Assembly: GCF_900169485.1 (NCBI RefSeq)
Contig: NZ_LT821227.1
Coordinates: forward strand, 434,001 to 498,000
Source of the DNA: Phoenicibacter congonensis
Lineage (GTDB): Bacteria; Actinomycetota; Coriobacteriia; Coriobacteriales; Eggerthellaceae
DNA: 64,000 nucleotides
Reading direction: 5' to 3'
In this document: piece after piece, positions 1 through 64,000 of the stretch
Layout: each line of letters opens with the position of its first letter
How positions within the stretch are numbered: position 1 is the first letter of the stretch
Made by a program: the position numbers and the translations under genes
The notes under the pieces: model-generated
The model's input: the letters and a program-made list of their open reading frames with translations, nothing else
What the model was told of the DNA's origin: nothing
Databases searched by the model: none

Positions 1-780
1 GGAAATTTTGATTTTGAGACAGCACTCAAATCAGGAGACATTGCTTTTATTTGTGAGTGCAAAAAGGCGTCCCCCTCAAAGGGTTTAATTGCATCTGATT
101 TTCCCTATTTGCAAATTGCAAAGGAATATGAGCGAGCTGGCGCTAACGCAATTTCAGTTTTGACTGAGCCGAAATGGTTTTTAGGAAGCGATGATTATCT
201 TGCAGAAGTCGCTTCTGCTGTGAACATTCCGTGCCTTCGTAAAGACTTCACAGTTGATGACTACATGATTTATGAGGCAAAGCTTTTGGGGGCTTCTGCT
301 GTTCTTTTGATATGTTCAATTTTGAGCAAACAGCAAATTGCCGACTACATTGAACTGTGCGATGCGCTTGGCATGTCTGCTTTGGTGGAAGCACATGACG
401 ACGAAGAAGTTCGCGTCGCGTTGGAAGCGGGTGCAAGAATTATTGGGGTCAACAACCGCAATTTAAAAGACTTCACTGTTGACACAGAGAACAGCAAGCG
501 TCTTCGAGAACTTGTTCCGACTGATGTGTTGTTTGTCGCAGAAAGTGGCATAAAAACCGCAGAAGATGTTGCTGCGATGAGAAATGTGGGAGCCGATGCA
601 GTCCTTGTTGGCGAAACACTAATGACTGCCGAGGATAAATCCGCTAAGCTTTTAGAACTTCGTGGAAAAGAAATTCCGTGTTTTAGTAATTCAAATTTGA
701 ATGCAGTGTCTCCAAGTTACTACGATGACTCTTCCACTCAAAACTTGACTTCTATGGATGAAAGTGAGGTGGGGTTCTAG
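1..780 (+). CDS. trpC: Indole-3-glycerol phosphate synthase, 5' end cut by window
   Basis: Closes the indole ring of tryptophan from CdRP, in the cytoplasm. The reading frame is open from base 1, so the start lies outside the window; 259 residues are visible. TIM-barrel signatures are present: ECKKASPSKG (residues 19-28, substrate-binding lysine), LTEPKWFLGS, LRKDFTVDDY with the catalytic lysine, VEAHDDEE, GVNNRNLKDF, AESGI and VGETLM. About 37 residues beyond the normal end (rich in Ser, Asn and Asp) form an unusual hydrophilic tail. The TAG stop overlaps the GTG start of trpF by one base, so the two are translationally coupled. Function is certain; the role of the tail is unknown. Confidence 0.96.
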   Translation, partial: GNFDFETALKSGDIAFICECKKASPSKGLIASDFPYLQIAKEYERAGANAISVLTEPKWFLGSDDYLAEVASAVNIPCLRKDFTVDDYMIYEAKLLGASAVLLICSILSKQQIADYIELCDALGMSALVEAHDDEEVRVALEAGARIIGVNNRNLKDFTVDTENSKRLRELVPTDVLFVAESGIKTAEDVAAMRNVGADAVLVGETLMTAEDKSAKLLELRGKEIPCFSNSNLNAVSPSYYDDSSTQNLTSMDESEVGF

Positions 781-1538
781 TGACGAAGATTAAATTCTGC
801 GGGATGATGTGTGAAGCAGACATTAAAGCCGCAAATGAAATCAAACCAGACTTTGTCGGTTTTGTTTTTGCGCCAAAGAGTAAACGGTGCGTTTCCCAGT
901 CTTCAGCGGAAAAATTAAAGTGTTTGCTTAACCCATCGATTAAGGCGGTTGGAGTTTTTGTTGATGCTCCTGTGGCTGATGTTGCGCAACTTGTGAGAAA
1001 TAACGTGATTGATGTAATTCAGCTACATGGTTCAGAAAATGAATGTTTTGTAGAAGAGTTAAAAAATGAACTCGATGGTTTGAGCTCGGGCAGTCTATTA
1101 AATCAAAGCAGGAATAATCATTTAGGTCAGGTTCCCATAATTAAGGCATGCCGGGCTAACTCTGCGCAAGATATAAAAGAAACAATTGAATTTCCTTGTG
1201 ACTATCTTTTATTTGATAACGGGCCAGGTGGCACTGGAAAAAAGTTTGATTGGGTGCGTCTAAAAGAAACTATGCGACCCTCTAATTTCGAAGACCCCCT
1301 TGAAAGCAAAACATCTAGATGCAAATTGCAAAAACTTGCGAATAATGGGTGTGACTTTAGGAATCCATTTAGACCCTATTTCCTTGCAGGCGGGCTTGAT
1401 GCACAAAATGTTGCGAAGGCAATTTCTGAGCTTCATCCCTATGCGGTAGATGTGAGCTCAGGCATTGAAACTGAAGGGACTAAAGATATTCAAAAAATGA
1501 AGGCTTTTGCAGCCGCGGTGAGAAAGGACGAGAAATAA
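780..1538 (+). CDS. trpF: Phosphoribosylanthranilate isomerase with two insertions
   Basis: Converts phosphoribosylanthranilate to CdRP, the step before TrpC. GTG start overlaps the trpC stop. The general base Cys7 (KFCGM) and general acid Asp146 ([14 protein letters not shown]) are both present, as is the GGL phosphate-binding loop near residue 204. The protein has 252 residues against about 200 for the family. The excess is two hydrophilic inserts, at about residues 96-117 and 165-197, rich in Ser, Asn and Lys. They fall between barrel elements, so the enzyme is probably active. The stop TAA overlaps the ATG of trpB by one base. Confidence 0.95.
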
Positions 1539-2728
1539 TGACTAACGAAAACGGGCGTTTTGGTATTCATGGCGGACAATACATACCCGAAACTTTGATG
1601 AATGCTGTCATTGAACTTGAGGAAGCCTACAACTTCTACAAGAATGACCCAGATTTTAATCGAGAGCTTCAGGAGCTTTTGGAGGAATATGGAGGGCGTC
1701 CATCGAGGCTTTATTACGCGAAGAAAATGACTGAGGACTTGGGTGGCGCAAAAATCTATTTGAAGCGAGAGGATCTCAATCACACGGGTGCACACAAGAT
1801 TAACAATGTTTTGGGGCAGGCACTTTTAGCGAAAAAAATGGGTAAAACTCGCCTGATTGCCGAGACCGGTGCAGGACAACATGGCGTTGCTACTGCAACT
1901 GCTGCTGCCCTAATGGGCATGGAATGCGTCGTGTTTATGGGTGAAGAGGACATCGTCCGTCAAAAATTGAATGTCTACAAGATGCGCTTGCTTGGGGCCG
2001 ACGTTGTGTCAGTTAAGTCAGGCACTGCAACTTTAAAAGACGCAGTGTCTGAAGCAATGCGCGAATGGACAAACCGAATTAGTGACACTCATTATTGCCT
2101 CGGTTCAGTCATGGGACCTCACCCTTTTCCAACAATTGTTCGCGATTTTCAAGCGGTTATCTCAAAAGAAGTAAAGGAACAAATGCTCGAAAAAGAAGGG
2201 CGCCTGCCTGATGCAGTGATTGCCTGTGTTGGAGGCGGCTCGAATGCGATTGGCAGTTTTTATAACTTCATTGAAGATGAGGAAGTGGCGCTGATTGGTT
2301 GCGAGGCGGCTGGTCGCGGCATTGACACTTTTGAGACTGCAGCTACGATCTCCACTGGCAGCCTTGGGATTTTTCATGGCATGAAGTCCTATTTCTGTCA
2401 GGATAAATATGGTCAAATTGCTCCTGTTTATTCAATTTCTGCTGGACTTGATTATCCTGGCGTTGGTCCTGAGCATGCTTGGCTAAACGACATCGGACGT
2501 GCGCAATATGTTGCTGTTACTAATGATGAGGCAGTGAATGCATTTGAATATCTCTCAAAAATGGAGGGAATTATTCCAGCGATTGAGTCGGCGCATGCTG
2601 TCGCACACGCGATGAAAATTGCTCCTGACATGGATAAAGACAAAATTGTTGTTATTACAATTTCGGGACGAGGAGACAAAGACTGTGCGTCTATCGCACG
2701 CTACAAAGGGGAGGATATCGATGAATAG
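1538..2728 (+). CDS. trpB: Tryptophan synthase beta chain
   Basis: Joins indole and serine to make tryptophan in the TrpA2B2 complex. It has 396 residues, the usual length. The PLP lysine is Lys87 (HTGAHKINN), the catalytic glutamate is Glu109 (ETGAGQHG), and the phosphate-binding [10 protein letters not shown] loop is present. It is the canonical TrpB1 type rather than the TrpB2 paralogue. It overlaps trpF by one base and trpA by eight, so the four genes are one polycistronic unit. Start codon ATG. Confidence 0.98.
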
Positions 2729-3488
2729 AATCAAGACTGCATTCGAGAACGGTAAGGCTTTCATTCCTTTTATTACTTGCGGTGACCCTGATTTGCAAAC
2801 TACCGCTGCGGCCGTTCGTGAGATGGCGACTAACGGTGCCGATTTAATTGAACTTGGAATTCCTTTTTCTGACCCAACTGCAGAAGGTCCAGTAATCCAA
2901 GGCGCCAACTTTCGTGCGTTGAGGGGAGGCGTCACTACTGACAAAGTTTTTGATCTCGTTCGTGACTTGCGAAAAGATGTTTCTGTGCCGTTTGTTTTTA
3001 TGACATATGCAAACGTAGTTTTTTCCTATGGAGCTGAAAAATTCATTTCAACTTGTTCAGAGATTGGGGTTGATGGCATTATTTTGCCCGATGTCCCTTT
3101 TGAGGAAAAGGAAGAGTTTGCTGGCATTTGCAAAGCCAATGATGTCGCATTAATCTCGATGGTAGCTCCAACGTCAGAAGACAGAATCGCAATGATAGCG
3201 AAAGAGGCTGAAGGTTTTCTCTATGTCGTTTCAAGTTTGGGTGTCACTGGAATGCGCTCCGAAATAAAGACCGATTTGCCATCAATCATTAAGGTAGTTC
3301 GTGCGAATTCACAAATTCCATGTGCAATCGGTTTTGGAATTTCGACTCCTCAACATGCTCATGACATGGCAAAAATTTCTGATGGGGCAATTGTTGGTTC
3401 GGCAATTATCAAGATTCTTGCCGAACATGGCAAAGAAGCACCTGCAAGAATTGGGGACTATGTGAGAGGCATGAAAGAAGCACTTTAG
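2721..3488 (+). CDS. trpA: Tryptophan synthase alpha chain
   Basis: Cleaves indole-3-glycerol phosphate to indole and G3P; indole is channelled to TrpB. ATG at 2721 is chosen because an AAAGGGGAGG ribosome site precedes it and it gives 255 residues, the family length; the longer upstream frame runs through trpB. Catalytic Glu44 lies in [10 protein letters not shown]. The position of the second acid (Asp60 in E. coli) is Glu55 here (PTAEGP), a conservative change I believe occurs in anaerobic Firmicutes homologues. [12 protein letters not shown] and GFGIS phosphate-binding motifs are present. Last gene of the trp operon; no convincing terminator was found in the 200 bases that follow. Confidence 0.97.
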
Positions 3489-3707
3489 TTTTCAGCATCG
3501 TTTTTGTGTGTCACATTATTCAGAAGTCATATCAGACAGACGGAATCTCCTTTGTGGGACTATAAAAGTTGTTGGGACGTGGTCTCATTGCGATGGGTTT
3601 TAGAGCTGCGTGAAGTTTCTCTTCGTTAGGGTTCTTTGTTGGCATGTTGAACTTGTTGTTTAAAATATTCTTGTCTGATGGTTTCTCAGTTTGAAGGAGC
3701 AGAATTT

Positions 3708-4205
3708 ATGCATAAGCAGGATGTTTACGATTTCTTGAACGACAATAATGTTGATTATGAAGCAATTGAGCATGGTGCTGTTTGGACCATGGACGAGCTA
3801 TGCGATGTCGAACTTCCGCACAAAGAAGCAGATGCTAAGAATCTCTTCATTCGCGATGACAAGAAAAACAACTACTATCTAATCTCTGTTCGCGGAAACA
3901 AACATCTTGACATCAAGGCTTTCCGCAAGCTTCACGAGACACGTCCGCTGAAATTCTGTCAGGAAGAAGAACTAAAAGACAAACTCGACATTTATGCCGG
4001 GGCGGTGTCACCTTTTGGAATCATGAATAACGTTGATAAAGACGTCACATTCTTTATTGATGAAGATTTTTTCGCAGATGAAGGTCTAATTGGATGTCAT
4101 CCAAACGACAACACCGCCACCGTTTTCTTGAAAGCTGAAGATCTCGTCAAGTTGCTCCAAGCGCATGGTAACAACGTTGTAAAAACGCAAATCCCAGAAA
4201 AATAA
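3708..4205 (+). CDS. proX: YbaK/ProX-type prolyl-tRNA editing deacylase
   Basis: Free-standing editing domain of the YbaK/EbsC superfamily. Family members of this length hydrolyse mischarged Ala-tRNA(Pro) in trans. The 165 residues carry the KEADAKNLFIRD segment with the lysine typical of the active site, KLHETRPLKFCQEEEL, and a GCHPNDNTAT motif near the C-terminus. ATG at 3708 is preferred over an upstream ATG because AAGGAG lies at the right distance. It appears monocistronic, between the trp operon and a purine permease. The family is certain; the exact misacylated tRNA is inferred. Confidence 0.9.
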   Translation: MHKQDVYDFLNDNNVDYEAIEHGAVWTMDELCDVELPHKEADAKNLFIRDDKKNNYYLISVRGNKHLDIKAFRKLHETRPLKFCQEEELKDKLDIYAGAVSPFGIMNNVDKDVTFFIDEDFFADEGLIGCHPNDNTATVFLKAEDLVKLLQAHGNNVVKTQIPEK

Positions 4206-4375
4206 TCGTTTTCTCAAGTTTTTAATTTGGGTTTGAGTCTGATAGCTTTTCTTCTAACTGAGTTAGTGGATTCTAACTTCTTTAGTTTGATTGGTTGAGC
4301 GTCTTGCGTGTTTCAAGCTGGCAAAATTCTTCTTTCATCTGCATTAAATCTCGTATTCAAGTATTTCATCAAACA

Positions 4376-4381
4376 TATAAT
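4376..4381 (+). promoter_or_regulatory. Possible -10 box of the purine permease gene
   Basis: A perfect TATAAT, 39 bases before the GTG start of the permease. The -35 region (TATTCA at 4354-4359, spacing 16) is poor. No purine riboswitch consensus was found in 4206-4413, although such permeases often have one. Confidence 0.4.
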
Positions 4382-4419
4382 GAACAAGTCCTATAAATTT
4401 CTTTAGAAAGGGTTTGGAA

Positions 4420-5784
4420 GTGGAAAGGGTAGCAAAGTTTTTTGAGCTACAAAAACACGGCACAAATGTAAAGACAGAAGTCCTTGCAGGTTGTGTCACA
4501 TTTTTGTCGATGGCCTACATTTTAGCCGTCAACCCATCAATTTTGAGTAGCAGTGGAATGGATGCCGCAGGCGTGTTCACCGCCACCGCTGTTTCGGCTG
4601 CTTTTGCAACTTTAATTATGGCTTTTTATGCCAATTATCCTGTTGCTCTAGCATCTGGAATGGGCCTAAACGCCTACTTCGTTTATTCAGTTTGCGTTCC
4701 GATGGCGCAGGCTGGAATTCAAGATCCTTGGCAAATTGCTCTTACAGCTGTTCTTTGCGAAGGCATCATTTTCATTATGCTCACGCTGTGCAAATTCCGC
4801 GAGGCGCTCATTAACGACGTTCCAGCCAACCTGAAATATGGCATTTCGGCGGGCATTGGTCTGTTCATTGCAATTGTCGGCTTGAAGGGAGCTGGCATTG
4901 TTGTTCCTGACGAAAGCACTATTGTTGCGCTTGGCAACTTCGCTTCGCCTGAGGTTGTTCTTGCTCTTGTCGGTTTGATTGTTTGTGCTCTTATGTATCA
5001 CTACAAAGTTCCAGGCTATATTCTATGGGCAATCCTTGTCACTTGGGGGCTTGGAATGGTCGCTCAAACTGCTGGTTGGTATGTAGTTGATCCAGAGGCT
5101 GGCGTTTATTCATTATTCCCTGATTTTTCGAAGGGAATCTCTATTGCTGCACCGGCGTTCTGTGCTTTTAATTTTGATTATGTAGCTGGGCACATTATTG
5201 AATTTATCGTCATTGTGTTTGCATTCTTGTTTGTTGACTTGTTCGACACAGCTGGAACTCTGATTGCAGTCGCTGGCAAGGCAGACCTTCTTGACGAAGA
5301 CGGCAATCTTCCAAAAGCTAAGCAGGCTTTAATGGCTGATGCTATTGGCACAGTAGCAGGTGCATGTCTTGGCACTTCAACAGTTACTTCCTATGTTGAA
5401 TCTTCTGCAGGCGTTGCAGCAGGCGGACGCACAGGTCTCACAGCATTCACAACCGCAATTTTGTTCATCGTTGCTCTTGTTCTCAGCCCGATTTTCCTGG
5501 CAATTCCATCGTTTGCAACGACTCCTGCTCTAGTTTTTGTTGGTCTTCTCATGGTGAGCAACGTCAGAAACATGGATTTCTCGGAAGACATCGCTGGAGC
5601 CATGGGTGGCTATCTCGCTCTCATCATGATGCCTTTCACCTACTCAATTGCAAATGGCATTATGTTTGGAATGCTCGCATTCGTTATTATTCGCATTTTC
5701 CAAGGAAAAGCGAACAAGGTGCATTGGGTGCTCTGGGTGGCATCAATCATTTTTGTTCTTCGCATAATTTCGCTCATAGCTTAA
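4420..5784 (+). CDS. NCS2-family purine permease (AzgA-like)
   Basis: Integral membrane carrier importing hypoxanthine, guanine or adenine, probably with protons (COG2252/AzgA group of the NCS2 superfamily). About 454 residues with 12-14 hydrophobic segments. Family hallmarks: an N-terminal LQKHGTNVKTEVLAGCVTF stretch, ASGMGLNAYF near residue 80, and the DLFDTAGTL motif near residue 270. GTG at 4420 is chosen because GAAAGG lies eight bases upstream; an in-frame TTG at 4414 would sit too close to it. hpt, the matching salvage enzyme, is the next gene, so purine uptake and phosphoribosylation are neighbours. Confidence 0.92.
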   Translation: MERVAKFFELQKHGTNVKTEVLAGCVTFLSMAYILAVNPSILSSSGMDAAGVFTATAVSAAFATLIMAFYANYPVALASGMGLNAYFVYSVCVPMAQAGIQDPWQIALTAVLCEGIIFIMLTLCKFREALINDVPANLKYGISAGIGLFIAIVGLKGAGIVVPDESTIVALGNFASPEVVLALVGLIVCALMYHYKVPGYILWAILVTWGLGMVAQTAGWYVVDPEAGVYSLFPDFSKGISIAAPAFCAFNFDYVAGHIIEFIVIVFAFLFVDLFDTAGTLIAVAGKADLLDEDGNLPKAKQALMADAIGTVAGACLGTSTVTSYVESSAGVAAGGRTGLTAFTTAILFIVALVLSPIFLAIPSFATTPALVFVGLLMVSNVRNMDFSEDIAGAMGGYLALIMMPFTYSIANGIMFGMLAFVIIRIFQGKANKVHWVLWVASIIFVLRIISLIA

Positions 5785-5810
5785 TTACAACGTGTAAATT
5801 TGTTTACTTA

Positions 5811-5837
5811 AAGGCGGGCGGAATGCTCGCCTTTTTG
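5811..5837 (+). terminator. Rho-independent terminator after purine permease
   Basis: Stem AAGGCGGGC (5811-5819) pairs with GCTCGCCTT (5825-5833) through one G-T wobble, five-base loop GGAAT, followed by a T run. It lies 27 bases after the permease stop. Confidence 0.85.
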
Positions 5838-5841
5838 TTAT

Positions 5842-6105
5842 TGCTCCGCAGAGTGTGCGCAGGAGGGACGCTCCAGAATCCTTGAAATGAGAGTTCGCTG
5901 CGCGTCGAAATCGACTCCGAAAACACACTCTAGGATTCCGCGTAATAACAATGCAGTGAAATGCCATTTCGCGGAATCCGTGCGTTCGGATAAAACACGC
6001 CCAGGCGCGTTTTACAGGTTTTCGTCAACGCTTTCGCCGCGCAAAACTCACGCAATTTTTCCTCACGTATTTTTTTACATCCCACTGCGCTCACTCTGCG
6101 GAGCA
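5842..6105. repeat. 264-bp palindrome-rich element with terminal inverted repeats (MITE-like)
   Basis: The ends are 21-base inverted repeats (5842-5862 and 6085-6105) with one mismatch; the left begins TGCTCCGCAGAGTG. Inside are nested palindromes: GGATTCCGCG at 5933-5942 against CGCGGAATCC at 5970-5979, a further GAATCC near 5876, GTCGA-AA-TCGAC at 5904-5915, and an AAAACACGCC/GGCGCGTTTT hairpin at about 5994-6015. No convincing coding frame exists in it; the two open frames are by-products of the palindromes. A non-autonomous miniature transposon or a structured intergenic repeat both fit. No clear target duplication was seen and no second copy lies in the window. Confidence 0.55.
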
Positions 6106-6307
6106 GCCTAATTAAATCGGTTGTTGCTTCCGCCGTTGAAAAGACTAACATTTCTTTGTTCTATGCTCGAGCGAAATCAATTGAAGGAAAAAAATATCTC
6201 CTTTCACAAAAGGGGTTGGTAGGCTGTCCCCTGTGTTTTGGAATAAAATTTGAGTATTGTTTTTGTGAGTTGCGCGGATTTTGGAAATTGGCGATGGAGG
6301 GAAGATT

Positions 6308-6865
6308 ATGTACAGCATGAGGGATGACCTGACGGAAGTTGTTTACACTGAAAAAAAGATTGCGGCTCGCGTCGAAGAGCTCGGTTTTCAAATCACCGAC
6401 GACTTTAAAGACAAAGTCAAAGACGGCATTGTAGCAATCACTGTCCTTCGTGGTGCGATTACTTTTTCTACTGACCTTTGCCGCTGCATCGACCTTCCAA
6501 TGGAAGCCGACTTCATGCAGCTTTCTAGCTATGGTGATGGTCATAAATCGTCAGGCTCCGTGAAAATCAAAAAGGATGTTTCGTCTTCAATCACTGGAAA
6601 GCATGTGCTAGTCATCGAAGACATTTATGACACTGGAAATTCAATGCAGTTCCTAACCAATTTCCTGCAAAGCAAGAATCCAAAGTCGATTTCAACTGCT
6701 GTTCTTCTTCGCAAAGATGTCGAAAACCAAATCCCATTTGATATTGACTACCTCGCTTTTCATTGTCCAAATGAATTTATTGTTGGCTACGGACTTGACT
6801 ATGCTCAAAAATATCGCAATCTCCCATACATTGGAATTTTGAAACCTGAGATTTATTTGTCTTAA
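6308..6865 (+). CDS. hpt: Hypoxanthine phosphoribosyltransferase
   Basis: Salvages hypoxanthine and guanine to IMP/GMP with PRPP. 185 residues, normal length. The PRPP-binding loop is VLVIEDIYDTGNS (about residues 100-112), preceded by TVLRGAITF (pyrophosphate loop). ATG at 6308 follows a GGAGG site seven bases upstream. It is separated from the NCS2 purine permease by the palindromic element, so co-transcription is unlikely despite the shared pathway. Confidence 0.95.
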   Translation: MYSMRDDLTEVVYTEKKIAARVEELGFQITDDFKDKVKDGIVAITVLRGAITFSTDLCRCIDLPMEADFMQLSSYGDGHKSSGSVKIKKDVSSSITGKHVLVIEDIYDTGNSMQFLTNFLQSKNPKSISTAVLLRKDVENQIPFDIDYLAFHCPNEFIVGYGLDYAQKYRNLPYIGILKPEIYLS

Positions 6866-6897
6866 GTATTCTTGGCCAGGGACAAGAGATCTTTTGG

Positions 6898-6930
6898 CAC
6901 TTGAGGTCATCTGCCCAAGTGATGTTTTTT
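6898..6930 (+). terminator. Possible terminator after hpt
   Basis: CACTTG (6898-6903) pairs with CAAGTG (6916-6921), followed after three bases by TTTTTT. The stem is short with a 12-base loop. Confidence 0.45.
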
Positions 6931-6939
6931 CTGGCAGGT

Positions 6940-7040
6940 CGCAATGTGGCTCTTGATTTGAGGGTTTTAACAGGCACAAACAGCACGCCTTGCCCTTCCT
7001 CAGCGCAATGTGACTCTTGATTTGAGGGTTCTAACGGGCA
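6940..7040. repeat. Pair of 37-bp CRISPR-like direct repeats, 64-bp period
   Basis: Copy 1 (6940-6976) and copy 2 (7004-7040) match at 34 of 37 positions; both contain CTCTTGATTTGAGGGTT. The unrelated sequence between them is about 27-33 bases, so the period of 64 resembles CRISPR repeat-spacer geometry. A fainter resemblance begins near 7063. No cas gene lies in the window. A degenerate CRISPR remnant or a simple tandem duplication both fit. The rest of the 6866-7188 gap contains no gene that I can support. Confidence 0.45.
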
Positions 7041-7188
7041 TTTTCTTTCTGTGCAAAATGGATTGTGAGTTCAAAGATTTGTTTGATGCTGCATAAATGT
7101 ATTTGTTTAGCGCCACCATGGTTTTCTGAAATTCGAACATAAAAAATTATTGATAGGCTCTGCTTTGTTGGCTTACTTTTTAACCACT

Positions 7189-7866
7189 TCAATCTAGTTC
7201 TTGCCAGGGCTTTAATTTAAAGTGGTTTTTGTGGTAATCTAACATACCCTCATTCTTCATTTTTCCAAGTTCTAGCGAGAGACCGCTTCTTTCGACTCCA
7301 AGATAGTCTGCCAGCTGTTGCCGCGAAAAAGGGATGTCAAACTCGCACTTGTTCTTTCGCTTCATTTCGTCTGATAGATAGGCCATGAGTTTTGCGCGCG
7401 TTGTTCGCTGACCAATGTGCGTGAGTTTTTCGTTTAGTTGCAGGCTCTTTTCTGCAATTTCCGCCAGCAGATTCCTGATTATTCGATTGTGGTGTGCGCA
7501 ACCTGAAGGGCATGTTGTTAGAATTTTTTTAACGCTCAAAAACATCACTGTTGCTGGATTTTCAGCAATAACGCTAACGTTTAACACCGATCCAGGCGCG
7601 CACGCAAACGCTGCGGCAAAAGTCTGGCCAGGGTTTACCTTGTGCAAAATGTTTCTGTTTCCCCAAATGTCTTCCTGGATTACTAAAGTTGAACCCATTA
7701 GCACAAGACCAATTGAGTCGGTGGAGTCTCCCGCTCTGAGCATAAAGTCTCCTTTTTCATATTTTTTGATGCTTGTTCCCAGGCATGGCAGCACGACTGT
7801 CAATTCATTTTCCGAAATTCCTGAAAAGAGGGAAGACGATTTGATGACCGCATAATAGTTTTTCAA
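7189..7866 (-). CDS. Crp/Fnr-family transcriptional regulator
   Basis: Cyclic-nucleotide-binding-type sensor domain (about residues 10-125) followed by a Crp-type winged helix; the FSRQQLADYLGVERSGLSLELGKM segment near the C-terminus is the recognition helix region. It lacks an Fnr-type four-cysteine cluster; only scattered Cys occur (TCPSGCAHH). The frame also allows TTG at 7893, but TTG at 7866 has an AAGGA site eight bases upstream and leaves two palindromes free in the intergenic region. Divergent from the ferredoxin protein gene at 7949, which it probably controls. Homologues of this pair often accompany nitrosative-stress or anaerobic redox genes; the signal sensed is not evident. Confidence 0.9.
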   Translation of the reverse strand: MKNYYAVIKSSSLFSGISENELTVVLPCLGTSIKKYEKGDFMLRAGDSTDSIGLVLMGSTLVIQEDIWGNRNILHKVNPGQTFAAAFACAPGSVLNVSVIAENPATVMFLSVKKILTTCPSGCAHHNRIIRNLLAEIAEKSLQLNEKLTHIGQRTTRAKLMAYLSDEMKRKNKCEFDIPFSRQQLADYLGVERSGLSLELGKMKNEGMLDYHKNHFKLKPWQELD

Positions 7867-7882
7867 AATCTTGGTCCTTTGT

Positions 7883-7916
7883 TGAATATTCAACCGACAA
7901 GTTGATTTTATATCAA
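7883..7916. promoter_or_regulatory. Two Fnr-like palindromes between regulator and ferredoxin genes
   Basis: TTGAATATTCAA (7883-7894, perfect) and TTGAT-N5-ATCAA (7902-7916) lie in the divergent intergenic region. The second has the half-sites of the FNR box (TTGAT-N4-ATCAA) with one extra central base. They are natural candidates for operators of the adjacent Crp/Fnr regulator. Confidence 0.5.
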
Positions 7917-7948
7917 TAAAATGAGTTCAAAACTTCGGAGGTGTTTTC

Positions 7949-8662
7949 ATGAAGAGACGAATTATTGAAATTGACGAGGAAAAATGCAACGGTTGCGGCG
8001 CATGTGCGGAGGTTTGCCATGAGGGTGCAATTGCGATGATTGACGGGAAAGCGAAGCTGATTCGCGACGATTATTGTGACGGACTCGGAGATTGTTTGCC
8101 TGCGTGTCCAACTGGCGCAATCACTTTTGTAGAGCGCGAAGCGGCACCGTATGACGAAAAAGCCGTGATTGCGAACATGGAGGCAAAAATGCAGAAAGAA
8201 GGGATGACTTTGCCGTGTGGTTGTCCGGGGAGTCAGTCGCGAAAAATTAAGCACGCTTCTAGTGTGCCCGAGCCGGCCCGTCATGCTGAGGCCGCGAGCC
8301 AGCTGTCGCAATGGCCAATCCAAATCAAGCTGGTGCCAGTTAATGCGCCATATTTCGATGATGCAAAGTTGCTCATTGCTGCTGACTGTACAGCCTATGC
8401 ACATGCATCTTTCCACGAGCGTTTCATCAAAGGTCACATTACGCTAGTCGGATGTCCAAAGCTCGATGCGGTTGACTATTCTGAAAAGCTAACTGAAATC
8501 ATCGGTAATAACGACATCAAAAGCGTGACGATTGTTCGCATGGAAGTCCCATGTTGCGCTGGGCTTGAGATTGCAACAAAAAAAGCTTTGCAAAGAAGCG
8601 GTAAATTTATTCCCTGGCACGTGGTCACCGTTACCGTGGATGGCAAGCTAATCGAGTCCTAA
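7949..8662 (+). CDS. Ferredoxin-domain protein with cysteine-rich C-terminal half
   Basis: 237 residues. The N-terminal third has two [4Fe-4S] motifs: CNGCGACAEVC (about residues 12-22) and a modified CDGLGDCLPAC (about 47-57) with CP. The remaining two-thirds has further conserved-looking cysteines (LPCGCPGS, LIAADCTAY, LVGCPKLD, VPCCAGL), suggesting an extra cluster or thiol site. It matches a widespread anaerobe family annotated only as 4Fe-4S-binding protein, often found beside a Crp/Fnr regulator as here. GGAGGTG precedes the ATG. Probably a redox-responsive electron carrier; partner unknown. Confidence 0.85.
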   Translation: MKRRIIEIDEEKCNGCGACAEVCHEGAIAMIDGKAKLIRDDYCDGLGDCLPACPTGAITFVEREAAPYDEKAVIANMEAKMQKEGMTLPCGCPGSQSRKIKHASSVPEPARHAEAASQLSQWPIQIKLVPVNAPYFDDAKLLIAADCTAYAHASFHERFIKGHITLVGCPKLDAVDYSEKLTEIIGNNDIKSVTIVRMEVPCCAGLEIATKKALQRSGKFIPWHVVTVTVDGKLIES

Positions 8663-9025
8663 TTCAAATCATTCAAGAGAGGCTCATTTATCCAACGTTG
8701 TGAATGCTCATTTTTAATTAGAGCATTTATTGCAACGATGGTCTTTAAACGTTGCTACTTTGGCAGTTGAGTTCAATCCATTCATTGTTTTGCCGAGTTT
8801 ATTACTAATTAAAGGTGGAGTCCTGTTTTTGCATGAGTTTGTCTATTTGTGCTTAAAGGGTTTCTCAATTTTCACATCATCAAACATTCGTCTATCAATG
8901 ATGCATAATTTATGTGAATTAAGGGGGCCCGATGCAAGTGTGGCAACGTTTATGTGGGAACAACAAGCTCGTGAACAATCGCTCTTGAACGTGTTTGCGC
9001 TTGAGAAAAGCTAGGAGATTGACTC
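8663..9025. other. 363-bp non-coding gap with a weak hairpin
   Basis: Contains AATGCTC (8703-8709) facing GAGCATT (8721-8727), itself inside CGTTG/CAACG arms (8696-8700 and 8733-8737), possibly a terminator for the preceding gene although no T run follows. A 94-codon frame at 8730-9014 has no ribosome site and no recognisable motif, so it is not called. Confidence 0.4.
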
Positions 9026-9496
9026 ATGAAGAAAGCAGTAATTTATTTTTCATATGAAGGCAACACGTTGGAAGCCGCAGAAAAGATAGCTAAAGAGACT
9101 GGTGCAGACTTGATTCAAATTGAAACTGTTGAGAAGCTGCCTGAAGACAGAAATGTAATGCTAAAGAAGGGCGCCTTTCAAGCGATGTCTGGCGCAAAGC
9201 CTGCAATTAAAGATTTGCCTGCCTTGGATTCCTATGATGAGCTGATTTTGGGGTCGCCGGTTTGGGCAGGGGTTGTCGCCTCTCCTGTAAACACATTTTT
9301 GAAAAACTGCAATTGTCTCGACAAAATCACTGCTGTGTTTACTCTGAGCGGCAGCGGTCGCAATGAGCGTTGCATTAAAAAACTCTCAAAAATTCTCCCA
9401 AATTTAGAGCATCAAGTTTCCCTTTTTGATCGAAAGTCAGAAGGTTCAAATAAAAATCCTGAACTGGTTGCCGACTTCGTTTCAAAGATTTCCTAA
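9026..9496 (+). CDS. Flavodoxin-family protein
   Basis: Soluble FMN electron carrier of 156 residues. The N-terminal phosphate loop is YFSYEGNTLEAA (about 7-18) and the isoalloxazine region is DELILGSPVWAGVVASPVN (about 71-89), both typical of flavodoxins. AGGAG lies ten bases before the ATG. It stands alone between gaps and could serve the ferredoxin-linked enzymes of this organism; the partner cannot be deduced. Confidence 0.9.
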   Translation: MKKAVIYFSYEGNTLEAAEKIAKETGADLIQIETVEKLPEDRNVMLKKGAFQAMSGAKPAIKDLPALDSYDELILGSPVWAGVVASPVNTFLKNCNCLDKITAVFTLSGSGRNERCIKKLSKILPNLEHQVSLFDRKSEGSNKNPELVADFVSKIS

Positions 9497-9641
9497 CGAG
9501 CAAATCTAAAAATCTGAATTTCGCCGAATCAAGTGGTTCAGCAATTCTGCTCTTCGTAGATTACTGTCTTCTAAAAGCTACATTTTGTGGATTCTTGAGT
9601 AATCGTGGTTATCTAACGTTGATGCCGGAAAACATAAGAAT

Positions 9642-9713
9642 GCTGGAGCAATGAACTCTCTAGGAAGATTTATTCTCCAGCGTGTCACAGTGGCGGAGTT
9701 AATGCCCCGCCAC
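9642..9713. other. Two consecutive inverted repeats in the flavodoxin-hypB gap
   Basis: GCTGGAG (9642-9648) faces CTCCAGC (9675-9681); directly after it GTGGCGG (9690-9696) faces CCGCCAC (9707-9713), with a T-rich stretch from 9721. Both convergent genes (flavodoxin, hypB) end around this 323-bp gap, so it may act as a terminator region. Nothing else was recognised in 9497-9819. Confidence 0.4.
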
Positions 9714-9819
9714 TCTATGCTTTTTCCTTTGTCTCGCTTAGCGGAGTGTGGAACAGGAGTAGCTCAAATTTCTTCTCGCGGCTTTAAAAACCAAAACGAA
9801 GCAACATGTTTAAATGTTT

Positions 9820-10488
9820 TTACGCTTTCCACGCAGCGACTTCGTCGAGAAGCCACTGTGCGAATTCCTCGATGCCTTCGCCTGTGCGCCCGCTTACAGG
9901 TAAAACTTTCGCATCGGGATTGCGCCTTGCAATGTATTCCTTAGCTTTGTCCACGTCAAAGTCGAAGTAGGGCAGAACGTCGATTTTGTTGATGAGAGCA
10001 AGCGACGAGACTTGATACATGAGAGGATATTTCAGAGGTTTGTCGTCGCCTTCTGGCACAGAAAGAATCGTGATTGATTTCACGGCACCTGTATCGAATT
10101 CAGCTGGGCAAACCAGATTGCCCACGTTTTCAAGAATCACTAGGTCGAAATCGCCGTCGAGACTCTCGATTCCTTGTCGCGTCATGTCGGCATCGAGGTG
10201 ACACATGCCGCCGGTGTGCAATTGAATCGACTCCACACCAGTTTCGCTCGCAACGGTTCGTGCGTCTTTGTCAGAATCAATGTCTGCCTGCATAACGGCA
10301 ATTTTCAGCTTGTCCTTAATGCGATTTATCGTGTTTACGAGCGTTGTCGTTTTGCCCGAGCCAGGCGATGACATAACGTTTAGAAGATATGTCCCTTTTC
10401 CTTTCAACTCTTCACGCAAAAGTTGCGCGCGTTTGTCGTTGTTCTCAAAAATCGATGCTTTTAGTTCTATGATTTTCACATCGCCCAT
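9820..10488 (-). CDS. hypB: Hydrogenase/urease nickel incorporation GTPase HypB
   Basis: GTPase that helps insert nickel into [NiFe]-hydrogenase. Walker A SSPGSGKTTT at residues 40-49; the GTPase-domain metal site (Cys96-His97 in GGMCHLDADM and Cys127 in NLVCPAEFD) is intact; NKID gives guanine specificity. The N-terminal CxxCGC high-affinity nickel motif and histidine-rich region of longer HypB proteins are absent, as in many Gram-positive forms. ATG at 10488 with AAAGGAG upstream is preferred over a TTG at 10509. No hypA or hydrogenase gene is adjacent; hypE and nikR lie 27 kb away. Confidence 0.95.
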   Translation of the reverse strand: MGDVKIIELKASIFENNDKRAQLLREELKGKGTYLLNVMSSPGSGKTTTLVNTINRIKDKLKIAVMQADIDSDKDARTVASETGVESIQLHTGGMCHLDADMTRQGIESLDGDFDLVILENVGNLVCPAEFDTGAVKSITILSVPEGDDKPLKYPLMYQVSSLALINKIDVLPYFDFDVDKAKEYIARRNPDAKVLPVSGRTGEGIEEFAQWLLDEVAAWKA

Positions 10489-10520
10489 GAAGACTCCTTT
10501 CAGTAACACTCTTTTGCTAA

Positions 10521-10526
10521 ATTATA
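10521..10526 (-). promoter_or_regulatory. Possible -10 box of hypB
   Basis: Minus-strand TATAAT, 33 bases upstream of the hypB ATG. No clear -35 element. Confidence 0.35.
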
Positions 10527-10642
10527 ACAACGACAATACAGAGACAGTTGAGATTGAGTCTTGTAACATGCGAAAATGTAGATGTTGTGGGTTGTGGCCA
10601 TTCGTCATGCACAACTATGCTTAACTCCGCGAAAGGTTGACT

Positions 10643-13624
10643 GTGTCGAACGAACTAATTATCGAAGAAATACGAGTTAAAAGTGATTTTGATCAATATG
10701 GTGATAAGCATTTTTACAGTGCTATTGATTTCTCTAAAAGTTTAGAGTCAAGCTTTATTGGTTCTTGTTTTGAGCCCGATGAACGTTATGCTCCGCACAT
10801 AGTCAGTAATGACAGTGATAAAAAAGATGATGTTCTCTCTGTAATAAAACGTGAGATTAACGATTGTGTGAGTTTTGACTTTTCAGTAGCTTTTATCACT
10901 GACAGCGGCATCCAAGTGCTTGCCCAAGTTTTTTCTGAACTAAAGAAAAGGGGGATACCTGGTCGAATTTTGACTTCTACATACCAGATGTTTAATACTC
11001 CTGATGCTTTACGAAAGCTCCTCGAGTACCCAAACATTGAAAGTCGAATTTTCAATGGAGATTTGCATTCAAAAGGTTATTTTTTTGACCGGCGTGAAAT
11101 CTCAACAATCATCATCGGCAGTTCGAATTTAACTCAGGCAGCGCTCACATGTAATAAGGAATGGAACGTCCTATTTAAATCTTTCCCTGGTGGAAAGATT
11201 TTAGAGGAATCAAAAAAAGAATTCAAAAAACTTTGGGCTAGTCCAGAGGCGATTAAACTCACATCATCGTGGATTGATTCTTATGAAGAAGCCTTTCTCG
11301 AACTCAAGTCCTTTAGAAGTTCATCTCTTGATGCTCAGCGCAAAGCGCAGAAAGAGATTTCAGGCATTTCAGAAAACAAGCGCGCTATATCGAAGCAAAA
11401 TAAGGATTCAGATCCTTTCCTTGGCTGCAGTATTAAGCCCAACAAGATGCAGAGTCAGGCACTTGAAGCTCTTGAGGTTTTGCATTCTAGAAACGCTTCG
11501 CGTGCGCTTTTGATTTCAGCGACTGGAACTGGCAAGACCTATTTATCAGCTCTTGATGTGTTTTTAACAAAGCCAAAGAAGGTTCTTTTTGTCGCACACA
11601 GAGCACGGATACTTCGTGATTCCATGAATAGCTTTAAGAACGTTTTGGAAGATAGATATTCATACGGGATGTATGGAGGTTCCAACAAAGAGAAGAGTTC
11701 ATCTTGTGTGTTCGCCATGGTGGGCACTTTGCAAAGCCATCTCATGGATTTTAAGCCTGATGAATTTGATTGCATTATAGTTGATGAAGCACACAGAGTC
11801 GGCGCTGCGGGCTATCAGAAGATAATTGAGTACTTTACGCCTAAATTTCTGTTAGGAATGACAGCAACGCCAAATAGAACAGATGGTTATGATGTTTATC
11901 AACTATTTAATCATGTTATAGCTTATCGAATTACCTTACAGGATGCCCTTGACAATGACATGCTCACTCCATTTCACTATTTTGGAATAGCAGATCTTGA
12001 AATTGACGAAAATAACGTCGAGGATGTGTCACTCTTTAGAAAATTAACTTCAAAAGAGAGGGTTCGTCACATCACAGAGAAAATTGAAGAATACTCTGTT
12101 AGAAAAGAGTCACGCAAGGGTTTAATTTTTTGCAGTAGAAATGACGAGGCGAAGACACTATCTGCCGAGTTTAACAAACTTGGTTACAAAACTCGCGCTA
12201 TTAGCGGGGAGACTTCAAATGCGGAAAGAAACCAAGCCATTTTGGACCTTGAAAAAGGAAATCTCCAGTATATATTTTCTGTTGATATTTTTAATGAGGG
12301 CATTGATATTCCCTCTCTTAATCAGATTATTATGCTGCGAAAGACAGAGTCTGCAATTATTTTTGTGCAGCAGCTAGGTAGGGGATTGAGAAAAGCTGAC
12401 GATAAAGAATATACTCTGGTCCTTGATTTTATAGGCAACTATCAGCAGAATTATTTGATACCTGTTGCCCTGTCAGGAGATCGAACATACAACAAAGATA
12501 ATCTTCGTAAAGTTGTTAAGGAAGGAAGCAGTAGCATCCCAGGTAGTTCGACCGTTACATTTGATGAGATTGCTGAGAGACGAATATTTAGAGCAATTGA
12601 AGTAAGTTCTTTTTCAAATGCTCAATTAATTAGAAGAGAATATGAAGACCTAAAACGTCAGCTCGGACGAATTCCGACTTTACTAGATTTTGATGAGCAG
12701 GGTGCGATTGATCCACTTCTAATTATTTCGAAATATAAATCATATACAGATTTTTTGCAACGATATGACGCGGATTGTCGGAGCAAATGTAATGAGGTGC
12801 AGCTTTCTTTTCTTCGTTTTGTTTCGAAGAGATTTGCGCCGGGAAACCGCGAGCTTGAACTCAAAATAATCAACAATTTAGCGATTCGCAATCTCGCTTT
12901 TTCCGATTTTTCTAATAGTTTTGAGGGAACAAAAGATGAACTTGATTCTGCGGTAAACGCTTTATCTGGTCACTACTTTAGGAATTCTCCTCAAATTATG
13001 GGAAACGATAAATTGCTTTCTGCTGAATTTAGGGAATCTTTTGATGATGTCTACTTCTGTCAATATTTGAAAGACATTATTGCTTTTGGTTTAGCAAGGA
13101 ATAAAAGGCAATATTCTAAAAGATACAAAGATACAGACTTTGTTCTTTATGAGAAATACACAAGTTCAGAAGTTTGTTATCTTTGCAAGTGGGCAAAAGA
13201 GCCCAATTATCAAAACGTTGGCGGTTATTTCTTCGACGAGAAAACAAATACGTTTCCTGTTTTTATAAATTACGAGAAAGACCCCTCGATTAGTGTAACC
13301 ACACAATATGAAGATAGATTTATCTCAGACAGGAAAATAGTTGCTATTTCGAAGAGTAAAAGAAATCTAAACTCACCTGAAATTTGTATGTTAAAAGACG
13401 CTTATTCTAACGGAATGCGTTGCTTCTTATTTCTGAGGAAAAATAAAGAGGATAGGGACGCGAATAAAGAGTATTACTTTCTTGGTGAAATACATCCGAC
13501 AGGAGTGTTTAAACAAATACTAATGGCGGACAACAAAACAAATGCCGTAGAGATTGAATATGAGTTGGAAAATCCAGTTCGGGCTGACCTATATGATTAT
13601 TTTCTCAGTAACTTTGGTGATTAA
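10643..13624 (+). CDS. PLD nuclease / SF2 helicase / DUF3427 fusion protein
   Basis: A 993-residue multidomain protein. (1) Phospholipase-D-type nuclease at about 60-200 with one HKD motif (LHSKGYFFD then IIGSSNLT). (2) Superfamily 2 helicase at about 265-600: Walker A SATGTGKT (about 292-299), DEAH box IVDEAH (379-384), MTATPNRTDG, and arginine-finger motif QQLGRGLRK (577-585). (3) A C-terminal third matching DUF3427. GTG at 10643 follows GAAAGG by six bases. It overlaps the convergent NUDIX gene by four bases. This architecture suggests DNA cleavage or repair, plausibly anti-phage defence; the molecular role is not established here. Confidence 0.92.
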   Translation: MSNELIIEEIRVKSDFDQYGDKHFYSAIDFSKSLESSFIGSCFEPDERYAPHIVSNDSDKKDDVLSVIKREINDCVSFDFSVAFITDSGIQVLAQVFSELKKRGIPGRILTSTYQMFNTPDALRKLLEYPNIESRIFNGDLHSKGYFFDRREISTIIIGSSNLTQAALTCNKEWNVLFKSFPGGKILEESKKEFKKLWASPEAIKLTSSWIDSYEEAFLELKSFRSSSLDAQRKAQKEISGISENKRAISKQNKDSDPFLGCSIKPNKMQSQALEALEVLHSRNASRALLISATGTGKTYLSALDVFLTKPKKVLFVAHRARILRDSMNSFKNVLEDRYSYGMYGGSNKEKSSSCVFAMVGTLQSHLMDFKPDEFDCIIVDEAHRVGAAGYQKIIEYFTPKFLLGMTATPNRTDGYDVYQLFNHVIAYRITLQDALDNDMLTPFHYFGIADLEIDENNVEDVSLFRKLTSKERVRHITEKIEEYSVRKESRKGLIFCSRNDEAKTLSAEFNKLGYKTRAISGETSNAERNQAILDLEKGNLQYIFSVDIFNEGIDIPSLNQIIMLRKTESAIIFVQQLGRGLRKADDKEYTLVLDFIGNYQQNYLIPVALSGDRTYNKDNLRKVVKEGSSSIPGSSTVTFDEIAERRIFRAIEVSSFSNAQLIRREYEDLKRQLGRIPTLLDFDEQGAIDPLLIISKYKSYTDFLQRYDADCRSKCNEVQLSFLRFVSKRFAPGNRELELKIINNLAIRNLAFSDFSNSFEGTKDELDSAVNALSGHYFRNSPQIMGNDKLLSAEFRESFDDVYFCQYLKDIIAFGLARNKRQYSKRYKDTDFVLYEKYTSSEVCYLCKWAKEPNYQNVGGYFFDEKTNTFPVFINYEKDPSISVTTQYEDRFISDRKIVAISKSKRNLNSPEICMLKDAYSNGMRCFLFLRKNKEDRDANKEYYFLGEIHPTGVFKQILMADNKTNAVEIEYELENPVRADLYDYFLSNFGD

Positions 13625-14019
13625 TTACCACAAATACCTTTTTCTCTGATTAAATCCACGATTTGCACGTCTGCAGGGAGCCAGTCAACTTCATTTAAAT
13701 GAGTTGGTGTAAGCCATTTGGCTGCGTGATGTTCAAGAAGTTTGAAGTGCGGGTCACAAAGTTTGCATAGGAATGTTTTCATGCTCAAATGAAATGTGGG
13801 ATAGTCATATTCAACCTGGCAAAGGAATTCATCGACTTCTATTGTGGCGCCTAGTTCTTCGTGGATTTCTCTAATGATGGCGTCTTTTGGTTTTTCTCCC
13901 GATTCAATTTTGCCACCGGGAAACTCCCAACCGCCTTCAAATTCTCCGTAGCCTCTTTGTGTTGCAAGGATTGTTCCGTTCTTGACTATTACTGCCGCAA
14001 CAACGTTGATAGTTTTCAT
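13621..14019 (-). CDS. NUDIX hydrolase, MutT-like (d)NTP pyrophosphatase
   Basis: 132 residues with a perfect Nudix box starting GGKIESGE and ending REIHEELGA (about residues 39-62), and the RGYGEFEGGWEFPGG lead-in typical of MutT/8-oxo-dGTP-type enzymes. Likely hydrolyses an oxidised or non-canonical nucleoside triphosphate. AAGGAG seven bases before the ATG. It runs convergently into the helicase gene, sharing four bases. Substrate specificity cannot be read from the sequence. Confidence 0.93.
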   Translation of the reverse strand: MKTINVVAAVIVKNGTILATQRGYGEFEGGWEFPGGKIESGEKPKDAIIREIHEELGATIEVDEFLCQVEYDYPTFHLSMKTFLCKLCDPHFKLLEHHAAKWLTPTHLNEVDWLPADVQIVDLIREKGICGN

Positions 14020-14183
14020 TTTTATGCTCCTTGTTTCTTCATATCATAACGGTAGAGGTTAGAGTTTTAACTGCCATCTAAAAGATACCCTTTGGTTCTA
14101 ATTAACTTTCGCATTGCGCTCTGCTATTCATCCAAAACTCTAATAGAGATATACTAAAACGTTGTGTGAGTGAAGGAGATCTT

Positions 14184-14735
14184 GTGGAATATACAATTGA
14201 CATTGCAGGGCTGAAGCGCGATTTAACTCTGTTTCCTGTGAGTGAAGATACGATGATTGGCGCTCTCATTTTGTTTGGGGATGTTGAGCTGACGACATAT
14301 TGCGCGGCTGAGCTTTTAAAGCGCGCACCTGAATTTGACATCATTTTGACCGCTGAGGCAAAAAGCATTCCTCTTGCATATGAAATGGCGCGTGAGAGTG
14401 GAATGAACGATTACGTTGTCGCTCGCAAGTCTCAAAAGGTTTACATGGGAGACATCGTCCAGGCAAAACTTCAATCTATCACCACAAAAGGTGAGCAGAA
14501 GCTCTATCTTGGAAAATCTGACTTCAAAAAGCTCGCAAACAGGCGAGTGTTGATTGTGGATGACGTTGTTAGCACTGGCGAATCACTTCGTGCGCTTGAG
14601 AATCTTGCCGATGCCGCTCATGCGAACATTGTTGGAAAGATGGCAATTCTTGAGGAGGGCGATTCTCAGAATCGCGCTGACGTTATCACGCTCGGCGAAC
14701 TCCCTCTTTTTGACCACAATGGCCAACCGAAATAG
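14184..14735 (+). CDS. Phosphoribosyltransferase (adenine PRTase-like)
   Basis: 183 residues with the PRPP-binding motif VLIVDDVVSTGES (about 122-134) and a type I PRTase fold pattern; AEAKSIPLAYEMA resembles the hood/purine region of adenine-PRTase-like proteins. Family members of this length are annotated as adenine phosphoribosyltransferase or as orotate-PRTase-like protein. GTG at 14184 is preferred because AAGGAG ends five bases before it; a GTG at 14166 precedes that site. Probably purine salvage; it may also be regulatory. Confidence 0.85.
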   Translation: MEYTIDIAGLKRDLTLFPVSEDTMIGALILFGDVELTTYCAAELLKRAPEFDIILTAEAKSIPLAYEMARESGMNDYVVARKSQKVYMGDIVQAKLQSITTKGEQKLYLGKSDFKKLANRRVLIVDDVVSTGESLRALENLADAAHANIVGKMAILEEGDSQNRADVITLGELPLFDHNGQPK

Positions 14736-14744
14736 TTGTGAATT

Positions 14745-15341
14745 TTGAGGCACGTTCCAAAATCAACAACTAAGGAGTGCGATTGCCTCTCGTTTGATGA
14801 GGCACTTGCGCAAGCACTTGTTGAGAATGTTGAATATGATGTAGAAAAATGGCTATATGTGCCCAACACCTACTGCGAATATCGCTATGTTTTGGGCACT
14901 CGTGGTGCGAACCCGTTGATTGTAGTTGGGGTTAATCCATCAACAGCGGCGCCAGATGCTCTTGATCCCACGTTACAGTCTGCTGAGCGCATTGCTCATT
15001 CAAATGGCTACGATTCTTTTTTGATGCTTAATGTGTATCCTCAACGAGCGACTGACCCAAATGACATGGAAAAAAATCGAAACTCTTTTCTTGAGAAAGA
15101 AAACGTGGAGGCATTTAAATATCTGCTCAGTCTTTCGCCAAGCAAGGATGTTTGGTGTGCATGGGGTAATGTCGTTTCCAAGCGAGGATATTTGCGTGAT
15201 TGCGTGAACGACCTGGTAGCGGCGGGAGATGAAGCTGGTGCTAACTGGCTTTGCTCTGGAGAACCTCTAAAGTCTGGCAATCCGCATCACCCGCTTTATT
15301 TAAAAGCATCGACACGGCTACAACCTTTTTTTCCAAACTAG
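14745..15341 (+). CDS. DUF1643 protein
   Basis: 198 residues. The DUF1643 signature is clear: LIVVGVNPSTAAP followed by DPT, then MLNVYPQRATDPNDM and CAWG. No function is established for this family. A stop nine bases earlier forces the TTG at 14745 or a later start; an AAGGAG at about 14773 has no in-frame start codon at the right distance, so the true N-terminus is uncertain. It begins nine bases after the phosphoribosyltransferase and is probably cotranscribed with it. Confidence 0.78.
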   Translation: MRHVPKSTTKECDCLSFDEALAQALVENVEYDVEKWLYVPNTYCEYRYVLGTRGANPLIVVGVNPSTAAPDALDPTLQSAERIAHSNGYDSFLMLNVYPQRATDPNDMEKNRNSFLEKENVEAFKYLLSLSPSKDVWCAWGNVVSKRGYLRDCVNDLVAAGDEAGANWLCSGEPLKSGNPHHPLYLKASTRLQPFFPN

Positions 15342-15491
15342 ATGTTTTAGAAAAACTGCTTTTATGTTAAGGTCGCTATATTTGCCACTCACTTGCATTC
15401 TTTCATTAGATTCGAAATCAATCCCTTCTAATTTTGATAAAAACACATTCGCTGATGTCAATTCACTCCACGATTGTCTTTCTGTGTTTCT

Positions 15492-16190
15492 CTACTCAAC
15501 CCATAAGATATCATCGGGTGAGTCAAATGGCTTGAAGTTGTCTTTTGATAACTCATATCCTATGTTCTTGTTGACAACTTTTTTTGACCATTTTGAAAAC
15601 TCAGAAGTAATCATGCCGCGTTTTTTGTAGCCAATCGATAACGTGATGTCGCTGTTAACTCCAATTACACCTTCACCAGTGTCGCCATTAACTCCACTGT
15701 TGATGTCCATGCTGAGTACCGTGATTTCAGGGTGCGCCAGCTTGACCTCATTTACAATCTCAATAGCATCTTTTATGTCTCCGCGAGGAACTCCTGAAAA
15801 TCCAGTTCCTAGCAGGCAATCGACTATGCAATCACTTTCTGCAAGTATATTTTTGACGCCCTCATCAGTGGAGAATTGCTCTAATTTTATGTCTTCTGAA
15901 TTTATCCCTTCGAAAAAGAAAATTGATTCAGGGCTCTTAGGTTCCTTGGTGTAGAAAATCGTGATGAATTTGCCGTCCAGCTGATGTTTTTCTTGCAACG
16001 CATATGTGGCAGCATATCCATCGCCGCCATTGTTGCCGCTTCCGCACACAATCGCAATGCTTTTGAACGGCAAAAGCTCTTCCGCTAGCGCCTCACCAGC
16101 TTTTCTCATTAAACTTTGGGCAGCATCATCGCGGTTAATTACAAATTCGTCCAGCTCTCGCATCTGTTGCACCGTCAATATTGGTTCCAT
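15492..16190 (-). CDS. nnrE: NAD(P)H-hydrate epimerase (YjeF N-terminal domain)
   Basis: Repairs the R epimer of hydrated NAD(P)H. 232 residues covering only the YjeF N-terminal domain; the ADP/ATP-dependent dehydratase domain (NnrD) often fused to it is absent, so a separate gene is expected elsewhere. Motifs: CGSGNNGGDGYAAT near residue 49, DCLLGTGFSG, and SMDINSGVNGDTGE with the catalytic aspartate. ATG with GAGGAA upstream. Convergent with the DUF1643 gene. Confidence 0.93.
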   Translation of the reverse strand: MEPILTVQQMRELDEFVINRDDAAQSLMRKAGEALAEELLPFKSIAIVCGSGNNGGDGYAATYALQEKHQLDGKFITIFYTKEPKSPESIFFFEGINSEDIKLEQFSTDEGVKNILAESDCIVDCLLGTGFSGVPRGDIKDAIEIVNEVKLAHPEITVLSMDINSGVNGDTGEGVIGVNSDITLSIGYKKRGMITSEFSKWSKKVVNKNIGYELSKDNFKPFDSPDDILWVE

Positions 16191-16496
16191 AGTTCCTCTT
16201 TTCTTGTCCCACTTGCTTAAAATGATACTTTTTTCCTAGATTTCAAATCGGGATAAAAGGCTTTATCGAGGAAATGCGTTAGAAATTATTGAAAGAATGT
16301 AACCATCTTTATCCCCGGTGAAACAGTTGGCAAATCGGAGTAAAACCGACATCCGGAATCATCGTTTAGGTCGGCTTCTTTTATGAGGAATGGGCTCGAT
16401 AGCTTTTAACCTTTTTACTTTTGATTATCCTGATCCATTTAGCATGCTTATCGTGGGTGATGAGTTAAAACACGTCGCCTTTGACTGATTTTCCGT
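16191..16496. other. Upstream region of nnrE, no gene
   Basis: About 300 bases between nnrE and the terminator of the paaK operon. It has a short ATAAA-AGGC-TTTAT hairpin near 16253-16266 and weak CCGAC/GTCGG arms around 16345-16376. I recognise no riboswitch class or coding frame in it. Confidence 0.3.
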
Positions 16497-16527
16497 AATA
16501 AAAGGGGAATCATTTTAATTCCCCTTT
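16497..16527 (-). terminator. Terminator of the iorAB-ACT-paaK operon
   Basis: AAAGGGGAAT (16501-16510) pairs perfectly with ATTCCCCTTT (16518-16527), seven-base loop; on the minus strand it is followed by TTTTATTA. It lies 80 bases beyond the paaK stop. Confidence 0.85.
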
Positions 16528-16608
16528 CCTCTTTTGGGTAACAAATTTGCTTACTAAGAGTTTCGAGCTGTTATTCTTGAAAGAATCTAGAACTTCGTGT
16601 TAGAGAAA

Positions 16609-17976
16609 TTACATCTTTCGTTGGTCTTCGACGTGGTGGGCCTTGCCAACAGTGCGTTCAATTCCGCCTGGCTCAACGAGTTTTACATTTGCGCCAACAA
16701 GAAGAACACCTTTAAGTTCTTTCTCTATGCGCTTGCGGAATGCATCCATTTGTTTGAAAGAGTCGCTGAATGCTTCTGGTTTTAGTTCTGTGAAAACTGT
16801 CATTCGATCGAGCCCAGTCTCGTTGTCGACTACGATTCGATAATGGGTCGACACACCATCGATTCCGCTCAAAACATCTTCGATTTGACTTGGGAAAACG
16901 TTTGTTCCACGAATAATCAGCATGTCGTCGCAACGTGAGCGAACTTTTTGCATGCGAGCTGTCGTTCTTCCGCATGAGCATGGCTCTGTCACAACGCGAG
17001 TTAGATCATGTGTCCTGTAGCGCAAAACGGGGATAGCTTCTTTGTCTAGCGGAGTTAGCACCAGCTCACCCATTTGTCCTTCTGGCACTGGCTCGCCAGT
17101 CTTAGGGTCAACAACTTCCCAGAGGAAGTGGTCTTCTGCTATGTGTTGCATGTTTCGCTCGCCCAAGCACTCACCTGAAACGCCTGGCCCCATAACCTCT
17201 GTTAAACCGTAGTTGTCGGTGCAAACGATGTGCATGCGTTTTTCAATCTCAGCTTTCAAGCCTGGAGGGCATGGCTCGCCTCCGAAAAGTCCAACGCGCA
17301 ACGTCGATTTTTCCCAATCATAGCCCATTTTTTCGCCGACTTCACAAATGTGCATTGCATATGATGGAGTTGCAACGAGAACTGTGGTCCCATAGTCTTC
17401 AACCATTTGGATGTGGCGCTCGGTGTTGCCAGCACCTGCTGGAATCATCATGCAACCGAGGCGTTGAAGTCCATAGTGAAGACCAAAGCCACCGGTGAAC
17501 ATTCCATAGCCGAAAGCCATTTGAACTCGATCAGTTGGGACAACGCCTGCCATTTGCACAAGGCGCATTATGCACTCTCCCCACACTTGCATGTCGTGAT
17601 GAGTGTAGCCAACGACTATTGGCTTGCCAGTTGTTCCCGATGATGAATGGAGTTCTCGCACATTTTCAAGTGGAACCGCGAACATTCCATATGGAAATGT
17701 TTCACGCAGCGCATTTTTGTCGGTGAAGGGGAGTTTTCTCACGTCGTCAAGAGTTTTTATGTCGGATGGAGTCACGCCCATTGCATCCATTTTTTCGCGA
17801 TACCATGCAACGCGATTGTAGGTCCACTCCACTTGTGCAATGAGTTTTTCGAGCTGTATTGCACGAATTCGTTCGCGTGAGGCACATTCTATTTCTGGTT
17901 GGAAAATTGGAAGACAATTAAATTCTTTGTCTTCTGCGCATTTTAGAGCCACGCCTTTTTTTGTTATGTCTATCAT
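16609..17976 (-). CDS. paaK: Phenylacetate-CoA ligase family protein (copy 1)
   Basis: AMP-forming aryl-acid CoA ligase of the adenylate-forming superfamily, 455 residues. ATP-binding loop HSSSGTTGKPIVV near residue 109, DNYGLTE motif near 253, and the RYRTHDLTR hinge. Last gene of a minus-strand run iorA-iorB-ACT-paaK. This neighbourhood is known from anaerobes and archaea that oxidise aromatic 2-oxo acids: IorAB makes arylacetyl-CoA and the ligase interconverts it with the free acid. GAGGAA lies upstream of the ATG. It shares the same organisation, and clear motif similarity, with the copy at 21636-22931. Confidence 0.92.
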   Translation of the reverse strand: MIDITKKGVALKCAEDKEFNCLPIFQPEIECASRERIRAIQLEKLIAQVEWTYNRVAWYREKMDAMGVTPSDIKTLDDVRKLPFTDKNALRETFPYGMFAVPLENVRELHSSSGTTGKPIVVGYTHHDMQVWGECIMRLVQMAGVVPTDRVQMAFGYGMFTGGFGLHYGLQRLGCMMIPAGAGNTERHIQMVEDYGTTVLVATPSYAMHICEVGEKMGYDWEKSTLRVGLFGGEPCPPGLKAEIEKRMHIVCTDNYGLTEVMGPGVSGECLGERNMQHIAEDHFLWEVVDPKTGEPVPEGQMGELVLTPLDKEAIPVLRYRTHDLTRVVTEPCSCGRTTARMQKVRSRCDDMLIIRGTNVFPSQIEDVLSGIDGVSTHYRIVVDNETGLDRMTVFTELKPEAFSDSFKQMDAFRKRIEKELKGVLLVGANVKLVEPGGIERTVGKAHHVEDQRKM

Positions 17977-18025
17977 TGGATTTTTATTCCTCGTGTTGTT
18001 TCAATGTGTGCGCTATAGCGTTTTT

Positions 18026-18436
18026 TTACGCCAAATCTTTTTGTGTCAAAAGTTCGATTGGCTTGCTTGAGAGTTCTCTTTCAGCTGCTGGAACGTCATC
18101 TACCGACATGCAAATGTATGTTGAGATCAGCGAATAGCTGTAATTCACATTTATGTGGCTGTCGGAAAGAACTTTAACAACGCGCGCTAATTCGCCTGGC
18201 TTGTCGACTAGTCTAATGCACAGGACTTCAGATTCTTTTGCAGCAAAACCCATTTCTGACAAAACTTGCATGGCGCGTTTTGGGTCGTTAACCACAAAAC
18301 GCACGATGCCATAATCGCCAGTGTCGGATGCGCTATATCCACGAACACTAACGTTGTGCTGTGTGAATGAATCTAGCACGCGATAAAGATGCCCCGGTTT
18401 GCTTTCAACGAAAACGCTAATTTGTTCTACGCTCAT
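18026..18436 (-). CDS. Tandem ACT-domain protein (copy 1)
   Basis: 136 residues made of two ACT domains (about 1-68 and 69-136), with no catalytic domain. Such proteins bind amino acids and are regularly found between paaK and ior genes, where they probably sense the aromatic substrate or regulate the ligase allosterically. Six bases downstream of iorB and 50 upstream of paaK. AGG ribosome site before the ATG. Confidence 0.88.
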   Translation of the reverse strand: MSVEQISVFVESKPGHLYRVLDSFTQHNVSVRGYSASDTGDYGIVRFVVNDPKRAMQVLSEMGFAAKESEVLCIRLVDKPGELARVVKVLSDSHINVNYSYSLISTYICMSVDDVPAAERELSSKPIELLTQKDLA

Positions 18437-18441
18437 GGTCT

Positions 18442-19026
18442 TTAGGCCTCCTTGGCAAATTTAAAACCTGCATGAAATGCTCTCAGGTTTGCATCGATTG
18501 TTTTTGGAGGAACGCGCTTTGAGATCACTTCTTCCCAAACTTTTTTGTCGAAGTTAAGGCGCGTTGCAAGTGCTCCCAGAAGAACCACGTTCACTGATTT
18601 AAAAGTCGCGACTTCTTCTGCAATTGAAACGGCAGGAATGACAACTGCTCCTACTTCATCCATTTTTTGTTCCAAATTCTTTGGCATTGATGCTTTTCCA
18701 GTGAGAACTGGCAGTGGTTTGATTGATTCATCTGCCACGAGCAAGTAGCCACCTTCTTTTAGGAAAGACACGTTTCTTAGAGCCTCCGTCATTTCAAAAG
18801 AAACGACGCAATCGGCACATCCCGAGTCGGCAACCATTGATTTTACAGGCTCTGTTCCAAATCGAACAACTGTGTTTACGGCACCACCGCGCTGCGACAT
18901 ACCATGAATTTCAGAAACTTTTACGTCATATCCCGAGGCAAGTGCGCAACGAGCCAAAAGATCAGCTGCAAGAATTGTGCCTTGACCGCCAACTCCGCAT
19001 AAAACAACAGTGGTTGTGTTTGCCAT
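18442..19026 (-). CDS. iorB: Indolepyruvate ferredoxin oxidoreductase, beta subunit
   Basis: Gamma-type (POR_C-like) subunit of the aryl-pyruvate:ferredoxin oxidoreductase that decarboxylates indole-, phenyl- or p-hydroxyphenyl-pyruvate to the acyl-CoA. 194 residues; begins VVLCGVGGQGT, then SEIHGMSQRGGAVNT, both family hallmarks. ATG at 19026 with AAGGTGA upstream is chosen; the frame extends further into iorA. It begins one base after the iorA stop, so the subunits are coupled. Confidence 0.95.
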   Translation of the reverse strand: MANTTTVVLCGVGGQGTILAADLLARCALASGYDVKVSEIHGMSQRGGAVNTVVRFGTEPVKSMVADSGCADCVVSFEMTEALRNVSFLKEGGYLLVADESIKPLPVLTGKASMPKNLEQKMDEVGAVVIPAVSIAEEVATFKSVNVVLLGALATRLNFDKKVWEEVISKRVPPKTIDANLRAFHAGFKFAKEA

Positions 19027-19027
19027 G

Positions 19028-20770
19028 TTATTCACCTTGCCCTTCTGTGCTAACAATCGCTTTAAAAGCGCAATATTGTTCGCATTGCCCGCAGCCGATG
19101 CATTGCTGGGCATCAATCATTGCGTGACCATCACTTTCGTTCTTTGCGATGGCGGGGCAACCAAGGGTTGTGCAAACGCCGCAAGCTGTGCAATCGTTAG
19201 TTACTGCATATGCAGGTTTGCGTTTTCTTTCAAGCAGAACGCAAGGGCTCTTGAAAATCAACACCGAAAGTTCATCGGATTTCGTTGCTTCCTTGAGCGC
19301 TTTTCTCACGTCTTTCATGTTGTTAGGGTTAATGGTGCGAACGTCTGTTACACCAATCGCTTTCACGATTCCTTCCAAATCGAGTTCCCGTGTTGGTCTC
19401 TCTTGAAGTGTTTTTCCATTAAACGGATTGCCTTGGCGACCTGTCATTGCTGTTGTGCGATTGTCGAGCACGCAAATTGTGCCTTTGCCCTGGTTGTAAA
19501 CGGTGCTAATTATAGATGACAAACCGGAGTGAGCAAATGTTGAGTCACCAATTACTGCGACGACAGGGCGATGCTCAGTGTCTTTTAGCGCCAACTCAAA
19601 GCCGTGAGACATTGAGACTGAAGCGCCCATGTCTACGCATGTGTCCATCGCAGCAAGAGGCGGCAGAGCTCCAAGTGTGTAGCACCCAATGTCGCCTGTG
19701 ACAATTGCTTTCAAGCGTGACAGTTCTTTGAAGACTAGACGATGTGGGCATCCTGCGCACAATGCAGGGGGACGACCTGGCAAATCTCCTGGAGTCTCTT
19801 GAAAGTCTGGTGATTCTAAACAAAATGCATCTCGGATGAGACGAGGGCTGAGCTCTCCGTCCCTTTTAAGCTCGCCTGGGAATTCGGCAACTTTAATGCC
19901 AAGCCCTCGAACGGCTTCTGTTAAATAGGTTGAGGACTCTTCAATCACATACAAACAATCGACCTTTGATGCGAAGTCCTCCAGTGTTTTTTTAGGCAGT
20001 GGGTAGGTGCATCCCAGTTTAAAGACCGACGCGTTTGGAAGTGCTTCGATGACATGTTGGTATGTTGCACCTGCACAAACCACGCCGATTGCAGTGTCGT
20101 TGAAATCGACTTGGTTGAACTCACAAGTTTCAGCCCAGTTCTGTAGTTTTTCAATTCTTTCCAGCTGAACTTTTCTGCGTGGTTTTGCAAAAGCTGGCAT
20201 CATTACCCATTTTTGTGGGTTGCTTTCATATTCCTTTAATTCTATTTCGTCACGCTCGCCTTTTTCGACAGGTGTTTTTGTGTGAGAAACTCGAACCGAT
20301 GAGCGAATGAAGAATGGCACGTCGAATTCTTCGGAAAGGTCGAACGCTTTCTTTGTGAATTCGAGAGCCTCTTTTGAGTCGGCAGGGTCGAGCATAGGAA
20401 TGTGAGCCGCTTGTGCATAGTAATGGGAGTCTTGTTCGTTTTGTGAGGAATACATTCCAGGGTCGTCAGCCGCGAGAATTACGAACCCGCCGCCAACACC
20501 TGTGTAGGCTGCAGTGAAAATTGGATCCGCAGCGACATTCACGCCAACGTGTTTCATTGTCGACAAAACGCGTGCACCTGCAGCCGAGGCGCCAAGTCCA
20601 ACTTCGACGGCGACTTTTTCGTTCACGCACCACTAAGCATACACTCCGTCTTTTTTTGCAAAGTTCTCAAGTGTTTCAGTTGAAGGCGTTCCAGGATAGG
20701 CAACACCAATTCGGCATCCTGCTTCCCATGCGCCTTGTGCGATTGCTTCATTTCCTGAAAGTAATTCCAT
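19028..20770 (-). CDS. iorA: Indolepyruvate ferredoxin oxidoreductase, alpha subunit, interrupted by TAG
   Basis: Large catalytic subunit: TPP-dependent, with a C-terminal pair of clusters (CTACGVCTTLGCP and CIGCGQCEQYC). From ATG 20770 the family N-terminus is intact (MELLSGNEAIAQGAWEAG, GVAYPGTPSTET), but codon 46 is TAG; homologues have a sense codon such as Gln here, before WxVNEKVA. The frame continues without shift for 534 more codons: GDIGCYTLGALPP and GDSTFAHSGL (TPP site) are present. Options are a recent nonsense mutation (CAG to TAG is one transition), a sequencing error, readthrough, or restart at the GTG six bases later (20626, giving 532 residues). TAG ends many other genes here, so the code is not reassigned. 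AAAGGAG precedes the ATG. Confidence 0.85.
20633..20635 (-). other. In-frame amber codon in iorA
   Basis: Minus-strand TAG between VYA (codons 43-45) and WCVNEKVAVEV. Coding identity to the family resumes at once on the far side in the same frame, so it is a single-codon interruption. Confidence 0.85.
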
Positions 20771-21010
20771 CTTTCTCCTTTATATACTCCTTTTCAAGCG
20801 TCATTTCGCCTTGCTCTATTTTAGTTAAAGCCACTAACAGCAATAAACGATTTTGCCAACTATTTTGTGAGCAACATTAGAGTCTGTGTGTGGAGTTTTG
20901 CTTTGATAATTGTGACAAGTTGTCCAGCACGCATGCGTGATGGTGTTAAATCGTTTGGGCTTGGAGTTTAGCTTGGGTTTTTTGACAGTGGTTTACTGAT
21001 AATAATTGAA
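20771..21010 (-). promoter_or_regulatory. Leader of iorA with AGGAGTATATA and palindromes
   Basis: Immediately upstream of iorA the minus strand reads AGGAGTATATA (20791-20781) followed by a second AAAGGAG. Further up are GACAA-G-TTGTC (20914-20924) and the perfect 12-bp palindrome CACGCATGCGTG (20928-20939), candidate operators. With the terminator at 21011-21046, these elements account for most of the 423-bp gap; no gene is seen. Confidence 0.4.
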
Positions 21011-21046
21011 TTTAAAATAGCGCCAGGCATGGTTGCTTGGCGCTAT
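21011..21046 (-). terminator. Terminator of the paaI-paaK-ACT run
   Basis: ATAGCGCCA (21017-21025) pairs with TGGCGCTAT (21038-21046), nine perfect pairs; on the minus strand TTTTAAATT follows. It separates the second paaK-ACT unit from iorA. Confidence 0.8.
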
Positions 21047-21193
21047 CGCTATCGCGCTGTTAAAAATCTGTTTGTTGCTTGCTTTTTCCGAGTGTGGTTG
21101 CAGGCAAATTAAAGACTGAACGACAAATCAAGCTCGACAGCTTTTCTTGGCTCTCACAGGGAAATGCGTTGACACTTTTGTAGCCGCAAAAAG

Positions 21194-21619
21194 TTAATCG
21201 ACTTCATAAATTTCTTTTGCTTGAACTGGACTAAACCCTGCTTCGGCTAGCATTTTCTCTACTGACGCATCTGAAACCTTGAGGATGTCTACGGCTGTTC
21301 CTTCTTTAATTGAGATGCAGTAGCCATATTCAACATTTATGCTGTGCTCGTCGAGGTATTCAAGTAAATCGGCAAGCCCGCCTGGATGATCGGGCACTTT
21401 AACTGCCAAAACGTCGGTTACCGCAGCGCGCCATCCTTCTGCCTTTAAAGCTTCGGCAGTCTTTTTTGGGCGGTCGCAAAGAACTCGAACAACGCCAAAG
21501 TCTTGCGTGTCTGCCAAAAACAGGGCACTCATGTTTGAACCTGTGTTGCTCACAGCGCGAGTTGCTGCTGCAAGTCTTCCACTTTCATTTTCGAGAAAAA
21601 TTGATAACTGCGAAATCAT
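21194..21619 (-). CDS. Tandem ACT-domain protein (copy 2)
   Basis: Two ACT domains in about 141 residues, paralogous to the protein at 18026-18436 and in the same relation to a paaK gene. The start may be ATG 21619 or ATG 21628; AAAGGAGG sits ten bases before the first and only one base before the second, so 21619 is preferred. It begins 16 bases after paaK copy 2. Probably an amino-acid sensor for aromatic 2-oxo-acid metabolism. Confidence 0.87.
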   Translation of the reverse strand: MISQLSIFLENESGRLAAATRAVSNTGSNMSALFLADTQDFGVVRVLCDRPKKTAEALKAEGWRAAVTDVLAVKVPDHPGGLADLLEYLDEHSINVEYGYCISIKEGTAVDILKVSDASVEKMLAEAGFSPVQAKEIYEVD

Positions 21620-21635
21620 TAGTTTCATGCCTCCT

Positions 21636-22931
21636 TTATCTCAAGTCAATAATGCGCTTGGCTTTGCCTTCACTGCGTTCAATTGTTTTTGGTTCTACCA
21701 ATTTGATGTCAACCGACACTTGCAAGTTGCTCTTGAGTTCAGAACCTAAACGGCGCTTGAGTTCTTCAAGTTTGCGAATCTCATCGAATGGGAAGTCATG
21801 TACAGTTTCAACGCGCAATTCAACATGGTCAAGTGAGCCGCGGGTTGTGAGAATGATTTGATATTGAGTTGCAATCTCGGGGAATGACGTGAGAACTTGC
21901 TCAATTTGAGATGGGAACACGTTGACACCTCGAATAATCAACATGTCGTCGGTGCGTCCAATAATCTTGTCGATTCTGCGGTGTGTGCGTCCGCATGCGC
22001 ATTGCTCGCTGATTATGCGTGTGATGTCTCGTGTGCGATAGCGAACAAGTGGGCAGCACTCGCGTGTTAGGGTTGTAAAGACGAGTTCACCATATTCGCC
22101 GTCGGCCACAGGCTGCAGTGTTTCTGGATCAATGATTTCTGCATAGAAGTGGTCTTCTGCCAAATGCAATCCGCCTAATTCGCTGCATTCAAATGCTACA
22201 CCTGGCCCCATTACTTCAGAAAGTCCATAAATGTCGCAATATTGGATGCCAAGTTTTTCGGCAATTTCATCGCGCATGCCCTGGCTACAAGGTTCTGCAC
22301 CAAAAATGCCTGCTTTGAGTTTTAAGTCTTTCTTTGGGTCAATTCCCATCTCAATTGCAGTGTCTGCAATTAAGAGTGCATATGAAGGAGTACAACAAAG
22401 AATTGTTGTGCCCATGTCTTTCATCATTTGAATTTGGCGCTTCGTGTTGCCTGATGATGTTGGAATGACTGTGCATCCAGCTGTTTCTCCACCATAATGT
22501 GCGCCAAGGCCGCCAGTGAATAAACCATAGCCATAGGAGACTTGCATAGTTGAGTTCTCGTCGCCGCCAACCATTGCGATTCCACGGGCGAAGCACTCAC
22601 CCCAGTGTTTTAAGTCATTTGCTGTGCACCCAACAACTGTGGCTTGCCCAGTGGTACCAGAAGATGCATGAATGCGAGCAACTTTGCTGCGTGGGACTGC
22701 GAACAGCCCGTCAGGGTAGTTGTCGCGCATGTCTTGTTTTAAAACAAAAGGAAACTTTGTGATGTCCTCGAGTGATTTTAAATCGCCAGGTTCAATTCCG
22801 GCATCGTTAAACGATTTTTTATAAAATGGCACGTTGTCATATGAATATTGAACACACCATTTCATTCTGTCGAGTTGCAATTTTCGCAGCTCTTCACGTG
22901 GCATCGTTTCGATTTTTTCGTCGTAGAACAC
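21636..22931 (-). CDS. paaK: Phenylacetate-CoA ligase family protein (copy 2)
   Basis: 431-residue AMP-forming ligase. ATP loop HASSGTTGQATVV (about residues 88-100), CDIYGLSEVMG (about 234-244) and RYRTRDITR are present. GTG start with AAGGA four bases upstream. It lies between a PaaI-type thioesterase gene and ACT copy 2. Two diverged ligases flank iorAB in this region, which suggests different acid specificities, for example phenylacetate and indoleacetate; this is inference. Confidence 0.92.
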   Translation of the reverse strand: MFYDEKIETMPREELRKLQLDRMKWCVQYSYDNVPFYKKSFNDAGIEPGDLKSLEDITKFPFVLKQDMRDNYPDGLFAVPRSKVARIHASSGTTGQATVVGCTANDLKHWGECFARGIAMVGGDENSTMQVSYGYGLFTGGLGAHYGGETAGCTVIPTSSGNTKRQIQMMKDMGTTILCCTPSYALLIADTAIEMGIDPKKDLKLKAGIFGAEPCSQGMRDEIAEKLGIQYCDIYGLSEVMGPGVAFECSELGGLHLAEDHFYAEIIDPETLQPVADGEYGELVFTTLTRECCPLVRYRTRDITRIISEQCACGRTHRRIDKIIGRTDDMLIIRGVNVFPSQIEQVLTSFPEIATQYQIILTTRGSLDHVELRVETVHDFPFDEIRKLEELKRRLGSELKSNLQVSVDIKLVEPKTIERSEGKAKRIIDLR

Positions 22932-23021
22932 CTTGTCCTTCTTTCCGTTTTTCCTTTAGCTTTCCTTATGTTCGCATTGGCTAACCTCATGCGAGCGTTT
23001 TAATTATTGCACCATTTTTCT

Positions 23022-23429
23022 CTAAACATGCGCAATAGTTGCTGTAACGCGGGCGATTTTTCTGTCTAGGTCGTCGGTGATTAGGCAACGATAAAAACCA
23101 AGCCTGCGCCCTTCTTTGTCAACATTTGCCTCAGCGATTAGTTTTTTACCTTTTGGGGCAGAGAGATATTCGATGTTGATGTTCACGGAAACGCTTGCAT
23201 CTTGTTCAATTGCTGATGCAGTGACAATCGCAAAATCGGCTAGTGTAAAAATTGCACCGCCCATTACGCTGCCTTTTTCGTTCAGGTGTTTTTCCTCTAT
23301 ATCAAATTCACACACAGAATGTCCAACTCCAACCTCTGTCAATCGACATCCGACAACATCGTTAGCAAAATGATCGTTAGAAAACTTTTTCTGAACGTCT
23401 TCTAGTGTTGCATCTTTTGTAAAAAGCAT
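23022..23429 (-). CDS. PaaI-family hotdog thioesterase
   Basis: 135 residues with the hotdog pattern: HLNEKGSVMGGAIFTLADFA (about residues 48-67, with the conserved Asn and Gly-Gly) and VNINIEYLSAPKGK. It would release free acids from arylacetyl-CoA or other acyl-CoAs. It lies 90 bases upstream of paaK copy 2 on the same strand; a small TCGCAT/ATGCGA hairpin lies between them. The likely role is CoA recycling in aryl-acid metabolism. Confidence 0.88.
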   Translation of the reverse strand: MLFTKDATLEDVQKKFSNDHFANDVVGCRLTEVGVGHSVCEFDIEEKHLNEKGSVMGGAIFTLADFAIVTASAIEQDASVSVNINIEYLSAPKGKKLIAEANVDKEGRRLGFYRCLITDDLDRKIARVTATIAHV

Positions 23430-23712
23430 TACTTACCACTCATCTCCTTGTTGAAAATCCACACCACGTTAATTGAGTAACGTTTTATTTTTTACACTAT
23501 TGCAACGATTGAAAGTTTGTTTTGAAGTTATCGTGGTCACTGTTCACACATTTGTTACTATGACGGGAAAAGAATTGCTTTAAAGATTATTTAGCTGTTG
23601 CTTCAGTTCGGTACTAGTTGCGGCGGTTTTAGATGGCGAAAATTTTATCTTTTGCGTGAACTATTGGCTCGCAACAGGACTTCTGGTGGTAGTTACAAAA
23701 GGGGGAAGGACT

Positions 23713-24888
23713 ATGGATTTTTACATTAGAGCGCTTGAGCTAAAAGATGAAACAATAGCTAACAGGCGACGCATTCATGAAAATGCTGAAACTGGCCTTA
23801 ATCTTCCAAAAACTGTTTCATTCGTTAAGCAAAAACTCGAGGAGTGCGGCATTGAAGCAATGCCATGTGGCAAGGGTTTAACTTTCACTTTAGGCAAGGG
23901 TGGCAAATGTATTTTGCTTCGTGCCGACATGGATGCTCTTCCTATGCGAGAGGAAAGTGGGCTTTCTTTTGCATCCAAGTCGGGGACCGAATGTCATGCA
24001 TGTGGACATGATTTCCACACAGCAATGCTAATCACGGCCGCACGCATGTTAAAAGAAAGTGAAGATGATCTGCAGGGAACAGTGAAGTTTATGTTTCAGC
24101 CTGCAGAAGAAACTTTTGAGGGTGCAAAAAACATGATTGAAGCTGGCGTTTTGGAGGACCCTCATGTTGATGTTGCGCTAGCCTACCACGTTTCTCCTGG
24201 AAAAATGCCAGTCGGGATTTATATGTATAACGACAGTGGAACAATGATGAATTCCGTTGATGGTTTTAGGATTGAGGTCACTGGCCAGGGCTCGCATGGT
24301 GCCTACCCTCAAAATTCTATAGATCCAATAAATGCATTAGTTCACATTTTTAATGCTCTAGAGGCAGTTGTTTCTCGCGAAGTTGATCCATCTAAGTCGT
24401 GCGTGATGACAATTGGGCAAATCCATTCAGGGCTTGCGAACAATGTTATTCCTGAGTCGGGCTTCATGGAAGGATCCATTCGCACAAACGATGCTTCATC
24501 TCGAGACATTCTCGTGCGCAGAATGAAAGAGGTTGCCGAGAAAATAGCTTGCGCATTCGGTGCAACTGCAAAGGTGACTATGCTTTCAGAAGTGCCCCCA
24601 CTCGTTTGTGATCCAGAGCTAACAAAAGCGATGGTTAAATATATGAGCGAAATGAACGTTGAAGGAATGCAGCCCTATCCTGGGATTTCTGCTTCTGCTT
24701 CCGAAGATTTTGCTGTTGTCGCTGAAAAAGTTCCTTCTGTTTTTATGTATTTATCGGCAGGCTACATGGATGAGCGTGGAGATTTTCCTGCACACAATCC
24801 TAAAGTGCAATTCAATGAAGATGTTTGTCCAATCGGCTCAGCTTGCCTTGCAGAATGCGCAACTCGTTGGCTTGCTGATAATAAATGA
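23713..24888 (+). CDS. M20-family amidohydrolase
   Basis: Zinc metallopeptidase of the N-acyl-amino-acid / hippurate hydrolase type (M20D), 391 residues, cytoplasmic. Metal ligands: HACGHDFHTAML near residue 98, the catalytic PAEETFEGA near 131, and HVSPG; the dimerisation domain contains GSHGAYP. Start ATG 23713 chosen because a GGGGGAAGGA site precedes it and earlier residues do not fit the family. The stop is four bases from that of the convergent LuxR gene. The natural substrate is unknown; IAA-amino-acid and acetyl-diaminopimelate hydrolases belong to the same group. Confidence 0.92.
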   Translation: MDFYIRALELKDETIANRRRIHENAETGLNLPKTVSFVKQKLEECGIEAMPCGKGLTFTLGKGGKCILLRADMDALPMREESGLSFASKSGTECHACGHDFHTAMLITAARMLKESEDDLQGTVKFMFQPAEETFEGAKNMIEAGVLEDPHVDVALAYHVSPGKMPVGIYMYNDSGTMMNSVDGFRIEVTGQGSHGAYPQNSIDPINALVHIFNALEAVVSREVDPSKSCVMTIGQIHSGLANNVIPESGFMEGSIRTNDASSRDILVRRMKEVAEKIACAFGATAKVTMLSEVPPLVCDPELTKAMVKYMSEMNVEGMQPYPGISASASEDFAVVAEKVPSVFMYLSAGYMDERGDFPAHNPKVQFNEDVCPIGSACLAECATRWLADNK

Positions 24889-24892
24889 GTGC

Positions 24893-25858
24893 TTAAGCAT
24901 CTTTCCAAAAGTCGCTAATGAGGTGTTTTCTGTTTGAACATTTTGTTTTTTTCAAAATGTGTCGCACATGCACTTTAACTGTGTTGTAGGAAATACAAAG
25001 AGAAGAGGCTATGTTGCTGTTGTCTTTTCCGTCAAGAATGAGTCGCAAAACATCTTCTTCCCTTTCGCTTAGTTTGTGTTTTAGAGAATATTGCGTGATG
25101 CTTTCTGGCACTTTTGTCGCGATTACGCTTGATGCTATTACCGGCGGTTTTTTGTAGCGAGACAACAAAATTCTGACTGCATCGATGCAAAAGAATGTGG
25201 CGCATGAAAGAGCTAGCAGCTCTTCTGCATAATTTCGTTCCGATCCAAATGCAAGAACTTCGCTTCCGATGGAGGGGTAGGCAAATACAATAAATGTTAG
25301 ATAATCTTCAAACACAACGAGGGCGTTTAAAATCAACACTGCCCAAAACAGATATCTAAAATGATAAATTCTTGTCACAGTTTCCTTTTGTTTGCTGATT
25401 TTCCACAAAAAGAATGAATAAAGAAGAATGAAGTAAATGAAAATCGCTCGAACTGTGTAGAAAGCAAACCGTTGTTCTGGTGAGTCAGGGATTAACGCAA
25501 GCACCAACAAACTTAAAGCTACAAAAAAGTAGAGCGGTGCGATTTTAAAATAGCTTCCTTTCTGGTTGATGATGTTGTGCATCAGCAGCCAAAGAAACCC
25601 AATGTAGCCAAGGCTGGTCAAGATTGACACGAGTGAGCGAATTGGAAGATAGATTGAATTGTCTATGTTAAAACCTGTTGTAACGAGCAGCGAATCTTGA
25701 AAAATGATGACAACGTCAAGAAAATAAAAGAAGAGAGACAGCGCCGCAAACAACATCGTCTTTCTTTGCGACACAATCCAAGCGCTAAAACACACTGCAC
25801 TGCTGGTTACGCTGAGGATTATCACAGTTATTGTCGCGTAGAACAGTAGCAGATTCAT
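24893..25858 (-). CDS. Membrane-anchored LuxR-type regulator
   Basis: 321 residues: an N-terminal half with about seven hydrophobic helices (residues 1-240), a short linker, and a C-terminal LuxR helix-turn-helix (LSEREEDVLRLILDGK and ISYNTVKVHVRHILKK, about 257-315). This layout is typical of the expanded LuxR family of Eggerthellaceae. ATG 25858 has GAAGG upstream; ATG 25873 lacks a site. Divergent from arcA with a perfect inverted repeat between them, so it probably controls arginine catabolism or itself. The ligand is unknown. Confidence 0.9.
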   Translation of the reverse strand: MNLLLFYATITVIILSVTSSAVCFSAWIVSQRKTMLFAALSLFFYFLDVVIIFQDSLLVTTGFNIDNSIYLPIRSLVSILTSLGYIGFLWLLMHNIINQKGSYFKIAPLYFFVALSLLVLALIPDSPEQRFAFYTVRAIFIYFILLYSFFLWKISKQKETVTRIYHFRYLFWAVLILNALVVFEDYLTFIVFAYPSIGSEVLAFGSERNYAEELLALSCATFFCIDAVRILLSRYKKPPVIASSVIATKVPESITQYSLKHKLSEREEDVLRLILDGKDNSNIASSLCISYNTVKVHVRHILKKTKCSNRKHLISDFWKDA

Positions 25859-25878
25859 CTTAACGCCTTCCATAACAC

Positions 25879-25928
25879 TTTGGTATTAGTTAGGAGTTAT
25901 ATCCACCACCTATGTAAATAATACCAAA
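25879..25928. promoter_or_regulatory. Perfect 10-bp inverted repeat, likely LuxR operator
   Basis: TTTGGTATTA (25879-25888) and TAATACCAAA (25919-25928) are exact reverse complements with centres 40 bp apart, close to four helical turns. They sit just upstream of the LuxR gene in the divergent region shared with arcA. Confidence 0.6.
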
Positions 25929-26110
25929 ATACATCTTCAGTAACCCCACAACTGCAAAAACTTCCGAAGATTGCCCCCAAAACTCAAATATAAAAGATTA
26001 AACGCATCGTACAAAGGCAATTGCGCGCACTAATTCTAGGTTTGTCTGTTTATTTCTTCGATGCAAATGTTCGTTTGTTAAATCAGTTATTTGAATGGAA
26101 AGGGGATGTA

Positions 26111-27322
26111 ATGTCAGGTATTAACGTCAAGAGTGAAATTCAGCAACTCAAAAAAGTTCTTCTTCACCGTCCTGGCAAAGAACTTCTCAACCTCACGCCT
26201 GATACTCTTGAGGAATTGCTGTTCGACGATATTCCATTTTTGAAAGTTGCACAAGATGAGCATGACGAATTTGCTCAAGTGTTGCGAGATAATGGCGTGG
26301 AAGTTGTCTATTTGGAAGACCTCATGGCCGAGACTCTCAAGGGAAATCCAGATTTAAAGAAGCAATTCTTAGAGCAGTTTATTGCTGAAGCGGGTGTTTC
26401 TGAGAAGCGCTTGGTTGAAGCATGTTATGAACTTCTTGATGCAATTGAATGCGAAAAAGAACTCGTTTTGAAGACAATGGAAGGCGTCAATGTTGATGAG
26501 CTAGATTTGGATGAGTCGAATTTGTTGTCGGCGCTCACACAGGAAGAATCGCGACTTGTGATCAATCCAATGCCAAATTTATATTTCACGCGAGATCCGT
26601 TTGCAAGCATTGGAAATGGCGTTTCAATCAATCACATGTATTCAGTCACACGCAATCGCGAGACTATTTATGCGGAATATATTTTTAAATATCATCCAGA
26701 TTACAAAGACGTTCCGCAGTATTACGACAGATATGCTGATGTTCACATTGAGGGTGGCGACATCCTAAACATCAACGACCATGTCCTTGCGATTGGTATT
26801 TCGCAGCGCACCCAGGCTGCTGCAATTGACAAAATTGCCGAAAAGATTTTTGATGCTGAGTCTTCTTCCATCGACACGATTTTGGCGTTTGACATTCCAA
26901 ACAATCGCGCGATGATGCACCTCGACACTGTTTTCACTCAAATTGACGTCGATAAATTTACAATTCACCCAGGAATTATGGGAACGCTCACTGTGTTTGA
27001 GTTGAAAAAAGTCGATGGCGTAGTCGAAGTTAGCAAGATCGAAGACACTCTTGAAAATGTTTTGGGTAAATATCTCGAATGTGAAGTGAAACTCATTCCT
27101 TGTGGCGCAGGCAACCGAATTGCTGCAGAGCGCGAGCAGTGGAACGATGGCTCTAACACCCTTTGCATCGCTCCTGGTACAGTTGTTGTTTATGACAGAA
27201 ACGATGTCACTAACGAAGTCTTAAGAGACCACGGAATCACAGTTCTCGAAATTTCAAGTGCTGAACTTTCGCGTGGGCGCGGCGGCCCACGTTGCATGAG
27301 CATGCCTCTTGTGCGCGGATAG
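26111..27322 (+). CDS. arcA: Arginine deiminase
   Basis: Converts arginine to citrulline and ammonia, first step of the ATP-yielding deiminase pathway. 403 residues. Motifs: NLYFTRDPF (about 157-165), HIEGGDIL with the catalytic Glu and Asp, HLDTVFT with the catalytic His, and GGPRCMSMPL with the nucleophilic Cys near the C-terminus. ATG at 26111 has AAAGGGG upstream; the longer frame lacks support. Followed by arcD. Ornithine carbamoyltransferase and carbamate kinase, needed to complete the pathway, are not in the window. Confidence 0.98.
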   Translation: MSGINVKSEIQQLKKVLLHRPGKELLNLTPDTLEELLFDDIPFLKVAQDEHDEFAQVLRDNGVEVVYLEDLMAETLKGNPDLKKQFLEQFIAEAGVSEKRLVEACYELLDAIECEKELVLKTMEGVNVDELDLDESNLLSALTQEESRLVINPMPNLYFTRDPFASIGNGVSINHMYSVTRNRETIYAEYIFKYHPDYKDVPQYYDRYADVHIEGGDILNINDHVLAIGISQRTQAAAIDKIAEKIFDAESSSIDTILAFDIPNNRAMMHLDTVFTQIDVDKFTIHPGIMGTLTVFELKKVDGVVEVSKIEDTLENVLGKYLECEVKLIPCGAGNRIAAEREQWNDGSNTLCIAPGTVVVYDRNDVTNEVLRDHGITVLEISSAELSRGRGGPRCMSMPLVRG

Positions 27323-27356
27323 GGCGCCGAGCAGGCTTTTGAATTCGAAGGTGTAG

Positions 27357-27380
27357 TCTGGCGGGAGAAATTCCGCCAGA
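27357..27380 (+). other. Intercistronic hairpin between arcA and arcD
   Basis: TCTGGCGG (27357-27364) pairs perfectly with CCGCCAGA (27373-27380) around an eight-base loop. AAAACACG, not a T run, follows, so it is more likely an mRNA-stabilising or processing structure than a full terminator. Confidence 0.6.
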
Positions 27381-27409
27381 AAACACGCTAAGAAGGGAAA
27401 GGATCGATT

Positions 27410-28843
27410 ATGAATAAGGGAGTTGGTTTATTTGGCCTAATTGGTATAGTTGTTGGCGCGTGCATTGGCACTGGCGTTTTCGCTATGACTGGCCAAATCG
27501 CGGGCGTAGCTTCGCCTGGCGGTGCTTTAATTGCGTTTGCAATTGTTGGAGTTGGCTTTACCTGCCTTGCTCTTTCACTTGCAAATCTTGGAACAAAAAG
27601 GGCTGATCTCACAGGTGTTTATTCCTATGCGTCTGAAGGGTTTGGTCCTCTTGCTGGATTTATTTCGGGTTGGGGTTACTGGCTTTCTGCTTGGCTTGGT
27701 AATGTCGCCTATGCAACTTTGATTTGTCAAACTATTGGTTATTTCTATCCACCATGGTCGTTCGACGGAGGAATACCAATTCCATGTTTGATTTTTGCCT
27801 CAGTAGTCATGTGGGGCATCACAGGCCTTGTAATTCGAGGAATTGAAAGCGCTTCATTTGTTAATGCGTGCGTCATGGTTGCAAAAATTCTTGGTATCGT
27901 TGTGTTCATTCTTTTCGCTGCCATGTCGTTTAATGCTGGCATTTTGACAGAAGATTTCTGGGGCAACGTTTACAACAATTATGTTGCATCGGGTCAAGCA
28001 GGAGAAGATGCTGTTGGTCTTGGCGGCCTGCCCGAGCAAGTCATTGGCTGTTTTGTGATCATCATGTGGGCATTTATTGGCATTGAAGGAGCGACTGTTT
28101 TGTCATCTCGCGCCAGAGAAAAGCGTCATGTGTCTAAAGCGACCATTCTTGGTCTTTTGATTCTACTTGTTACCTATTTGTGCATGGCAATCATTCCATA
28201 TGGTGTTATGCCCTACACTGAGGTGGCAACACTGAGTTATCCTGCCGCGACATATGTGTTTGAACAAATTATGCCTGGCTTCGGCGGCGGCTTTTTGTCT
28301 GTCGTAATCATTTTCTCAATCATTGGAGCATGGCTGTCATTTACGATTCTTCCAGTCGAAACGGCTCAGGAAATGGCAGAAGACAAGCTGTTGCCAGAAT
28401 ACTGGGGAAAACTCAACAAGTTTAAATCACCATTTATTGGTTTGATCATCGTTGGCATTTGTACTCAAGTCATCATGGTCACGTTAATCGTTTCGGAGGA
28501 CGCCTATAACTTTGCTTTCAGCATGTGTACAGTCGCAATTGTGTTCACATGGACTCTTGCTGCGGCCTACAATCTGAAATATTCGCTAAACAAGAAAAGC
28601 TATGGTCAAGTCGCAATTGCTGCTGTGGCTGTCATCTTCTTTGTAATAGGAACAATTCTCAACGGTTGGGATTTGCTGATGTTAACTTGCATCGGTTATT
28701 TGCCAGGTTTTGTGCTTTACAGTATGGCGCTAAAAAAGCAAGGTAAGTCTTTAACGAGTGGTGAAATAGTAACGATTGTGATATTTGCGATTATTGCAGC
28801 AGGAGCTTTTGTTCTCCTCGGAATGGGAATAATAACAATCTAG
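27410..28843 (+). CDS. arcD: Arginine/ornithine antiporter (APC family)
   Basis: 477-residue inner-membrane exchanger with 12-13 hydrophobic segments. The N-terminal GIVVGACIGTGVFAM is the APC substrate-binding glycine motif, and GWGYWLSAWLGNVAYATL closely resembles ArcD-type antiporters. Position directly after arcA supports arginine/ornithine (or arginine/citrulline) exchange. Start ATG with AAGGGAAAGG upstream. A strong terminator follows at 29021-29053. Confidence 0.92.
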   Translation: MNKGVGLFGLIGIVVGACIGTGVFAMTGQIAGVASPGGALIAFAIVGVGFTCLALSLANLGTKRADLTGVYSYASEGFGPLAGFISGWGYWLSAWLGNVAYATLICQTIGYFYPPWSFDGGIPIPCLIFASVVMWGITGLVIRGIESASFVNACVMVAKILGIVVFILFAAMSFNAGILTEDFWGNVYNNYVASGQAGEDAVGLGGLPEQVIGCFVIIMWAFIGIEGATVLSSRAREKRHVSKATILGLLILLVTYLCMAIIPYGVMPYTEVATLSYPAATYVFEQIMPGFGGGFLSVVIIFSIIGAWLSFTILPVETAQEMAEDKLLPEYWGKLNKFKSPFIGLIIVGICTQVIMVTLIVSEDAYNFAFSMCTVAIVFTWTLAAAYNLKYSLNKKSYGQVAIAAVAVIFFVIGTILNGWDLLMLTCIGYLPGFVLYSMALKKQGKSLTSGEIVTIVIFAIIAAGAFVLLGMGIITI

Positions 28844-29020
28844 GCTTTAAGAATTTGTCACAACATTAGCTCTGATTGCAACATTTGTTTGGGAGTTTTT
28901 GTCTATTTTGTTTAGCCATTGATGCTCAGGGTTTGAGAAATAAACTCATTGCATGATTGACTATTGTGAGTTTTGAAATTACGGCTGATTCTTAAAAGAA
29001 AATATTTTTAAGCAACTGTA

Positions 29021-29053
29021 ATGAGGGCGGTGATATCCCGCCCTCATTTTTTT
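29021..29053 (+). terminator. Strong terminator after arcD
   Basis: ATGAGGGCGG (29021-29030) pairs perfectly with CCGCCCTCAT (29038-29047), followed by TTTTTT. It lies 177 bases after arcD. The remaining non-coding sequence of 28844-29209 shows nothing else recognisable. Confidence 0.9.
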
Positions 29054-29209
29054 GCTGTCACGTCTTTAGTTGCAGCCCACATCCCTTTATTATTAACGGG
29101 CGTTTCCTCGAGATTCTTTGCTTGTTTTTCTGCCATTTGCTTGTTAATTCTTTTTTTCAAACACTGGCATTGGGTTAAAATTCTTGCGTCAAGAAAAGGT
29201 TTAGGAAGG

Positions 29210-30424
29210 ATGGCCGTGGCAAACGACGGGGGCGATAAATTATCAAATGTAATGGCGAGCATTGGTCACATTTGTTGTGATCTCAATCAAGGTGCACTAT
29301 CATCCTGTTTGCCATTTTTGATGATGTATAACGGCTTTTCCTACACCGCCGTGTCATTCTTGATTTTCTTTGCGAACATTTGTTCTGCTGTCATTCAGCC
29401 TGTTTTCGGCGCGATTGGCGACAAACACCCATGCCCTTGGTTTATGGCGCTCGGCGTTTTCCTTGCAGGTGCAGGAATTTGTCTGATTGGTTTCGCGCCG
29501 AATTATTTTCTAGTTTGCGTAGCCGCAATGATTGCTGGCACTGGAAATGCGATGTTTCACCCCGAAGGCGGTCGAATTTCTAATCTGGCTGCAGGAAATC
29601 GCAAAAGCAACGGCATGAGCATTTTTGCTGTTGGTGGAAACATTGGCTTTTTTGTTGGACCTTTTCTAGCTGCAATTTTCTTGAGCAATTTTGGAATGCA
29701 TGGCACATTAATTTTTCTTGTTCCCTGCACTCTCTGTTCGGTGGCACTTCTTGCTTTTAACAAACGTTTTCGTTCTTTAGGAAAAGCAACTGATGTCTTG
29801 ACAGAAGCAAAGAAACATGAGCCTGAGCACTGGAAGAACTTCTGGATAAACATGCTTGCGCTGGCATGTCGCGCAATTTTGCAATATGGCTTGCTTGCGT
29901 TCATTCCTCTTTTCTTCGTTGGTGTCTTGGGTCAGGCAGAATCGACTGGTTCGCTTGCTCTCTGTGTTTATAGCGTTGCAGGAGCCGTTGCAACTTTTAT
30001 GAGTGGCAAAACTACTGAGCGGATTGGAGTTCACAAAGTCACTACAAGTTGTTTTATGCTAACTGTAATTCTTTTGGTTCTTTTTGCTTTCACCAGAAAC
30101 ATCTATGTAGCATGTGTTTTTGTTGCATTGCTGAGCATCACAACTGATCTTTTTTATCCAAGTCAAGTTGCGCTTGGCATGTCCTATGTTCCAAGGCATC
30201 TCGGGACCGCTTCTGGGATTTCTTATGGTCTTGTAGTTTCAGTTGGCGGAATCTTTGAGCCGTTGCTTGGTGTCGTGGGAGACCATTATGGACTTCCTGA
30301 GGTTATGATTGTGATGGCATTTGTTGCTTTCATTGGGACAGTGTGCGCGTTGATTATCCGTCGCGCCGATTCAAAATTAAAGCAATTAGGTGCATCTGCT
30401 GCTCATTCGCACGCATCTAGCTAG
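29210..30424 (+). CDS. MFS transporter, fosmidomycin-resistance (Fsr) type
   Basis: About 404 residues, roughly 12 hydrophobic helices. The start HICCDLNQGALSSCLPF and GTGNAMFHPEGGRISN (near residue 112) are characteristic of the Fsr/YfnC-like MFS exporters. The open frame reaches back to 29021 but those codons lie in the arcD terminator; ATG 29210 (AAAAGG ten bases before) or GTG 29216 (GGAAGG six bases before) is the likely start. The exported substrate is unknown. Confidence 0.87.
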   Translation: MAVANDGGDKLSNVMASIGHICCDLNQGALSSCLPFLMMYNGFSYTAVSFLIFFANICSAVIQPVFGAIGDKHPCPWFMALGVFLAGAGICLIGFAPNYFLVCVAAMIAGTGNAMFHPEGGRISNLAAGNRKSNGMSIFAVGGNIGFFVGPFLAAIFLSNFGMHGTLIFLVPCTLCSVALLAFNKRFRSLGKATDVLTEAKKHEPEHWKNFWINMLALACRAILQYGLLAFIPLFFVGVLGQAESTGSLALCVYSVAGAVATFMSGKTTERIGVHKVTTSCFMLTVILLVLFAFTRNIYVACVFVALLSITTDLFYPSQVALGMSYVPRHLGTASGISYGLVVSVGGIFEPLLGVVGDHYGLPEVMIVMAFVAFIGTVCALIIRRADSKLKQLGASAAHSHASS

Positions 30425-30690
30425 TTTGCAGACAAATCAGGGTAATGTCCGCATCTTCAAGGAAGAACGAACGACTTCGATGCTTAAAAGTTGACCTATT
30501 CCAACCTGTTTTTGCTAGTGTGGTTCTTTAATCATTAAGGTTTACGATAAAACCAAGAGGAAACTCTGCAATGAACTTCTATTTCCTTTACTGGATTTTT
30601 TCTTTATTTGTTGATTAACGTTTTAAAATTTTAAAGTCTGACGTGAAATAAAAATTTCTTGCATTTTTTGATAGTAGGGTTTCATAAATT

Positions 30691-31764
30691 TTGAGCATAA
30701 ATTTTCGACAAATAGTGTTGCCAATAACAGTTGCTTTCATTTGGGGCATGGCTTTCTCAGCACAAGCTGTTTGCTCAGAACACATCAGTGTGCACTTCAC
30801 GATTTTTGGAAGAAGTGTAATTAGCGCGATTGCAATGATTCCTGTTCTGATCATTCATCTTTTTAAAGTTAGAAGCGATAGGTCCCTTAGCGAAAAAACA
30901 CAGCCTGTGCTTGGAGCCTGTGGAAGAACTGAGTTTGAAAGCAACGAAGCTAACCATGGGTTCACCTCGACTAGCACTAGCCATGAAGAGAAAGATTCCG
31001 CGAAGTATCAAGTAAATCACTCCAAGAGAGACTTGATTGTTGGTGCTGCGGTTTGCGGATTCTGGCTCTATATTGGCATGTTGTTTCAGCAAGCTGGAAT
31101 TGCGGGCGGAGTTGACACGGGGAAGGCCGGCTTCCTCACGTCTTTATATGTAGTTCTCGTTCCGCTGTTTGGAATGGCTCTAGGAATAAAAGCTGGTTTT
31201 AAGATTTGGGTTTCGGTTGCGCTAGCTGTTTGTGGGCTTTATTTCTTAAGCTTGTCAGGAGTTGTTGTTCCTGCCACAGAGGATTTGTTGATTTTAGGCT
31301 GTGCGGCACCGTTTGCAATTTACATCTTGGCAGTTGATCACTACACAAAAAAGTGCGATACAACTCAGCTTGCTACCTTTCAACTTGTGGCATCGGCCGT
31401 CTTTTCTTTGCCAATGTTTATTGCTGATGTTGTTGTTTTTGCTGGTCCAGCAAGTGTTGAAGACATTTTGGCGACCATCCCAGCACTTTTGTATCTCGGT
31501 GTTGTGTCGGGTGCGATTGGTTTTTCTCTTGAGGCTGTTGCTCAAAAAGGCGCAAATCCAACGTTGGTAACGCTTCTAATGAGCCTCGAAAGTGTGTTTG
31601 CTGCTCTTGGCGGAGCTGTGCTTTTAGGACAGTTTATGACAGGGCGTGAGTTGTTCGGATGCACTCTGATGTTCGCTGCTGTCATTTTGAGCCAACTCCC
31701 AACATCACTCATCAAGAAACTGTTCGGTCGCTCATGCGATAAATGTCCCAAAAGTGCTGAGTGA
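30691..31764 (+). CDS. DMT-superfamily transporter (EamA) with hydrophilic insert
   Basis: 357 residues with about ten hydrophobic helices in two EamA repeats (PITVAFIWGMAFSAQ at the N-terminus; SLESVFAALGGAVLLGQ in the second repeat). About 50 hydrophilic residues (about 53-105, Ser/Glu/Asn-rich) are inserted after the second helix, where homologues have a short loop. The TTG start at 30691 lacks a clear ribosome site, so the N-terminus is uncertain. Probably a metabolite exporter. The 266 bases before it hold no recognised feature. Confidence 0.85.
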   Translation: MSINFRQIVLPITVAFIWGMAFSAQAVCSEHISVHFTIFGRSVISAIAMIPVLIIHLFKVRSDRSLSEKTQPVLGACGRTEFESNEANHGFTSTSTSHEEKDSAKYQVNHSKRDLIVGAAVCGFWLYIGMLFQQAGIAGGVDTGKAGFLTSLYVVLVPLFGMALGIKAGFKIWVSVALAVCGLYFLSLSGVVVPATEDLLILGCAAPFAIYILAVDHYTKKCDTTQLATFQLVASAVFSLPMFIADVVVFAGPASVEDILATIPALLYLGVVSGAIGFSLEAVAQKGANPTLVTLLMSLESVFAALGGAVLLGQFMTGRELFGCTLMFAAVILSQLPTSLIKKLFGRSCDKCPKSAE

Positions 31765-31770
31765 TATAAT
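31765..31770 (+). promoter_or_regulatory. Perfect -10 box before the first HgdB-like gene
   Basis: TATAAT directly after the stop codon of the DMT transporter; no good -35 partner. GTCACAGTT follows at 31774-31782 and recurs before the second HgdB-like gene. Confidence 0.45.
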
Positions 31771-31820
31771 CGCAGTCACAGTTTCTCTGCGACATTTTAC
31801 ATCTGCGCTGAAAAATCACT

Positions 31821-31832
31821 AGGAGTATATTT
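31821..31832 (+). promoter_or_regulatory. AGGAGTATAT leader motif
   Basis: AGGAGTATATTT, 14 bases before a second, stronger site (AAGGAGG) and the ATG at 31847. The same string precedes three other genes in the window (iorA, 33158, 36110), where it serves as the ribosome site or lies next to one. Confidence 0.4.
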
Positions 31833-31846
31833 ACAAGGAGGCAATC

Positions 31847-32995
31847 ATGCCAGCAGCACCAACAGAACTTCCTCGCACATTTGAGGGATATCAAGAAGCT
31901 CGAAAAGCCGGGTTCATGAAAGTCAAAGATTTCAAGGATAACGGCGGAAAACTTGTGGGTTATCTTTGCACCTATGCTCCCCTTGAGATTGTTGATGCGG
32001 CAGGAGCATCAGCTGTTGGGCTTTGCGGCACTTCTGATGAAGTCATTCCTGCTGCGGAACAGGTTTTGCCAACAAACCTTTGTCCGCTAATTAAATCTAC
32101 CTATGGTTTTGCTTTTACTGACAAATGCCCATATACCTATTTTTCAGACGTCATCATTGGTGAGACAACTTGCGATGGCAAAAAGAAAATGTATGAGCTG
32201 TTGCAAGACATTAAAGACATGTATGTTCTTCGACTTCCTCACGATAGGTCTCGCAGTTGGGCACTTGATGCTTGGAAGCAAGAAATCATTGGCTTAAAAG
32301 AATATCTAGAGAAACGATTTGATATTGCCATCACAGAAGAGCAAATTCGTGAGGCGACAAGAAATCGCAATCGGCTTCGTCAAGCAATTTGTAATCTTTA
32401 TGAGCTGCAGTTAAAAGGCACAACTGCATTTACTTCTGTTGAGTTGCTCAGTGCAATGGCAGCTGGCAGCTTCAATCTTGACGTCAACAATTTCCGTGAG
32501 ACTCTAGAGTCAATGGTTGCAGAGAACAAGGGGAAGTGCAACGAAGAAAATGACAAGAAGAAAAGAATCCTTTTGACAGGTTGTCCTGCAAATGGAGTCA
32601 TTAATAAAGTTGCAAAGTCTATAGATGAAAACGGCGGTGTTATTGTTTGCAGTGATTCATGCACTGGCGAGAGAACTAACCGCATGCAAATCGATCCAGA
32701 TGCTCCAGACATTTATCAGGCGCTTGCTGAGAAATATATTGACATTAATTGCTCAATTATGACGCCAAACAACAGACGCATGGAAAACACAATTGAAATG
32801 TGCAAAAAATATGACGTTGATGGAGTTATTGATCTTGTTCTCAACTGTTGCCACACATTTAATGTTGAAAGTACTCTTATGCAAAAGGCTGTTGAACAAT
32901 CGGGTCTTCCATATCTTAAGCTCGAGACCGACTATTCTCAAAGCGATGCAGGGCAAATCGACACACGCATCGCGGCATTCATTGAAACGATGTAG
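31847..32995 (+). CDS. 2-hydroxyacyl-CoA dehydratase/double-cubane family protein (1)
   Basis: 382 residues of the HgdB/YjiM family (PF06050), which carries [4Fe-4S] or double-cubane [8Fe-9S] clusters and performs ATP-gated low-potential reductions. Cysteine landmarks: GLCGTSDEV near residue 59, [33 protein letters not shown] near 105-117, SDSCTGE, and LNCCHTF. It lacks a partner alpha/beta pair of classical dehydratases, and the [10 protein letters not shown] box is typical of the YjiM/double-cubane group. Own promoter and terminator (33028-33065). Substrate unknown. Confidence 0.88.
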
Positions 32996-33027
32996 ATTAT
33001 TTGAGAATAGACTGATAGATGTAATTT

Positions 33028-33065
33028 GCTCGCCTTGCAGAAATGCGAGGCGGGCATTTTGTTTT
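33028..33065 (+). terminator. Terminator with GAAA tetraloop after first HgdB-like gene
   Basis: A 12-bp stem (33028-33039 with 33044-33055, including two or three G-U pairs) closed by GAAA, followed by ATTTTGTTTT. Confidence 0.82.
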
Positions 33066-33088
33066 GAGGTTTAAAATAAATGGATAGT

Positions 33089-33109
33089 GTCACAGTTCTG
33101 CAATGTGAC
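33089..33109 (+). promoter_or_regulatory. Inverted repeat GTCACA-N9-TGTGAC
   Basis: Located between the first terminator and the second HgdB-like gene; TTTT follows, so it could be an operator or an attenuator. GTCACAGTT also occurs at 31774-31782, upstream of the first gene. AGGAGTATAT (33148-33157) is the ribosome site directly before the ATG at 33158. Confidence 0.4.
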
Positions 33110-33157
33110 TTTTCTGCGCCCACCTGCGCCATGTAATCATCTTGTTTAGGAGTATAT

Positions 33158-34429
33158 ATGACAGATTATCATCCAATGTGGGAAGACTTGGGCATGGACG
33201 TTGAGACGCACGATCAGCTTTGCGCTGTTTTGCCTCAAGCTTTCGGAGACGTTTATTTATCTCAGGAAAATCGACCAGAGGCAATGGCTTTTTGGGACAT
33301 GGTTGTTGGAGAAATTCATGGTATTCGTCCAGCAGAATTAATCGAAGCGCAAAAAAATGGACAAAAAGTGTTCGGAACGTTTTGCGTGTTTGTTCCAGAT
33401 GAGGTCATTATTGCTGCAAATGGCATTGTAACTGGCCTTTGTGGAGGTTCTCAATTTTGGGTTCCAGCTGGTGAAGAAGTGCTTCCAAAGAACACTTGCC
33501 CCCTCATTAAAGCCAGCGTTGGTGCTCGCTTAGGTAGAACTTGCCCATTCTTCCGCATCGCCGACATGTATGTTGGAGAAACAACATGTGATGGCAAGAA
33601 AAAAGCATATGAGATTTTGGCCGAAGACGTGCCAATTCACATCATGGATTTGCCTCAGATGAAGCGCGAATGCGACTACAAAAAGTGGGAAGACGAAATT
33701 CGCAGTTTCATCAAAGTTGTTGAAGACTTTACAGGCAATGAAATTACTGCAGAAAAGCTTGCAGATGCGATTAAAGTTGTTAACGCGAAGCGTGCTGCAA
33801 TGAAGAGAGTTTATGAATGCCGTAAGGCTGAGAAACTTCCAATTTCTGGCAAAGACGTGTTGTTGATGACGCAAATTGCATTCTTTGACGACCCTGCTCG
33901 TTGCGCAGAGATGTGCAACAAACTTGCTGACGAATGTGAGCAGAGAATTGCCGATGGTGTTAGCGTGTTCCCAGCGGGGACGAAGCGCATCATGATTACA
34001 GGCACTCCAATGGCTATTCCAAATTGGAAATTGCATCACATAATTGAAACGAGTGGTGCCGCCGTTGTTTGTGAGGAGTGCTGCACTGGCACACGCTATT
34101 TTGAAAACATGGTTGATGAAAGTGGATCCACGATTGATGAGCAGGTCACAGCACTTTCAAATCGCTACATGATGAACAATTGCGAGTGCTTTACGCCAAA
34201 TCCTGGTCGAAAAGAAGACATTTTGAGACTTGCTAAAGAATACAACGTAGACAGTGTTATTGATGCTCATCTCATGTTCTGCAATCTTTATGACACGGCA
34301 GGACGTGGTGTTTCGCAAGCTCTTGATGAGGCTGGAATTCCATGCCTGACTCTTGAGACTGACTACACCGACAACGATGCAGAGCAATTACGAACTAGAA
34401 TTCAAGCGTTCATTGAGATGCTCGACTAG
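33158..34429 (+). CDS. Double-cubane-cluster anaerobic reductase family protein (2)
   Basis: 423 residues, HgdB/YjiM type. Strong landmarks: MWEDLGMDVETHDQL at the N-terminus, [73 protein letters not shown] and CEECCTGTRYFE. This pattern matches what I know of proteins named double-cubane-cluster-containing anaerobic reductase, whose physiological substrate is still unknown (the studied member reduces small molecules such as acetylene). It is followed closely by DUF3343 and the ATPase activator, as expected for a functional system. Confidence 0.9.
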   Translation: MTDYHPMWEDLGMDVETHDQLCAVLPQAFGDVYLSQENRPEAMAFWDMVVGEIHGIRPAELIEAQKNGQKVFGTFCVFVPDEVIIAANGIVTGLCGGSQFWVPAGEEVLPKNTCPLIKASVGARLGRTCPFFRIADMYVGETTCDGKKKAYEILAEDVPIHIMDLPQMKRECDYKKWEDEIRSFIKVVEDFTGNEITAEKLADAIKVVNAKRAAMKRVYECRKAEKLPISGKDVLLMTQIAFFDDPARCAEMCNKLADECEQRIADGVSVFPAGTKRIMITGTPMAIPNWKLHHIIETSGAAVVCEECCTGTRYFENMVDESGSTIDEQVTALSNRYMMNNCECFTPNPGRKEDILRLAKEYNVDSVIDAHLMFCNLYDTAGRGVSQALDEAGIPCLTLETDYTDNDAEQLRTRIQAFIEMLD

Positions 34430-34449
34430 AACTGGAGTCGAAGGACGAA

Positions 34450-34707
34450 TTGAGCACTAAGTGCTACATTTTAGTTAAAAGTCACACTGAAGGGATGGCG
34501 CTATTTGAGTTTTTGAGGTCTCAAGACTTTGAAGCTCGGGTGGCGCCGTCACCTCGTGAAGCGAGAAGCGAGTGCGGAATGAGTTTACTTTGCAGTTGCG
34601 AGCAAATTGATTCTGCAATGGCATTAGCGCAAAAACATGGTTTAAAGTTTGACAAAAAGATGGAGGTCGAGCAAACTTTCGACATTCACAGGAACAAATT
34701 CTGTTAA
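34450..34707 (+). CDS. DUF3343 putative Se/S-carrier-like protein
   Basis: 85 residues. The family pattern is present: CYILVKSHTEGMALFEFL and the ECGMSLLC cysteine pair, with VAPSPRE between. DUF3343 proteins have been proposed from comparative genomics to act in selenium or sulfur transfer; no reaction is proven. TTG start with AAGGACG upstream, 20 bases after the double-cubane reductase gene. Ends in a cysteine (NKFC). Confidence 0.85.
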   Translation: MSTKCYILVKSHTEGMALFEFLRSQDFEARVAPSPREARSECGMSLLCSCEQIDSAMALAQKHGLKFDKKMEVEQTFDIHRNKFC

Positions 34708-34819
34708 AGGATTCTTTGCAGAATGAGTTGGTGTTTTTTTACAATGTTTGAAGTGGCTCAACTATCCTGTTAGCGTTTTAAAAGGCTTATTTATTAGTGT
34801 GGAAGGCAAAAGAGTTTAA

Positions 34820-35569
34820 ATGTTGGCAATAGGTATTGATATTGGCTCAACTTCTGCAAAAACTGCTGCTGTTAAAGATGGCGACCTTGTTTTTACAAAA
34901 GTTGTTCCAACAGGTTACAACAGTGTAGATGCTGCTGATAGATTAAAAGAAGACCTTTCAAATGCAGGTTATCCAATAGAAGATGCCGACGGAATTGTTG
35001 CCACTGGCTATGGTCGAATTTCAGTTCCATTTGCCGACAGAACAATAACAGAAATCACTTGTCATGGAAAGGGTGCCGCCTTTTTGTTTGAGGGCGACAT
35101 GACAGTAATTGACATTGGTGGACAGGACACAAAAGCAGTGCAGCTTCGCAATGGTCATGTTGATAAATTCCTGATGAATGACAAATGCAGTGCTGGCACA
35201 GGAAAATTTTTGGAAGTAATGGCTAACCGACTTGGGCTCACATTGACAGAGCTTTGTGAACTTGCGAGAAATGGCGAAGAAACACCAATTTCTTCGATGT
35301 GTACTGTGTTCGCGGAAAGTGAAGTAATATCTCTCATTGGAAAAGGAACTCCTCGTGAAAACATTGCTCGCGGTGTAATCGATTCCGTTGTCACAAAAGT
35401 CTGCTCTCTTGTTAATCGCGTAGGCGGAACAAACTTTGCGCTAACTGGTGGGCTTTGTGATGAGAGTTATATCGTTGAGGCTTTGTCAAAAGCACTTGGT
35501 GGGCCTGTTTTAACTTGCCCGAATGCTCGATATGCAGGCGCTATTGGTGCAGCATTGAGCGTTAAATAA
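34820..35569 (+). CDS. BadF/HgdC-type ATPase activator
   Basis: 249 residues, ASKHA-fold ATPase that injects an electron into the HgdB-type partner. GIDIGSTSAKTAAV (ATP phosphate 1, residues 4-17), VIDIGGQDTKAV near 97, and the two cluster-ligating cysteines in NDKCSAGTGKFLE (about 115-127) and SSMCTVFAESEVISL (about 156-170), which form the single [4Fe-4S] cluster across a homodimer. One activator for two HgdB-like proteins suggests it serves both. Confidence 0.94.
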   Translation: MLAIGIDIGSTSAKTAAVKDGDLVFTKVVPTGYNSVDAADRLKEDLSNAGYPIEDADGIVATGYGRISVPFADRTITEITCHGKGAAFLFEGDMTVIDIGGQDTKAVQLRNGHVDKFLMNDKCSAGTGKFLEVMANRLGLTLTELCELARNGEETPISSMCTVFAESEVISLIGKGTPRENIARGVIDSVVTKVCSLVNRVGGTNFALTGGLCDESYIVEALSKALGGPVLTCPNARYAGAIGAALSVK

Positions 35570-35572
35570 AGG

Positions 35573-35599
35573 TTATTCTCTCATTAAATTTGAGAATAA
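35573..35599 (+). other. Intercistronic hairpin
   Basis: TTATTCTC (35573-35580) pairs with GAGAATAA (35592-35599) between the activator and the YedF-like gene; no T run follows. Confidence 0.4.
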
Positions 35600-35631
35600 A
35601 TAAAAACACTCTCTAACGAAAGGAAGAAACA

Positions 35632-35970
35632 ATGAGTGGAAAAGTAGTTTTGATTGCAACAGACAAAATGGGTCATGGCGACGATGTGCTTGGAAAAAAA
35701 CTCATGAAAGCATTTACATATGCATTGAGTGAGGCTGAGGAACTCCCATCACACGTTCTTCTTTATAACGGTGGTGCATTTCTTTCACAAGAAGGTGCAG
35801 AAACTGTTGAGGACCTTAAAAAGCTCGAAGAAAAGGGTGTTGAGATTCTCACATGCGGCACATGCACAGAGTTCTTTGAGATTTCAGAAACTGTTGCAGT
35901 AGGATCAATCACCAACATGTATGAAATCGTTGAGATTTGCACTGAAGCAGACAGCGTTATTCGCCCATAG
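35632..35970 (+). CDS. YedF-like DsrE-fold protein lacking the TusA domain
   Basis: 112 residues. The sequence corresponds to the C-terminal DsrE-like half of the selenium-metabolism protein YedF: KMGHGDDVLGKKLMKAF, LLYNGGAFL and EKGVEILTCGTCTEFF, with the CGTC pair. Full YedF proteins are about 200 residues with an N-terminal TusA/SirA domain; that domain is absent and the AAGGAAG site directly precedes this ATG, so the short form is genuine. Together with DUF3343 it suggests a persulfide or selenium relay serving the reductase; inference only. Confidence 0.85.
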   Translation: MSGKVVLIATDKMGHGDDVLGKKLMKAFTYALSEAEELPSHVLLYNGGAFLSQEGAETVEDLKKLEEKGVEILTCGTCTEFFEISETVAVGSITNMYEIVEICTEADSVIRP

Positions 35971-36097
35971 TTGTTTTTTATAATGGTTAGCGGTTGCATA
36001 CTGATGATATGAGTAAACCAATCATCAATTTTTTAGTGAAGTTCGGCATTTTTTGTGTATAGTTCTTTTAGTTACTTTAGACATTAAAAATAAGTAA

Positions 36098-36109
36098 AGG
36101 AGTATATAT
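36098..36109 (+). promoter_or_regulatory. AGGAGTATATAT ribosome site of the ferredoxin gene
   Basis: AGGAGTATATAT ends directly before the ATG at 36110. The same string precedes the gene at 33158 and lies in the leaders of iorA and the gene at 31847. Confidence 0.5.
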
Positions 36110-36298
36110 ATGCCACGTCCAATTCTTGACACTACAGAATGCATCGCTTGCGAAGTTTGTGTTGAAGCTTGCCCACAAGGTGTTCTTGCTGTGAAAAGCG
36201 ACGTCGTAGAAGTGGTAGACGAAGAGAGCTGCATCGGCTGCGGCGACTGCATGGAGGAGTGCCCAATGGGGTGCATCACAGAGATTCAGGAAGACTAG
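36110..36298 (+). CDS. 2[4Fe-4S] ferredoxin
   Basis: 62 residues with CIACEVCVEACP (about 11-22) and CIGCGDCMEECP (about 41-52), the two full CxxCxxCxxxCP cluster motifs of clostridial-type ferredoxins. Acidic protein, soluble. As last gene of the reductase region it is a plausible electron donor to the ATPase activator. A strong terminator follows. Confidence 0.93.
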   Translation: MPRPILDTTECIACEVCVEACPQGVLAVKSDVVEVVDEESCIGCGDCMEECPMGCITEIQED

Positions 36299-36327
36299 TT
36301 CCTGCTTTCTTCTAACACCAACTTTTC

Positions 36328-36355
36328 AAAGAGGCTCGTATGAGCCTCTTTTTTT
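36328..36355 (+). terminator. Terminator after the ferredoxin gene
   Basis: AAAGAGGCTC (36328-36337) pairs with GAGCCTCTTT (36342-36351), four-base loop GTAT, then a T run. Confidence 0.9.
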
Positions 36356-36392
36356 GTACTTTTCCAAATGCCTGCCAAAATTGCGCTTTTAA

Positions 36393-37155
36393 GTTCTTGC
36401 TCTCTTCTTAAGAATTGCGCTTGATTTGGGCCTGTGCCCGAGCTTGAGCAAGGTCGCATATGCTGAATAACAAACCACAGTCACAACTGATACAGCTGTT
36501 CAACAGGAGGAAAAAACTGCTCCCCAAGATCAAGCTCAGAATTCACAGACTGTGGATGAGCAAAAAAACTCCGTTGAGATGCCTTATGTTGTTGCCCCAG
36601 GTGCAGGCTATCACGATGCTCTTGGCGCTGGCAGCTATGCAGCCGCAAAGAAAGAATTTATTCTTCTTGTGAACCACGATGGCGACAATTCTTAAAATGG
36701 TCGAAAAGGCAAAAGCACATGAGTCGGCAACAATTCTCAGGGGAAAGTTCGCTGTGCCTGCTCAAGTTGAGGCTTGCCTTAATAACGCTGGTGTCAAAGC
36801 AACCCGCATCGCAGGTGATGATGCATACGAGACGAATTTTAAGTTCGTAGGAAATGCTCTAAAAGTTGGACTAACTCTTGATAATGTAGGAGTTAGCTCT
36901 GGGCTTGGATATTATGACGCTCTTGGTTCGTCGCACATCTTGGGCAAGTCAAACAGTGTTATGTTCCTTGTTTCAAAGGACGAATCGTTGAACCAGAAGG
37001 CATATGACATGCTGAAAAACTCCCGGGTACCGCTCTATAAAGCACGTGTCTTCGGTGGACAAGCTGTTATCACTGATGAAACAGTTGGCAAGATTGATGG
37101 AAAACCTCGAATAGGGCAATTTTGGAAACTATTAGCGAAAGAATTGACTAAATAG
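36393..37155 (+). pseudogene. Decayed cell-wall-binding repeat 2 (CWB2) protein
   Basis: Three pieces of one former secreted protein. Codons from 36393 read like the hydrophobic end of a signal peptide finishing in KVAYAE, then TAA at 36468. The same frame continues from 36471 with a Gln/Thr-rich linker and GYHDALGAGSYAAAKKEF, then stops at 36693. A shifted frame from about 36679 to 37155 carries the CWB2 part: LRGKFAVPAQVEACL, TRIAGDDAYETN, SSGLGYYDALG, RVFGGQAVI. So there is at least one nonsense codon, one frameshift and no intact start. CWB2 domains bind surface polymers and are abundant in Coriobacteriia. Its terminator is still present. Confidence 0.75.
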
Positions 37156-37217
37156 ATGATTTAGGTTTTCTATAAGTCGCTTGCTTGTTGGTTGTAGGCG
37201 ACTTCAGCTAAAAGGAA

Positions 37218-37247
37218 TGGATCCGGCTAGTTGCCGGAGCCATTTTT
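37218..37247 (+). terminator. Terminator after the CWB2 pseudogene
   Basis: TGGATCCGGC (37218-37227) pairs with GCCGGAGCCA (37233-37242) with one mismatch, followed by TTTTT. Confidence 0.75.
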
Positions 37248-37402
37248 ATGCATCAAAAACGATGAGAGTCAGTTTTTGACAGTTGAGTCGCTATTTTCTT
37301 TTGAGTTATTGATTTTTGAAGGTTGATTGCAAAAGTGACATGTTAGCAAGATGCAGACTAGTCTAGCTCACTCATCATGCAACTTCACTGTTTTAGTCTG
37401 AT

Positions 37403-37434
37403 AAAAAAGAAGCGTGCGAAGTACTCGCACGCTT
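37403..37434 (-). terminator. Terminator downstream of hypE
   Basis: AAGCGTGCGA (37410-37419) pairs perfectly with TCGCACGCTT (37425-37434); on the minus strand CTTTTTT follows. It is the first strong minus-strand terminator after nikR-hypE, 210 bases past the hypE stop. Confidence 0.8.
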
Positions 37435-37643
37435 TAGCAGCACTCGCCTTGAGGTAAGGATGAACACATCTTTATAAAAAAGATGGTGTCCGCAATTTGT
37501 TTCACAGCTTTTCGAGCAGTGAAGTGGCAAACAAGTTGCCAAATCAGTGACGAATTCCTAATCCACAAATAATCTAAGACTCCTTAGGCGTAGTCGTTGG
37601 TCCATCGCAAAAATGAACCCTCAAAACAAGTGCTGAGTTAATT
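37435..37643 (-). other. Long 3' untranslated region or small RNA candidate
   Basis: The 209 bases between the hypE stop and its terminator have no open frame of note. On the minus strand short complementary segments occur, for example CATCTTT/AAAGATG around 37468-37486. No known RNA class recognised. The remainder of 37156-37643 holds only the two terminators. Confidence 0.3.
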
Positions 37644-38696
37644 TTAGCAAATGCGAGGCAGCAAATCGCCAACTAACATGTCGAGTATTCGTTTTGAGCC
37701 GAGAGCGGTTTTGACCAAAACTCGTGCACCTGCTTCACTGTTAGTTGCCTCAAATGTTTTGCCAATAATGGCAGCGTCGCGCCCATATTCATTCAACTTG
37801 CATGCTGCAAGAGCAGCCTCTGCTTCACTCTCTGGAACAACAATAACGAATTTGCCTTCGTTTGCAACTTGATAAACATCAAAGCCAAGCATTTCGCATG
37901 CGCCTGCCACTTCCGGTTTGACAGGCACTTTCGTTTCGTCTATCTCGATTGAAACGCCACTCATTTGAGCAAATTCATTTAGAGTTGAAGCGAGGCCTCC
38001 TCGAGTTGGATCTCGGAAGCAAACCGTGTGAGGAGCTGCTTTCAAAACGTCAGCAACGAGATGATTTAGTGGTGCCGCATCAGTTTTGAGGTTATTTGTG
38101 AAATTTAAGTTTTCACGCTGCGACATTATGGTGATTCCGTGGTCTCCAAGAGAACCCGAGACAATCACACTCATGTTTGGTTCGATGTTGCGCGCAGTTA
38201 ATTCAACACCTTCAGGAATGATTCCAATCCCCGATGTGTTGATGTAAATTCCGTCGCACTTTCCTTTGTTCACAACTTTAGTGTCACCTGTGACGACTTC
38301 CACACATGCTTCGTCAGCTGCGTCTTTAATGGAATGGCAAATTTTCTTCAAGTCATCAATTGGGAAGCCTTCCTCCAAAATAAAGGCTACAGAAATTGCG
38401 ACTGGAATTGCACCCGCCGTTGAGACATCGTTTACTGTTCCGCACACCGCTAAGCGCCCAATGTCGCCGCCTGGAAAAAATTGAGGAGTTACTACAAAAG
38501 AATCGGTTGAATAGGAGACCTTAAAGTTTCCACTAATTCCACGGGTCTTTGCGATTGATACAAGGTCTAATGCAGCCGCATCGTCGCTTGTCTTTAGCTC
38601 ATCTTTCGCGTATTCTGCCTTAAACACCTCATCTATCAGGTGCTCCATCATCGAACCACCGCTGCCGTGCCCCATCATTATTGTTTCATTAACCAT
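37644..38696 (-). CDS. hypE: Hydrogenase maturation protein HypE
   Basis: Dehydrates the carbamoylated C-terminal cysteine to thiocyanate, source of the CN ligands of the [NiFe] site. 350 residues ending in LPRIC, the obligatory C-terminal Cys. GHGSGGSMMEHL, TDSFVVTPQFFPGGDIGRLAVCGTVND, TGDTKVV and RDPTRGGLA confirm HypE rather than its relative SelD (no N-terminal selenium-site Cys/Sec). ATG 38696 overlaps the nikR stop by eight bases; the frame extends further but inside nikR. hypCDF and hydrogenase genes are not in the window. Confidence 0.96.
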   Translation of the reverse strand: MVNETIMMGHGSGGSMMEHLIDEVFKAEYAKDELKTSDDAAALDLVSIAKTRGISGNFKVSYSTDSFVVTPQFFPGGDIGRLAVCGTVNDVSTAGAIPVAISVAFILEEGFPIDDLKKICHSIKDAADEACVEVVTGDTKVVNKGKCDGIYINTSGIGIIPEGVELTARNIEPNMSVIVSGSLGDHGITIMSQRENLNFTNNLKTDAAPLNHLVADVLKAAPHTVCFRDPTRGGLASTLNEFAQMSGVSIEIDETKVPVKPEVAGACEMLGFDVYQVANEGKFVIVVPESEAEAALAACKLNEYGRDAAIIGKTFEATNSEAGARVLVKTALGSKRILDMLVGDLLPRIC

Positions 38697-39126
38697 GATG
38701 GTGACCTTTGTCTTCATGAATTGCGGTGAGAACGAGTTTTCCAGTGTCGACGCCTTTTGTTCCCATAATTTTGTCGGCAATCAGGCGAACAACTTCGTTT
38801 TCGCCGCGCAAAATGATGACCTCAAGGCAAGAATGTGGGTCAACATGCACATGGGTTGTCGAGATGATGTTTGGGCAAAATTGATGCTGGATTTCGTGCA
38901 AGCGATCGCTCAGGTCATTTGAGTGATGATTGTATGCAATTGTTAGTGTGCCAATCACTTGTGTGTCGGGCACTGAAATTTCTTGTTCCTGAATTGCATC
39001 GCGAACGAGGTCGCGAATCACTTCCGAGCGGTTTGTTCCATCTCCTCTGCGTGCAACCAGTTTGTCAAGTTTAAGACAAAGTTCCTGGGGCATTGCAACT
39101 GAAAATCTGATTAGGTCTCCGTTCAT
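38689..39126 (-). CDS. nikR: Nickel-responsive regulator NikR
   Basis: 145 residues: N-terminal ribbon-helix-helix (RFSVAMPQELCLKLDKLV, about 7-24), C-terminal ACT-like nickel domain with His/Cys ligands in THVHVDPHSCLEVIILRG, and a histidine-rich end (HEDKGHHHG). Represses nickel uptake and may control hypE, with which it overlaps. A near-palindrome overlaps its -10 box. Divergent from pyrG. Confidence 0.96.
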   Translation of the reverse strand: MNGDLIRFSVAMPQELCLKLDKLVARRGDGTNRSEVIRDLVRDAIQEQEISVPDTQVIGTLTIAYNHHSNDLSDRLHEIQHQFCPNIISTTHVHVDPHSCLEVIILRGENEVVRLIADKIMGTKGVDTGKLVLTAIHEDKGHHHG

Positions 39127-39138
39127 TTTCCCTCCCTT

Positions 39139-39153
39139 GAATAATGATTATAC
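39139..39153 (-). promoter_or_regulatory. nikR promoter with near-palindrome
   Basis: The minus strand reads GTATAATCATTATTC: a perfect -10 TATAAT (39152-39147) embedded in a palindrome with one mismatched pair. It could be an autoregulatory operator; it does not have the GTATGA-N16-TCATAC form of the E. coli NikR site. Confidence 0.45.
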
Positions 39154-39212
39154 AACCGTCGTTTGCTACAATAAATTTATCTAAGGTCTCAAACTAATTT
39201 AAGGAAAATTCA

Positions 39213-40817
39213 ATGACGAAACACATTTTTGTTACGGGCGGTGTTGTGTCAAGCCTCGGTAAGGGAATCACGGCGGCTTCCCTTGGTCATCTGCTAAAGT
39301 CTCGCGGTTACAAGGTGACCATGCAGAAGATGGATCCCTATTTAAACGTGGATCCGGGCACAATGAGTCCTTTTCAGCACGGTGAAGTTTTTGTGACGGA
39401 AGATGGGCACGAGGGTGACCTAGACTTGGGTCATTATGAGCGATTCATCGATGAGAACTTGACTCGTGAGTCGAACTTTACGCAGGGCTCAATCTATCAA
39501 ACTCTCATTTCTCGCGAGCGTCGCGGCGATTTTCTTGGCGGAACTGTGCAAGTTATTCCGCATGTTACCGAAGCCATTAAAGAGCGACTCACGCGCATTG
39601 CCGAGCAATCAAATGCCGACATCGTTATTTCAGAAATTGGTGGCACAGTTGGTGACATTGAATCAACTCCTTTTATTGAGGCAGTTCGTCAATTCAAAAA
39701 GCAGCACAATCCTCAGGATGTCATTTTTATCCACGTGGCACTTGTTCCCTACATTGCAGCTGCGCACGAGGTAAAAACGAAGCCTTGCCAGCATTCGGTC
39801 AAAGAGCTTCGCAGCCTTGGTGTTCAGCCTGACTTCATCGTTTGCAGAAGCGACCACGACGTAAACGAGCAACTCCGTGAAAAGATTGCTCTTTTTTGCG
39901 ACGTTCCAGTTGATCATGTGGTGAATTGCATTGACGCGCCTTCTATTTATGATGTTCCAATTGCCTTGTATGAGCAGGGCTTTGATTGTGCCGTTCTTGA
40001 CAAACTTGGTCTTGATCGACGTGAGGCTGATCTCTCTAATTTAAATAAATTTTTGGCAGACACGAAAAACTGCGAAGGCGACGTTGACATTGCAATTGTT
40101 GGAAAATACACCGACCTTCATGATGCCTATCTCTCAGTCATTGAAGCCCTCACACACTCTGGCGTGTTTCATGGAAAAACCGTTCACTCGCACCTCATAA
40201 ACGGAGAAGAGTTAAACGAGAGCAACGTTGATGAAATTTTGAGCAAGTTTGACGGGATTCTTGTTCCTGGTGGCTTTGGTGTTCGTGCATTTGAAGGAAA
40301 GATTTTGGCAGCGAAATATGCTCGCGAGCATGAAGTTCCATTCCTCGGGATTTGTCTTGGCCTTCAAGCTGCTGTCGTTGAATTTGCAAGAAATGTTGCA
40401 GGTCTTGAAGGTGCAACTTCAACTGAATTTGATGAAGATGCGCAATATCCTGTTATTGATCTCATGCCTGAGCAGGAAGATGTCGAGGACAAAGGCGGTA
40501 CGATGCGCCTTGGTGCCTATCCATGCAAGGTAGCGCCTGACACAAAGGCATTTGAGGCCTATGGCGAAGAACTCATTTATGAGAGGCATCGTCATCGTTA
40601 TGAAGTTAACAACGCCTATCGTGATGCACTGACAGAGGCAGGACTTGTTATCAGCGGTTTGTCACCCGACGCTCGTCTTGTGGAAATGGTTGAGATTCCT
40701 AACCATCCATGGTTTGTCGCTAGTCAGGGGCATCCTGAGTTCAAGAGCCGCCCATGGAAAACACATCCTTTGTTCCGCTCTTTCGTTGGGGCAGCAATAG
40801 AGCGCAAATTTAAGTAG
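39213..40817 (+). CDS. pyrG: CTP synthase
   Basis: Glutamine-dependent amination of UTP to CTP; cytoplasmic. 534 residues. Synthase domain: [13 protein letters not shown] at residues 8-20, [24 protein letters not shown]. Glutaminase domain from about 290: [20 protein letters not shown] with nucleophilic Cys, and HPEFKSRP with catalytic His-Glu. Usual length. xerD follows after 55 bases, possibly cotranscribed. Confidence 0.98.
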
Positions 40818-40872
40818 TTTTTCGCCTTTATAGAGCTTGCGGAATTTTTGAGTTCAAGCAGGTTAGACATCA

Positions 40873-41847
40873 TTGGACGTTAGGTTACTAACAGAGCAAT
40901 TTCTGGAAGCACTTCGCTGGGAGCGAGGTGCTTCTTCTTCTACTATTGAGAGCTATGCACGTGATTTGGGTGTTTATTGCGACTGGCTTGATTCTGTTGG
41001 AGTTGATGACGCCGAACAGATAACGACCGATGTTGCAGTTAGATTTCAACAGCATTTAATCCTTCAAAAACTTGCGAGGTCAACTGTCAAGCGGCGCATG
41101 GCTGGCGTTAGATCTTTTCATAAATTCCTACAATGTGAAGGATTTCTCGAGGTTAATCCTGCCTCACGCATTCCATTGCCAAAAGTTCCATCCAATTTGC
41201 CACAGACCCTAACTGTTGAGCAGGTGGGAGACTTGATTGACAAATATGCGGCGATTAAACGCTACAAAAACGACGTTTATGACGATGCGCATAAGGTTTG
41301 GTCTAGCGAACTGATTGTTCGCGACGTAGCAATTCTTGAAGTTCTTTATGGCTGTGGATTGCGTGTTTCGGAGCTAATCAACATGAACACTGAAGACGTT
41401 CAGGTTGAAAAAGATGCGACTGATGGATTTGTGAGAGTTATGGGCAAGGGCAATAAGGAACGGTTTTCGCCAATTGGGGGAAGCGGTCTTCAGGCTTTAA
41501 AGAAATATGTTGAAGAGGCACGTCCAACTTTGGCTCGCAAAGCAAAATCAATTTCGCAAGATGCTTCACGTGCCGTTTTTTTGAATGCGAGAGGCGCTCG
41601 CATGACGCGACAACGGGTTTTTATGGTCGTGCAGACAGCTGGTGAAACAATTGGAATTGAGAAGCTGCATCCGCATGAGCTTCGCCATTCCTATGCCACG
41701 CACATGCTTGCGGGAGGTGCTAGCCTTCGACTTATTCAAGAAGCTTTAGGACACTCTTCAATTTCAACAACGCAAATCTACACCCATGTCGATCTTTCGC
41801 ACATTCGCGAAGAATACATGGCATCTCACCCTCGCGCGGGACTTTAA
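40873..41847 (+). CDS. xerD: Tyrosine recombinase XerD/XerC type
   Basis: Resolves chromosome dimers at dif. 324 residues: N-terminal SAM-like core-binding domain (TEQFLEALRWERGASSSTIESY) and C-terminal catalytic domain with Arg in CGLRVSEL, Lys in GKGNKER, HELRHSYATHML, LGHSSISTT and nucleophilic Tyr in IYTHV. Located after pyrG in a housekeeping setting with no phage genes, which argues for a chromosomal Xer rather than an integrase. TTG start without a strong ribosome site. Confidence 0.9.
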   Translation: MDVRLLTEQFLEALRWERGASSSTIESYARDLGVYCDWLDSVGVDDAEQITTDVAVRFQQHLILQKLARSTVKRRMAGVRSFHKFLQCEGFLEVNPASRIPLPKVPSNLPQTLTVEQVGDLIDKYAAIKRYKNDVYDDAHKVWSSELIVRDVAILEVLYGCGLRVSELINMNTEDVQVEKDATDGFVRVMGKGNKERFSPIGGSGLQALKKYVEEARPTLARKAKSISQDASRAVFLNARGARMTRQRVFMVVQTAGETIGIEKLHPHELRHSYATHMLAGGASLRLIQEALGHSSISTTQIYTHVDLSHIREEYMASHPRAGL

Positions 41848-42132
41848 GGATTGAATCTCTTTTTTTACCAAACCGCTTGCAATTTAGCAAGGTATTCAAA
41901 TAGCGCAATCTTCGAATCGAAATTAGTGTTGCTCTAATTGTGTTTTGCTTGAGTTTTTTTCTGAAACTTTTGTTGTCGCCAATTTTCGATTCGATGAACT
42001 TGGCTTGGTTTGAGAAGGGTTAAGTTGGGCATTGTCTTTCGCGTTTGTGAAAAAATTCAAGGATTTACACATCCTATTAAGGAGAGAAAGTCAGCCTGGA
42101 TTAAACAGATTTGCACTGATTGCTGATAGTTT

Positions 42133-42975
42133 TTAAGCTATGGTCATCCTGGCGCTCATGTCGAGGGGCTTTGCAGAGAAAGGTGCTGTAGTTGCAAGGC
42201 CATCAACGCCTGTTGCTGCATATTCGCGCGTGTTTTGTGGGTTAATGCCTCCCGCTGCTATGAGTGTGATGCGGGGGTCAATTTCCTTTAATTCTTTTAC
42301 TAATTTGATTAGCTCCTGCGGTTTCATTTTGTCGACCTGAATGCCGTCAACTCCAGCTCTGGCAAGTTGCACAGCTTGTTCCTCATTGGCTTCGACAAAC
42401 AGTTTCTTTTCAATGCAGTGAGATTTGATTTCTGGGAGTTTTTCCAGGAATGCATCAAAGCCTCCCATGAACGTGATGTGTTGGTTAAACACTAGCACCG
42501 TTTCTGACAATCCAAGACGATGAGGAAATCCACCGCCTGCCATTACGGCACTTGTCAGCAGGTCTTTGCATCCTGGCATCGATTTTCGAGTTGTTAGAAT
42601 TTCGCAACAGCTGTTGACGCTGTGAGCAGCGTTGACCATTTGTTTTGTTTTGGTGGCGACAGCCGAGAGGTGGTCAAACAAATTCAAACAAACTTTCCAA
42701 GTTGCGTGCAGGTCGGCTGATTTCCCAGCGAGTCTCATGAACGTGCTGCCAGCATGCAGCTCTGTTCCGCTGCTTGTCGCGCTCAAGACTTCGCATCCTA
42801 GTTCAGTTGCAATGCGTGACGCGAACTCAGTGCCTGCAAGAATGCAATCCTCACGTGTGAAATATTCCATTTCTCCTGGTTCGTTTCCGATGCCCAAGAT
42901 TTCGCATGTTAGGTCAATGTAGGGGATGTCTTCAGCTATCAGATGATCGAGACGCTCGTTTGAAATTCGAACCAT
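42133..42975 (-). CDS. modD: ModD-type quinolinate phosphoribosyltransferase homologue
   Basis: 280 residues, NadC/type II PRTase fold. Segments TSSGTELHAGSTFMRLAGKS, NSCCEILTTRKSMPGCKDLL and AAGGINPQN match the ModD group found in molybdenum-transport loci rather than true NadC. ATG 42975 with GAGG upstream. No modABC genes adjoin it. The reaction of ModD is not established; possibly molybdenum-cofactor related. Confidence 0.85.
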   Translation of the reverse strand: MVRISNERLDHLIAEDIPYIDLTCEILGIGNEPGEMEYFTREDCILAGTEFASRIATELGCEVLSATSSGTELHAGSTFMRLAGKSADLHATWKVCLNLFDHLSAVATKTKQMVNAAHSVNSCCEILTTRKSMPGCKDLLTSAVMAGGGFPHRLGLSETVLVFNQHITFMGGFDAFLEKLPEIKSHCIEKKLFVEANEEQAVQLARAGVDGIQVDKMKPQELIKLVKELKEIDPRITLIAAGGINPQNTREYAATGVDGLATTAPFSAKPLDMSARMTIA

Positions 42976-43132
42976 GATAGACCTCACTGTGCTCTAAATT
43001 ATTCAATCGTGAATTTGACTGTGAGATTAGGATAATAATTTTCATAAATTGTGTAAATAGCTGTGCTTTCCTTATGATTTTAACTTGAGATGCGAATGCG
43101 ACAGTTTTTAGCTAATGAGAGGAATTGTTGTC

Positions 43133-43585
43133 ATGAAGGTTTTAGTTAGCGCATGTTTACTCGGAGATAATTGTAAATATGATGGAGGCAATAATCGAAA
43201 CGAGTCAGTAATAAAGTTTGTCGCTGGCCATAAAGTGGTCCCAGTTTGCCCTGAAGTCCGGGGAGGTTTACCCACTCCTCGTGAACCATCGGAATTAATC
43301 GGCAACAGGGTCATAAGCAAGGATGGCATTAGCGTTGACGAGCAATTTCGCACCGGGGCAAAAGAAGCACTGACTATCGCTCTTGAAAACGAGGTTGACA
43401 TGGCGATCCTTCAATCTCGCAGCCCCAGTTGTGGCGTCAATGAAGTTTATGACGGAACATTTACTGACACATTGATTCCTGGCCGCGGCATCTTTGCGCA
43501 GATGCTTGATGATGCAGGAATTAAGGTCATTGATGCTTCGTTTATCGCTGGTGCTTTAGCATGGCCTTTTTTCATCAACCCTTGA
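43133..43585 (+). CDS. DUF523 protein
   Basis: 150 residues with the DUF523 signature: VSACLLGDNCKYDGGNN (about 4-20), VPVCPEVRGGLPTPREP, LQSRSPSCG and GRGIFAQML. The three conserved cysteines suggest a metal or cluster site; family function unknown. ATG 43133 has GAGAGG ten bases upstream. Its 3' end overlaps the truncated NTPase on the other strand. Confidence 0.88.
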   Translation: MKVLVSACLLGDNCKYDGGNNRNESVIKFVAGHKVVPVCPEVRGGLPTPREPSELIGNRVISKDGISVDEQFRTGAKEALTIALENEVDMAILQSRSPSCGVNEVYDGTFTDTLIPGRGIFAQMLDDAGIKVIDASFIAGALAWPFFINP

Positions 43586-43803
43586 TTTGGTCGATTCGCA
43601 AATCTTACTCTTGCCTTTGATGGAAGGAGAACGTTGTTTATCCCTAGCTTGTAAAATTTCTCAGGCGCGTCTTTGAGCTCTTCCCAAACGCCTGGGGCAA
43701 GAACTCCAGCAACACTAGTGCCTCGTGATTCCGCTTCGCAACACAGATTTTCAAGCCATCGCGTTTTACCACATTGTATGTCGCCCGTTAAAAGAAACAG
43801 CAC
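43447..43803 (-). pseudogene. Truncated P-loop nucleoside-triphosphatase
   Basis: The GTG start at 43803 (AGGAAG upstream) opens with LLTGDIQCGKTRWLENL, a Walker A of the NTPase family, then VAGVLAPGVWEE and LGINNVLLPSKARVRFA. After about 75 residues the frame runs into the antisense of the DUF523 gene and loses family resemblance, ending at 118 codons; homologues are longer. I infer 3' truncation by a deletion that brought DUF523 into place. Confidence 0.5.
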
Positions 43804-44031
43804 GGTTCTTCCTGCATAAGACTATGTTTTTATCTTTACTCTCTAATTAATTTACTCTTCTTTAAGTTATTTCAGCGTTAATATCTCGCGTTTGGTTGTT
43901 TTGTCTGTGCTTTATTCTAGATTTTGAGCTATCCCACCGTTTTAGTTATTTCTCTCTCCCTATATTCCCTACATTCAAAGCTTGCCTCTATTGGTCTTGT
44001 TTCATTGGCGTTTTGAACACGTAGTTTTCAC

Positions 44032-44637
44032 CTATTCTTCAAGAGCACCGTTAAGACCTTGAGCCATCGCTTTTGCTACAACTTGAGCAATTTCATCGAA
44101 TGGTGTGTCGTCGCCTGAATTGTACCAATACTCATATGTGTGGAACACTCCGCTCAGGATGTAGTGTGCATAGTAATTTGCATTTTTCAAAGGTTTTAAT
44201 CCATGAAGCTTCCGCTCTTTGTTGATGATATCTTCCCACATGGGCTGAAAAATTGCTGTGACTCTCGCGACTGGATATTTGCTGACAAAAACTGGGTTAA
44301 AAAGGCGAGCCCGCCGATACATGTCACCGAGTTCTTTTGCTATCGCGTCAACATCTAGCGGGAGTTTTTCGAACAATCCGATTTTCTCAATTCTCTCTCT
44401 GGTCTTTTCTGCATGATCAAGTGTCATGGTGTCGAAAATGTCATCTACGGAACTAAAGTGCAAATAAAAAGTCTTACGATTGATGTTTGCCTCTCGTGCA
44501 ATTGCACTCACTGTGATTTTTGAATATTCTGTGTTCAGCAGAAGGCGAGAGAGCGCATCTTCTATCGCTTTGCGTGTTTTTATTACGCGTCTGTCAACGT
44601 TCTTTTCTGGCTTTCTTTTTTTGGCTTCTTCTGTCAT
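44032..44637 (-). CDS. TetR-family transcriptional regulator
   Basis: 201 residues. N-terminal helix-turn-helix: TRKAIEDALSRLLLNTEYSK and VSAIAREANINRKTFYLHF (about residues 43-61). The ligand domain is not diagnostic. AAAGGAAAG precedes the ATG. Divergent from a radical SAM gene 385 bases away, with a TGACAA-T-TTGTCA palindrome between them, so it probably represses that gene. Confidence 0.92.
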   Translation of the reverse strand: MTEEAKKRKPEKNVDRRVIKTRKAIEDALSRLLLNTEYSKITVSAIAREANINRKTFYLHFSSVDDIFDTMTLDHAEKTRERIEKIGLFEKLPLDVDAIAKELGDMYRRARLFNPVFVSKYPVARVTAIFQPMWEDIINKERKLHGLKPLKNANYYAHYILSGVFHTYEYWYNSGDDTPFDEIAQVVAKAMAQGLNGALEE

Positions 44638-44805
44638 CTTTCCTTTAATCCTTTTGTTTTTTAAAGACTTAATGCCTAGGTGAGTAGCATCAGCTCAACC
44701 TAAACGACGAACTGCTCAATCACATTTGTTCTTATCATTACCTTTCTTGGACTTTAGTTCTTCTAACTCGCATATTGCTCCCTGCTCACATAGGTTTTTG
44801 CTTCA

Positions 44806-44818
44806 TGACAATTTGTCA
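44806..44818. promoter_or_regulatory. Candidate TetR operator
   Basis: TGACAATTTGTCA: six-base arms around a central T, in the divergent TetR/radical SAM region (44638-45022). A related GACAA-G-TTGTC occurs upstream of iorA (20914-20924). No gene is seen in this gap. Confidence 0.45.
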
Positions 44819-44916
44819 CATTGTTTTCTTGGAACCCTCTCACCGAATAAATTAAGAAATAATCAACACATTAGTCATTGATGGTGATTATTCCTCAACT
44901 GTGTGATAACTGCCTA

Positions 44917-44944
44917 TTGTCAAAGCTCGTATCTTCAATATTAT
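44917..44944 (+). promoter_or_regulatory. Sigma-70-type promoter of the radical SAM gene
   Basis: TTGTCA (44917-44922), 16-base spacer, TATTAT (44939-44944), 78 bases before the ATG. Confidence 0.6.
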
Positions 44945-45022
44945 TACTCATGTGGTGGAAAAACCACAGTTGTGTATTAGTTTTTACGACTGCTAAATTT
45001 GCAGTTGAAAGGAGGCAATGCG

Positions 45023-46471
45023 ATGGCAGCATTGGATTCGGTTAAGCGTGCAGGGCTTAACAAAATGGTTGATTATTTGTTTGAGGACCCTGAGGAGCGC
45101 TTTCCTAAAGCTATGGAGATGGTTGATAAAATTGCACCTGAAGCTCTCTTCGCATCACAGCGTCTTGCATTCAAGAATGCTATCGCTCAGCACAATAACT
45201 GGTATCAACTTCTTTTAAAACTTGCCGATTTGAACCCTGAGATGAGCAATCGCATAATTAAGACCTTCATTGTTGATTCGAATCTCATGGTGTGGGGCGA
45301 ACAGGAAAAAAATCGTGATAAATATAAATGCAACATTCCGTGGACTGTTTTGCTAGACCCAACGAGCGCTTGTAATCTTCATTGCACAGGTTGTTGGGCA
45401 GCAGAATATGGTCACAAGCTCAACTTGTCTTATGATGACATTAATTCAATCATCGAGCAGGCTAAGGCGCTCGGCACTCACGTGTTTATCTACACTGGTG
45501 GTGAGCCACTTGTGAGAAAGCACGATTTGATTAAAATTTGTGAAGCTCACCCCGATTGCGTATTCCTTTGTTTTACTAATGGAACACTCATTGATGAGGA
45601 GTTCTGCCAAGACATTATTCGAGTCGCCAACTTTGTCCCTGCAATTTCTGCGGAAGGTTTCGAAGAAGCAACTGATGCACGACGTGGAAAGGGCGTATTT
45701 AAGAAAGTTCAAGATGCAATGGAGCTTCTTCGCAAGCATAAACTCCCATTTGGCGTTTCTTGCTGCTACACTTCTCAAAACGCAAGTTCAATTGCAAGTG
45801 AAGAATATTTTGACTATCTGATTGATCAAGGTGCATTGTTTGCTTGGATTTTCTCGTTTATGCCTGTCGGATATGACACAACAGCTGATTTAATTCCAAC
45901 AGCACAGCAGCGCAAGGACCTATACACTTTCGTGCGTAAAATGCGCGAATCAAAACCATTATTTACGCTTGATTTCCAGGATGATGGTGAATTCGTTGGC
46001 GGATGCATTGCTGGTGGTCGTCGTTATTTGCACATTAACGCTGCTGGCGACGTTGAGCCTTGCGTTTTTGCTCATTATTCAAATTGCAACATTCATGATG
46101 TTAGCCTTCTAGAGGCGCTTCAGTCTCCAATTTTTATGGAGTATTATTACGAGCAGCCATTTGATGGAAATTACCTGCGTCCTTGCCCAATTCTTGAAAA
46201 CTCAGGTGCTCTTGCGGAGATGGTTAAACGCGCCGGTGCAAAATCTACGGATCTTCAGCACGAGGAATCAGCTGAACACCTTTGCGCTAAAACTAAGGCG
46301 TTTAGTGAGGAGTGGGCTCCAGTTGCAAAAGAACTTTGGGAGAATCCTCAAGATCCTTTGTTCGAAAAGAGGCACGACAAGAGACAAGGCATGGCTGACA
46401 CCGACTTGCACAAGTTTGAGCGCCTAGAAAAGGAAGGACGAGAGATTCATTATTGTGGAGGCTTAAAGTAG
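45023..46471 (+). CDS. Radical SAM protein with SPASM-like C-terminus
   Basis: 482 residues. The SAM cluster motif is CNLHCTGCW with the PTSA lead-in (about residue 115), followed by YTGGEPL and SAEG. The C-terminal part has further cysteines (GGCIAGG, EPCVFAHYSNC, RPCPILEN) as in SPASM-type auxiliary clusters. About 100 N-terminal residues precede the core. AAAGGAGG lies seven bases before ATG 45023. Similar proteins next to TetR regulators exist in related anaerobes, but no product is known; peptide, lipid or heme modification are all possible. Confidence 0.88.
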   Translation: MAALDSVKRAGLNKMVDYLFEDPEERFPKAMEMVDKIAPEALFASQRLAFKNAIAQHNNWYQLLLKLADLNPEMSNRIIKTFIVDSNLMVWGEQEKNRDKYKCNIPWTVLLDPTSACNLHCTGCWAAEYGHKLNLSYDDINSIIEQAKALGTHVFIYTGGEPLVRKHDLIKICEAHPDCVFLCFTNGTLIDEEFCQDIIRVANFVPAISAEGFEEATDARRGKGVFKKVQDAMELLRKHKLPFGVSCCYTSQNASSIASEEYFDYLIDQGALFAWIFSFMPVGYDTTADLIPTAQQRKDLYTFVRKMRESKPLFTLDFQDDGEFVGGCIAGGRRYLHINAAGDVEPCVFAHYSNCNIHDVSLLEALQSPIFMEYYYEQPFDGNYLRPCPILENSGALAEMVKRAGAKSTDLQHEESAEHLCAKTKAFSEEWAPVAKELWENPQDPLFEKRHDKRQGMADTDLHKFERLEKEGREIHYCGGLK

Positions 46472-46637
46472 CTTTTGATAATTTGTGTTGTCCCTTTAAA
46501 ATGTTGTCAGACATAAATGAGTTACAAAAACTCTTTTGTTATGCATTTAGACATTGTACGTTGGGATTTTTGCGCAAAGAAATGAGCTATTAAATGGTTT
46601 CAATGATTTCTTTTTAGGATTTATATTTATTAGCGAG

Positions 46638-46666
46638 TTTTCAATAAATGCTATTTAATTTATAGT
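46638..46666 (+). promoter_or_regulatory. Probable metK promoter
   Basis: TTTTCA (46638-46643), 17-base spacer, TATAGT (46661-46666). No SAM riboswitch recognised in the 240-base leader. Confidence 0.4.
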
Positions 46667-46720
46667 TTGTAAGAGATCTTTAGATTTCTGGCTGTGCTTT
46701 ATTGAATTAGGAATTTGAAA

Positions 46721-47971
46721 ATGACAGATTATTTATTTACCTCAGAATCAGTCACAGAAGGTCATCCTGACAAATTGTGCGATCAGGTCTCAGACGCCGT
46801 TCTTGACGCGATTTTACAGAAAGAAATTGAACTTGAAAAATCGGGTTACATAGCACCAAACGGCCACCCAGCAGATGTAACTAAGGTGCGCTGTGCTTGC
46901 GAAACGCTTGCAACCACTGGCACTGTTTTTGTTACAGGAGAAATTCGCACCCAGGCCTATGTCGATGTTGACGCAATCGTTCGTGACGTTGTCCGCTCTA
47001 TTGGTTATGATCGTGCAAAATATGGTTTTGACTGCGACACATGCGGCGTCATCAACGCCATCCACAATCAAAGTCCCGACATTGCCCAAGGTGTTGATGA
47101 AAGTTGGGAAGCTCAACATGGAGAAGCCGCCGACATTAAAGACGAGATTGGCGCGGGCGATCAGGGAATGGTTTTTGGCTATGCTTGCAATGAAACAAGC
47201 ACTCTCATGCCAATGCCAATTTTTTTGGCTCATCGACTTTCAGAAAGACTGACTAAAGTTCGCAAAGATGGAACATGCTCGTTCCTTCGTCCAGATGGTA
47301 AAACTCAAGTTTCTGTTCGTTATGTTGATGGCAAACCTTCTCAAGTTGAAAAGGTGCTTATTTCAACTCAGCATGATGAATCAGTTAGCCATGACGAACT
47401 CACGAAGAGTCTCATTGAGAACGTTATAAATCCAGTATTTGATGATGAAGGCGTAAAGGTTGCCGATAATTTGGAGATTTTCGTAAATCCAACTGGACGT
47501 TTTGTGATTGGTGGACCAATGGGCGACACAGGACTGACTGGTCGAAAGCTCATCGTTGACACCTATGGCGGCATGGGTCGTCACGGGGGTGGTGCTTTTT
47601 CTGGGAAAGACTGCACAAAGGTCGATCGCTCCGCTGCATATGCAGCTCGTTGGGTTGCTAAAAATGTCGTTGCAGCAGGCCTTGCCGACAGATGCGAAGT
47701 TCAAATTGCGTATGCAATTGGAATGGCTCACCCGATGAGCATTATGGTTGAGACTTTTGGCACGAATCATGTTCCTGTCGCAGACATTGAGCAGGCTGTT
47801 AATGAGGTGTTTGATTTGCGACCAGCTGCAATTATTGAATCGCTTGATTTGCGTCGCCCGATTTATCGTTTGACTAGCAACTATGGTCACTTTGGCCGTG
47901 AGCTGCCAGAATTCACATGGGAAAAATGCGATAGAGCCGATGAATTGAAACGCGCCTGCAATTTGATTTAA
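46721..47971 (+). CDS. metK: S-adenosylmethionine synthetase
   Basis: Makes SAM from ATP and methionine. 416 residues. Motifs: [20 protein letters not shown], the hexapeptide GAGDQG (near 145), and the glycine-rich [22 protein letters not shown] 46721 with AGGA upstream; TTG 46715 is less likely. Located after the radical SAM gene, which consumes SAM, but with its own promoter and a strong terminator. Confidence 0.98.
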
Positions 47972-48004
47972 ACAACGCTAAACGATTGATGAACTAAATG
48001 CCGC

Positions 48005-48043
48005 AAGCCCCGATTGATGCGTTTCTCTCGGGGCTTATTTATT
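48005..48043 (+). terminator. Terminator after metK
   Basis: AAGCCCCGA (48005-48013) pairs perfectly with TCGGGGCTT (48028-48036), then ATTTATT. The 260 bases to nadK show no further feature. Confidence 0.85.
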
Positions 48044-48299
48044 GTAACTATAGTCCCGCTTGAGCAGGCGTCCGAATTATGCTACCTGTTCCACTTCCTG
48101 ATATAAATATTGACTTTAACTGCGTGTAGATGTGGGAGATGCACACTCATTATTCGTTACTGCAAGTTGAAATTGAGGATGTTAGAAAAACTAATTGCGG
48201 TAATTTTAGAATTAAATTTGATTGTTTTCACTCCTGTTGATAAAGACTAAGGACAGTAGTGGAAATGTGGATGTGTAGACAGCGGATCCTTGTTCTCTT

Positions 48300-49202
48300 C
48301 TATAGTCCACGGAAAAAAGTGGCAGTCGCTTTCCGGATTGTAGTGTTGGCTTCTTTGTATAAAAGGGTTGTTGGAACTTTGCCGCGTCGAACATAAACAG
48401 TTGTAATTTCGCCATCTAGACCAGCCTCCATGCCATCAACATAAACGGCAGGGATTCTTTTTACCTGATTGTTTTTGTCAAGCACTAGCTTTAGCTGGAC
48501 GATGTCATTCTCGTTTGTGAGGATTGTGCGAGCCGAAATTGTGTGACTTGCGAGTGGTTGTACGATTAGTCCTCGAAAAGAAGGTGCAACAATTGGCCCA
48601 CCTGCTGCAAGGCTGTAGGCAGTGGAACCTGTGGCGGTTGCAATAATCATTCCGTCACCTTTAAAGCGACCGACAGCAGCTCCCGAAATGTCGAGCATCA
48701 TGTCGAGCATAATCCCTGAGCCGCCACGAGTGATTGCAACTTCGTTTAGTGCAAAAAAGGAAGGACGTGTTTTTTGTGTGCCTTCTGCTACCCAGTCGGT
48801 TTCGTTTTCGCAGATGATGTCGCATTGAAGATTCGTGCGTCTCTCTTCCACTAGCTCACCTGCTAAAGCCATTGACGTGAGCTCAATGAGGTTGTCGTTA
48901 ACATCGTTTGCCAAAAATCCAAGGTTTCCCAAGTTGATGCCAAGGATCGGAACATCTTTGCCTGTCAAAATTCTTGCTGTGCGCAAAATTGTTCCATCGC
49001 CTCCAAGCGTGATTACAAGATCAACTTCATCATTTTCGACGCACTCAGGAACTGTTTCATATGTGATTGGGTCATCCCAAACTAGTCTGTCAACATTAAC
49101 AGTTTCGGTTTGGACTCCTTGAGCCTGAAGATAGGCAACAAGCATCGCGCATTTATCAATTGCCCCTGGTTTTGAATTGCTAATTGCGATTAATGTTCGC
49201 AC
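48300..49202 (-). CDS. nadK: NAD kinase
   Basis: Phosphorylates NAD to NADP. 300 residues: LGGDGTILRTAR (about 66-77), NLGFLA, FALNEVAITR, and ATATGSTAYSLAAGGPIV. GTG start with AAAGGAG upstream. A roughly 12-residue Glu/Thr-rich loop (about 141-152) precedes FALNE. Divergent from nhaC. Confidence 0.97.
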   Translation of the reverse strand: MRTLIAISNSKPGAIDKCAMLVAYLQAQGVQTETVNVDRLVWDDPITYETVPECVENDEVDLVITLGGDGTILRTARILTGKDVPILGINLGNLGFLANDVNDNLIELTSMALAGELVEERRTNLQCDIICENETDWVAEGTQKTRPSFFALNEVAITRGGSGIMLDMMLDISGAAVGRFKGDGMIIATATGSTAYSLAAGGPIVAPSFRGLIVQPLASHTISARTILTNENDIVQLKLVLDKNNQVKRIPAVYVDGMEAGLDGEITTVYVRRGKVPTTLLYKEANTTIRKATATFFRGL

Positions 49203-49372
49203 CTTGGCTCCTTTATTTACCCCCTCATGAATTCGTTAGTCATTATACCTTGCATGATTGTTAACTGTTGATTAAAACGCCAGTGTCGTGGGCCGTTTGT
49301 CGTCGCATCTTAGCCCGTGCAATGGCTGTTTGATATGATATGCGCGGTTTATAAATTAAGGAGAAGGAAACA

Positions 49373-51052
49373 ATGGAAGGTTTTGATTTGATTTCCACGG
49401 GGGCTTGGTCGCTCATCCCGCCAATTTTGGCGCTTGGTCTCGCTCTCATTACAAAAGAAGTTTATTCTTCTTTGACTGTTGGCGTTCTTTCAGGAATGCT
49501 CATTTATCAATTCACTCTCAACGGATTCGGCGTCAAACAGGTTATCGATTCGGTTGTGATGGTCCCTCAAATGATGGCCGAACAAATAGGAGGAAATGGA
49601 GGCCTCATATTATTCATGGCCTTACTTGGCGCGCTCACCGTCGTAATAGCGATTGCAGGCGGTTCTCGTGCCTATGCAGAATGGGTCACAAAACATGTTA
49701 AAAGTCCTCGAATGGCGCTTGTTTTAACGACACTACTTGGCATTTTCATCTTCGTTGACGACTACTTTAACTGCTTGACTGTTGGTGCTGTCATGCGTCC
49801 TGTTACCGACAAGTTCAACATCTCTCGCGAAAAGCTCTCGTGGATTATTGACTCAATGGCTGCTCCAGTTTGCATCATTGCTCCTGTTTCATCATGGGCC
49901 GTGGCTGTTGCAGGCTATCTTGGAGAAGGTGGATTCAATTCGTTTGTCGCTTCCATTCCATATAACTTCTATGCGTTGCTCACGATTTTCTTCGTGCTGT
50001 TCATGTGCATTTCGAAGTTTGACTATGGTCCAATGGCAAAGGCCGAGGCGCTTTCTCAAGGCGTGTTAAATAAGGTGCAAATTCCTGGCAAAGGCACAGT
50101 TTTGGAAGCTTCATCTTCTAAGGCAGTTGGAATAGACCCTGAAGATCTCGATAAAGAAAACCCCGACTTGCCAACTTTTGTTGCTGAGCTTGATGAAGTT
50201 GAGGCAACGGCACAATCTGAACTAATGGAATACAAAGGAATTAAAATTTCGGAAAAAGGCAGAGTGTTCGATCTTGTAATTCCAATTCTTGTTCTTGTTG
50301 TTTTCTCAATTCTGGGAATGATTTATGTAGGAGGATTCTTCGAGGGAGTCGATTTTGCAACTGCTCTGGGTGAAAGCCCAACGACTGGTCTTTGCATTGG
50401 TGCGTTTGTTGCCATTGCTGTAGCGGCTGCAATGTTCTTACCGAGAAAACTGATGAATCTCGACATTTTTGTTCAGGGAATTTGTGAAGGTGTTCGTTCG
50501 ATGGTTGGAGCAATCATGATTCTCGTTCTTGCTTGGAGCCTCGGTGGATGCTGCCGTTATCTTTTGGGCACTGGTGAATTTGTTGCTGAATGCCTCAATG
50601 GTTTTGGGCAAAGCTTGCAAATTCTGCCACTACTCTTGTTCCTTGTGAGCGCAGCTATTGGCTTTGCAATGGGAACAAGCTGGGGAACAATTGCTCTCAT
50701 TATTCCAATCGTTGTTGGTGTTTATGCTCCAGAAGACCCTCTCTTCCTCGTTGGCGTTGGCTCAACACTTGCTGGTGCAGTTTATGGAGACCACATATCA
50801 CCAATTTCAGATACGACAATTCTTTCGTCGACGGGTGCGCTGTGTAATCACCTGCGGCATGTCGCTACGCAAATTCCATATGCATCACTTGTCATGATTG
50901 TTTGTGCTGTTTGCTATGCAATTGCAGGATTTACCGCTAATCCTTGGATTTCACTCGCAGTTGGCGTTGTTTTAATTGTCATTGGTGCAACGGTTCTCAA
51001 CAAAGTCCAAGGTATAGCCACTCTCAAGAAGAAGGGTTCAGTTAAGGCATAG
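49373..51052 (+). CDS. nhaC: NhaC-family Na+/H+ antiporter
   Basis: 559-residue membrane protein with about 12-13 hydrophobic segments and a central hydrophilic loop (about 230-295). VDDYFNCLTVGAVMRPVTDK and AMGTSWGTIALIIPI followed by GAVYGDHISPISDTTILSS are NhaC signatures. GGAGAAGG before the ATG. First gene of a tight run with pgeF, yggS, sepF and yggT. Exchange of sodium for protons or of an organic acid pair is possible. Confidence 0.9.
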   Translation: MEGFDLISTGAWSLIPPILALGLALITKEVYSSLTVGVLSGMLIYQFTLNGFGVKQVIDSVVMVPQMMAEQIGGNGGLILFMALLGALTVVIAIAGGSRAYAEWVTKHVKSPRMALVLTTLLGIFIFVDDYFNCLTVGAVMRPVTDKFNISREKLSWIIDSMAAPVCIIAPVSSWAVAVAGYLGEGGFNSFVASIPYNFYALLTIFFVLFMCISKFDYGPMAKAEALSQGVLNKVQIPGKGTVLEASSSKAVGIDPEDLDKENPDLPTFVAELDEVEATAQSELMEYKGIKISEKGRVFDLVIPILVLVVFSILGMIYVGGFFEGVDFATALGESPTTGLCIGAFVAIAVAAAMFLPRKLMNLDIFVQGICEGVRSMVGAIMILVLAWSLGGCCRYLLGTGEFVAECLNGFGQSLQILPLLLFLVSAAIGFAMGTSWGTIALIIPIVVGVYAPEDPLFLVGVGSTLAGAVYGDHISPISDTTILSSTGALCNHLRHVATQIPYASLVMIVCAVCYAIAGFTANPWISLAVGVVLIVIGATVLNKVQGIATLKKKGSVKA

Positions 51053-51069
51053 CTTTCGGAGGAATGGTT

Positions 51070-51915
51070 GTGTTAGCTTTACCTAAGTTAGAAAAGTTTA
51101 ATTCGTGCGGCATAGAGTTTTTTACTGACAATGCCCTATATAGTGACACTGGCATTCGCATTGCATTTTCAACTCGCGTTGGTGGTGCTAGCGAAGGTCA
51201 GTGGGGGTCTCTAAATCTTGGCAGCCATGTGGAAGACAACATTAGTGATGTGATGGAGAACAGGGAGCTTTTGCTAAAGGCTCTCTGTTCCTTTAATTCC
51301 AAGACTGGCTTGTCGTCAGGTTCTGATGAAACTGACACTCCTAACTATCATCCTGTCATCACGAATCCACGTCAGGTGCATGGCGACACAGTTTTCTGCG
51401 TGAATTCAGCTAGCCAAATTTTTGATGGGGAAGAAGGTGACGGGGTAGTGTGCAACTGTAAAGAAATAGCTCCACTGCTCTGCTTTGCTGATTGCGCGCC
51501 TGTCATTTTAGCTGCAAATGATGGCACCTTTGCAGTCGTTCATGCTGGCTGGCGCGGTGTTGTAAATAAAATTTCTGCCAAAGCTTTTTCAATGTTGGTT
51601 GACAAATGCGGATCTGAACCGGGTGAAATAAATGCCTATGTAGGAGCGCACATTCGCCAATGCTGTTTTGAAGTTGGCGATGAAGTTGCTGCAATTTTCC
51701 GCAAAACCTTTGGTGAAAATGTGCTCTGTACAAATTGCGACAAGTTTAATGTTTCGATGTCGACTGCTTTGAAAATGCAGCTTATGGCGGTTGGTTTAAA
51801 AGAAGAACGCTTTTGCGACTTGGGGCTTTGCACAAAATGCAATGAAGACCTATTCTATTCATATCGTGCAACTGATGGTAAATGTGGAAGGCACGGTGCA
51901 ATAGCTTTTAGATAG
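51070..51915 (+). CDS. pgeF: PgeF/YlmD-type purine nucleoside enzyme (peptidoglycan editing factor)
   Basis: About 281 residues of the DUF152/laccase-domain family. Metal site residues: NPRQVHGD (His), LCFADCAPV (Cys) and VVHAGWRG (His). Known members act on adenosine/inosine phosphorolysis or deamination and, in E. coli, prevent UDP-MurNAc misligation. A Ser/Asp-rich insert (about 73-95) precedes the first His. GTG 51070 has CGGAGG seven bases upstream; ATG 51064 would be too close. Eighteen bases after nhaC. Confidence 0.9.
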   Translation: MLALPKLEKFNSCGIEFFTDNALYSDTGIRIAFSTRVGGASEGQWGSLNLGSHVEDNISDVMENRELLLKALCSFNSKTGLSSGSDETDTPNYHPVITNPRQVHGDTVFCVNSASQIFDGEEGDGVVCNCKEIAPLLCFADCAPVILAANDGTFAVVHAGWRGVVNKISAKAFSMLVDKCGSEPGEINAYVGAHIRQCCFEVGDEVAAIFRKTFGENVLCTNCDKFNVSMSTALKMQLMAVGLKEERFCDLGLCTKCNEDLFYSYRATDGKCGRHGAIAFR

Positions 51916-51923
51916 GAGTTCTT

Positions 51924-52610
51924 ATGCTGACCAACTATGCATCAATCAATAAACAGCTCGCAGAACAGGCGAAATCGTGCGGAAGAAATCCAAACGAAGT
52001 TACATTGATTGCAGTTTCTAAAACAGTTGGACTCCAAGAGGTTGAATCGGCCATCGATGAGGGTGCTCATGATTTTGGTGAAAACAGACCTGAAGAACTT
52101 GTCCGCAAATCGCAAGCATTCCCAAATGAAAACTGGCATTTTATTGGCAACATTCAATCTCGTCAAATCAAAAACATTGTGCCTCACGCTTGCATGATTC
52201 ATTCTCTTTTCAAATTTGAACATGCCGAAAAAATCGATCGCGTTGCTAAAGAAATCGGGAAAATCCAAAAGGTTTTAATTGAAGTTAACGTTTCGGGAGA
52301 AGCATCTAAATCGGGTGTACATTCTGGCGATTTGCCAGAATTTCTAAAAGCTTGCAAAGACTTAGAGAACATTTCAATTTGCGGACTTATGACGATGGCT
52401 CCAATTGAAGATGCTGCCCATGCCAACCTGCCTTCTGCGCTTGAAGTGTTTAGGTCGGCACATGATTTGCTTGAAGCCAATCGAGATCAGGCGGGCAGTC
52501 AATTTTGCGAGTTTTCTGCTGGGATGACAAACGACTGGCCGGATGCTGTTAAATGCGGGTCTACATTCATTAGAGTAGGAAGGGCTATTTTTGACCCAGA
52601 TATGTTCTAG
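51924..52610 (+). CDS. yggS: PLP homeostasis protein YggS
   Basis: 228 residues, single-domain alanine-racemase N-fold that buffers pyridoxal phosphate. IAVSKTV holds the PLP lysine (Lys33); FGENRPEEL, HFIGNIQSRQ, LIEVNVSGEASKSG and CGLMTMAPI follow. Near the end GMTNDWPDAV replaces the common GMS-D-AI form, and FIRVGRAIF closes it. Eight bases after pgeF; the pgeF-yggS-sepF-yggT order is the classic division-associated cluster of Gram-positives. Confidence 0.95.
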   Translation: MLTNYASINKQLAEQAKSCGRNPNEVTLIAVSKTVGLQEVESAIDEGAHDFGENRPEELVRKSQAFPNENWHFIGNIQSRQIKNIVPHACMIHSLFKFEHAEKIDRVAKEIGKIQKVLIEVNVSGEASKSGVHSGDLPEFLKACKDLENISICGLMTMAPIEDAAHANLPSALEVFRSAHDLLEANRDQAGSQFCEFSAGMTNDWPDAVKCGSTFIRVGRAIFDPDMF

Positions 52611-52671
52611 AAATCGGGGTTAATGCTAGAATCTATCTAACTTCTCTAACATTTTTAAGCGAGGCAAATTC

Positions 52672-53310
52672 ATGGCAAGTTTTAAGGAATTTTGCGCAAA
52701 TGCGAAATCAAAATTAGCTGGCACTCCTGCTCCTGAAGTTGAGGATGAGTCCGAAGAAGAAGTCTATGAAGAAGATAGAGACACATATTACGAAGCACAA
52801 AACGAAGCTGTAGCACCAATTGAGCGAACGGTTTCTCAATATGAAAGAGATGTATCTCGCCCTGCACATGCAAGTGCTCACAGGTCCAGCGGCCTAGATT
52901 CACTTTTTATTTCTACTGCTGAAAAACCTGCGGTTACAAGTGCTTCAGAAACTGCACCTATTTCTCCAATTGAGTTAGCAGATGCCGACATGATGCCTAG
53001 CCGTGAACGCTCTTATGTTGGAGCATCTCCAGTTGCGTCGAGGTCTCGGCAAGTTGCCGTTATTAACCCTGACACCTATGAAGAAGCTGAGTTTGTAACT
53101 AAAGCTCTGAGAGATAAAGACGTTGTTGTTATTGACCTTCGCGGAGTTGATCAAGGGCTTTCGCGCCGTTTTTTAGATTTTTCATTTGGTGCGACTTCTG
53201 CGCTGAATGGCAAAGTTGACATGCTTGAAAACAGGGTTTACACAATTTCTGTTGGAGAGCCAATTACGCAAAGTGAAATTGAACGAATAAAAAGGGACGG
53301 TTTAATTTAG
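52672..53310 (+). CDS. sepF: Cell division protein SepF
   Basis: 212 residues: an N-terminal helix (MASFKEFCANAKSKLA), a long disordered acidic linker (about 20-125), and a C-terminal SepF domain (AVINPDTYEEAEFVTKAL ... VVVIDLRGVDQGLSRRFLDF, about 127-210). It bundles FtsZ filaments and tethers the Z-ring to the membrane. GAGG before the ATG. Four bases from yggT. Confidence 0.95.
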   Translation: MASFKEFCANAKSKLAGTPAPEVEDESEEEVYEEDRDTYYEAQNEAVAPIERTVSQYERDVSRPAHASAHRSSGLDSLFISTAEKPAVTSASETAPISPIELADADMMPSRERSYVGASPVASRSRQVAVINPDTYEEAEFVTKALRDKDVVVIDLRGVDQGLSRRFLDFSFGATSALNGKVDMLENRVYTISVGEPITQSEIERIKRDGLI

Positions 53311-53313
53311 AAA

Positions 53314-53565
53314 ATGATCACACTTATATTAACGAGACTCATTGAGCTCTATATTCTTGTCATTTTTATCTATGTTTTAATGAGCTGGATTCCTCAAATG
53401 ACAGGATGGATTTATGAACTCTATTCTGTGCTTGGAAAAATTTGTGACCCTTATCTAAATCTCTTTAAAAAAGTCATTCCGGCCGCAGGGCCAGTTGACT
53501 TTTCCCCAATGGTGGCAGTTCTCGGCCTCATTGTTTTAGAGTGGATAATTAGAATCATTCTTTAA
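53314..53565 (+). CDS. yggT: YggT-family membrane protein
   Basis: 83 residues with two transmembrane segments and the YVLMSWIPQ and DPYLNLFKKVIP motifs of the YggT/YlmG family. Members are linked to division and osmotic tolerance. It starts three bases after the sepF stop, with no ribosome site of its own, so it depends on coupling. Confidence 0.9.
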   Translation: MITLILTRLIELYILVIFIYVLMSWIPQMTGWIYELYSVLGKICDPYLNLFKKVIPAAGPVDFSPMVAVLGLIVLEWIIRIIL

Positions 53566-53739
53566 CACTTGCTTTCTTAATGAACTAGATTCTAGATGTT
53601 TTAGGGTTTTAGGTTTTTAACAACACTTTTTAAGGATGACTAACTTGTCTCTCAGTGATTTTATGGGGACCGAGCAAAAGCTTCTGAGCGTTACTCTTTT
53701 GCTAGCTTGAGCGCGATTTATCTATAGAAGGGAGTCCAT

Positions 53740-56700
53740 GTGGCTTTTGTGCATTTACACAATCACAGCGAATATTCATCGCTTGATGGCATTACACATG
53801 TGAAAGACATGGTTGCCCGTGCTGCAGAGCTTGGAATGCCAGCAATTGCTTTGACTGACCATGGAGTAATGGGAGGTTGCGTCGAGCTTTGCGATGAGTG
53901 CGCGGCAATCGAGAAAAAGACTGGTAAAAAAGTAAAACCAATCTATGGTTGCGAGATTTACATGGTTGCCGAAGATGAGGTGAAGCGCTCTCGCTCTCAA
54001 AAACGTTATCATTTGATTCTTCTTGCAAAGACCACGCAAGGCTATCACAACTTGCTAAAACTTGTTAGCGAATCCCACGTGGAGAATTTCTATGCAAAGC
54101 CTCTTTGCACTCAGGCTATGCTTGAAAAATATGCCGAAGGCCTCATTTGCTCCTCAGCTTGCATGGCAGGAATTATCCCAAAATGTTTGGATGAAGGCGA
54201 CTTTGAAGGTGCTTGTGAGTGGGCAAAAAAGCTTGCTAGCTATTTTGAGCCTGGCGATTTTTACATAGAGCTGCAAGATGCGGGCTACACAACTAATCGA
54301 GGACATTCACAGCGCTGGTTAAACGAACAGCTTGTTAAAGTTGCAAATGCATGTGGGTTCAAAACAATAGCCACTAACGATTTTCACTTTCTTTTGCGTG
54401 AAGATGCGCGAGCTCAAGACATAATCAGGTGCATTGGGCAAAATAAGCTTGTTTCCGACACAAACCGCATGATTTATTCGCATGAATCCTACATGAAAAC
54501 TGAAGAAGAAATGCGCGAGGCTCTTGCTGGCTTTGAAGAGGCGTGTGACAACACTATTGAAGTCGCAGAAAAATGCAACGTTGAAATTGAGCGCGAGAGC
54601 ATTTTGCCAGTGTTTCCTGTGCCTGAGGGCTACACGACTGAGTCCTATTTCCGTCATCAAATCGAGGTTGGACTTGTTCGTCGCTATGGCGAAAACATTC
54701 CAAAAGAAGTTCAAGATCGTTATGAATATGAGGCTAGTGTCATCATTCAGCAGGGATTTCCTGCCTATTTCTTAATTGTTCAAGAATACATTCAATGGGC
54801 GCGCGACCATGGGATTGGCGTTGGGCCTGGTCGTGGCAGCGCGGCAGGTTCTTTGGTTGCATATGCTATGGGTATTACAGACCTTGATCCTTTGCAAAAC
54901 GGTTTGCTCTTTGAACGTTTTTTGAGTCCAGAGCGAGTTGAGATGCCTGATATCGATGTTGACTTCGATGACGAGCGTCGTGAAGAGGTTCGACAGCACA
55001 TTCGTGAGTTCTATGGAGAAGAGCGTGTTTCAGGCGTTATTACCTATGGCCGAATTGCTGCAAAAAATGCGGTGCGTGATGCTGCCAGAGTTTTGGGATA
55101 TCCCTATTCTACAGGTGATCAAATTGCAAAACTCATTGGCACTGAAATTGGCATAACAATCGACAAGGCTCTTGAATCAAACAGCGACCTGGCTGCTTTA
55201 TATGAATCTGATCCTGCTGCAAAGGAGACGATCGATGCCGCCCGCTCAATTGAAGGAATTATTCGAAACGAAGGGGTTCATGCGTGCGCGACGATCATAT
55301 GTCGCGACCCAATGAGCGACCATGTCCCAATGAAGCGTGACACTAAGGGTGGCGCAATCATCACTCAATATGACGGACACTACACGCCTGAACTTGGCCT
55401 TTTGAAGATGGACTTTTTGGGCCTTCGCACGCTTGGTGTTTTGTCGAGAGCCTGCAAAAACATTTACAAACGAACAGGAATTCAAATCATTCCGGAAGAA
55501 ATTCCAATTGATGATGAGGGAGCTTTTGAGTTTTTAAGAAACGGAAACATGGATGGTCTTTTTCAGGTTGAAAGTGCTCTTTATGTTCAGCTGTTTCATC
55601 GCTTGCCACCTCGTCGTTTCTCTGACATCGTTGCTTCAATTGCGCTAAACCGCCCGGGCCCTTTGGAATCAGGCATGGTTGATGACTATGTCAACGTAGC
55701 AAATGGAAAAGTGCCTGTTCATTATTATGACGATCGTTTGCGTCCAATTTTGGAAGAGACATATGGCACGATTGTCTATCAAGAGCAAATCATGCAGATA
55801 TCCATGGCTATGAGCGGCTTTTCTGCTGGCAAGGCTGATAAGTTGCGTAAAGCAATGGGTAAGAAAAAACTTGACGTTATGAAAGAGCTCCAGAATGACT
55901 GGAATGAAGGTGCTGTTGCAAACGGCTTCTCTCTAGAGATTGCAAAGCAAATTTGGAACGACGCTGAGAAGTTCGCTAAATATGCGTTTAACAAATCACA
56001 CAGTGCATGCTATGCGATGCTTGTCATGAGAACCGCCTATTTAAAGGCGCATTACCCCTATGACTACATGGCTGCTGTTCTTTCGTCCTACATGGGTAAC
56101 ACCGACAAGTTGATTAAATACATATCATCGTGCAATCACAACTACATCCCTGTTTTGCCTCCAGACATTAATTCTTCTAATGTTGAATTCACACCAGTTG
56201 AAGGCGGTGTGCGATTTGGTCTCATGGGAGTTCGTGGTGTTGGCAAAGCAGTTGCGCTTGGAATTATTGCTGAGCGTGAAGAAAATGGTCCATATTCTTC
56301 GCTCCATGATCTTCTTCGTCGTGTTGATGCATCGCTTTGGAATAAAAAGTCAATAGAAGCTCTAATTAAAGGCGGAGCATTTGACTCTACTGGATACACG
56401 CGCAAACAACTAAACGACTTGATTTACAACACTTCTCTGCTTGAAGACGAAACAAGAGCCCAGCGAGACAAGGCTTCAGGTCAAACTTCTATTTTTGAAA
56501 CAGAAGTTTTAGAAGAAGACACAACAATTTCTGTCCCCGATCCTGATGGAATAGAGTGGGATCGAAATGTTAAAAACAACTTTGAAAAAGAAGTGATGGG
56601 GATGTATGTCTCTGATCATCCACTAGCTAATCATGAAGATGAGATTTCTAAGATTACACCTTACACAATGACTGGTTTAAAAGAACGCGAAAAAGGCATT

Positions 56701-57216
56701 AAACAGGGAACTTTTGTTGGAATGATATCTGAGTTAAACATTAGGACCTACAGAAGTAAAAAAACTAACAAAGAAGCCCGAATGTGCAATTTCGAGCTCG
56801 AAGACACAACAGGTAGCGTTGCTTGCGTTTGCTTCAATGTTGATCAGTTCTTTGATGTTTTGCATGATGACGCAATTGTTCAATTAAAGGGACGTTTTGA
56901 TAAAAGCGAAAGAGGGGATCAAATCCTCGTAAACGAGGTCGCTTCTCTTATTTTTAAAAATGACGCAGATCCTGTGGTCGGAAAAGAGAAGCCACCGATT
57001 ATTGAAGTGCATTTGAATGAGAACGAGTTTTCAAGGACAGCTTGTGATTCTTTAATTAGGATAATTAAAGACTACCCAGGTGTTGACAGGTTCAAAATAA
57101 TACTAAACACAAATTCTGGAAAGAAGCTAGAGACGTATCTTCCAGTGTTAATTAACGCTGCCGATGCGGGATTGAAATCAAAGTTAAACGATCTTTTTGG
57201 AAGACAAGTTGCATAA
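53740..57216 (+). CDS. dnaE: DNA polymerase III alpha subunit
   Basis: 1158 residues, replicative polymerase. PHP domain at the N-terminus (VHLHNHSEYSSLDG, ALTDHGVMGG), then palm motifs GVGPGRGSAAGSLVAYAMG (near 358) and PDIDVDFDDERR (near 403) with catalytic aspartates, the tandem HhH region around 830, and a C-terminal OB fold (GTFVGMISELN). GTG start with AGAAGGGAG upstream. truA overlaps its end. Confidence 0.98.
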   Translation: MAFVHLHNHSEYSSLDGITHVKDMVARAAELGMPAIALTDHGVMGGCVELCDECAAIEKKTGKKVKPIYGCEIYMVAEDEVKRSRSQKRYHLILLAKTTQGYHNLLKLVSESHVENFYAKPLCTQAMLEKYAEGLICSSACMAGIIPKCLDEGDFEGACEWAKKLASYFEPGDFYIELQDAGYTTNRGHSQRWLNEQLVKVANACGFKTIATNDFHFLLREDARAQDIIRCIGQNKLVSDTNRMIYSHESYMKTEEEMREALAGFEEACDNTIEVAEKCNVEIERESILPVFPVPEGYTTESYFRHQIEVGLVRRYGENIPKEVQDRYEYEASVIIQQGFPAYFLIVQEYIQWARDHGIGVGPGRGSAAGSLVAYAMGITDLDPLQNGLLFERFLSPERVEMPDIDVDFDDERREEVRQHIREFYGEERVSGVITYGRIAAKNAVRDAARVLGYPYSTGDQIAKLIGTEIGITIDKALESNSDLAALYESDPAAKETIDAARSIEGIIRNEGVHACATIICRDPMSDHVPMKRDTKGGAIITQYDGHYTPELGLLKMDFLGLRTLGVLSRACKNIYKRTGIQIIPEEIPIDDEGAFEFLRNGNMDGLFQVESALYVQLFHRLPPRRFSDIVASIALNRPGPLESGMVDDYVNVANGKVPVHYYDDRLRPILEETYGTIVYQEQIMQISMAMSGFSAGKADKLRKAMGKKKLDVMKELQNDWNEGAVANGFSLEIAKQIWNDAEKFAKYAFNKSHSACYAMLVMRTAYLKAHYPYDYMAAVLSSYMGNTDKLIKYISSCNHNYIPVLPPDINSSNVEFTPVEGGVRFGLMGVRGVGKAVALGIIAEREENGPYSSLHDLLRRVDASLWNKKSIEALIKGGAFDSTGYTRKQLNDLIYNTSLLEDETRAQRDKASGQTSIFETEVLEEDTTISVPDPDGIEWDRNVKNNFEKEVMGMYVSDHPLANHEDEISKITPYTMTGLKEREKGIKQGTFVGMISELNIRTYRSKKTNKEARMCNFELEDTTGSVACVCFNVDQFFDVLHDDAIVQLKGRFDKSERGDQILVNEVASLIFKNDADPVVGKEKPPIIEVHLNENEFSRTACDSLIRIIKDYPGVDRFKIILNTNSGKKLETYLPVLINAADAGLKSKLNDLFGRQVA

Positions 57217-57961
57217 CTACAAATTAAAAGTTGCCTACAATGGAGCGCCTTTTTGTGGGTTCGCGAGACAACCTGGGCAGTTGACTGTTCAGGGAGATCT
57301 TGAGCGCGCGCTAAAAATCGCGCTTCGCTGCGATGTGGAAACAGTGTGCGCGGGACGAACTGATGCAGGTGTGCATGCTTTGGGTCAGGTTGTAAATTTC
57401 CTTTGTGAAGACGAGGGCCTTGCCAACAGATCGTTTCTTCGTTCGCTAAACGCATTGACTCATGAGCAAATTTCAATTTCAGAAGTTGTGGAAGTTGATG
57501 CTGATTTTTCTTCGCGTTTTAGCGCTGTTTCGCGTGAATATCACTATTACATTTGCAACTCTGAAACATCACCAATTTTTGTAAAAGATTTTTCATGGCA
57601 CATTGCAAAGCCGTTGAACATTGACGCTATGTTTGAAGCAAGTCGTCATTTAATTGGTGAGCACGATTTCAAGAGTTTCTGCATGGCAGTGAGCGCTGTT
57701 GACAAAACAACTATGCGTTGCGTGAATGAAATTTCGTTTTCTGAAGAAAAAGTTTTTGGAGAAAAATTGCTTTGCATAAAAGTTGTTGGCAATGCATTTT
57801 TGCACTCGATGGTGCGCACAATCGTTGGAACTCTTGCTAATGTTGGAAAGGGAAAAAGAAACCCCCTGTGGGTTGCTGATGTTTTGACAGCCTGTGATCG
57901 TCAAGCAGCAGGAGAAAATGCACCAGCTAAAGGCCTAGTTTTTTGGAATGTTAATTATTAG
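57209..57961 (+). CDS. truA: tRNA pseudouridine synthase A
   Basis: Forms pseudouridine at positions 38-40 of tRNA. About 250 residues: VAYNGAPFCGFARQP, then CAGRTDAGVHALGQVVNF with the catalytic Asp, and GNAFLHSMVRTIVGTL. It overlaps dnaE by eight bases. Two TTG starts are possible; TTG 57209 has GGAAG five bases upstream and is preferred over TTG 57197. No terminator was recognised in the 289 bases that follow. Confidence 0.95.
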   Translation: MHNYKLKVAYNGAPFCGFARQPGQLTVQGDLERALKIALRCDVETVCAGRTDAGVHALGQVVNFLCEDEGLANRSFLRSLNALTHEQISISEVVEVDADFSSRFSAVSREYHYYICNSETSPIFVKDFSWHIAKPLNIDAMFEASRHLIGEHDFKSFCMAVSAVDKTTMRCVNEISFSEEKVFGEKLLCIKVVGNAFLHSMVRTIVGTLANVGKGKRNPLWVADVLTACDRQAAGENAPAKGLVFWNVNY

Positions 57962-58208
57962 GCGCGCTAGCAATAGAGCAATTAGGGCTTTTAGATTCTT
58001 TCAAACATTTTGTTTTGCTTGATTCAATTTTTAATCGTCTTTAAGTTCAATTCATTTAATTCCGATTCATAAAAAAAGCTTTTTCTCGGCCCAATCATAA
58101 TTTCTATAATTTGAGAAATTTTGCGAAAGTGGATGTTTTATTATTTGGACACGGGAATTTGGCTTTACCGAAAATCTTTAAAAGTATGTTAAATGGTGAT
58201 GAAGTCGC

Positions 58209-58214
58209 TATAAT
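58209..58214 (+). promoter_or_regulatory. -10 box of the NSS transporter gene
   Basis: Perfect TATAAT, 36 bases before the ATG; no clear -35. Another TATAAT lies near 58113 after an AAAAAGCTTTTT palindrome. Confidence 0.45.
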
Positions 58215-58250
58215 TAGCGTTTCGCGTGTATTTTTATGAGGGAGATTAAT

Positions 58251-59645
58251 ATGACGGTAGACAGAGGGGAAGATTTGACAGCTAGGTCAAGTTGGACAGG
58301 CAAGGCTGCTTTTGTTCTTGCTGCGGCTGCAAGTGCGGTCGGTTTGGGTAACATTTGGAGATTCCCATATTTAGCTGCTAAATATGGCGGTGGAACATTT
58401 TTGCTTGTTTATGTCCTCTTGCTCTTTACTTTTGGCGTCTCGCTTCTTTTGCTTGAGACAGCTTTGGGCAGAAAAACTGGGAAGTCGGCAATTGCTGCAT
58501 TTAAGGCCTATGGTAAGAAATATGCCTTTATTGGAGTGCTAGCTTCGGCGGTTCCTTTCATCATCACATGTTATTACTGCGTTATTGGTGGTTGGGTTAC
58601 AAAATATGCTGCCACCTATCTTTCGGGCGGAGGACACATTTTGGCGGCAGATGCTGCCGGAGCATTCATCAGCTTCATCACTTCGCCAGTTGAATCATTT
58701 GCATGGGCGTTTTTGTTTGTCGGCTGCGTTGTGTTGATTGTGGCGCTTGGAGTTGAAAAGGGAATTGAGAAGTCAAATCTTGTTATGATGCCTCTGCTCG
58801 TTGTTATTGCTATTGGCATTGCTATCTTTTCAATAATGCAACCTGGTGCTAATGAAGGCGCTCTCTACTACCTCGTGCCTGATCTTTCAAAAATTTCACC
58901 AGAATTATTGATTGCAGCTCTGGGGCAGCTGTTCTATTCGATGAGCCTTGCAATGGGCATCATGATTACCTATGGTTCATATGCAAAAAAGAACTCTTCT
59001 TTGACAAGCTCAACTGTTCAAATTGCAGGCTTCGACTTTGGAATTTCTTTCTTTGCGGGCCTAATGATTATCCCTGCAGCGTTCGCTGGTTTGGGCGGAG
59101 GCGATGCAATTGCAGCAAAAGCAGGTCCGTCATTGATGTTTATCACTTTGCCAGAGGTTTTTGACAAGATGGGTTCATTTGGCGGCATCATTGGAGCATT
59201 ATTCTTTGTGCTTGTATTCTTTGCCGCTCTCACCAGTGCCATTTCTTTGACCGAAACACTTGTTTCAATCATTTGTGACGCTACAGGTTGCAAGAGAAAA
59301 AAAGCAATTATCTCTGTCATTATTTACTTTGCAATTACTGTCACTCTTGTAAACCTTGGATACAACAAACTTGGCTTCATTCAGCCGCTTGGCGAAGGAA
59401 CCTCGCTTCTCGATTTCTTTGATTTCTTGAGCAACACTGTGATGATGCCAATCGTTGCGATTCTCACATGTGTGTTTGTTGGTTGGGTAATCAAGCCTAA
59501 GGAAATCATAGATGAAGTTCGCATTTCTTCTAAGTTCCGTTTAGCTGGTGCATGGTCAGTAATGATTAAATATGTTTGCCCAATTCTCATTGCTGTTATT
59601 CTCATTTCCTACACAGCTGCTCAGTTCGGTGTGATTACGATTTAG
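58251..59645 (+). CDS. Sodium-dependent transporter (NSS/SNF family)
   Basis: 464 residues, about 11-12 transmembrane helices. The first helix GKAAFVLAAAASAVGLGNIWRFPYL is the NSS signature with sodium-site residues, followed by the GGGTFLLVY stretch. Prokaryotic members import amino acids such as tryptophan, tyrosine or leucine, which would suit the aromatic amino-acid metabolism here, but specificity cannot be read off. AGGGAG seven bases before ATG 58251. Confidence 0.93.
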   Translation: MTVDRGEDLTARSSWTGKAAFVLAAAASAVGLGNIWRFPYLAAKYGGGTFLLVYVLLLFTFGVSLLLLETALGRKTGKSAIAAFKAYGKKYAFIGVLASAVPFIITCYYCVIGGWVTKYAATYLSGGGHILAADAAGAFISFITSPVESFAWAFLFVGCVVLIVALGVEKGIEKSNLVMMPLLVVIAIGIAIFSIMQPGANEGALYYLVPDLSKISPELLIAALGQLFYSMSLAMGIMITYGSYAKKNSSLTSSTVQIAGFDFGISFFAGLMIIPAAFAGLGGGDAIAAKAGPSLMFITLPEVFDKMGSFGGIIGALFFVLVFFAALTSAISLTETLVSIICDATGCKRKKAIISVIIYFAITVTLVNLGYNKLGFIQPLGEGTSLLDFFDFLSNTVMMPIVAILTCVFVGWVIKPKEIIDEVRISSKFRLAGAWSVMIKYVCPILIAVILISYTAAQFGVITI

Positions 59646-59703
59646 TTTTCTATAACTTTTTCTCGTGTTGAGTTGAGTCAATCAAAAACTTGGATTGTTT
59701 AAC

Positions 59704-59740
59704 AAAAGGCGTCGTTCGAGCTCGGCGCCTTTTATTTATG
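59704..59740 (+). terminator. Terminator after the NSS transporter
   Basis: AAAAGGCGTCG (59704-59714) pairs with CGGCGCCTTTT (59723-59733) with one wobble, then ATTTAT. Confidence 0.8.
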
Positions 59741-59796
59741 GCTCTTTTTATTTGTTCTAAAATTGAATAAAAAAATATTTGAATCTAGGGAGTTTT

Positions 59797-60861
59797 ATGT
59801 CATTATCAATCGGAATTGTTGGTCTTCCAAATGTGGGTAAGTCAACGCTTTTCACTGCCTTAACTAACAAAGGTGGTCTGGCTGCAAACTATCCTTTTGC
59901 AACTATTGAACCAAACGTTGGCATGGTGCCTGTCCCCGACAAGCGTCTAGCCAGGCTTGCTGAGATTGATCATCCGGCCCAAATCGTGCCAGCTATGGTT
60001 GAGTTTGTAGACATCGCAGGTCTTGTTGCTGGTGCTTCTCAAGGCGAGGGACTTGGTAACCAGTTTTTGGCAAACATTCGTGAATGCGATGCGATTTGTG
60101 AGATTGTACGCTACTTTAGTGACCCTGATGTTATTCATGTTTCGGGCAAAGTTGACGCTGAAAGCGATGTTGAAACAATTAAGACTGAGCTAATTTTTGC
60201 TGACATTGCAACTATTGAAAAAGCAATGCCGCGAATTGAGAAGGAAGCAAAGCGTGATAAAGAAAAGGCGAAAAAGCTCGATGTTATGAAGCGTGCCTTT
60301 GACGCACTAAACGATGGGCATCGAGTGAGAACAATTGGGCTCACAGACGAAGAGGTTGCCGAACTTTATGATTTACATTTGCTAACCATGAAACCTTTTT
60401 TGTATGTCGCAAACGTTGACGAAGATCAACTTAATTCCGACCTTGGAACAATTGATGGTTTAATTCCTGTAAAGATTTCAGCAAAAGTTGAAAGCGAACT
60501 CATTGATTTAGAAGAAGATGAGCGAGAAGAATATCTAGAAGAGCTTGGCATTGAGGAAAGCGGGCTTGAGCGTTTGGTACGAGAGACCTATCATCTTCTT
60601 GGTCTTCAGTCCTATTTCACGAGTGGAGAGAAGGAAACGCGCGCCTGGACCATCCACATTGGTGACACGGCTCCCAAGGCAGCGGGCGTTATTCATTCCG
60701 ATTTTGAACGCGGTTTTATTAAGGCTGAAACTGCATCATATGATGATTATGTTGCCTTGAATGGCGAAGCTGGTTGCCGTGCAGCTGGAAAGCTTCGTCA
60801 AGAAGGCAAGGACTACATTGTGCAAGATGGAGACATCATAACGTTTAAATTCAACGTTTAG
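59797..60861 (+). CDS. ychF: Redox-regulated ATPase YchF (Obg family)
   Basis: 354 residues. P-loop GLPNVGKSTLFTAL (about 8-21), DIAGLVAGASQGEGLGN (switch II), NVDE in place of NKxD (hence ATP preference in this family), and a C-terminal TGS domain (TWTIHIG-like RAWTIHIGDTAPKAAGVIHSDFE). Universally conserved ribosome- and stress-associated ATPase. AGGGAG before ATG 59797; earlier codons of the frame lack support. Confidence 0.97.
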   Translation: MSLSIGIVGLPNVGKSTLFTALTNKGGLAANYPFATIEPNVGMVPVPDKRLARLAEIDHPAQIVPAMVEFVDIAGLVAGASQGEGLGNQFLANIRECDAICEIVRYFSDPDVIHVSGKVDAESDVETIKTELIFADIATIEKAMPRIEKEAKRDKEKAKKLDVMKRAFDALNDGHRVRTIGLTDEEVAELYDLHLLTMKPFLYVANVDEDQLNSDLGTIDGLIPVKISAKVESELIDLEEDEREEYLEELGIEESGLERLVRETYHLLGLQSYFTSGEKETRAWTIHIGDTAPKAAGVIHSDFERGFIKAETASYDDYVALNGEAGCRAAGKLRQEGKDYIVQDGDIITFKFNV

Positions 60862-60945
60862 GAGTTTCTTCGCATTTTGAGCGTGTGATACAATTTAGCA
60901 GTTAAAAGCAAAAATCAAGGTAATTCAAATAACGAGAGGGCTAAC

Positions 60946-61746
60946 ATGTCAGGACATTCAAAGTGGGCGACCACGAAACACAGAAAAGCAGCTCAAGACT
61001 CAAAGCGCTCAGCTCTTTTCTCTAAACTTTGCAGAAACATTACTGTGGCAGCAAAAGAAGGCGGCGATCCAAATCCCGAGAACAATGCATCTTTGGCCGC
61101 TGCTATTGATAAAGCTAAAGGATATTCACTTCCTAAGGACAAAATTAAAACTGCAATTGATAAAGCTTTTGGTTCTGGGAAAGATGCTGCAAACTACAAA
61201 ACTGTAGTTTATGAGGGATATGGGCCAGCAGGAGTTGCTGTCTATTGTGAGGCTTTGACCGATAACGTAAACAGAACTGCGGCTGACGTTCGCAGCACCT
61301 TCTCACATGCTGGTGGCAACCTTGGCACAAGCGGAAGCGTTGCGTTTCAATTTGAGAGCAAAGGTCAAATTCTTGTTCCAAAGCAAATTGAAGGCGGCAA
61401 AAAAGAGGGCATGATTTCAAATGGCGCTGCTGGAGATGAAGATGAGTTCATGCTTGCTGTTGCAGATGCAGGCGGCGACGATTATGAGGATGCTGACGAA
61501 GAGTGGATTGTATACACTCCTGCAACCGATTTAAACACAGTGAAGAAAAGCCTCATCGAGCAGGGCATTGAGCTAAAAGGTGCTGAGCTCACAATGATTC
61601 CAACTAACCCAACAGAGGTAACTCTGTCTGATGCTAAAAAGGTCATGCGATTGATAGATAAGCTTGAGGAACTCGAAGACTTGCAAAACGTCTATCACAC
61701 AGCAAGCATCACCGACGAGATTGCAGAACAGCTCGACGAAGACTAG
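60946..61746 (+). CDS. yebC: YebC/PmpR-family protein
   Basis: 266 residues, beginning with the family hallmark SGHSKWATTKHRKAAQDSKR and continuing RNITVAAKEGG and YEGYGPAGVAVYCEALTDN. YebC proteins act as transcriptional regulators and, in recent work, as helpers of translation through proline stretches. Slightly longer than average (about 240-250), with an acidic insert near 165-185. GAGAGG lies upstream; a strong terminator follows. Confidence 0.95.
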   Translation: MSGHSKWATTKHRKAAQDSKRSALFSKLCRNITVAAKEGGDPNPENNASLAAAIDKAKGYSLPKDKIKTAIDKAFGSGKDAANYKTVVYEGYGPAGVAVYCEALTDNVNRTAADVRSTFSHAGGNLGTSGSVAFQFESKGQILVPKQIEGGKKEGMISNGAAGDEDEFMLAVADAGGDDYEDADEEWIVYTPATDLNTVKKSLIEQGIELKGAELTMIPTNPTEVTLSDAKKVMRLIDKLEELEDLQNVYHTASITDEIAEQLDED

Positions 61747-61780
61747 CCCATAGCGCTGATTATTTATAATCTAGAAACTA

Positions 61781-61806
61781 AAAGCCCCTCGATGAGGGGC
61801 TTTTTT
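61781..61806 (+). terminator. Terminator after yebC
   Basis: AAAGCCCCTC and GAGGGGCTTT form a compact stem with a GAT loop (61791-61793), followed by a six-base T run. Its mirror form could also stop the convergent aminotransferase transcript. Confidence 0.92.
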
Positions 61807-61850
61807 CGTTAGCTAATTGTTCGCTTTTGCAGCTAGAGTAGGCTTAAAAC

Positions 61851-63086
61851 CTATGCGGCATTTTCACTTTCTTCTGCCGCCATTTTTGTTGCCACGACAA
61901 GCACACGCATAGCTTGGCGCAACTCTTCGACTATTGGCATTGAAGGCGCAATTCTAATGTTTTGGTCATAGGGGTCGTTGCAGAACGGATATGTTGATCC
62001 TGCTTCTGTGAACTTAACGCCAAGCTCTTCGGCAATTTCTACAACACGTTTTGCTGTGCCTGGTTTGCAATTGAAACTCACGAAGTAGCCACCTTTAGGG
62101 TTAGTCCAGCTTGCATAATCAACATCGCCTAGACCTTCCTGGAGAACTTCTTGAACTGTTTCGAACTTCGGTCTTAATTCCACGGCATGCTTCTGCATGT
62201 GTTCAAGCACACCTTTTTTGTTTTTCAAAAAAGTGGCGTGTCTCATTTGGTTAATTTTGTCGCTTCCAATCATCTGTGCGAACAAGTGTTCTTTTGCTTC
62301 GCGAATGTTTTGTTCACTTGATGCGAAAGCTGCAATTGCCGAACCAGGGAATGTGACCTTTGACAGCGAAGCAAATTTAAAATATCTGTCGGGGTTTCCT
62401 GCCTCGCGACAACATTTCCCAATGTCTAACACGTGGTCTTGGTTTTCTGTTTCGTCATATAGATGATGAACAGCATATGCGTTATCCCAAAAGATAGTAA
62501 AATCAGGCGCAGCAACTTTCATGTTTGCTAAACGGCGAACAGTCTCATCAGAAAAAGTAATTCCCGTTGGGTTTTGATATTGTGGAACTACCCAAATGCC
62601 CTTGATGCTTGGGTCTTCAGCCACAAGTTTTTCAACTGTGTCCATGTCAGGTCCTGTTTCGAGCAACTTGACAGTAATCATGTCGATGTTAAAGGCCTCA
62701 CAAATTGTGAAATGACGATCATAGCCAGGGGATGGACATAAAAACTTCACATGGTTTAGTTTTTGCCATGGGACATTTCCGCGAACACCATATTGAATTG
62801 CTCTTTGTACGCTCTCGTACATTAATTGCAAACTTGAACTGCCAACTACAAGTGTGTTTTGAGCGTCTTCTTCGAGAATCTCGCCCATGAGTTGTCGAGC
62901 TTCTGTAATGCCTGGAATCAAGCCATAATTTCTAACATCTACGCCATCGATTCCAGTGTATGAAAAATCGATGTTGAGCAAGCGCTCTGACAAAGCAAGC
63001 TGTCTTGCGCTTGGTCTGCCACGTGTCATGTCAATGTTTAAATTTAGTGCTTTTAATTCGTCGTACTCTTTTTGAAGCTCATCCAT
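61851..63086 (-). CDS. Class I aminotransferase, aspartate subgroup Ic
   Basis: 411 residues, PLP-dependent. NIDMTRGRPSARQL near the N-terminus, YQNPTGITFSDE (about 169-180), DNAYAVHHL (about 201-209) and the PLP lysine in FASLSKVTFPGS (about 237-248) identify the PF12897 group, known as type Ic aspartate aminotransferases. It could also act on aromatic amino acids, feeding IorAB, but the motifs do not decide this. ATG start; divergent from the symporter gene. Confidence 0.92.
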   Translation of the reverse strand: MDELQKEYDELKALNLNIDMTRGRPSARQLALSERLLNIDFSYTGIDGVDVRNYGLIPGITEARQLMGEILEEDAQNTLVVGSSSLQLMYESVQRAIQYGVRGNVPWQKLNHVKFLCPSPGYDRHFTICEAFNIDMITVKLLETGPDMDTVEKLVAEDPSIKGIWVVPQYQNPTGITFSDETVRRLANMKVAAPDFTIFWDNAYAVHHLYDETENQDHVLDIGKCCREAGNPDRYFKFASLSKVTFPGSAIAAFASSEQNIREAKEHLFAQMIGSDKINQMRHATFLKNKKGVLEHMQKHAVELRPKFETVQEVLQEGLGDVDYASWTNPKGGYFVSFNCKPGTAKRVVEIAEELGVKFTEAGSTYPFCNDPYDQNIRIAPSMPIVEELRQAMRVLVVATKMAAEESENAA

Positions 63087-63226
63087 ACTTACCTCAATCC
63101 TTTTTTATGTGCGAAGCAGTTGCCCTAATATCTCTGTTTTAACTGCTAAAATAAACGTTTGTGCGTTACTAAAACTTTATAACTAACTTATTATATACCG
63201 CCTAAATTGCGGTCATCGGGAGAGAA

Positions 63227-64000
63227 ATGTTCACATCTGACTTTTGGATGCTTTTTGCCATCCTTGCCTATTTTATTGTCGTTTTAACTATTGGTTTTGT
63301 TTACGCTAAACGCGCAAATTCATCGACCGATGAATACTTTTTGGGTGGCAGAAAAGTTGGTCCGTGGCTCACAGCCCTTTCGGCAGAAGCATCTGACATG
63401 TCAGGTTATTTGCTCATGGGAATTCCTGGTCTTGCCTATTTCACGGGTCTGGCCGATGCTGGCTGGACAATCATTGGTTTGGCCGTTGGAACTTGGGCAA
63501 ACTGGCATTTTGTTGCAAAAAGATTGCGCAAATATTCTGTGAAGGCGAGTGACGCAATCACATTGCCTGATTTTTATGCACGTCGCGTTCATGATGATAA
63601 AAACGTTGTTTCAACTATAGCTGCCTTAATTATTTTGTTGTTCTTTTGTGTGTATGTTGGAAGCTGTTTTGTCACGTGTGGAAAGCTCTTTCACACACTT
63701 TTTGGTCTCGACTATATGACCATGATGGCCCTCGGCGCAATCATCGTTTTCCTCTACACTTTGGTTGGTGGCTATTTGAGTGTTGTTGCGACCGACTTTG
63801 TCCAAGGATGTCTCATGTTTTTTGCTCTTGCTGTCGTTGTTGTGGGTTCTATTACACTTGGAGCTGGAGTTGATCATGTTGCGACTTTCCTCTCTGACAT
63901 TCCTGGTTATTTAACACTTGCAGCTAGCGCCGTTCCAACCCTTGGCGCAGACGGCAACCAGCTCATCGAAAATGGGAGCCCCGTGTTTGGTGTTCCTACA
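63227..64000 (+). CDS. putP: PutP-type sodium:proline symporter, 3' end outside window
   Basis: 258 codons visible, open to the window edge. SSS-family signatures: VYAKRANSSTDEYFLGGRK (about 26-44), GPWLTALSAEASDMSGYLLMGIPG, and ITLPDFYARR. Four or five membrane segments of about 13 are present. ATG 63227 with GGGAGAG upstream. The SAEASDMSGYLLMGIPG stretch fits proline symporters; expected full length is near 500 residues. Confidence 0.9.
   Translation, partial: MFTSDFWMLFAILAYFIVVLTIGFVYAKRANSSTDEYFLGGRKVGPWLTALSAEASDMSGYLLMGIPGLAYFTGLADAGWTIIGLAVGTWANWHFVAKRLRKYSVKASDAITLPDFYARRVHDDKNVVSTIAALIILLFFCVYVGSCFVTCGKLFHTLFGLDYMTMMALGAIIVFLYTLVGGYLSVVATDFVQGCLMFFALAVVVVGSITLGAGVDHVATFLSDIPGYLTLAASAVPTLGADGNQLIENGSPVFGVPT

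Follow-up and report, generated by a model that had tools for sequence, protein, structure and literature searches.

Double-cubane reductases beside selenium carrier proteins in Phoenicibacter congonensis: a possible reductive arm of selenium supply

Introduction

On the + strand of a 64,000-nucleotide stretch of DNA from the gut-type anaerobe Phoenicibacter congonensis (here, the window), two double-cubane cluster proteins (DCCPs) are encoded beside one ATPase activase and two small thiol proteins. What might such a set of proteins do together? According to PMC11971306, DCCPs have no known biological function, and PMC13188914 describes the selenium donor that serves SelD in vivo as unresolved. 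Here, we join these two open questions in one testable hypothesis, because DCCPs co-occur near-exclusively with SelD in a control-tested comparison, and because their genes cluster with those for Sec lyase, YedF, and DUF3343.

Genes and signals of the locus

Between 31847 and 36298, the window encodes a pair of DCCPs with a single HgdC-type activase, the DUF3343/Se_S_carrier protein, a 2[4Fe-4S] ferredoxin, and a YedF that lacks the TusA half. Each of the six genes is present, with family scores far beyond chance. The profile scores uphold the gene content listed in an earlier note on this DNA (two double-cubane-type proteins, one activator, DUF3343, a YedF-like protein, and a ferredoxin), and its motifs (a ten-residue box in each large protein, CGTC, and ECGMSLLC) were found in the translations. 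The features are:

31821..31832, +, leader motif AGGAGTATATTT 5′ of DCCP-A (motif count over genome)
31847..32995, +, DCCP-A, double-cubane cluster protein, 382 aa, Se-cluster clade (PF06050, NF040772, AlphaFold model, tree)
33027..33056, +, terminator-like hairpin between DCCP-A and DCCP-B, 13 bp stem followed by TTTTGTTTTG (consensus scan only)
33148..33159, +, leader motif AGGAGTATATAT 5′ of DCCP-B (motif count over genome)
33158..34429, +, DCCP-B, double-cubane cluster protein, 423 aa, clade with DUF3343 neighbors (NF040772, sequence match to structure, tree)
34450..34707, +, DUF3343/Se_S_carrier, 85 aa, TTG start (PF11823, alignment A3, structure model)
34820..35569, +, BadF/HgdC-type ATPase activase (PF01869, TIGR00241)
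35632..35970, +, YedF, DsrE-like half only, CGTC motif (TIGR03527 positions 86–194, alignment A5)
36098..36109, +, leader motif AGGAGTATATAT 5′ of the ferredoxin gene (motif count over genome)
36110..36298, +, 2[4Fe-4S] ferredoxin, system membership uncertain (PF00037 and related; leader AGGAGTATATAT)

The rare leader AGGAGTATATAT is common to the ferredoxin and DCCP genes, and AGGAGTATATWT has four exact copies genome-wide. Because this strong terminator-like hairpin separates DCCP-A from DCCP-B, the six genes need not share one transcript. Across the whole window, there were no Rfam matches at the gathering score, either to riboswitches or to other known RNAs. An operator-like repeat (GTCACAGTT..) that seemed to be shared upstream of DCCP-A and DCCP-B was rejected because its frequency is at chance level.

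Two double-cubane cluster proteins

DCCP-A and DCCP-B score 471.8 and 482.0 bits, respectively, in the NF040772 profile search (cut-off 350). DCCP-B is a full-length sequence match to the Carboxydothermus hydrogenoformans DCCP structure (E 4e-137), and the AlphaFold model of DCCP-A (pLDDT 91) matches DCCP 7yzm_A with Z 49.2 and an rmsd of 1.9 over 372 residues. A double cubane amounts to two [4Fe-4S] units plus one bridging sulfur (PMC11971306). Its ligand positions, transferred by alignment from BzdN C36/73/100/263/293/327 (PMC11971306), correspond to C41, C79, C109, C272, C302, and C335 of DCCP-A, and to C76, C114, C144, C309, C342, and C375 of DCCP-B, where C342 was assigned to BzdN C293 from the invariant column, the raw alignment being two residues off. 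All of these cysteines are conserved, and the six positions are invariant in 58/58 DCCPs, a result that bears out the conservation on which the earlier note had staked its reading. Both large proteins are predicted to be ATP-driven, nitrogenase-like double-cubane reductases.

That they are instead a 2-hydroxyacyl-CoA dehydratase or a benzoyl-CoA reductase, with which they have the superfamily PF06050 and a BadF/HgdC-type activator in common, is scarcely credible. The scores are 116.2 and 105 bits for the dehydratase (HadBC/HgdAB; curated cut-off 700) and 87.3 and 99.6 bits for the benzoyl-CoA reductase (BzdN/BzdO, BcrC/BcrB; curated cut-off 453.8), all six double-cubane cysteines are kept in both subunits, and the locus has no CoA-transferase or acyl-CoA genes. 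We rejected both assignments on the basis of the sub-cut-off scores and the conserved cysteines.

In the tree, DCCP-A falls in the Se-cluster clade and DCCP-B in a clade that stands beside DUF3343. Elsewhere in the genome (contig C1:1053658-1055661), a third DCCP is paired with a dedicated activase, and no carrier or desulfurase is adjacent.

Partner proteins

The activase scores 260.6 bits against TIGR00241 (cut-off 125.4); its nearest solved relatives are HgdC (1hux, 197 bits) and the DCCP reductase (7yyl_E, 141 bits). The YedF half (TIGR03527, 146.7 bits, cut-off 110) covers profile positions 86–194 only. Its CGTC motif is conserved, the N-terminal TusA/SirA CPxP domain is missing from the protein, and a sequence search gave no solved relatives. 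A TusA-like ORF adjoins YedE at C1:758441-758644, and YedF is therefore split in this genome.

DUF3343 (PF11823, 53.8 bits, cut-off 25) has an invariant C42-G43 pair, with C42 invariant across 73 sequences, and ends in C85. Where DUF3343 immediately follows a DCCP gene, 65/78 copies have a C-terminal cysteine, compared with 2/45 other copies. The modeled fold is a ferredoxin-like beta-alpha-beta-beta-alpha-beta arrangement with a low-confidence tail. Its best fold matches, with Z of about 8, include the UreE C-terminal domain and heavy-metal-binding domains; we dropped the fold as a functional clue because it is a common arrangement with no specific match. In the NCBIfam profiles used, DUF3343 has no match, whether to DsrC/TusE or to any other family. 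The ferredoxin was not found as a conserved neighbor in relatives, and its assignment to the system is weak.

Association with selenium genes

The earlier note had reported no selD. This is true of the window; in the genome, a selD with one in-frame TGA (C1:1093889-1094830) lies in a selA-selB-selC-selD cluster. The Sec-decoding set is full: selA (TIGR00474, 543.9 bits), selB (TIGR00475, 391.6 bits), selC tRNA-Sec, and selD (TIGR00476, 352.6 bits). A separate YedE island encodes the TusA half, a second DUF3343, and an SclA-type selenocysteine-lyase relative. The proposed selenium link is thus firmer than was then known.

The link extends across genomes. Among 149 Bacillota, SelD is present in 52/53 genomes with a DCCP versus 52/96 without; in those with only other HGD-D proteins, the proportion is 28/39. 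Anaerobic lifestyle as the sole cause was rejected, since the RnfB control lacks the association (65% versus 76%, p = 0.16, with Fisher p-values ignoring the relatedness of genomes). In Coriobacteriales, SelD occurs in 24/24 genomes with a DCCP and 12/29 without, and exactly the 36 SelD-positive genomes carry YedF and DUF3343; within one genus, all eight SelD-positive genomes and none of the four SelD-negative genomes have a DCCP. SelD was also present in 49/50 genomes picked for a DCCP-B locus. The exceptions, with a DCCP and no detected SelD, are MAGs from Coriobacteriia (three) and Synergistaceae (one), plus one Bacillota genome. The TIGR01977 lyase family is found in 53/53 DCCP genomes; within SelD-positive genomes, it is found in 52/52 with a DCCP versus 42/52 without. 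About half of SelD-positive Bacillota have no DCCP, so SelD can do without it. Together, these distributions point to a DCCP family almost confined to selenium-using bacteria, with a role in selenium supply for selenoproteins.

Gene neighborhoods agree. In the sister genera Eggerthella and Cryptobacterium (four loci), a single cluster reads selD / DCCP-DUF3343-YedF-lyase-DUF3343-activase / selA-selB. At 80 DCCP-B loci, the neighbors are DUF3343 (73), activase (57), cysteine desulfurase/Sec lyase (44), and YedF (13), all lower bounds because many contigs are short. Across Bacillota and Synergistota, DCCP neighbors include DUF3343, activase, lyase, YedF, SelD, YedE, YqeB, and the selenium-metabolism LysR protein NF040786. 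The expectation that these gene families would adjoin one another elsewhere was therefore confirmed, and the single system proposed in the earlier note stands for DCCP, DUF3343, activase, and YedF; the place in it of the ferredoxin, which is not a conserved neighbor, is uncertain. Among the 53 DCCP genomes of the unbiased Bacillota sample, only 12 (a lower bound) have DUF3343 immediately after a DCCP, so the tight pairing is a trait of the DCCP-B clade rather than of all DCCPs. Outside Coriobacteriales, many DCCPs of Coriobacteriia have an activase as sole partner, with no adjacent carrier or desulfurase.

A possible route to selenide

Membership of these genes in a selenium system is well supported by the gene content, the conserved cysteines, the fold, the synteny with selD, selA, and selB in sister genera, the near-confinement of DCCP to genomes with SelD, and the cysteine at the end of DCCP-linked DUF3343. 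Our preferred reading, to which we give slightly less than an even chance, sees in this locus the reductive arm of selenium supply, an ATP- and ferredoxin-driven chalcogen reductase giving selenide to SelD. The flow would start with an SclA-type enzyme (Sec lyase/cysteine desulfurase), whose gene lies in another part of the genome and which would release a zero-valent atom of selenium or sulfur in protein-bound form. A relay through TusA and the DsrE-like half of YedF would follow, and DUF3343 might carry the atom on its conserved or C-terminal cysteine into the double-cubane protein. The ferredoxin-charged activase would use ATP to drive low-potential electrons into the [8Fe-9S] cluster, where the bound atom would be reduced and selenide released for SelD. 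We infer the chalcogen reduction itself, together with its substrate and electron donor, the direction in which the atom flows, and a DsrC-like role for DUF3343. Several observations run against selenide supply: tight DUF3343 pairing is limited to the DCCP-B clade, many DCCPs of Coriobacteriia adjoin an activase alone, the Escherichia coli DUF3343 protein YtiA has no C-terminal cysteine, a few genomes have a DCCP and no detected SelD, many SelD-positive genomes have no DCCP, and the substrates reduced in vitro by the characterized DCCP are other than selenium compounds.

Alternative explanations

The same carriers could serve cluster assembly, with the lyase/desulfurase and DUF3343 supplying sulfide for [8Fe-9S] (e.g., the bridging sulfide) and the DCCP substrate being unrelated; by sequence, delivery to the cluster fits as well as delivery to a substrate. 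A desulfurase and a C-terminal-Cys carrier beside DCCP-B, and a cluster that needs one sulfur more than two [4Fe-4S] units (PMC11971306), make this an unlikely but serious alternative. However, no carrier or desulfurase adjoins the DCCPs of other clades, among them this genome's third copy and many from Coriobacteriia, and neither the tie to SelD nor the neighbors YedE, SelD, LysR_Sec_metab, and YqeB would be explained. An ordinary catabolic or detoxifying reductase of some small molecule, tied to SelD only indirectly, e.g., by a shared amino-acid-fermenting lifestyle, is also rather unlikely. It accords with the many SelD-positive genomes that have no DCCP, with DCCP clades located away from selenium genes, and with the acetylene, hydrazine, and azide reduced in vitro by the characterized DCCP, all small non-selenium molecules (PMC11971306); in the accessible parts of the literature examined, we found no selenium substrate reported for that protein. 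Yet the RnfB control has no SelD link, the link is weaker for other HGD-D proteins, and clustering with SelD, Sec lyase, and YedF is recurrent.

Reductive cleavage of C-Se bonds (selenosugars, methylselenides, etc.) to gain selenium, with the carriers catching the product, would draw on genomic evidence identical to that for selenide supply, and a low-potential, ATP-driven enzyme family fits unreactive bonds. Since protein carriers, and no small-molecule transporter or organoselenium-specific gene, are the conserved neighbors at DCCP-B loci, we judge it improbable. More speculative still, and very improbable, is that selenide is the bridging atom in the double cubane of DCCPs of this clade, [8Fe-8S-Se], loaded by Sec lyase and DUF3343. 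If true, this would explain the near-confinement of DCCPs to SelD-positive genomes and would add a biological form of selenium to selenocysteine, selenouridine, and the selenium-dependent molybdenum hydroxylases.

Comparison with known systems

The DCCP:DCCP-R pair of C. hydrogenoformans (6eno, 7yyl, 7yzm) has the same fold, six cluster cysteines, and ATP-driven BadF-type activase. Unlike that pair, the locus described here has one activase common to two DCCPs, with DUF3343 and YedF linked; the activase is nearer HgdC than DCCP-R, and the C. hydrogenoformans DCCP lies outside the DUF3343-linked clade.

Zhang 2015 (PMC5322559) described a selenium-metabolism set of YedE, YedF, DUF3343, Sec lyase, and SelD, and these families, like those of Haft and Self 2008 (PMC2276186), recur in the system proposed here. 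In Table 1 of PMC5322559, the Coriobacteriia species Slackia heliotrinireducens already has YedF, Sec lyase, and DUF3343 listed next to an activase and a subunit of 2-hydroxyglutaryl-CoA dehydratase. In the accessible parts of the two papers, we found neither a dehydratase-like protein named as DCCP or given a role nor a genome-wide test of DCCP against SelD; these dehydratase-like proteins also go unmentioned in the paper on the selenium proteome of M. maripaludis.

In the Tus/Dsr relay (TusA, DsrEFH, DsrC, DsrAB), sulfur moves from persulfurated DsrE to the penultimate cysteine of DsrC, and DsrC in turn is believed to act for DsrAB (PMC3397948). The proposed order here is alike: desulfurase, TusA, DsrE-fold protein, C-terminal-Cys carrier, and iron-sulfur reductase. 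However, DUF3343 is not a DsrC homolog by the profiles used, and the reductase, which is not related to DsrAB, runs on ATP; the likeness would be a functional resemblance, not family membership.

E. coli K-12, a SelD-positive laboratory strain, has in yjiM-yjiL-ytiA a minimal version of the system: a DCCP (NF040772, 531 bits), an activase, and DUF3343 (PF11823, 48.9 bits) in one operon-like run. It differs in that YjiM belongs to another DCCP clade, YtiA ends without the cysteine of the DUF3343 here, and no lyase or YedF is adjacent. A search of the accessible literature gave no function for yjiM, yjiL, or ytiA, and these three genes are a place to begin work on the hypothesis.

The locus

The locus is an authentic, conserved selenium-linked module and not a chance neighborhood. 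All six genes that an earlier note had joined in a single reductase system, i.e., two double-cubane cluster proteins (DCCP-A and DCCP-B), a BadF/HgdC-type activase, DUF3343, a YedF-like protein and a ferredoxin, are present on the + strand at 31847-36298, with strong family matches. DCCP-A and DCCP-B share 32% identity, and both score above the cut-off of the curated double-cubane model NF040772. In sequence comparison, DCCP-B aligns over the whole length of the solved Carboxydothermus hydrogenoformans DCCP; the confidently predicted DCCP-A structure (pLDDT 91) superposes on DCCP with Z 49.2 and rmsd 1.9 over 372 residues. The positions of the six cluster ligands known in BzdN (PMC11971306) are invariant cysteines in 58/58 DCCPs of the class, bearing out the expected conservation. 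The YedF-like protein corresponds to YedF's DsrE half and carries CGTC, and the DUF3343 protein (PF11823) ends in cysteine.

Upstream, at 26021-28843, are what we take from sequence to be an arginine deiminase gene, then an amino-acid antiporter-like gene. A cell-wall-binding-2 (CWB2) protein remnant, split across frames, follows the ferredoxin (36440-37155). The locus is closely followed downstream by hypE and a NikR-type nickel regulator, arranged head to tail (37644-38780 and 38689-39126, both −), apart from other hyp genes in the stretch examined.

The ferredoxin is the exception to the single-system reading, since it is not a conserved neighbor in relatives; it is nonetheless preceded, like both DCCP genes, by AGGAGTATATWT, a leader that occurs only four times in the whole genome and may mark co-regulated genes. 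The suggested role of the ferredoxin as electron donor of the reductase would fit.

Occurrences of AGGAGTATATWT
31821-31832, ahead of DCCP-A
33148-33159, ahead of DCCP-B
36098-36109, ahead of the ferredoxin
G000:C1:1089859-1089870 (own genome's contig), −, within the leader of a hydrogenase-4/formate-hydrogenlyase-like membrane operon next to selA, downstream of a TATAAT

Neighbors and relatives

In genomes that we take to be Cryptobacterium curtum (G004) and Eggerthella lenta (G070), loci L075 and L076 share one gene order: selD is followed on the other strand by DCCP-B, DUF3343, YedF, Sec lyase, DUF3343 and activase, after which come selA and selB. The window retains DCCP-B, DUF3343, activase and YedF from this block. 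The families do neighbor one another elsewhere: across 80 loci (Lachnospiraceae, Oscillospiraceae, Peptostreptococcaceae, Peptoniphilaceae, Synergistota and others), a set biased by its choice as best matches to DCCP-B, DCCP-B relatives most often have as neighbors DUF3343 in 73, always on the same strand, activase in 57 and a TIGR01977-type desulfurase in 44. Less common neighbors are YedF, SelD, SelA, SelB, YedE, TusA, YqeB and a LysR regulator assigned to NF040786, a curated family of selenium metabolism. E. coli K-12 has a DCCP, activase and DUF3343 gene run, yjiM-yjiL-ytiA (L212, NC_000913.3 4563668-4565850); ytiA is recorded as an uncharacterized protein, yet matches PF11823.

In a 149-sequence DCCP tree, made by a quick method and containing long branches, DCCP-B groups in a clade of 86 rows (SH-aLRT 98), 82 of them DUF3343-adjacent; the clade does not include the C. 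hydrogenoformans DCCP. DCCP-A belongs to a 16-row clade (SH-aLRT 99) of mostly selenium-cluster DCCPs, and a third DCCP of the same genome, at C1:1053658-1055661 with its own activase alongside, groups with E. coli YjiM (98).

The selD gene, not seen in the window, was found elsewhere in the genome (a single 1.448 Mb contig), in selA-selB-selC-selD and with an in-frame TGA. YedE (449 bits, TIGR04112) stands in a second island together with a TusA-like protein, a further DUF3343 and a TIGR01977/SclA-group cysteine desulfurase, whose 370.6 bits fall slightly below the 377 cut-off. The selenium set is thus distributed over four sites, and YedF, with its DsrE half in the window and a TusA-like gene in the YedE island, is split into two genes.

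Co-occurrence with SelD

Among 149 evenly drawn Bacillota genomes, SelD is present in 52/53 genomes with DCCP versus 52/96 without; it accompanies other PF06050-type hits alone in 28/39 genomes and is found in 24/57 lacking such hits. RnfB, a marker of anaerobic energy metabolism, showed no link to SelD in Bacillota (65% versus 76%). Among Coriobacteriales, DCCP occurs in 24/36 SelD+ and 0/17 SelD− genomes, and YedF and DUF3343 are distributed exactly as SelD; within one genus (g16), DCCP is found in eight SelD+ members and absent from four SelD− members. The p-values for the DCCP-SelD link (1e-9 and 2e-6) are too small, because genomes were treated as independent. The exceptions are all drafts: three Coriobacteriia <90% complete, one Bacillota genome and one Synergistaceae MAG. 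In 14 control genomes, DCCP and DUF3343 were each matched in E. coli and Methanocaldococcus jannaschii only, and SelD exceeded the cut-off in two.

That the module belongs to selenium metabolism is probable; a selenium-free catabolic role for DCCP is quite unlikely. The Bacillota DCCP genomes also carry TIGR01977 (53/53) and DUF3343 (49/53), and the TIGR01977 link persists among SelD+ genomes (52/52 versus 42/52). A supply of sulfur to build the double cubane is an unlikely alternative, and cleavage of organoselenium by DCCP is very unlikely.

Our preferred reaction is an ATP-driven one in which DCCP would reduce zero-valent selenium, bound to a carrier, and so provide SelD with selenide; we put it at slightly under an even chance. 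It is preferred in part because the potential of the Se(0)/HSe− couple is so low (near −0.43 V at pH 7, comparable to ferredoxin and more negative than thioredoxin). YedF and the TIGR01977 lyase have been placed ahead of selenophosphate synthesis (PMC2276186). Among the functional partners of YedF and DUF3343, Table 1 of PMC5322559 includes, for Slackia heliotrinireducens, an activase and a 2-hydroxyglutaryl-CoA dehydratase subunit, which the paper apparently does not discuss. A literature search that mostly did not reach subscription papers found no DCCP role in selenium metabolism.

A candidate carrier tail

CG is kept in all 123 DUF3343 proteins examined. A C-terminal cysteine, mostly in the context -[RK][YF]C, is found in 65/78 DUF3343 proteins just downstream of DCCP versus 2/45 others. 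The predicted fold is ferredoxin-like with a low-confidence tail, as would be expected of a mobile arm. This cysteine recalls the penultimate cysteine of DsrC, to which DsrE passes sulfur, probably for presentation to DsrAB (PMC3397948); the likeness is one of arrangement, not homology. Selenium would pass from lyase to TusA, the DsrE-like YedF half, DUF3343 and finally DCCP, an arrangement like that of DsrE, DsrC and DsrAB.
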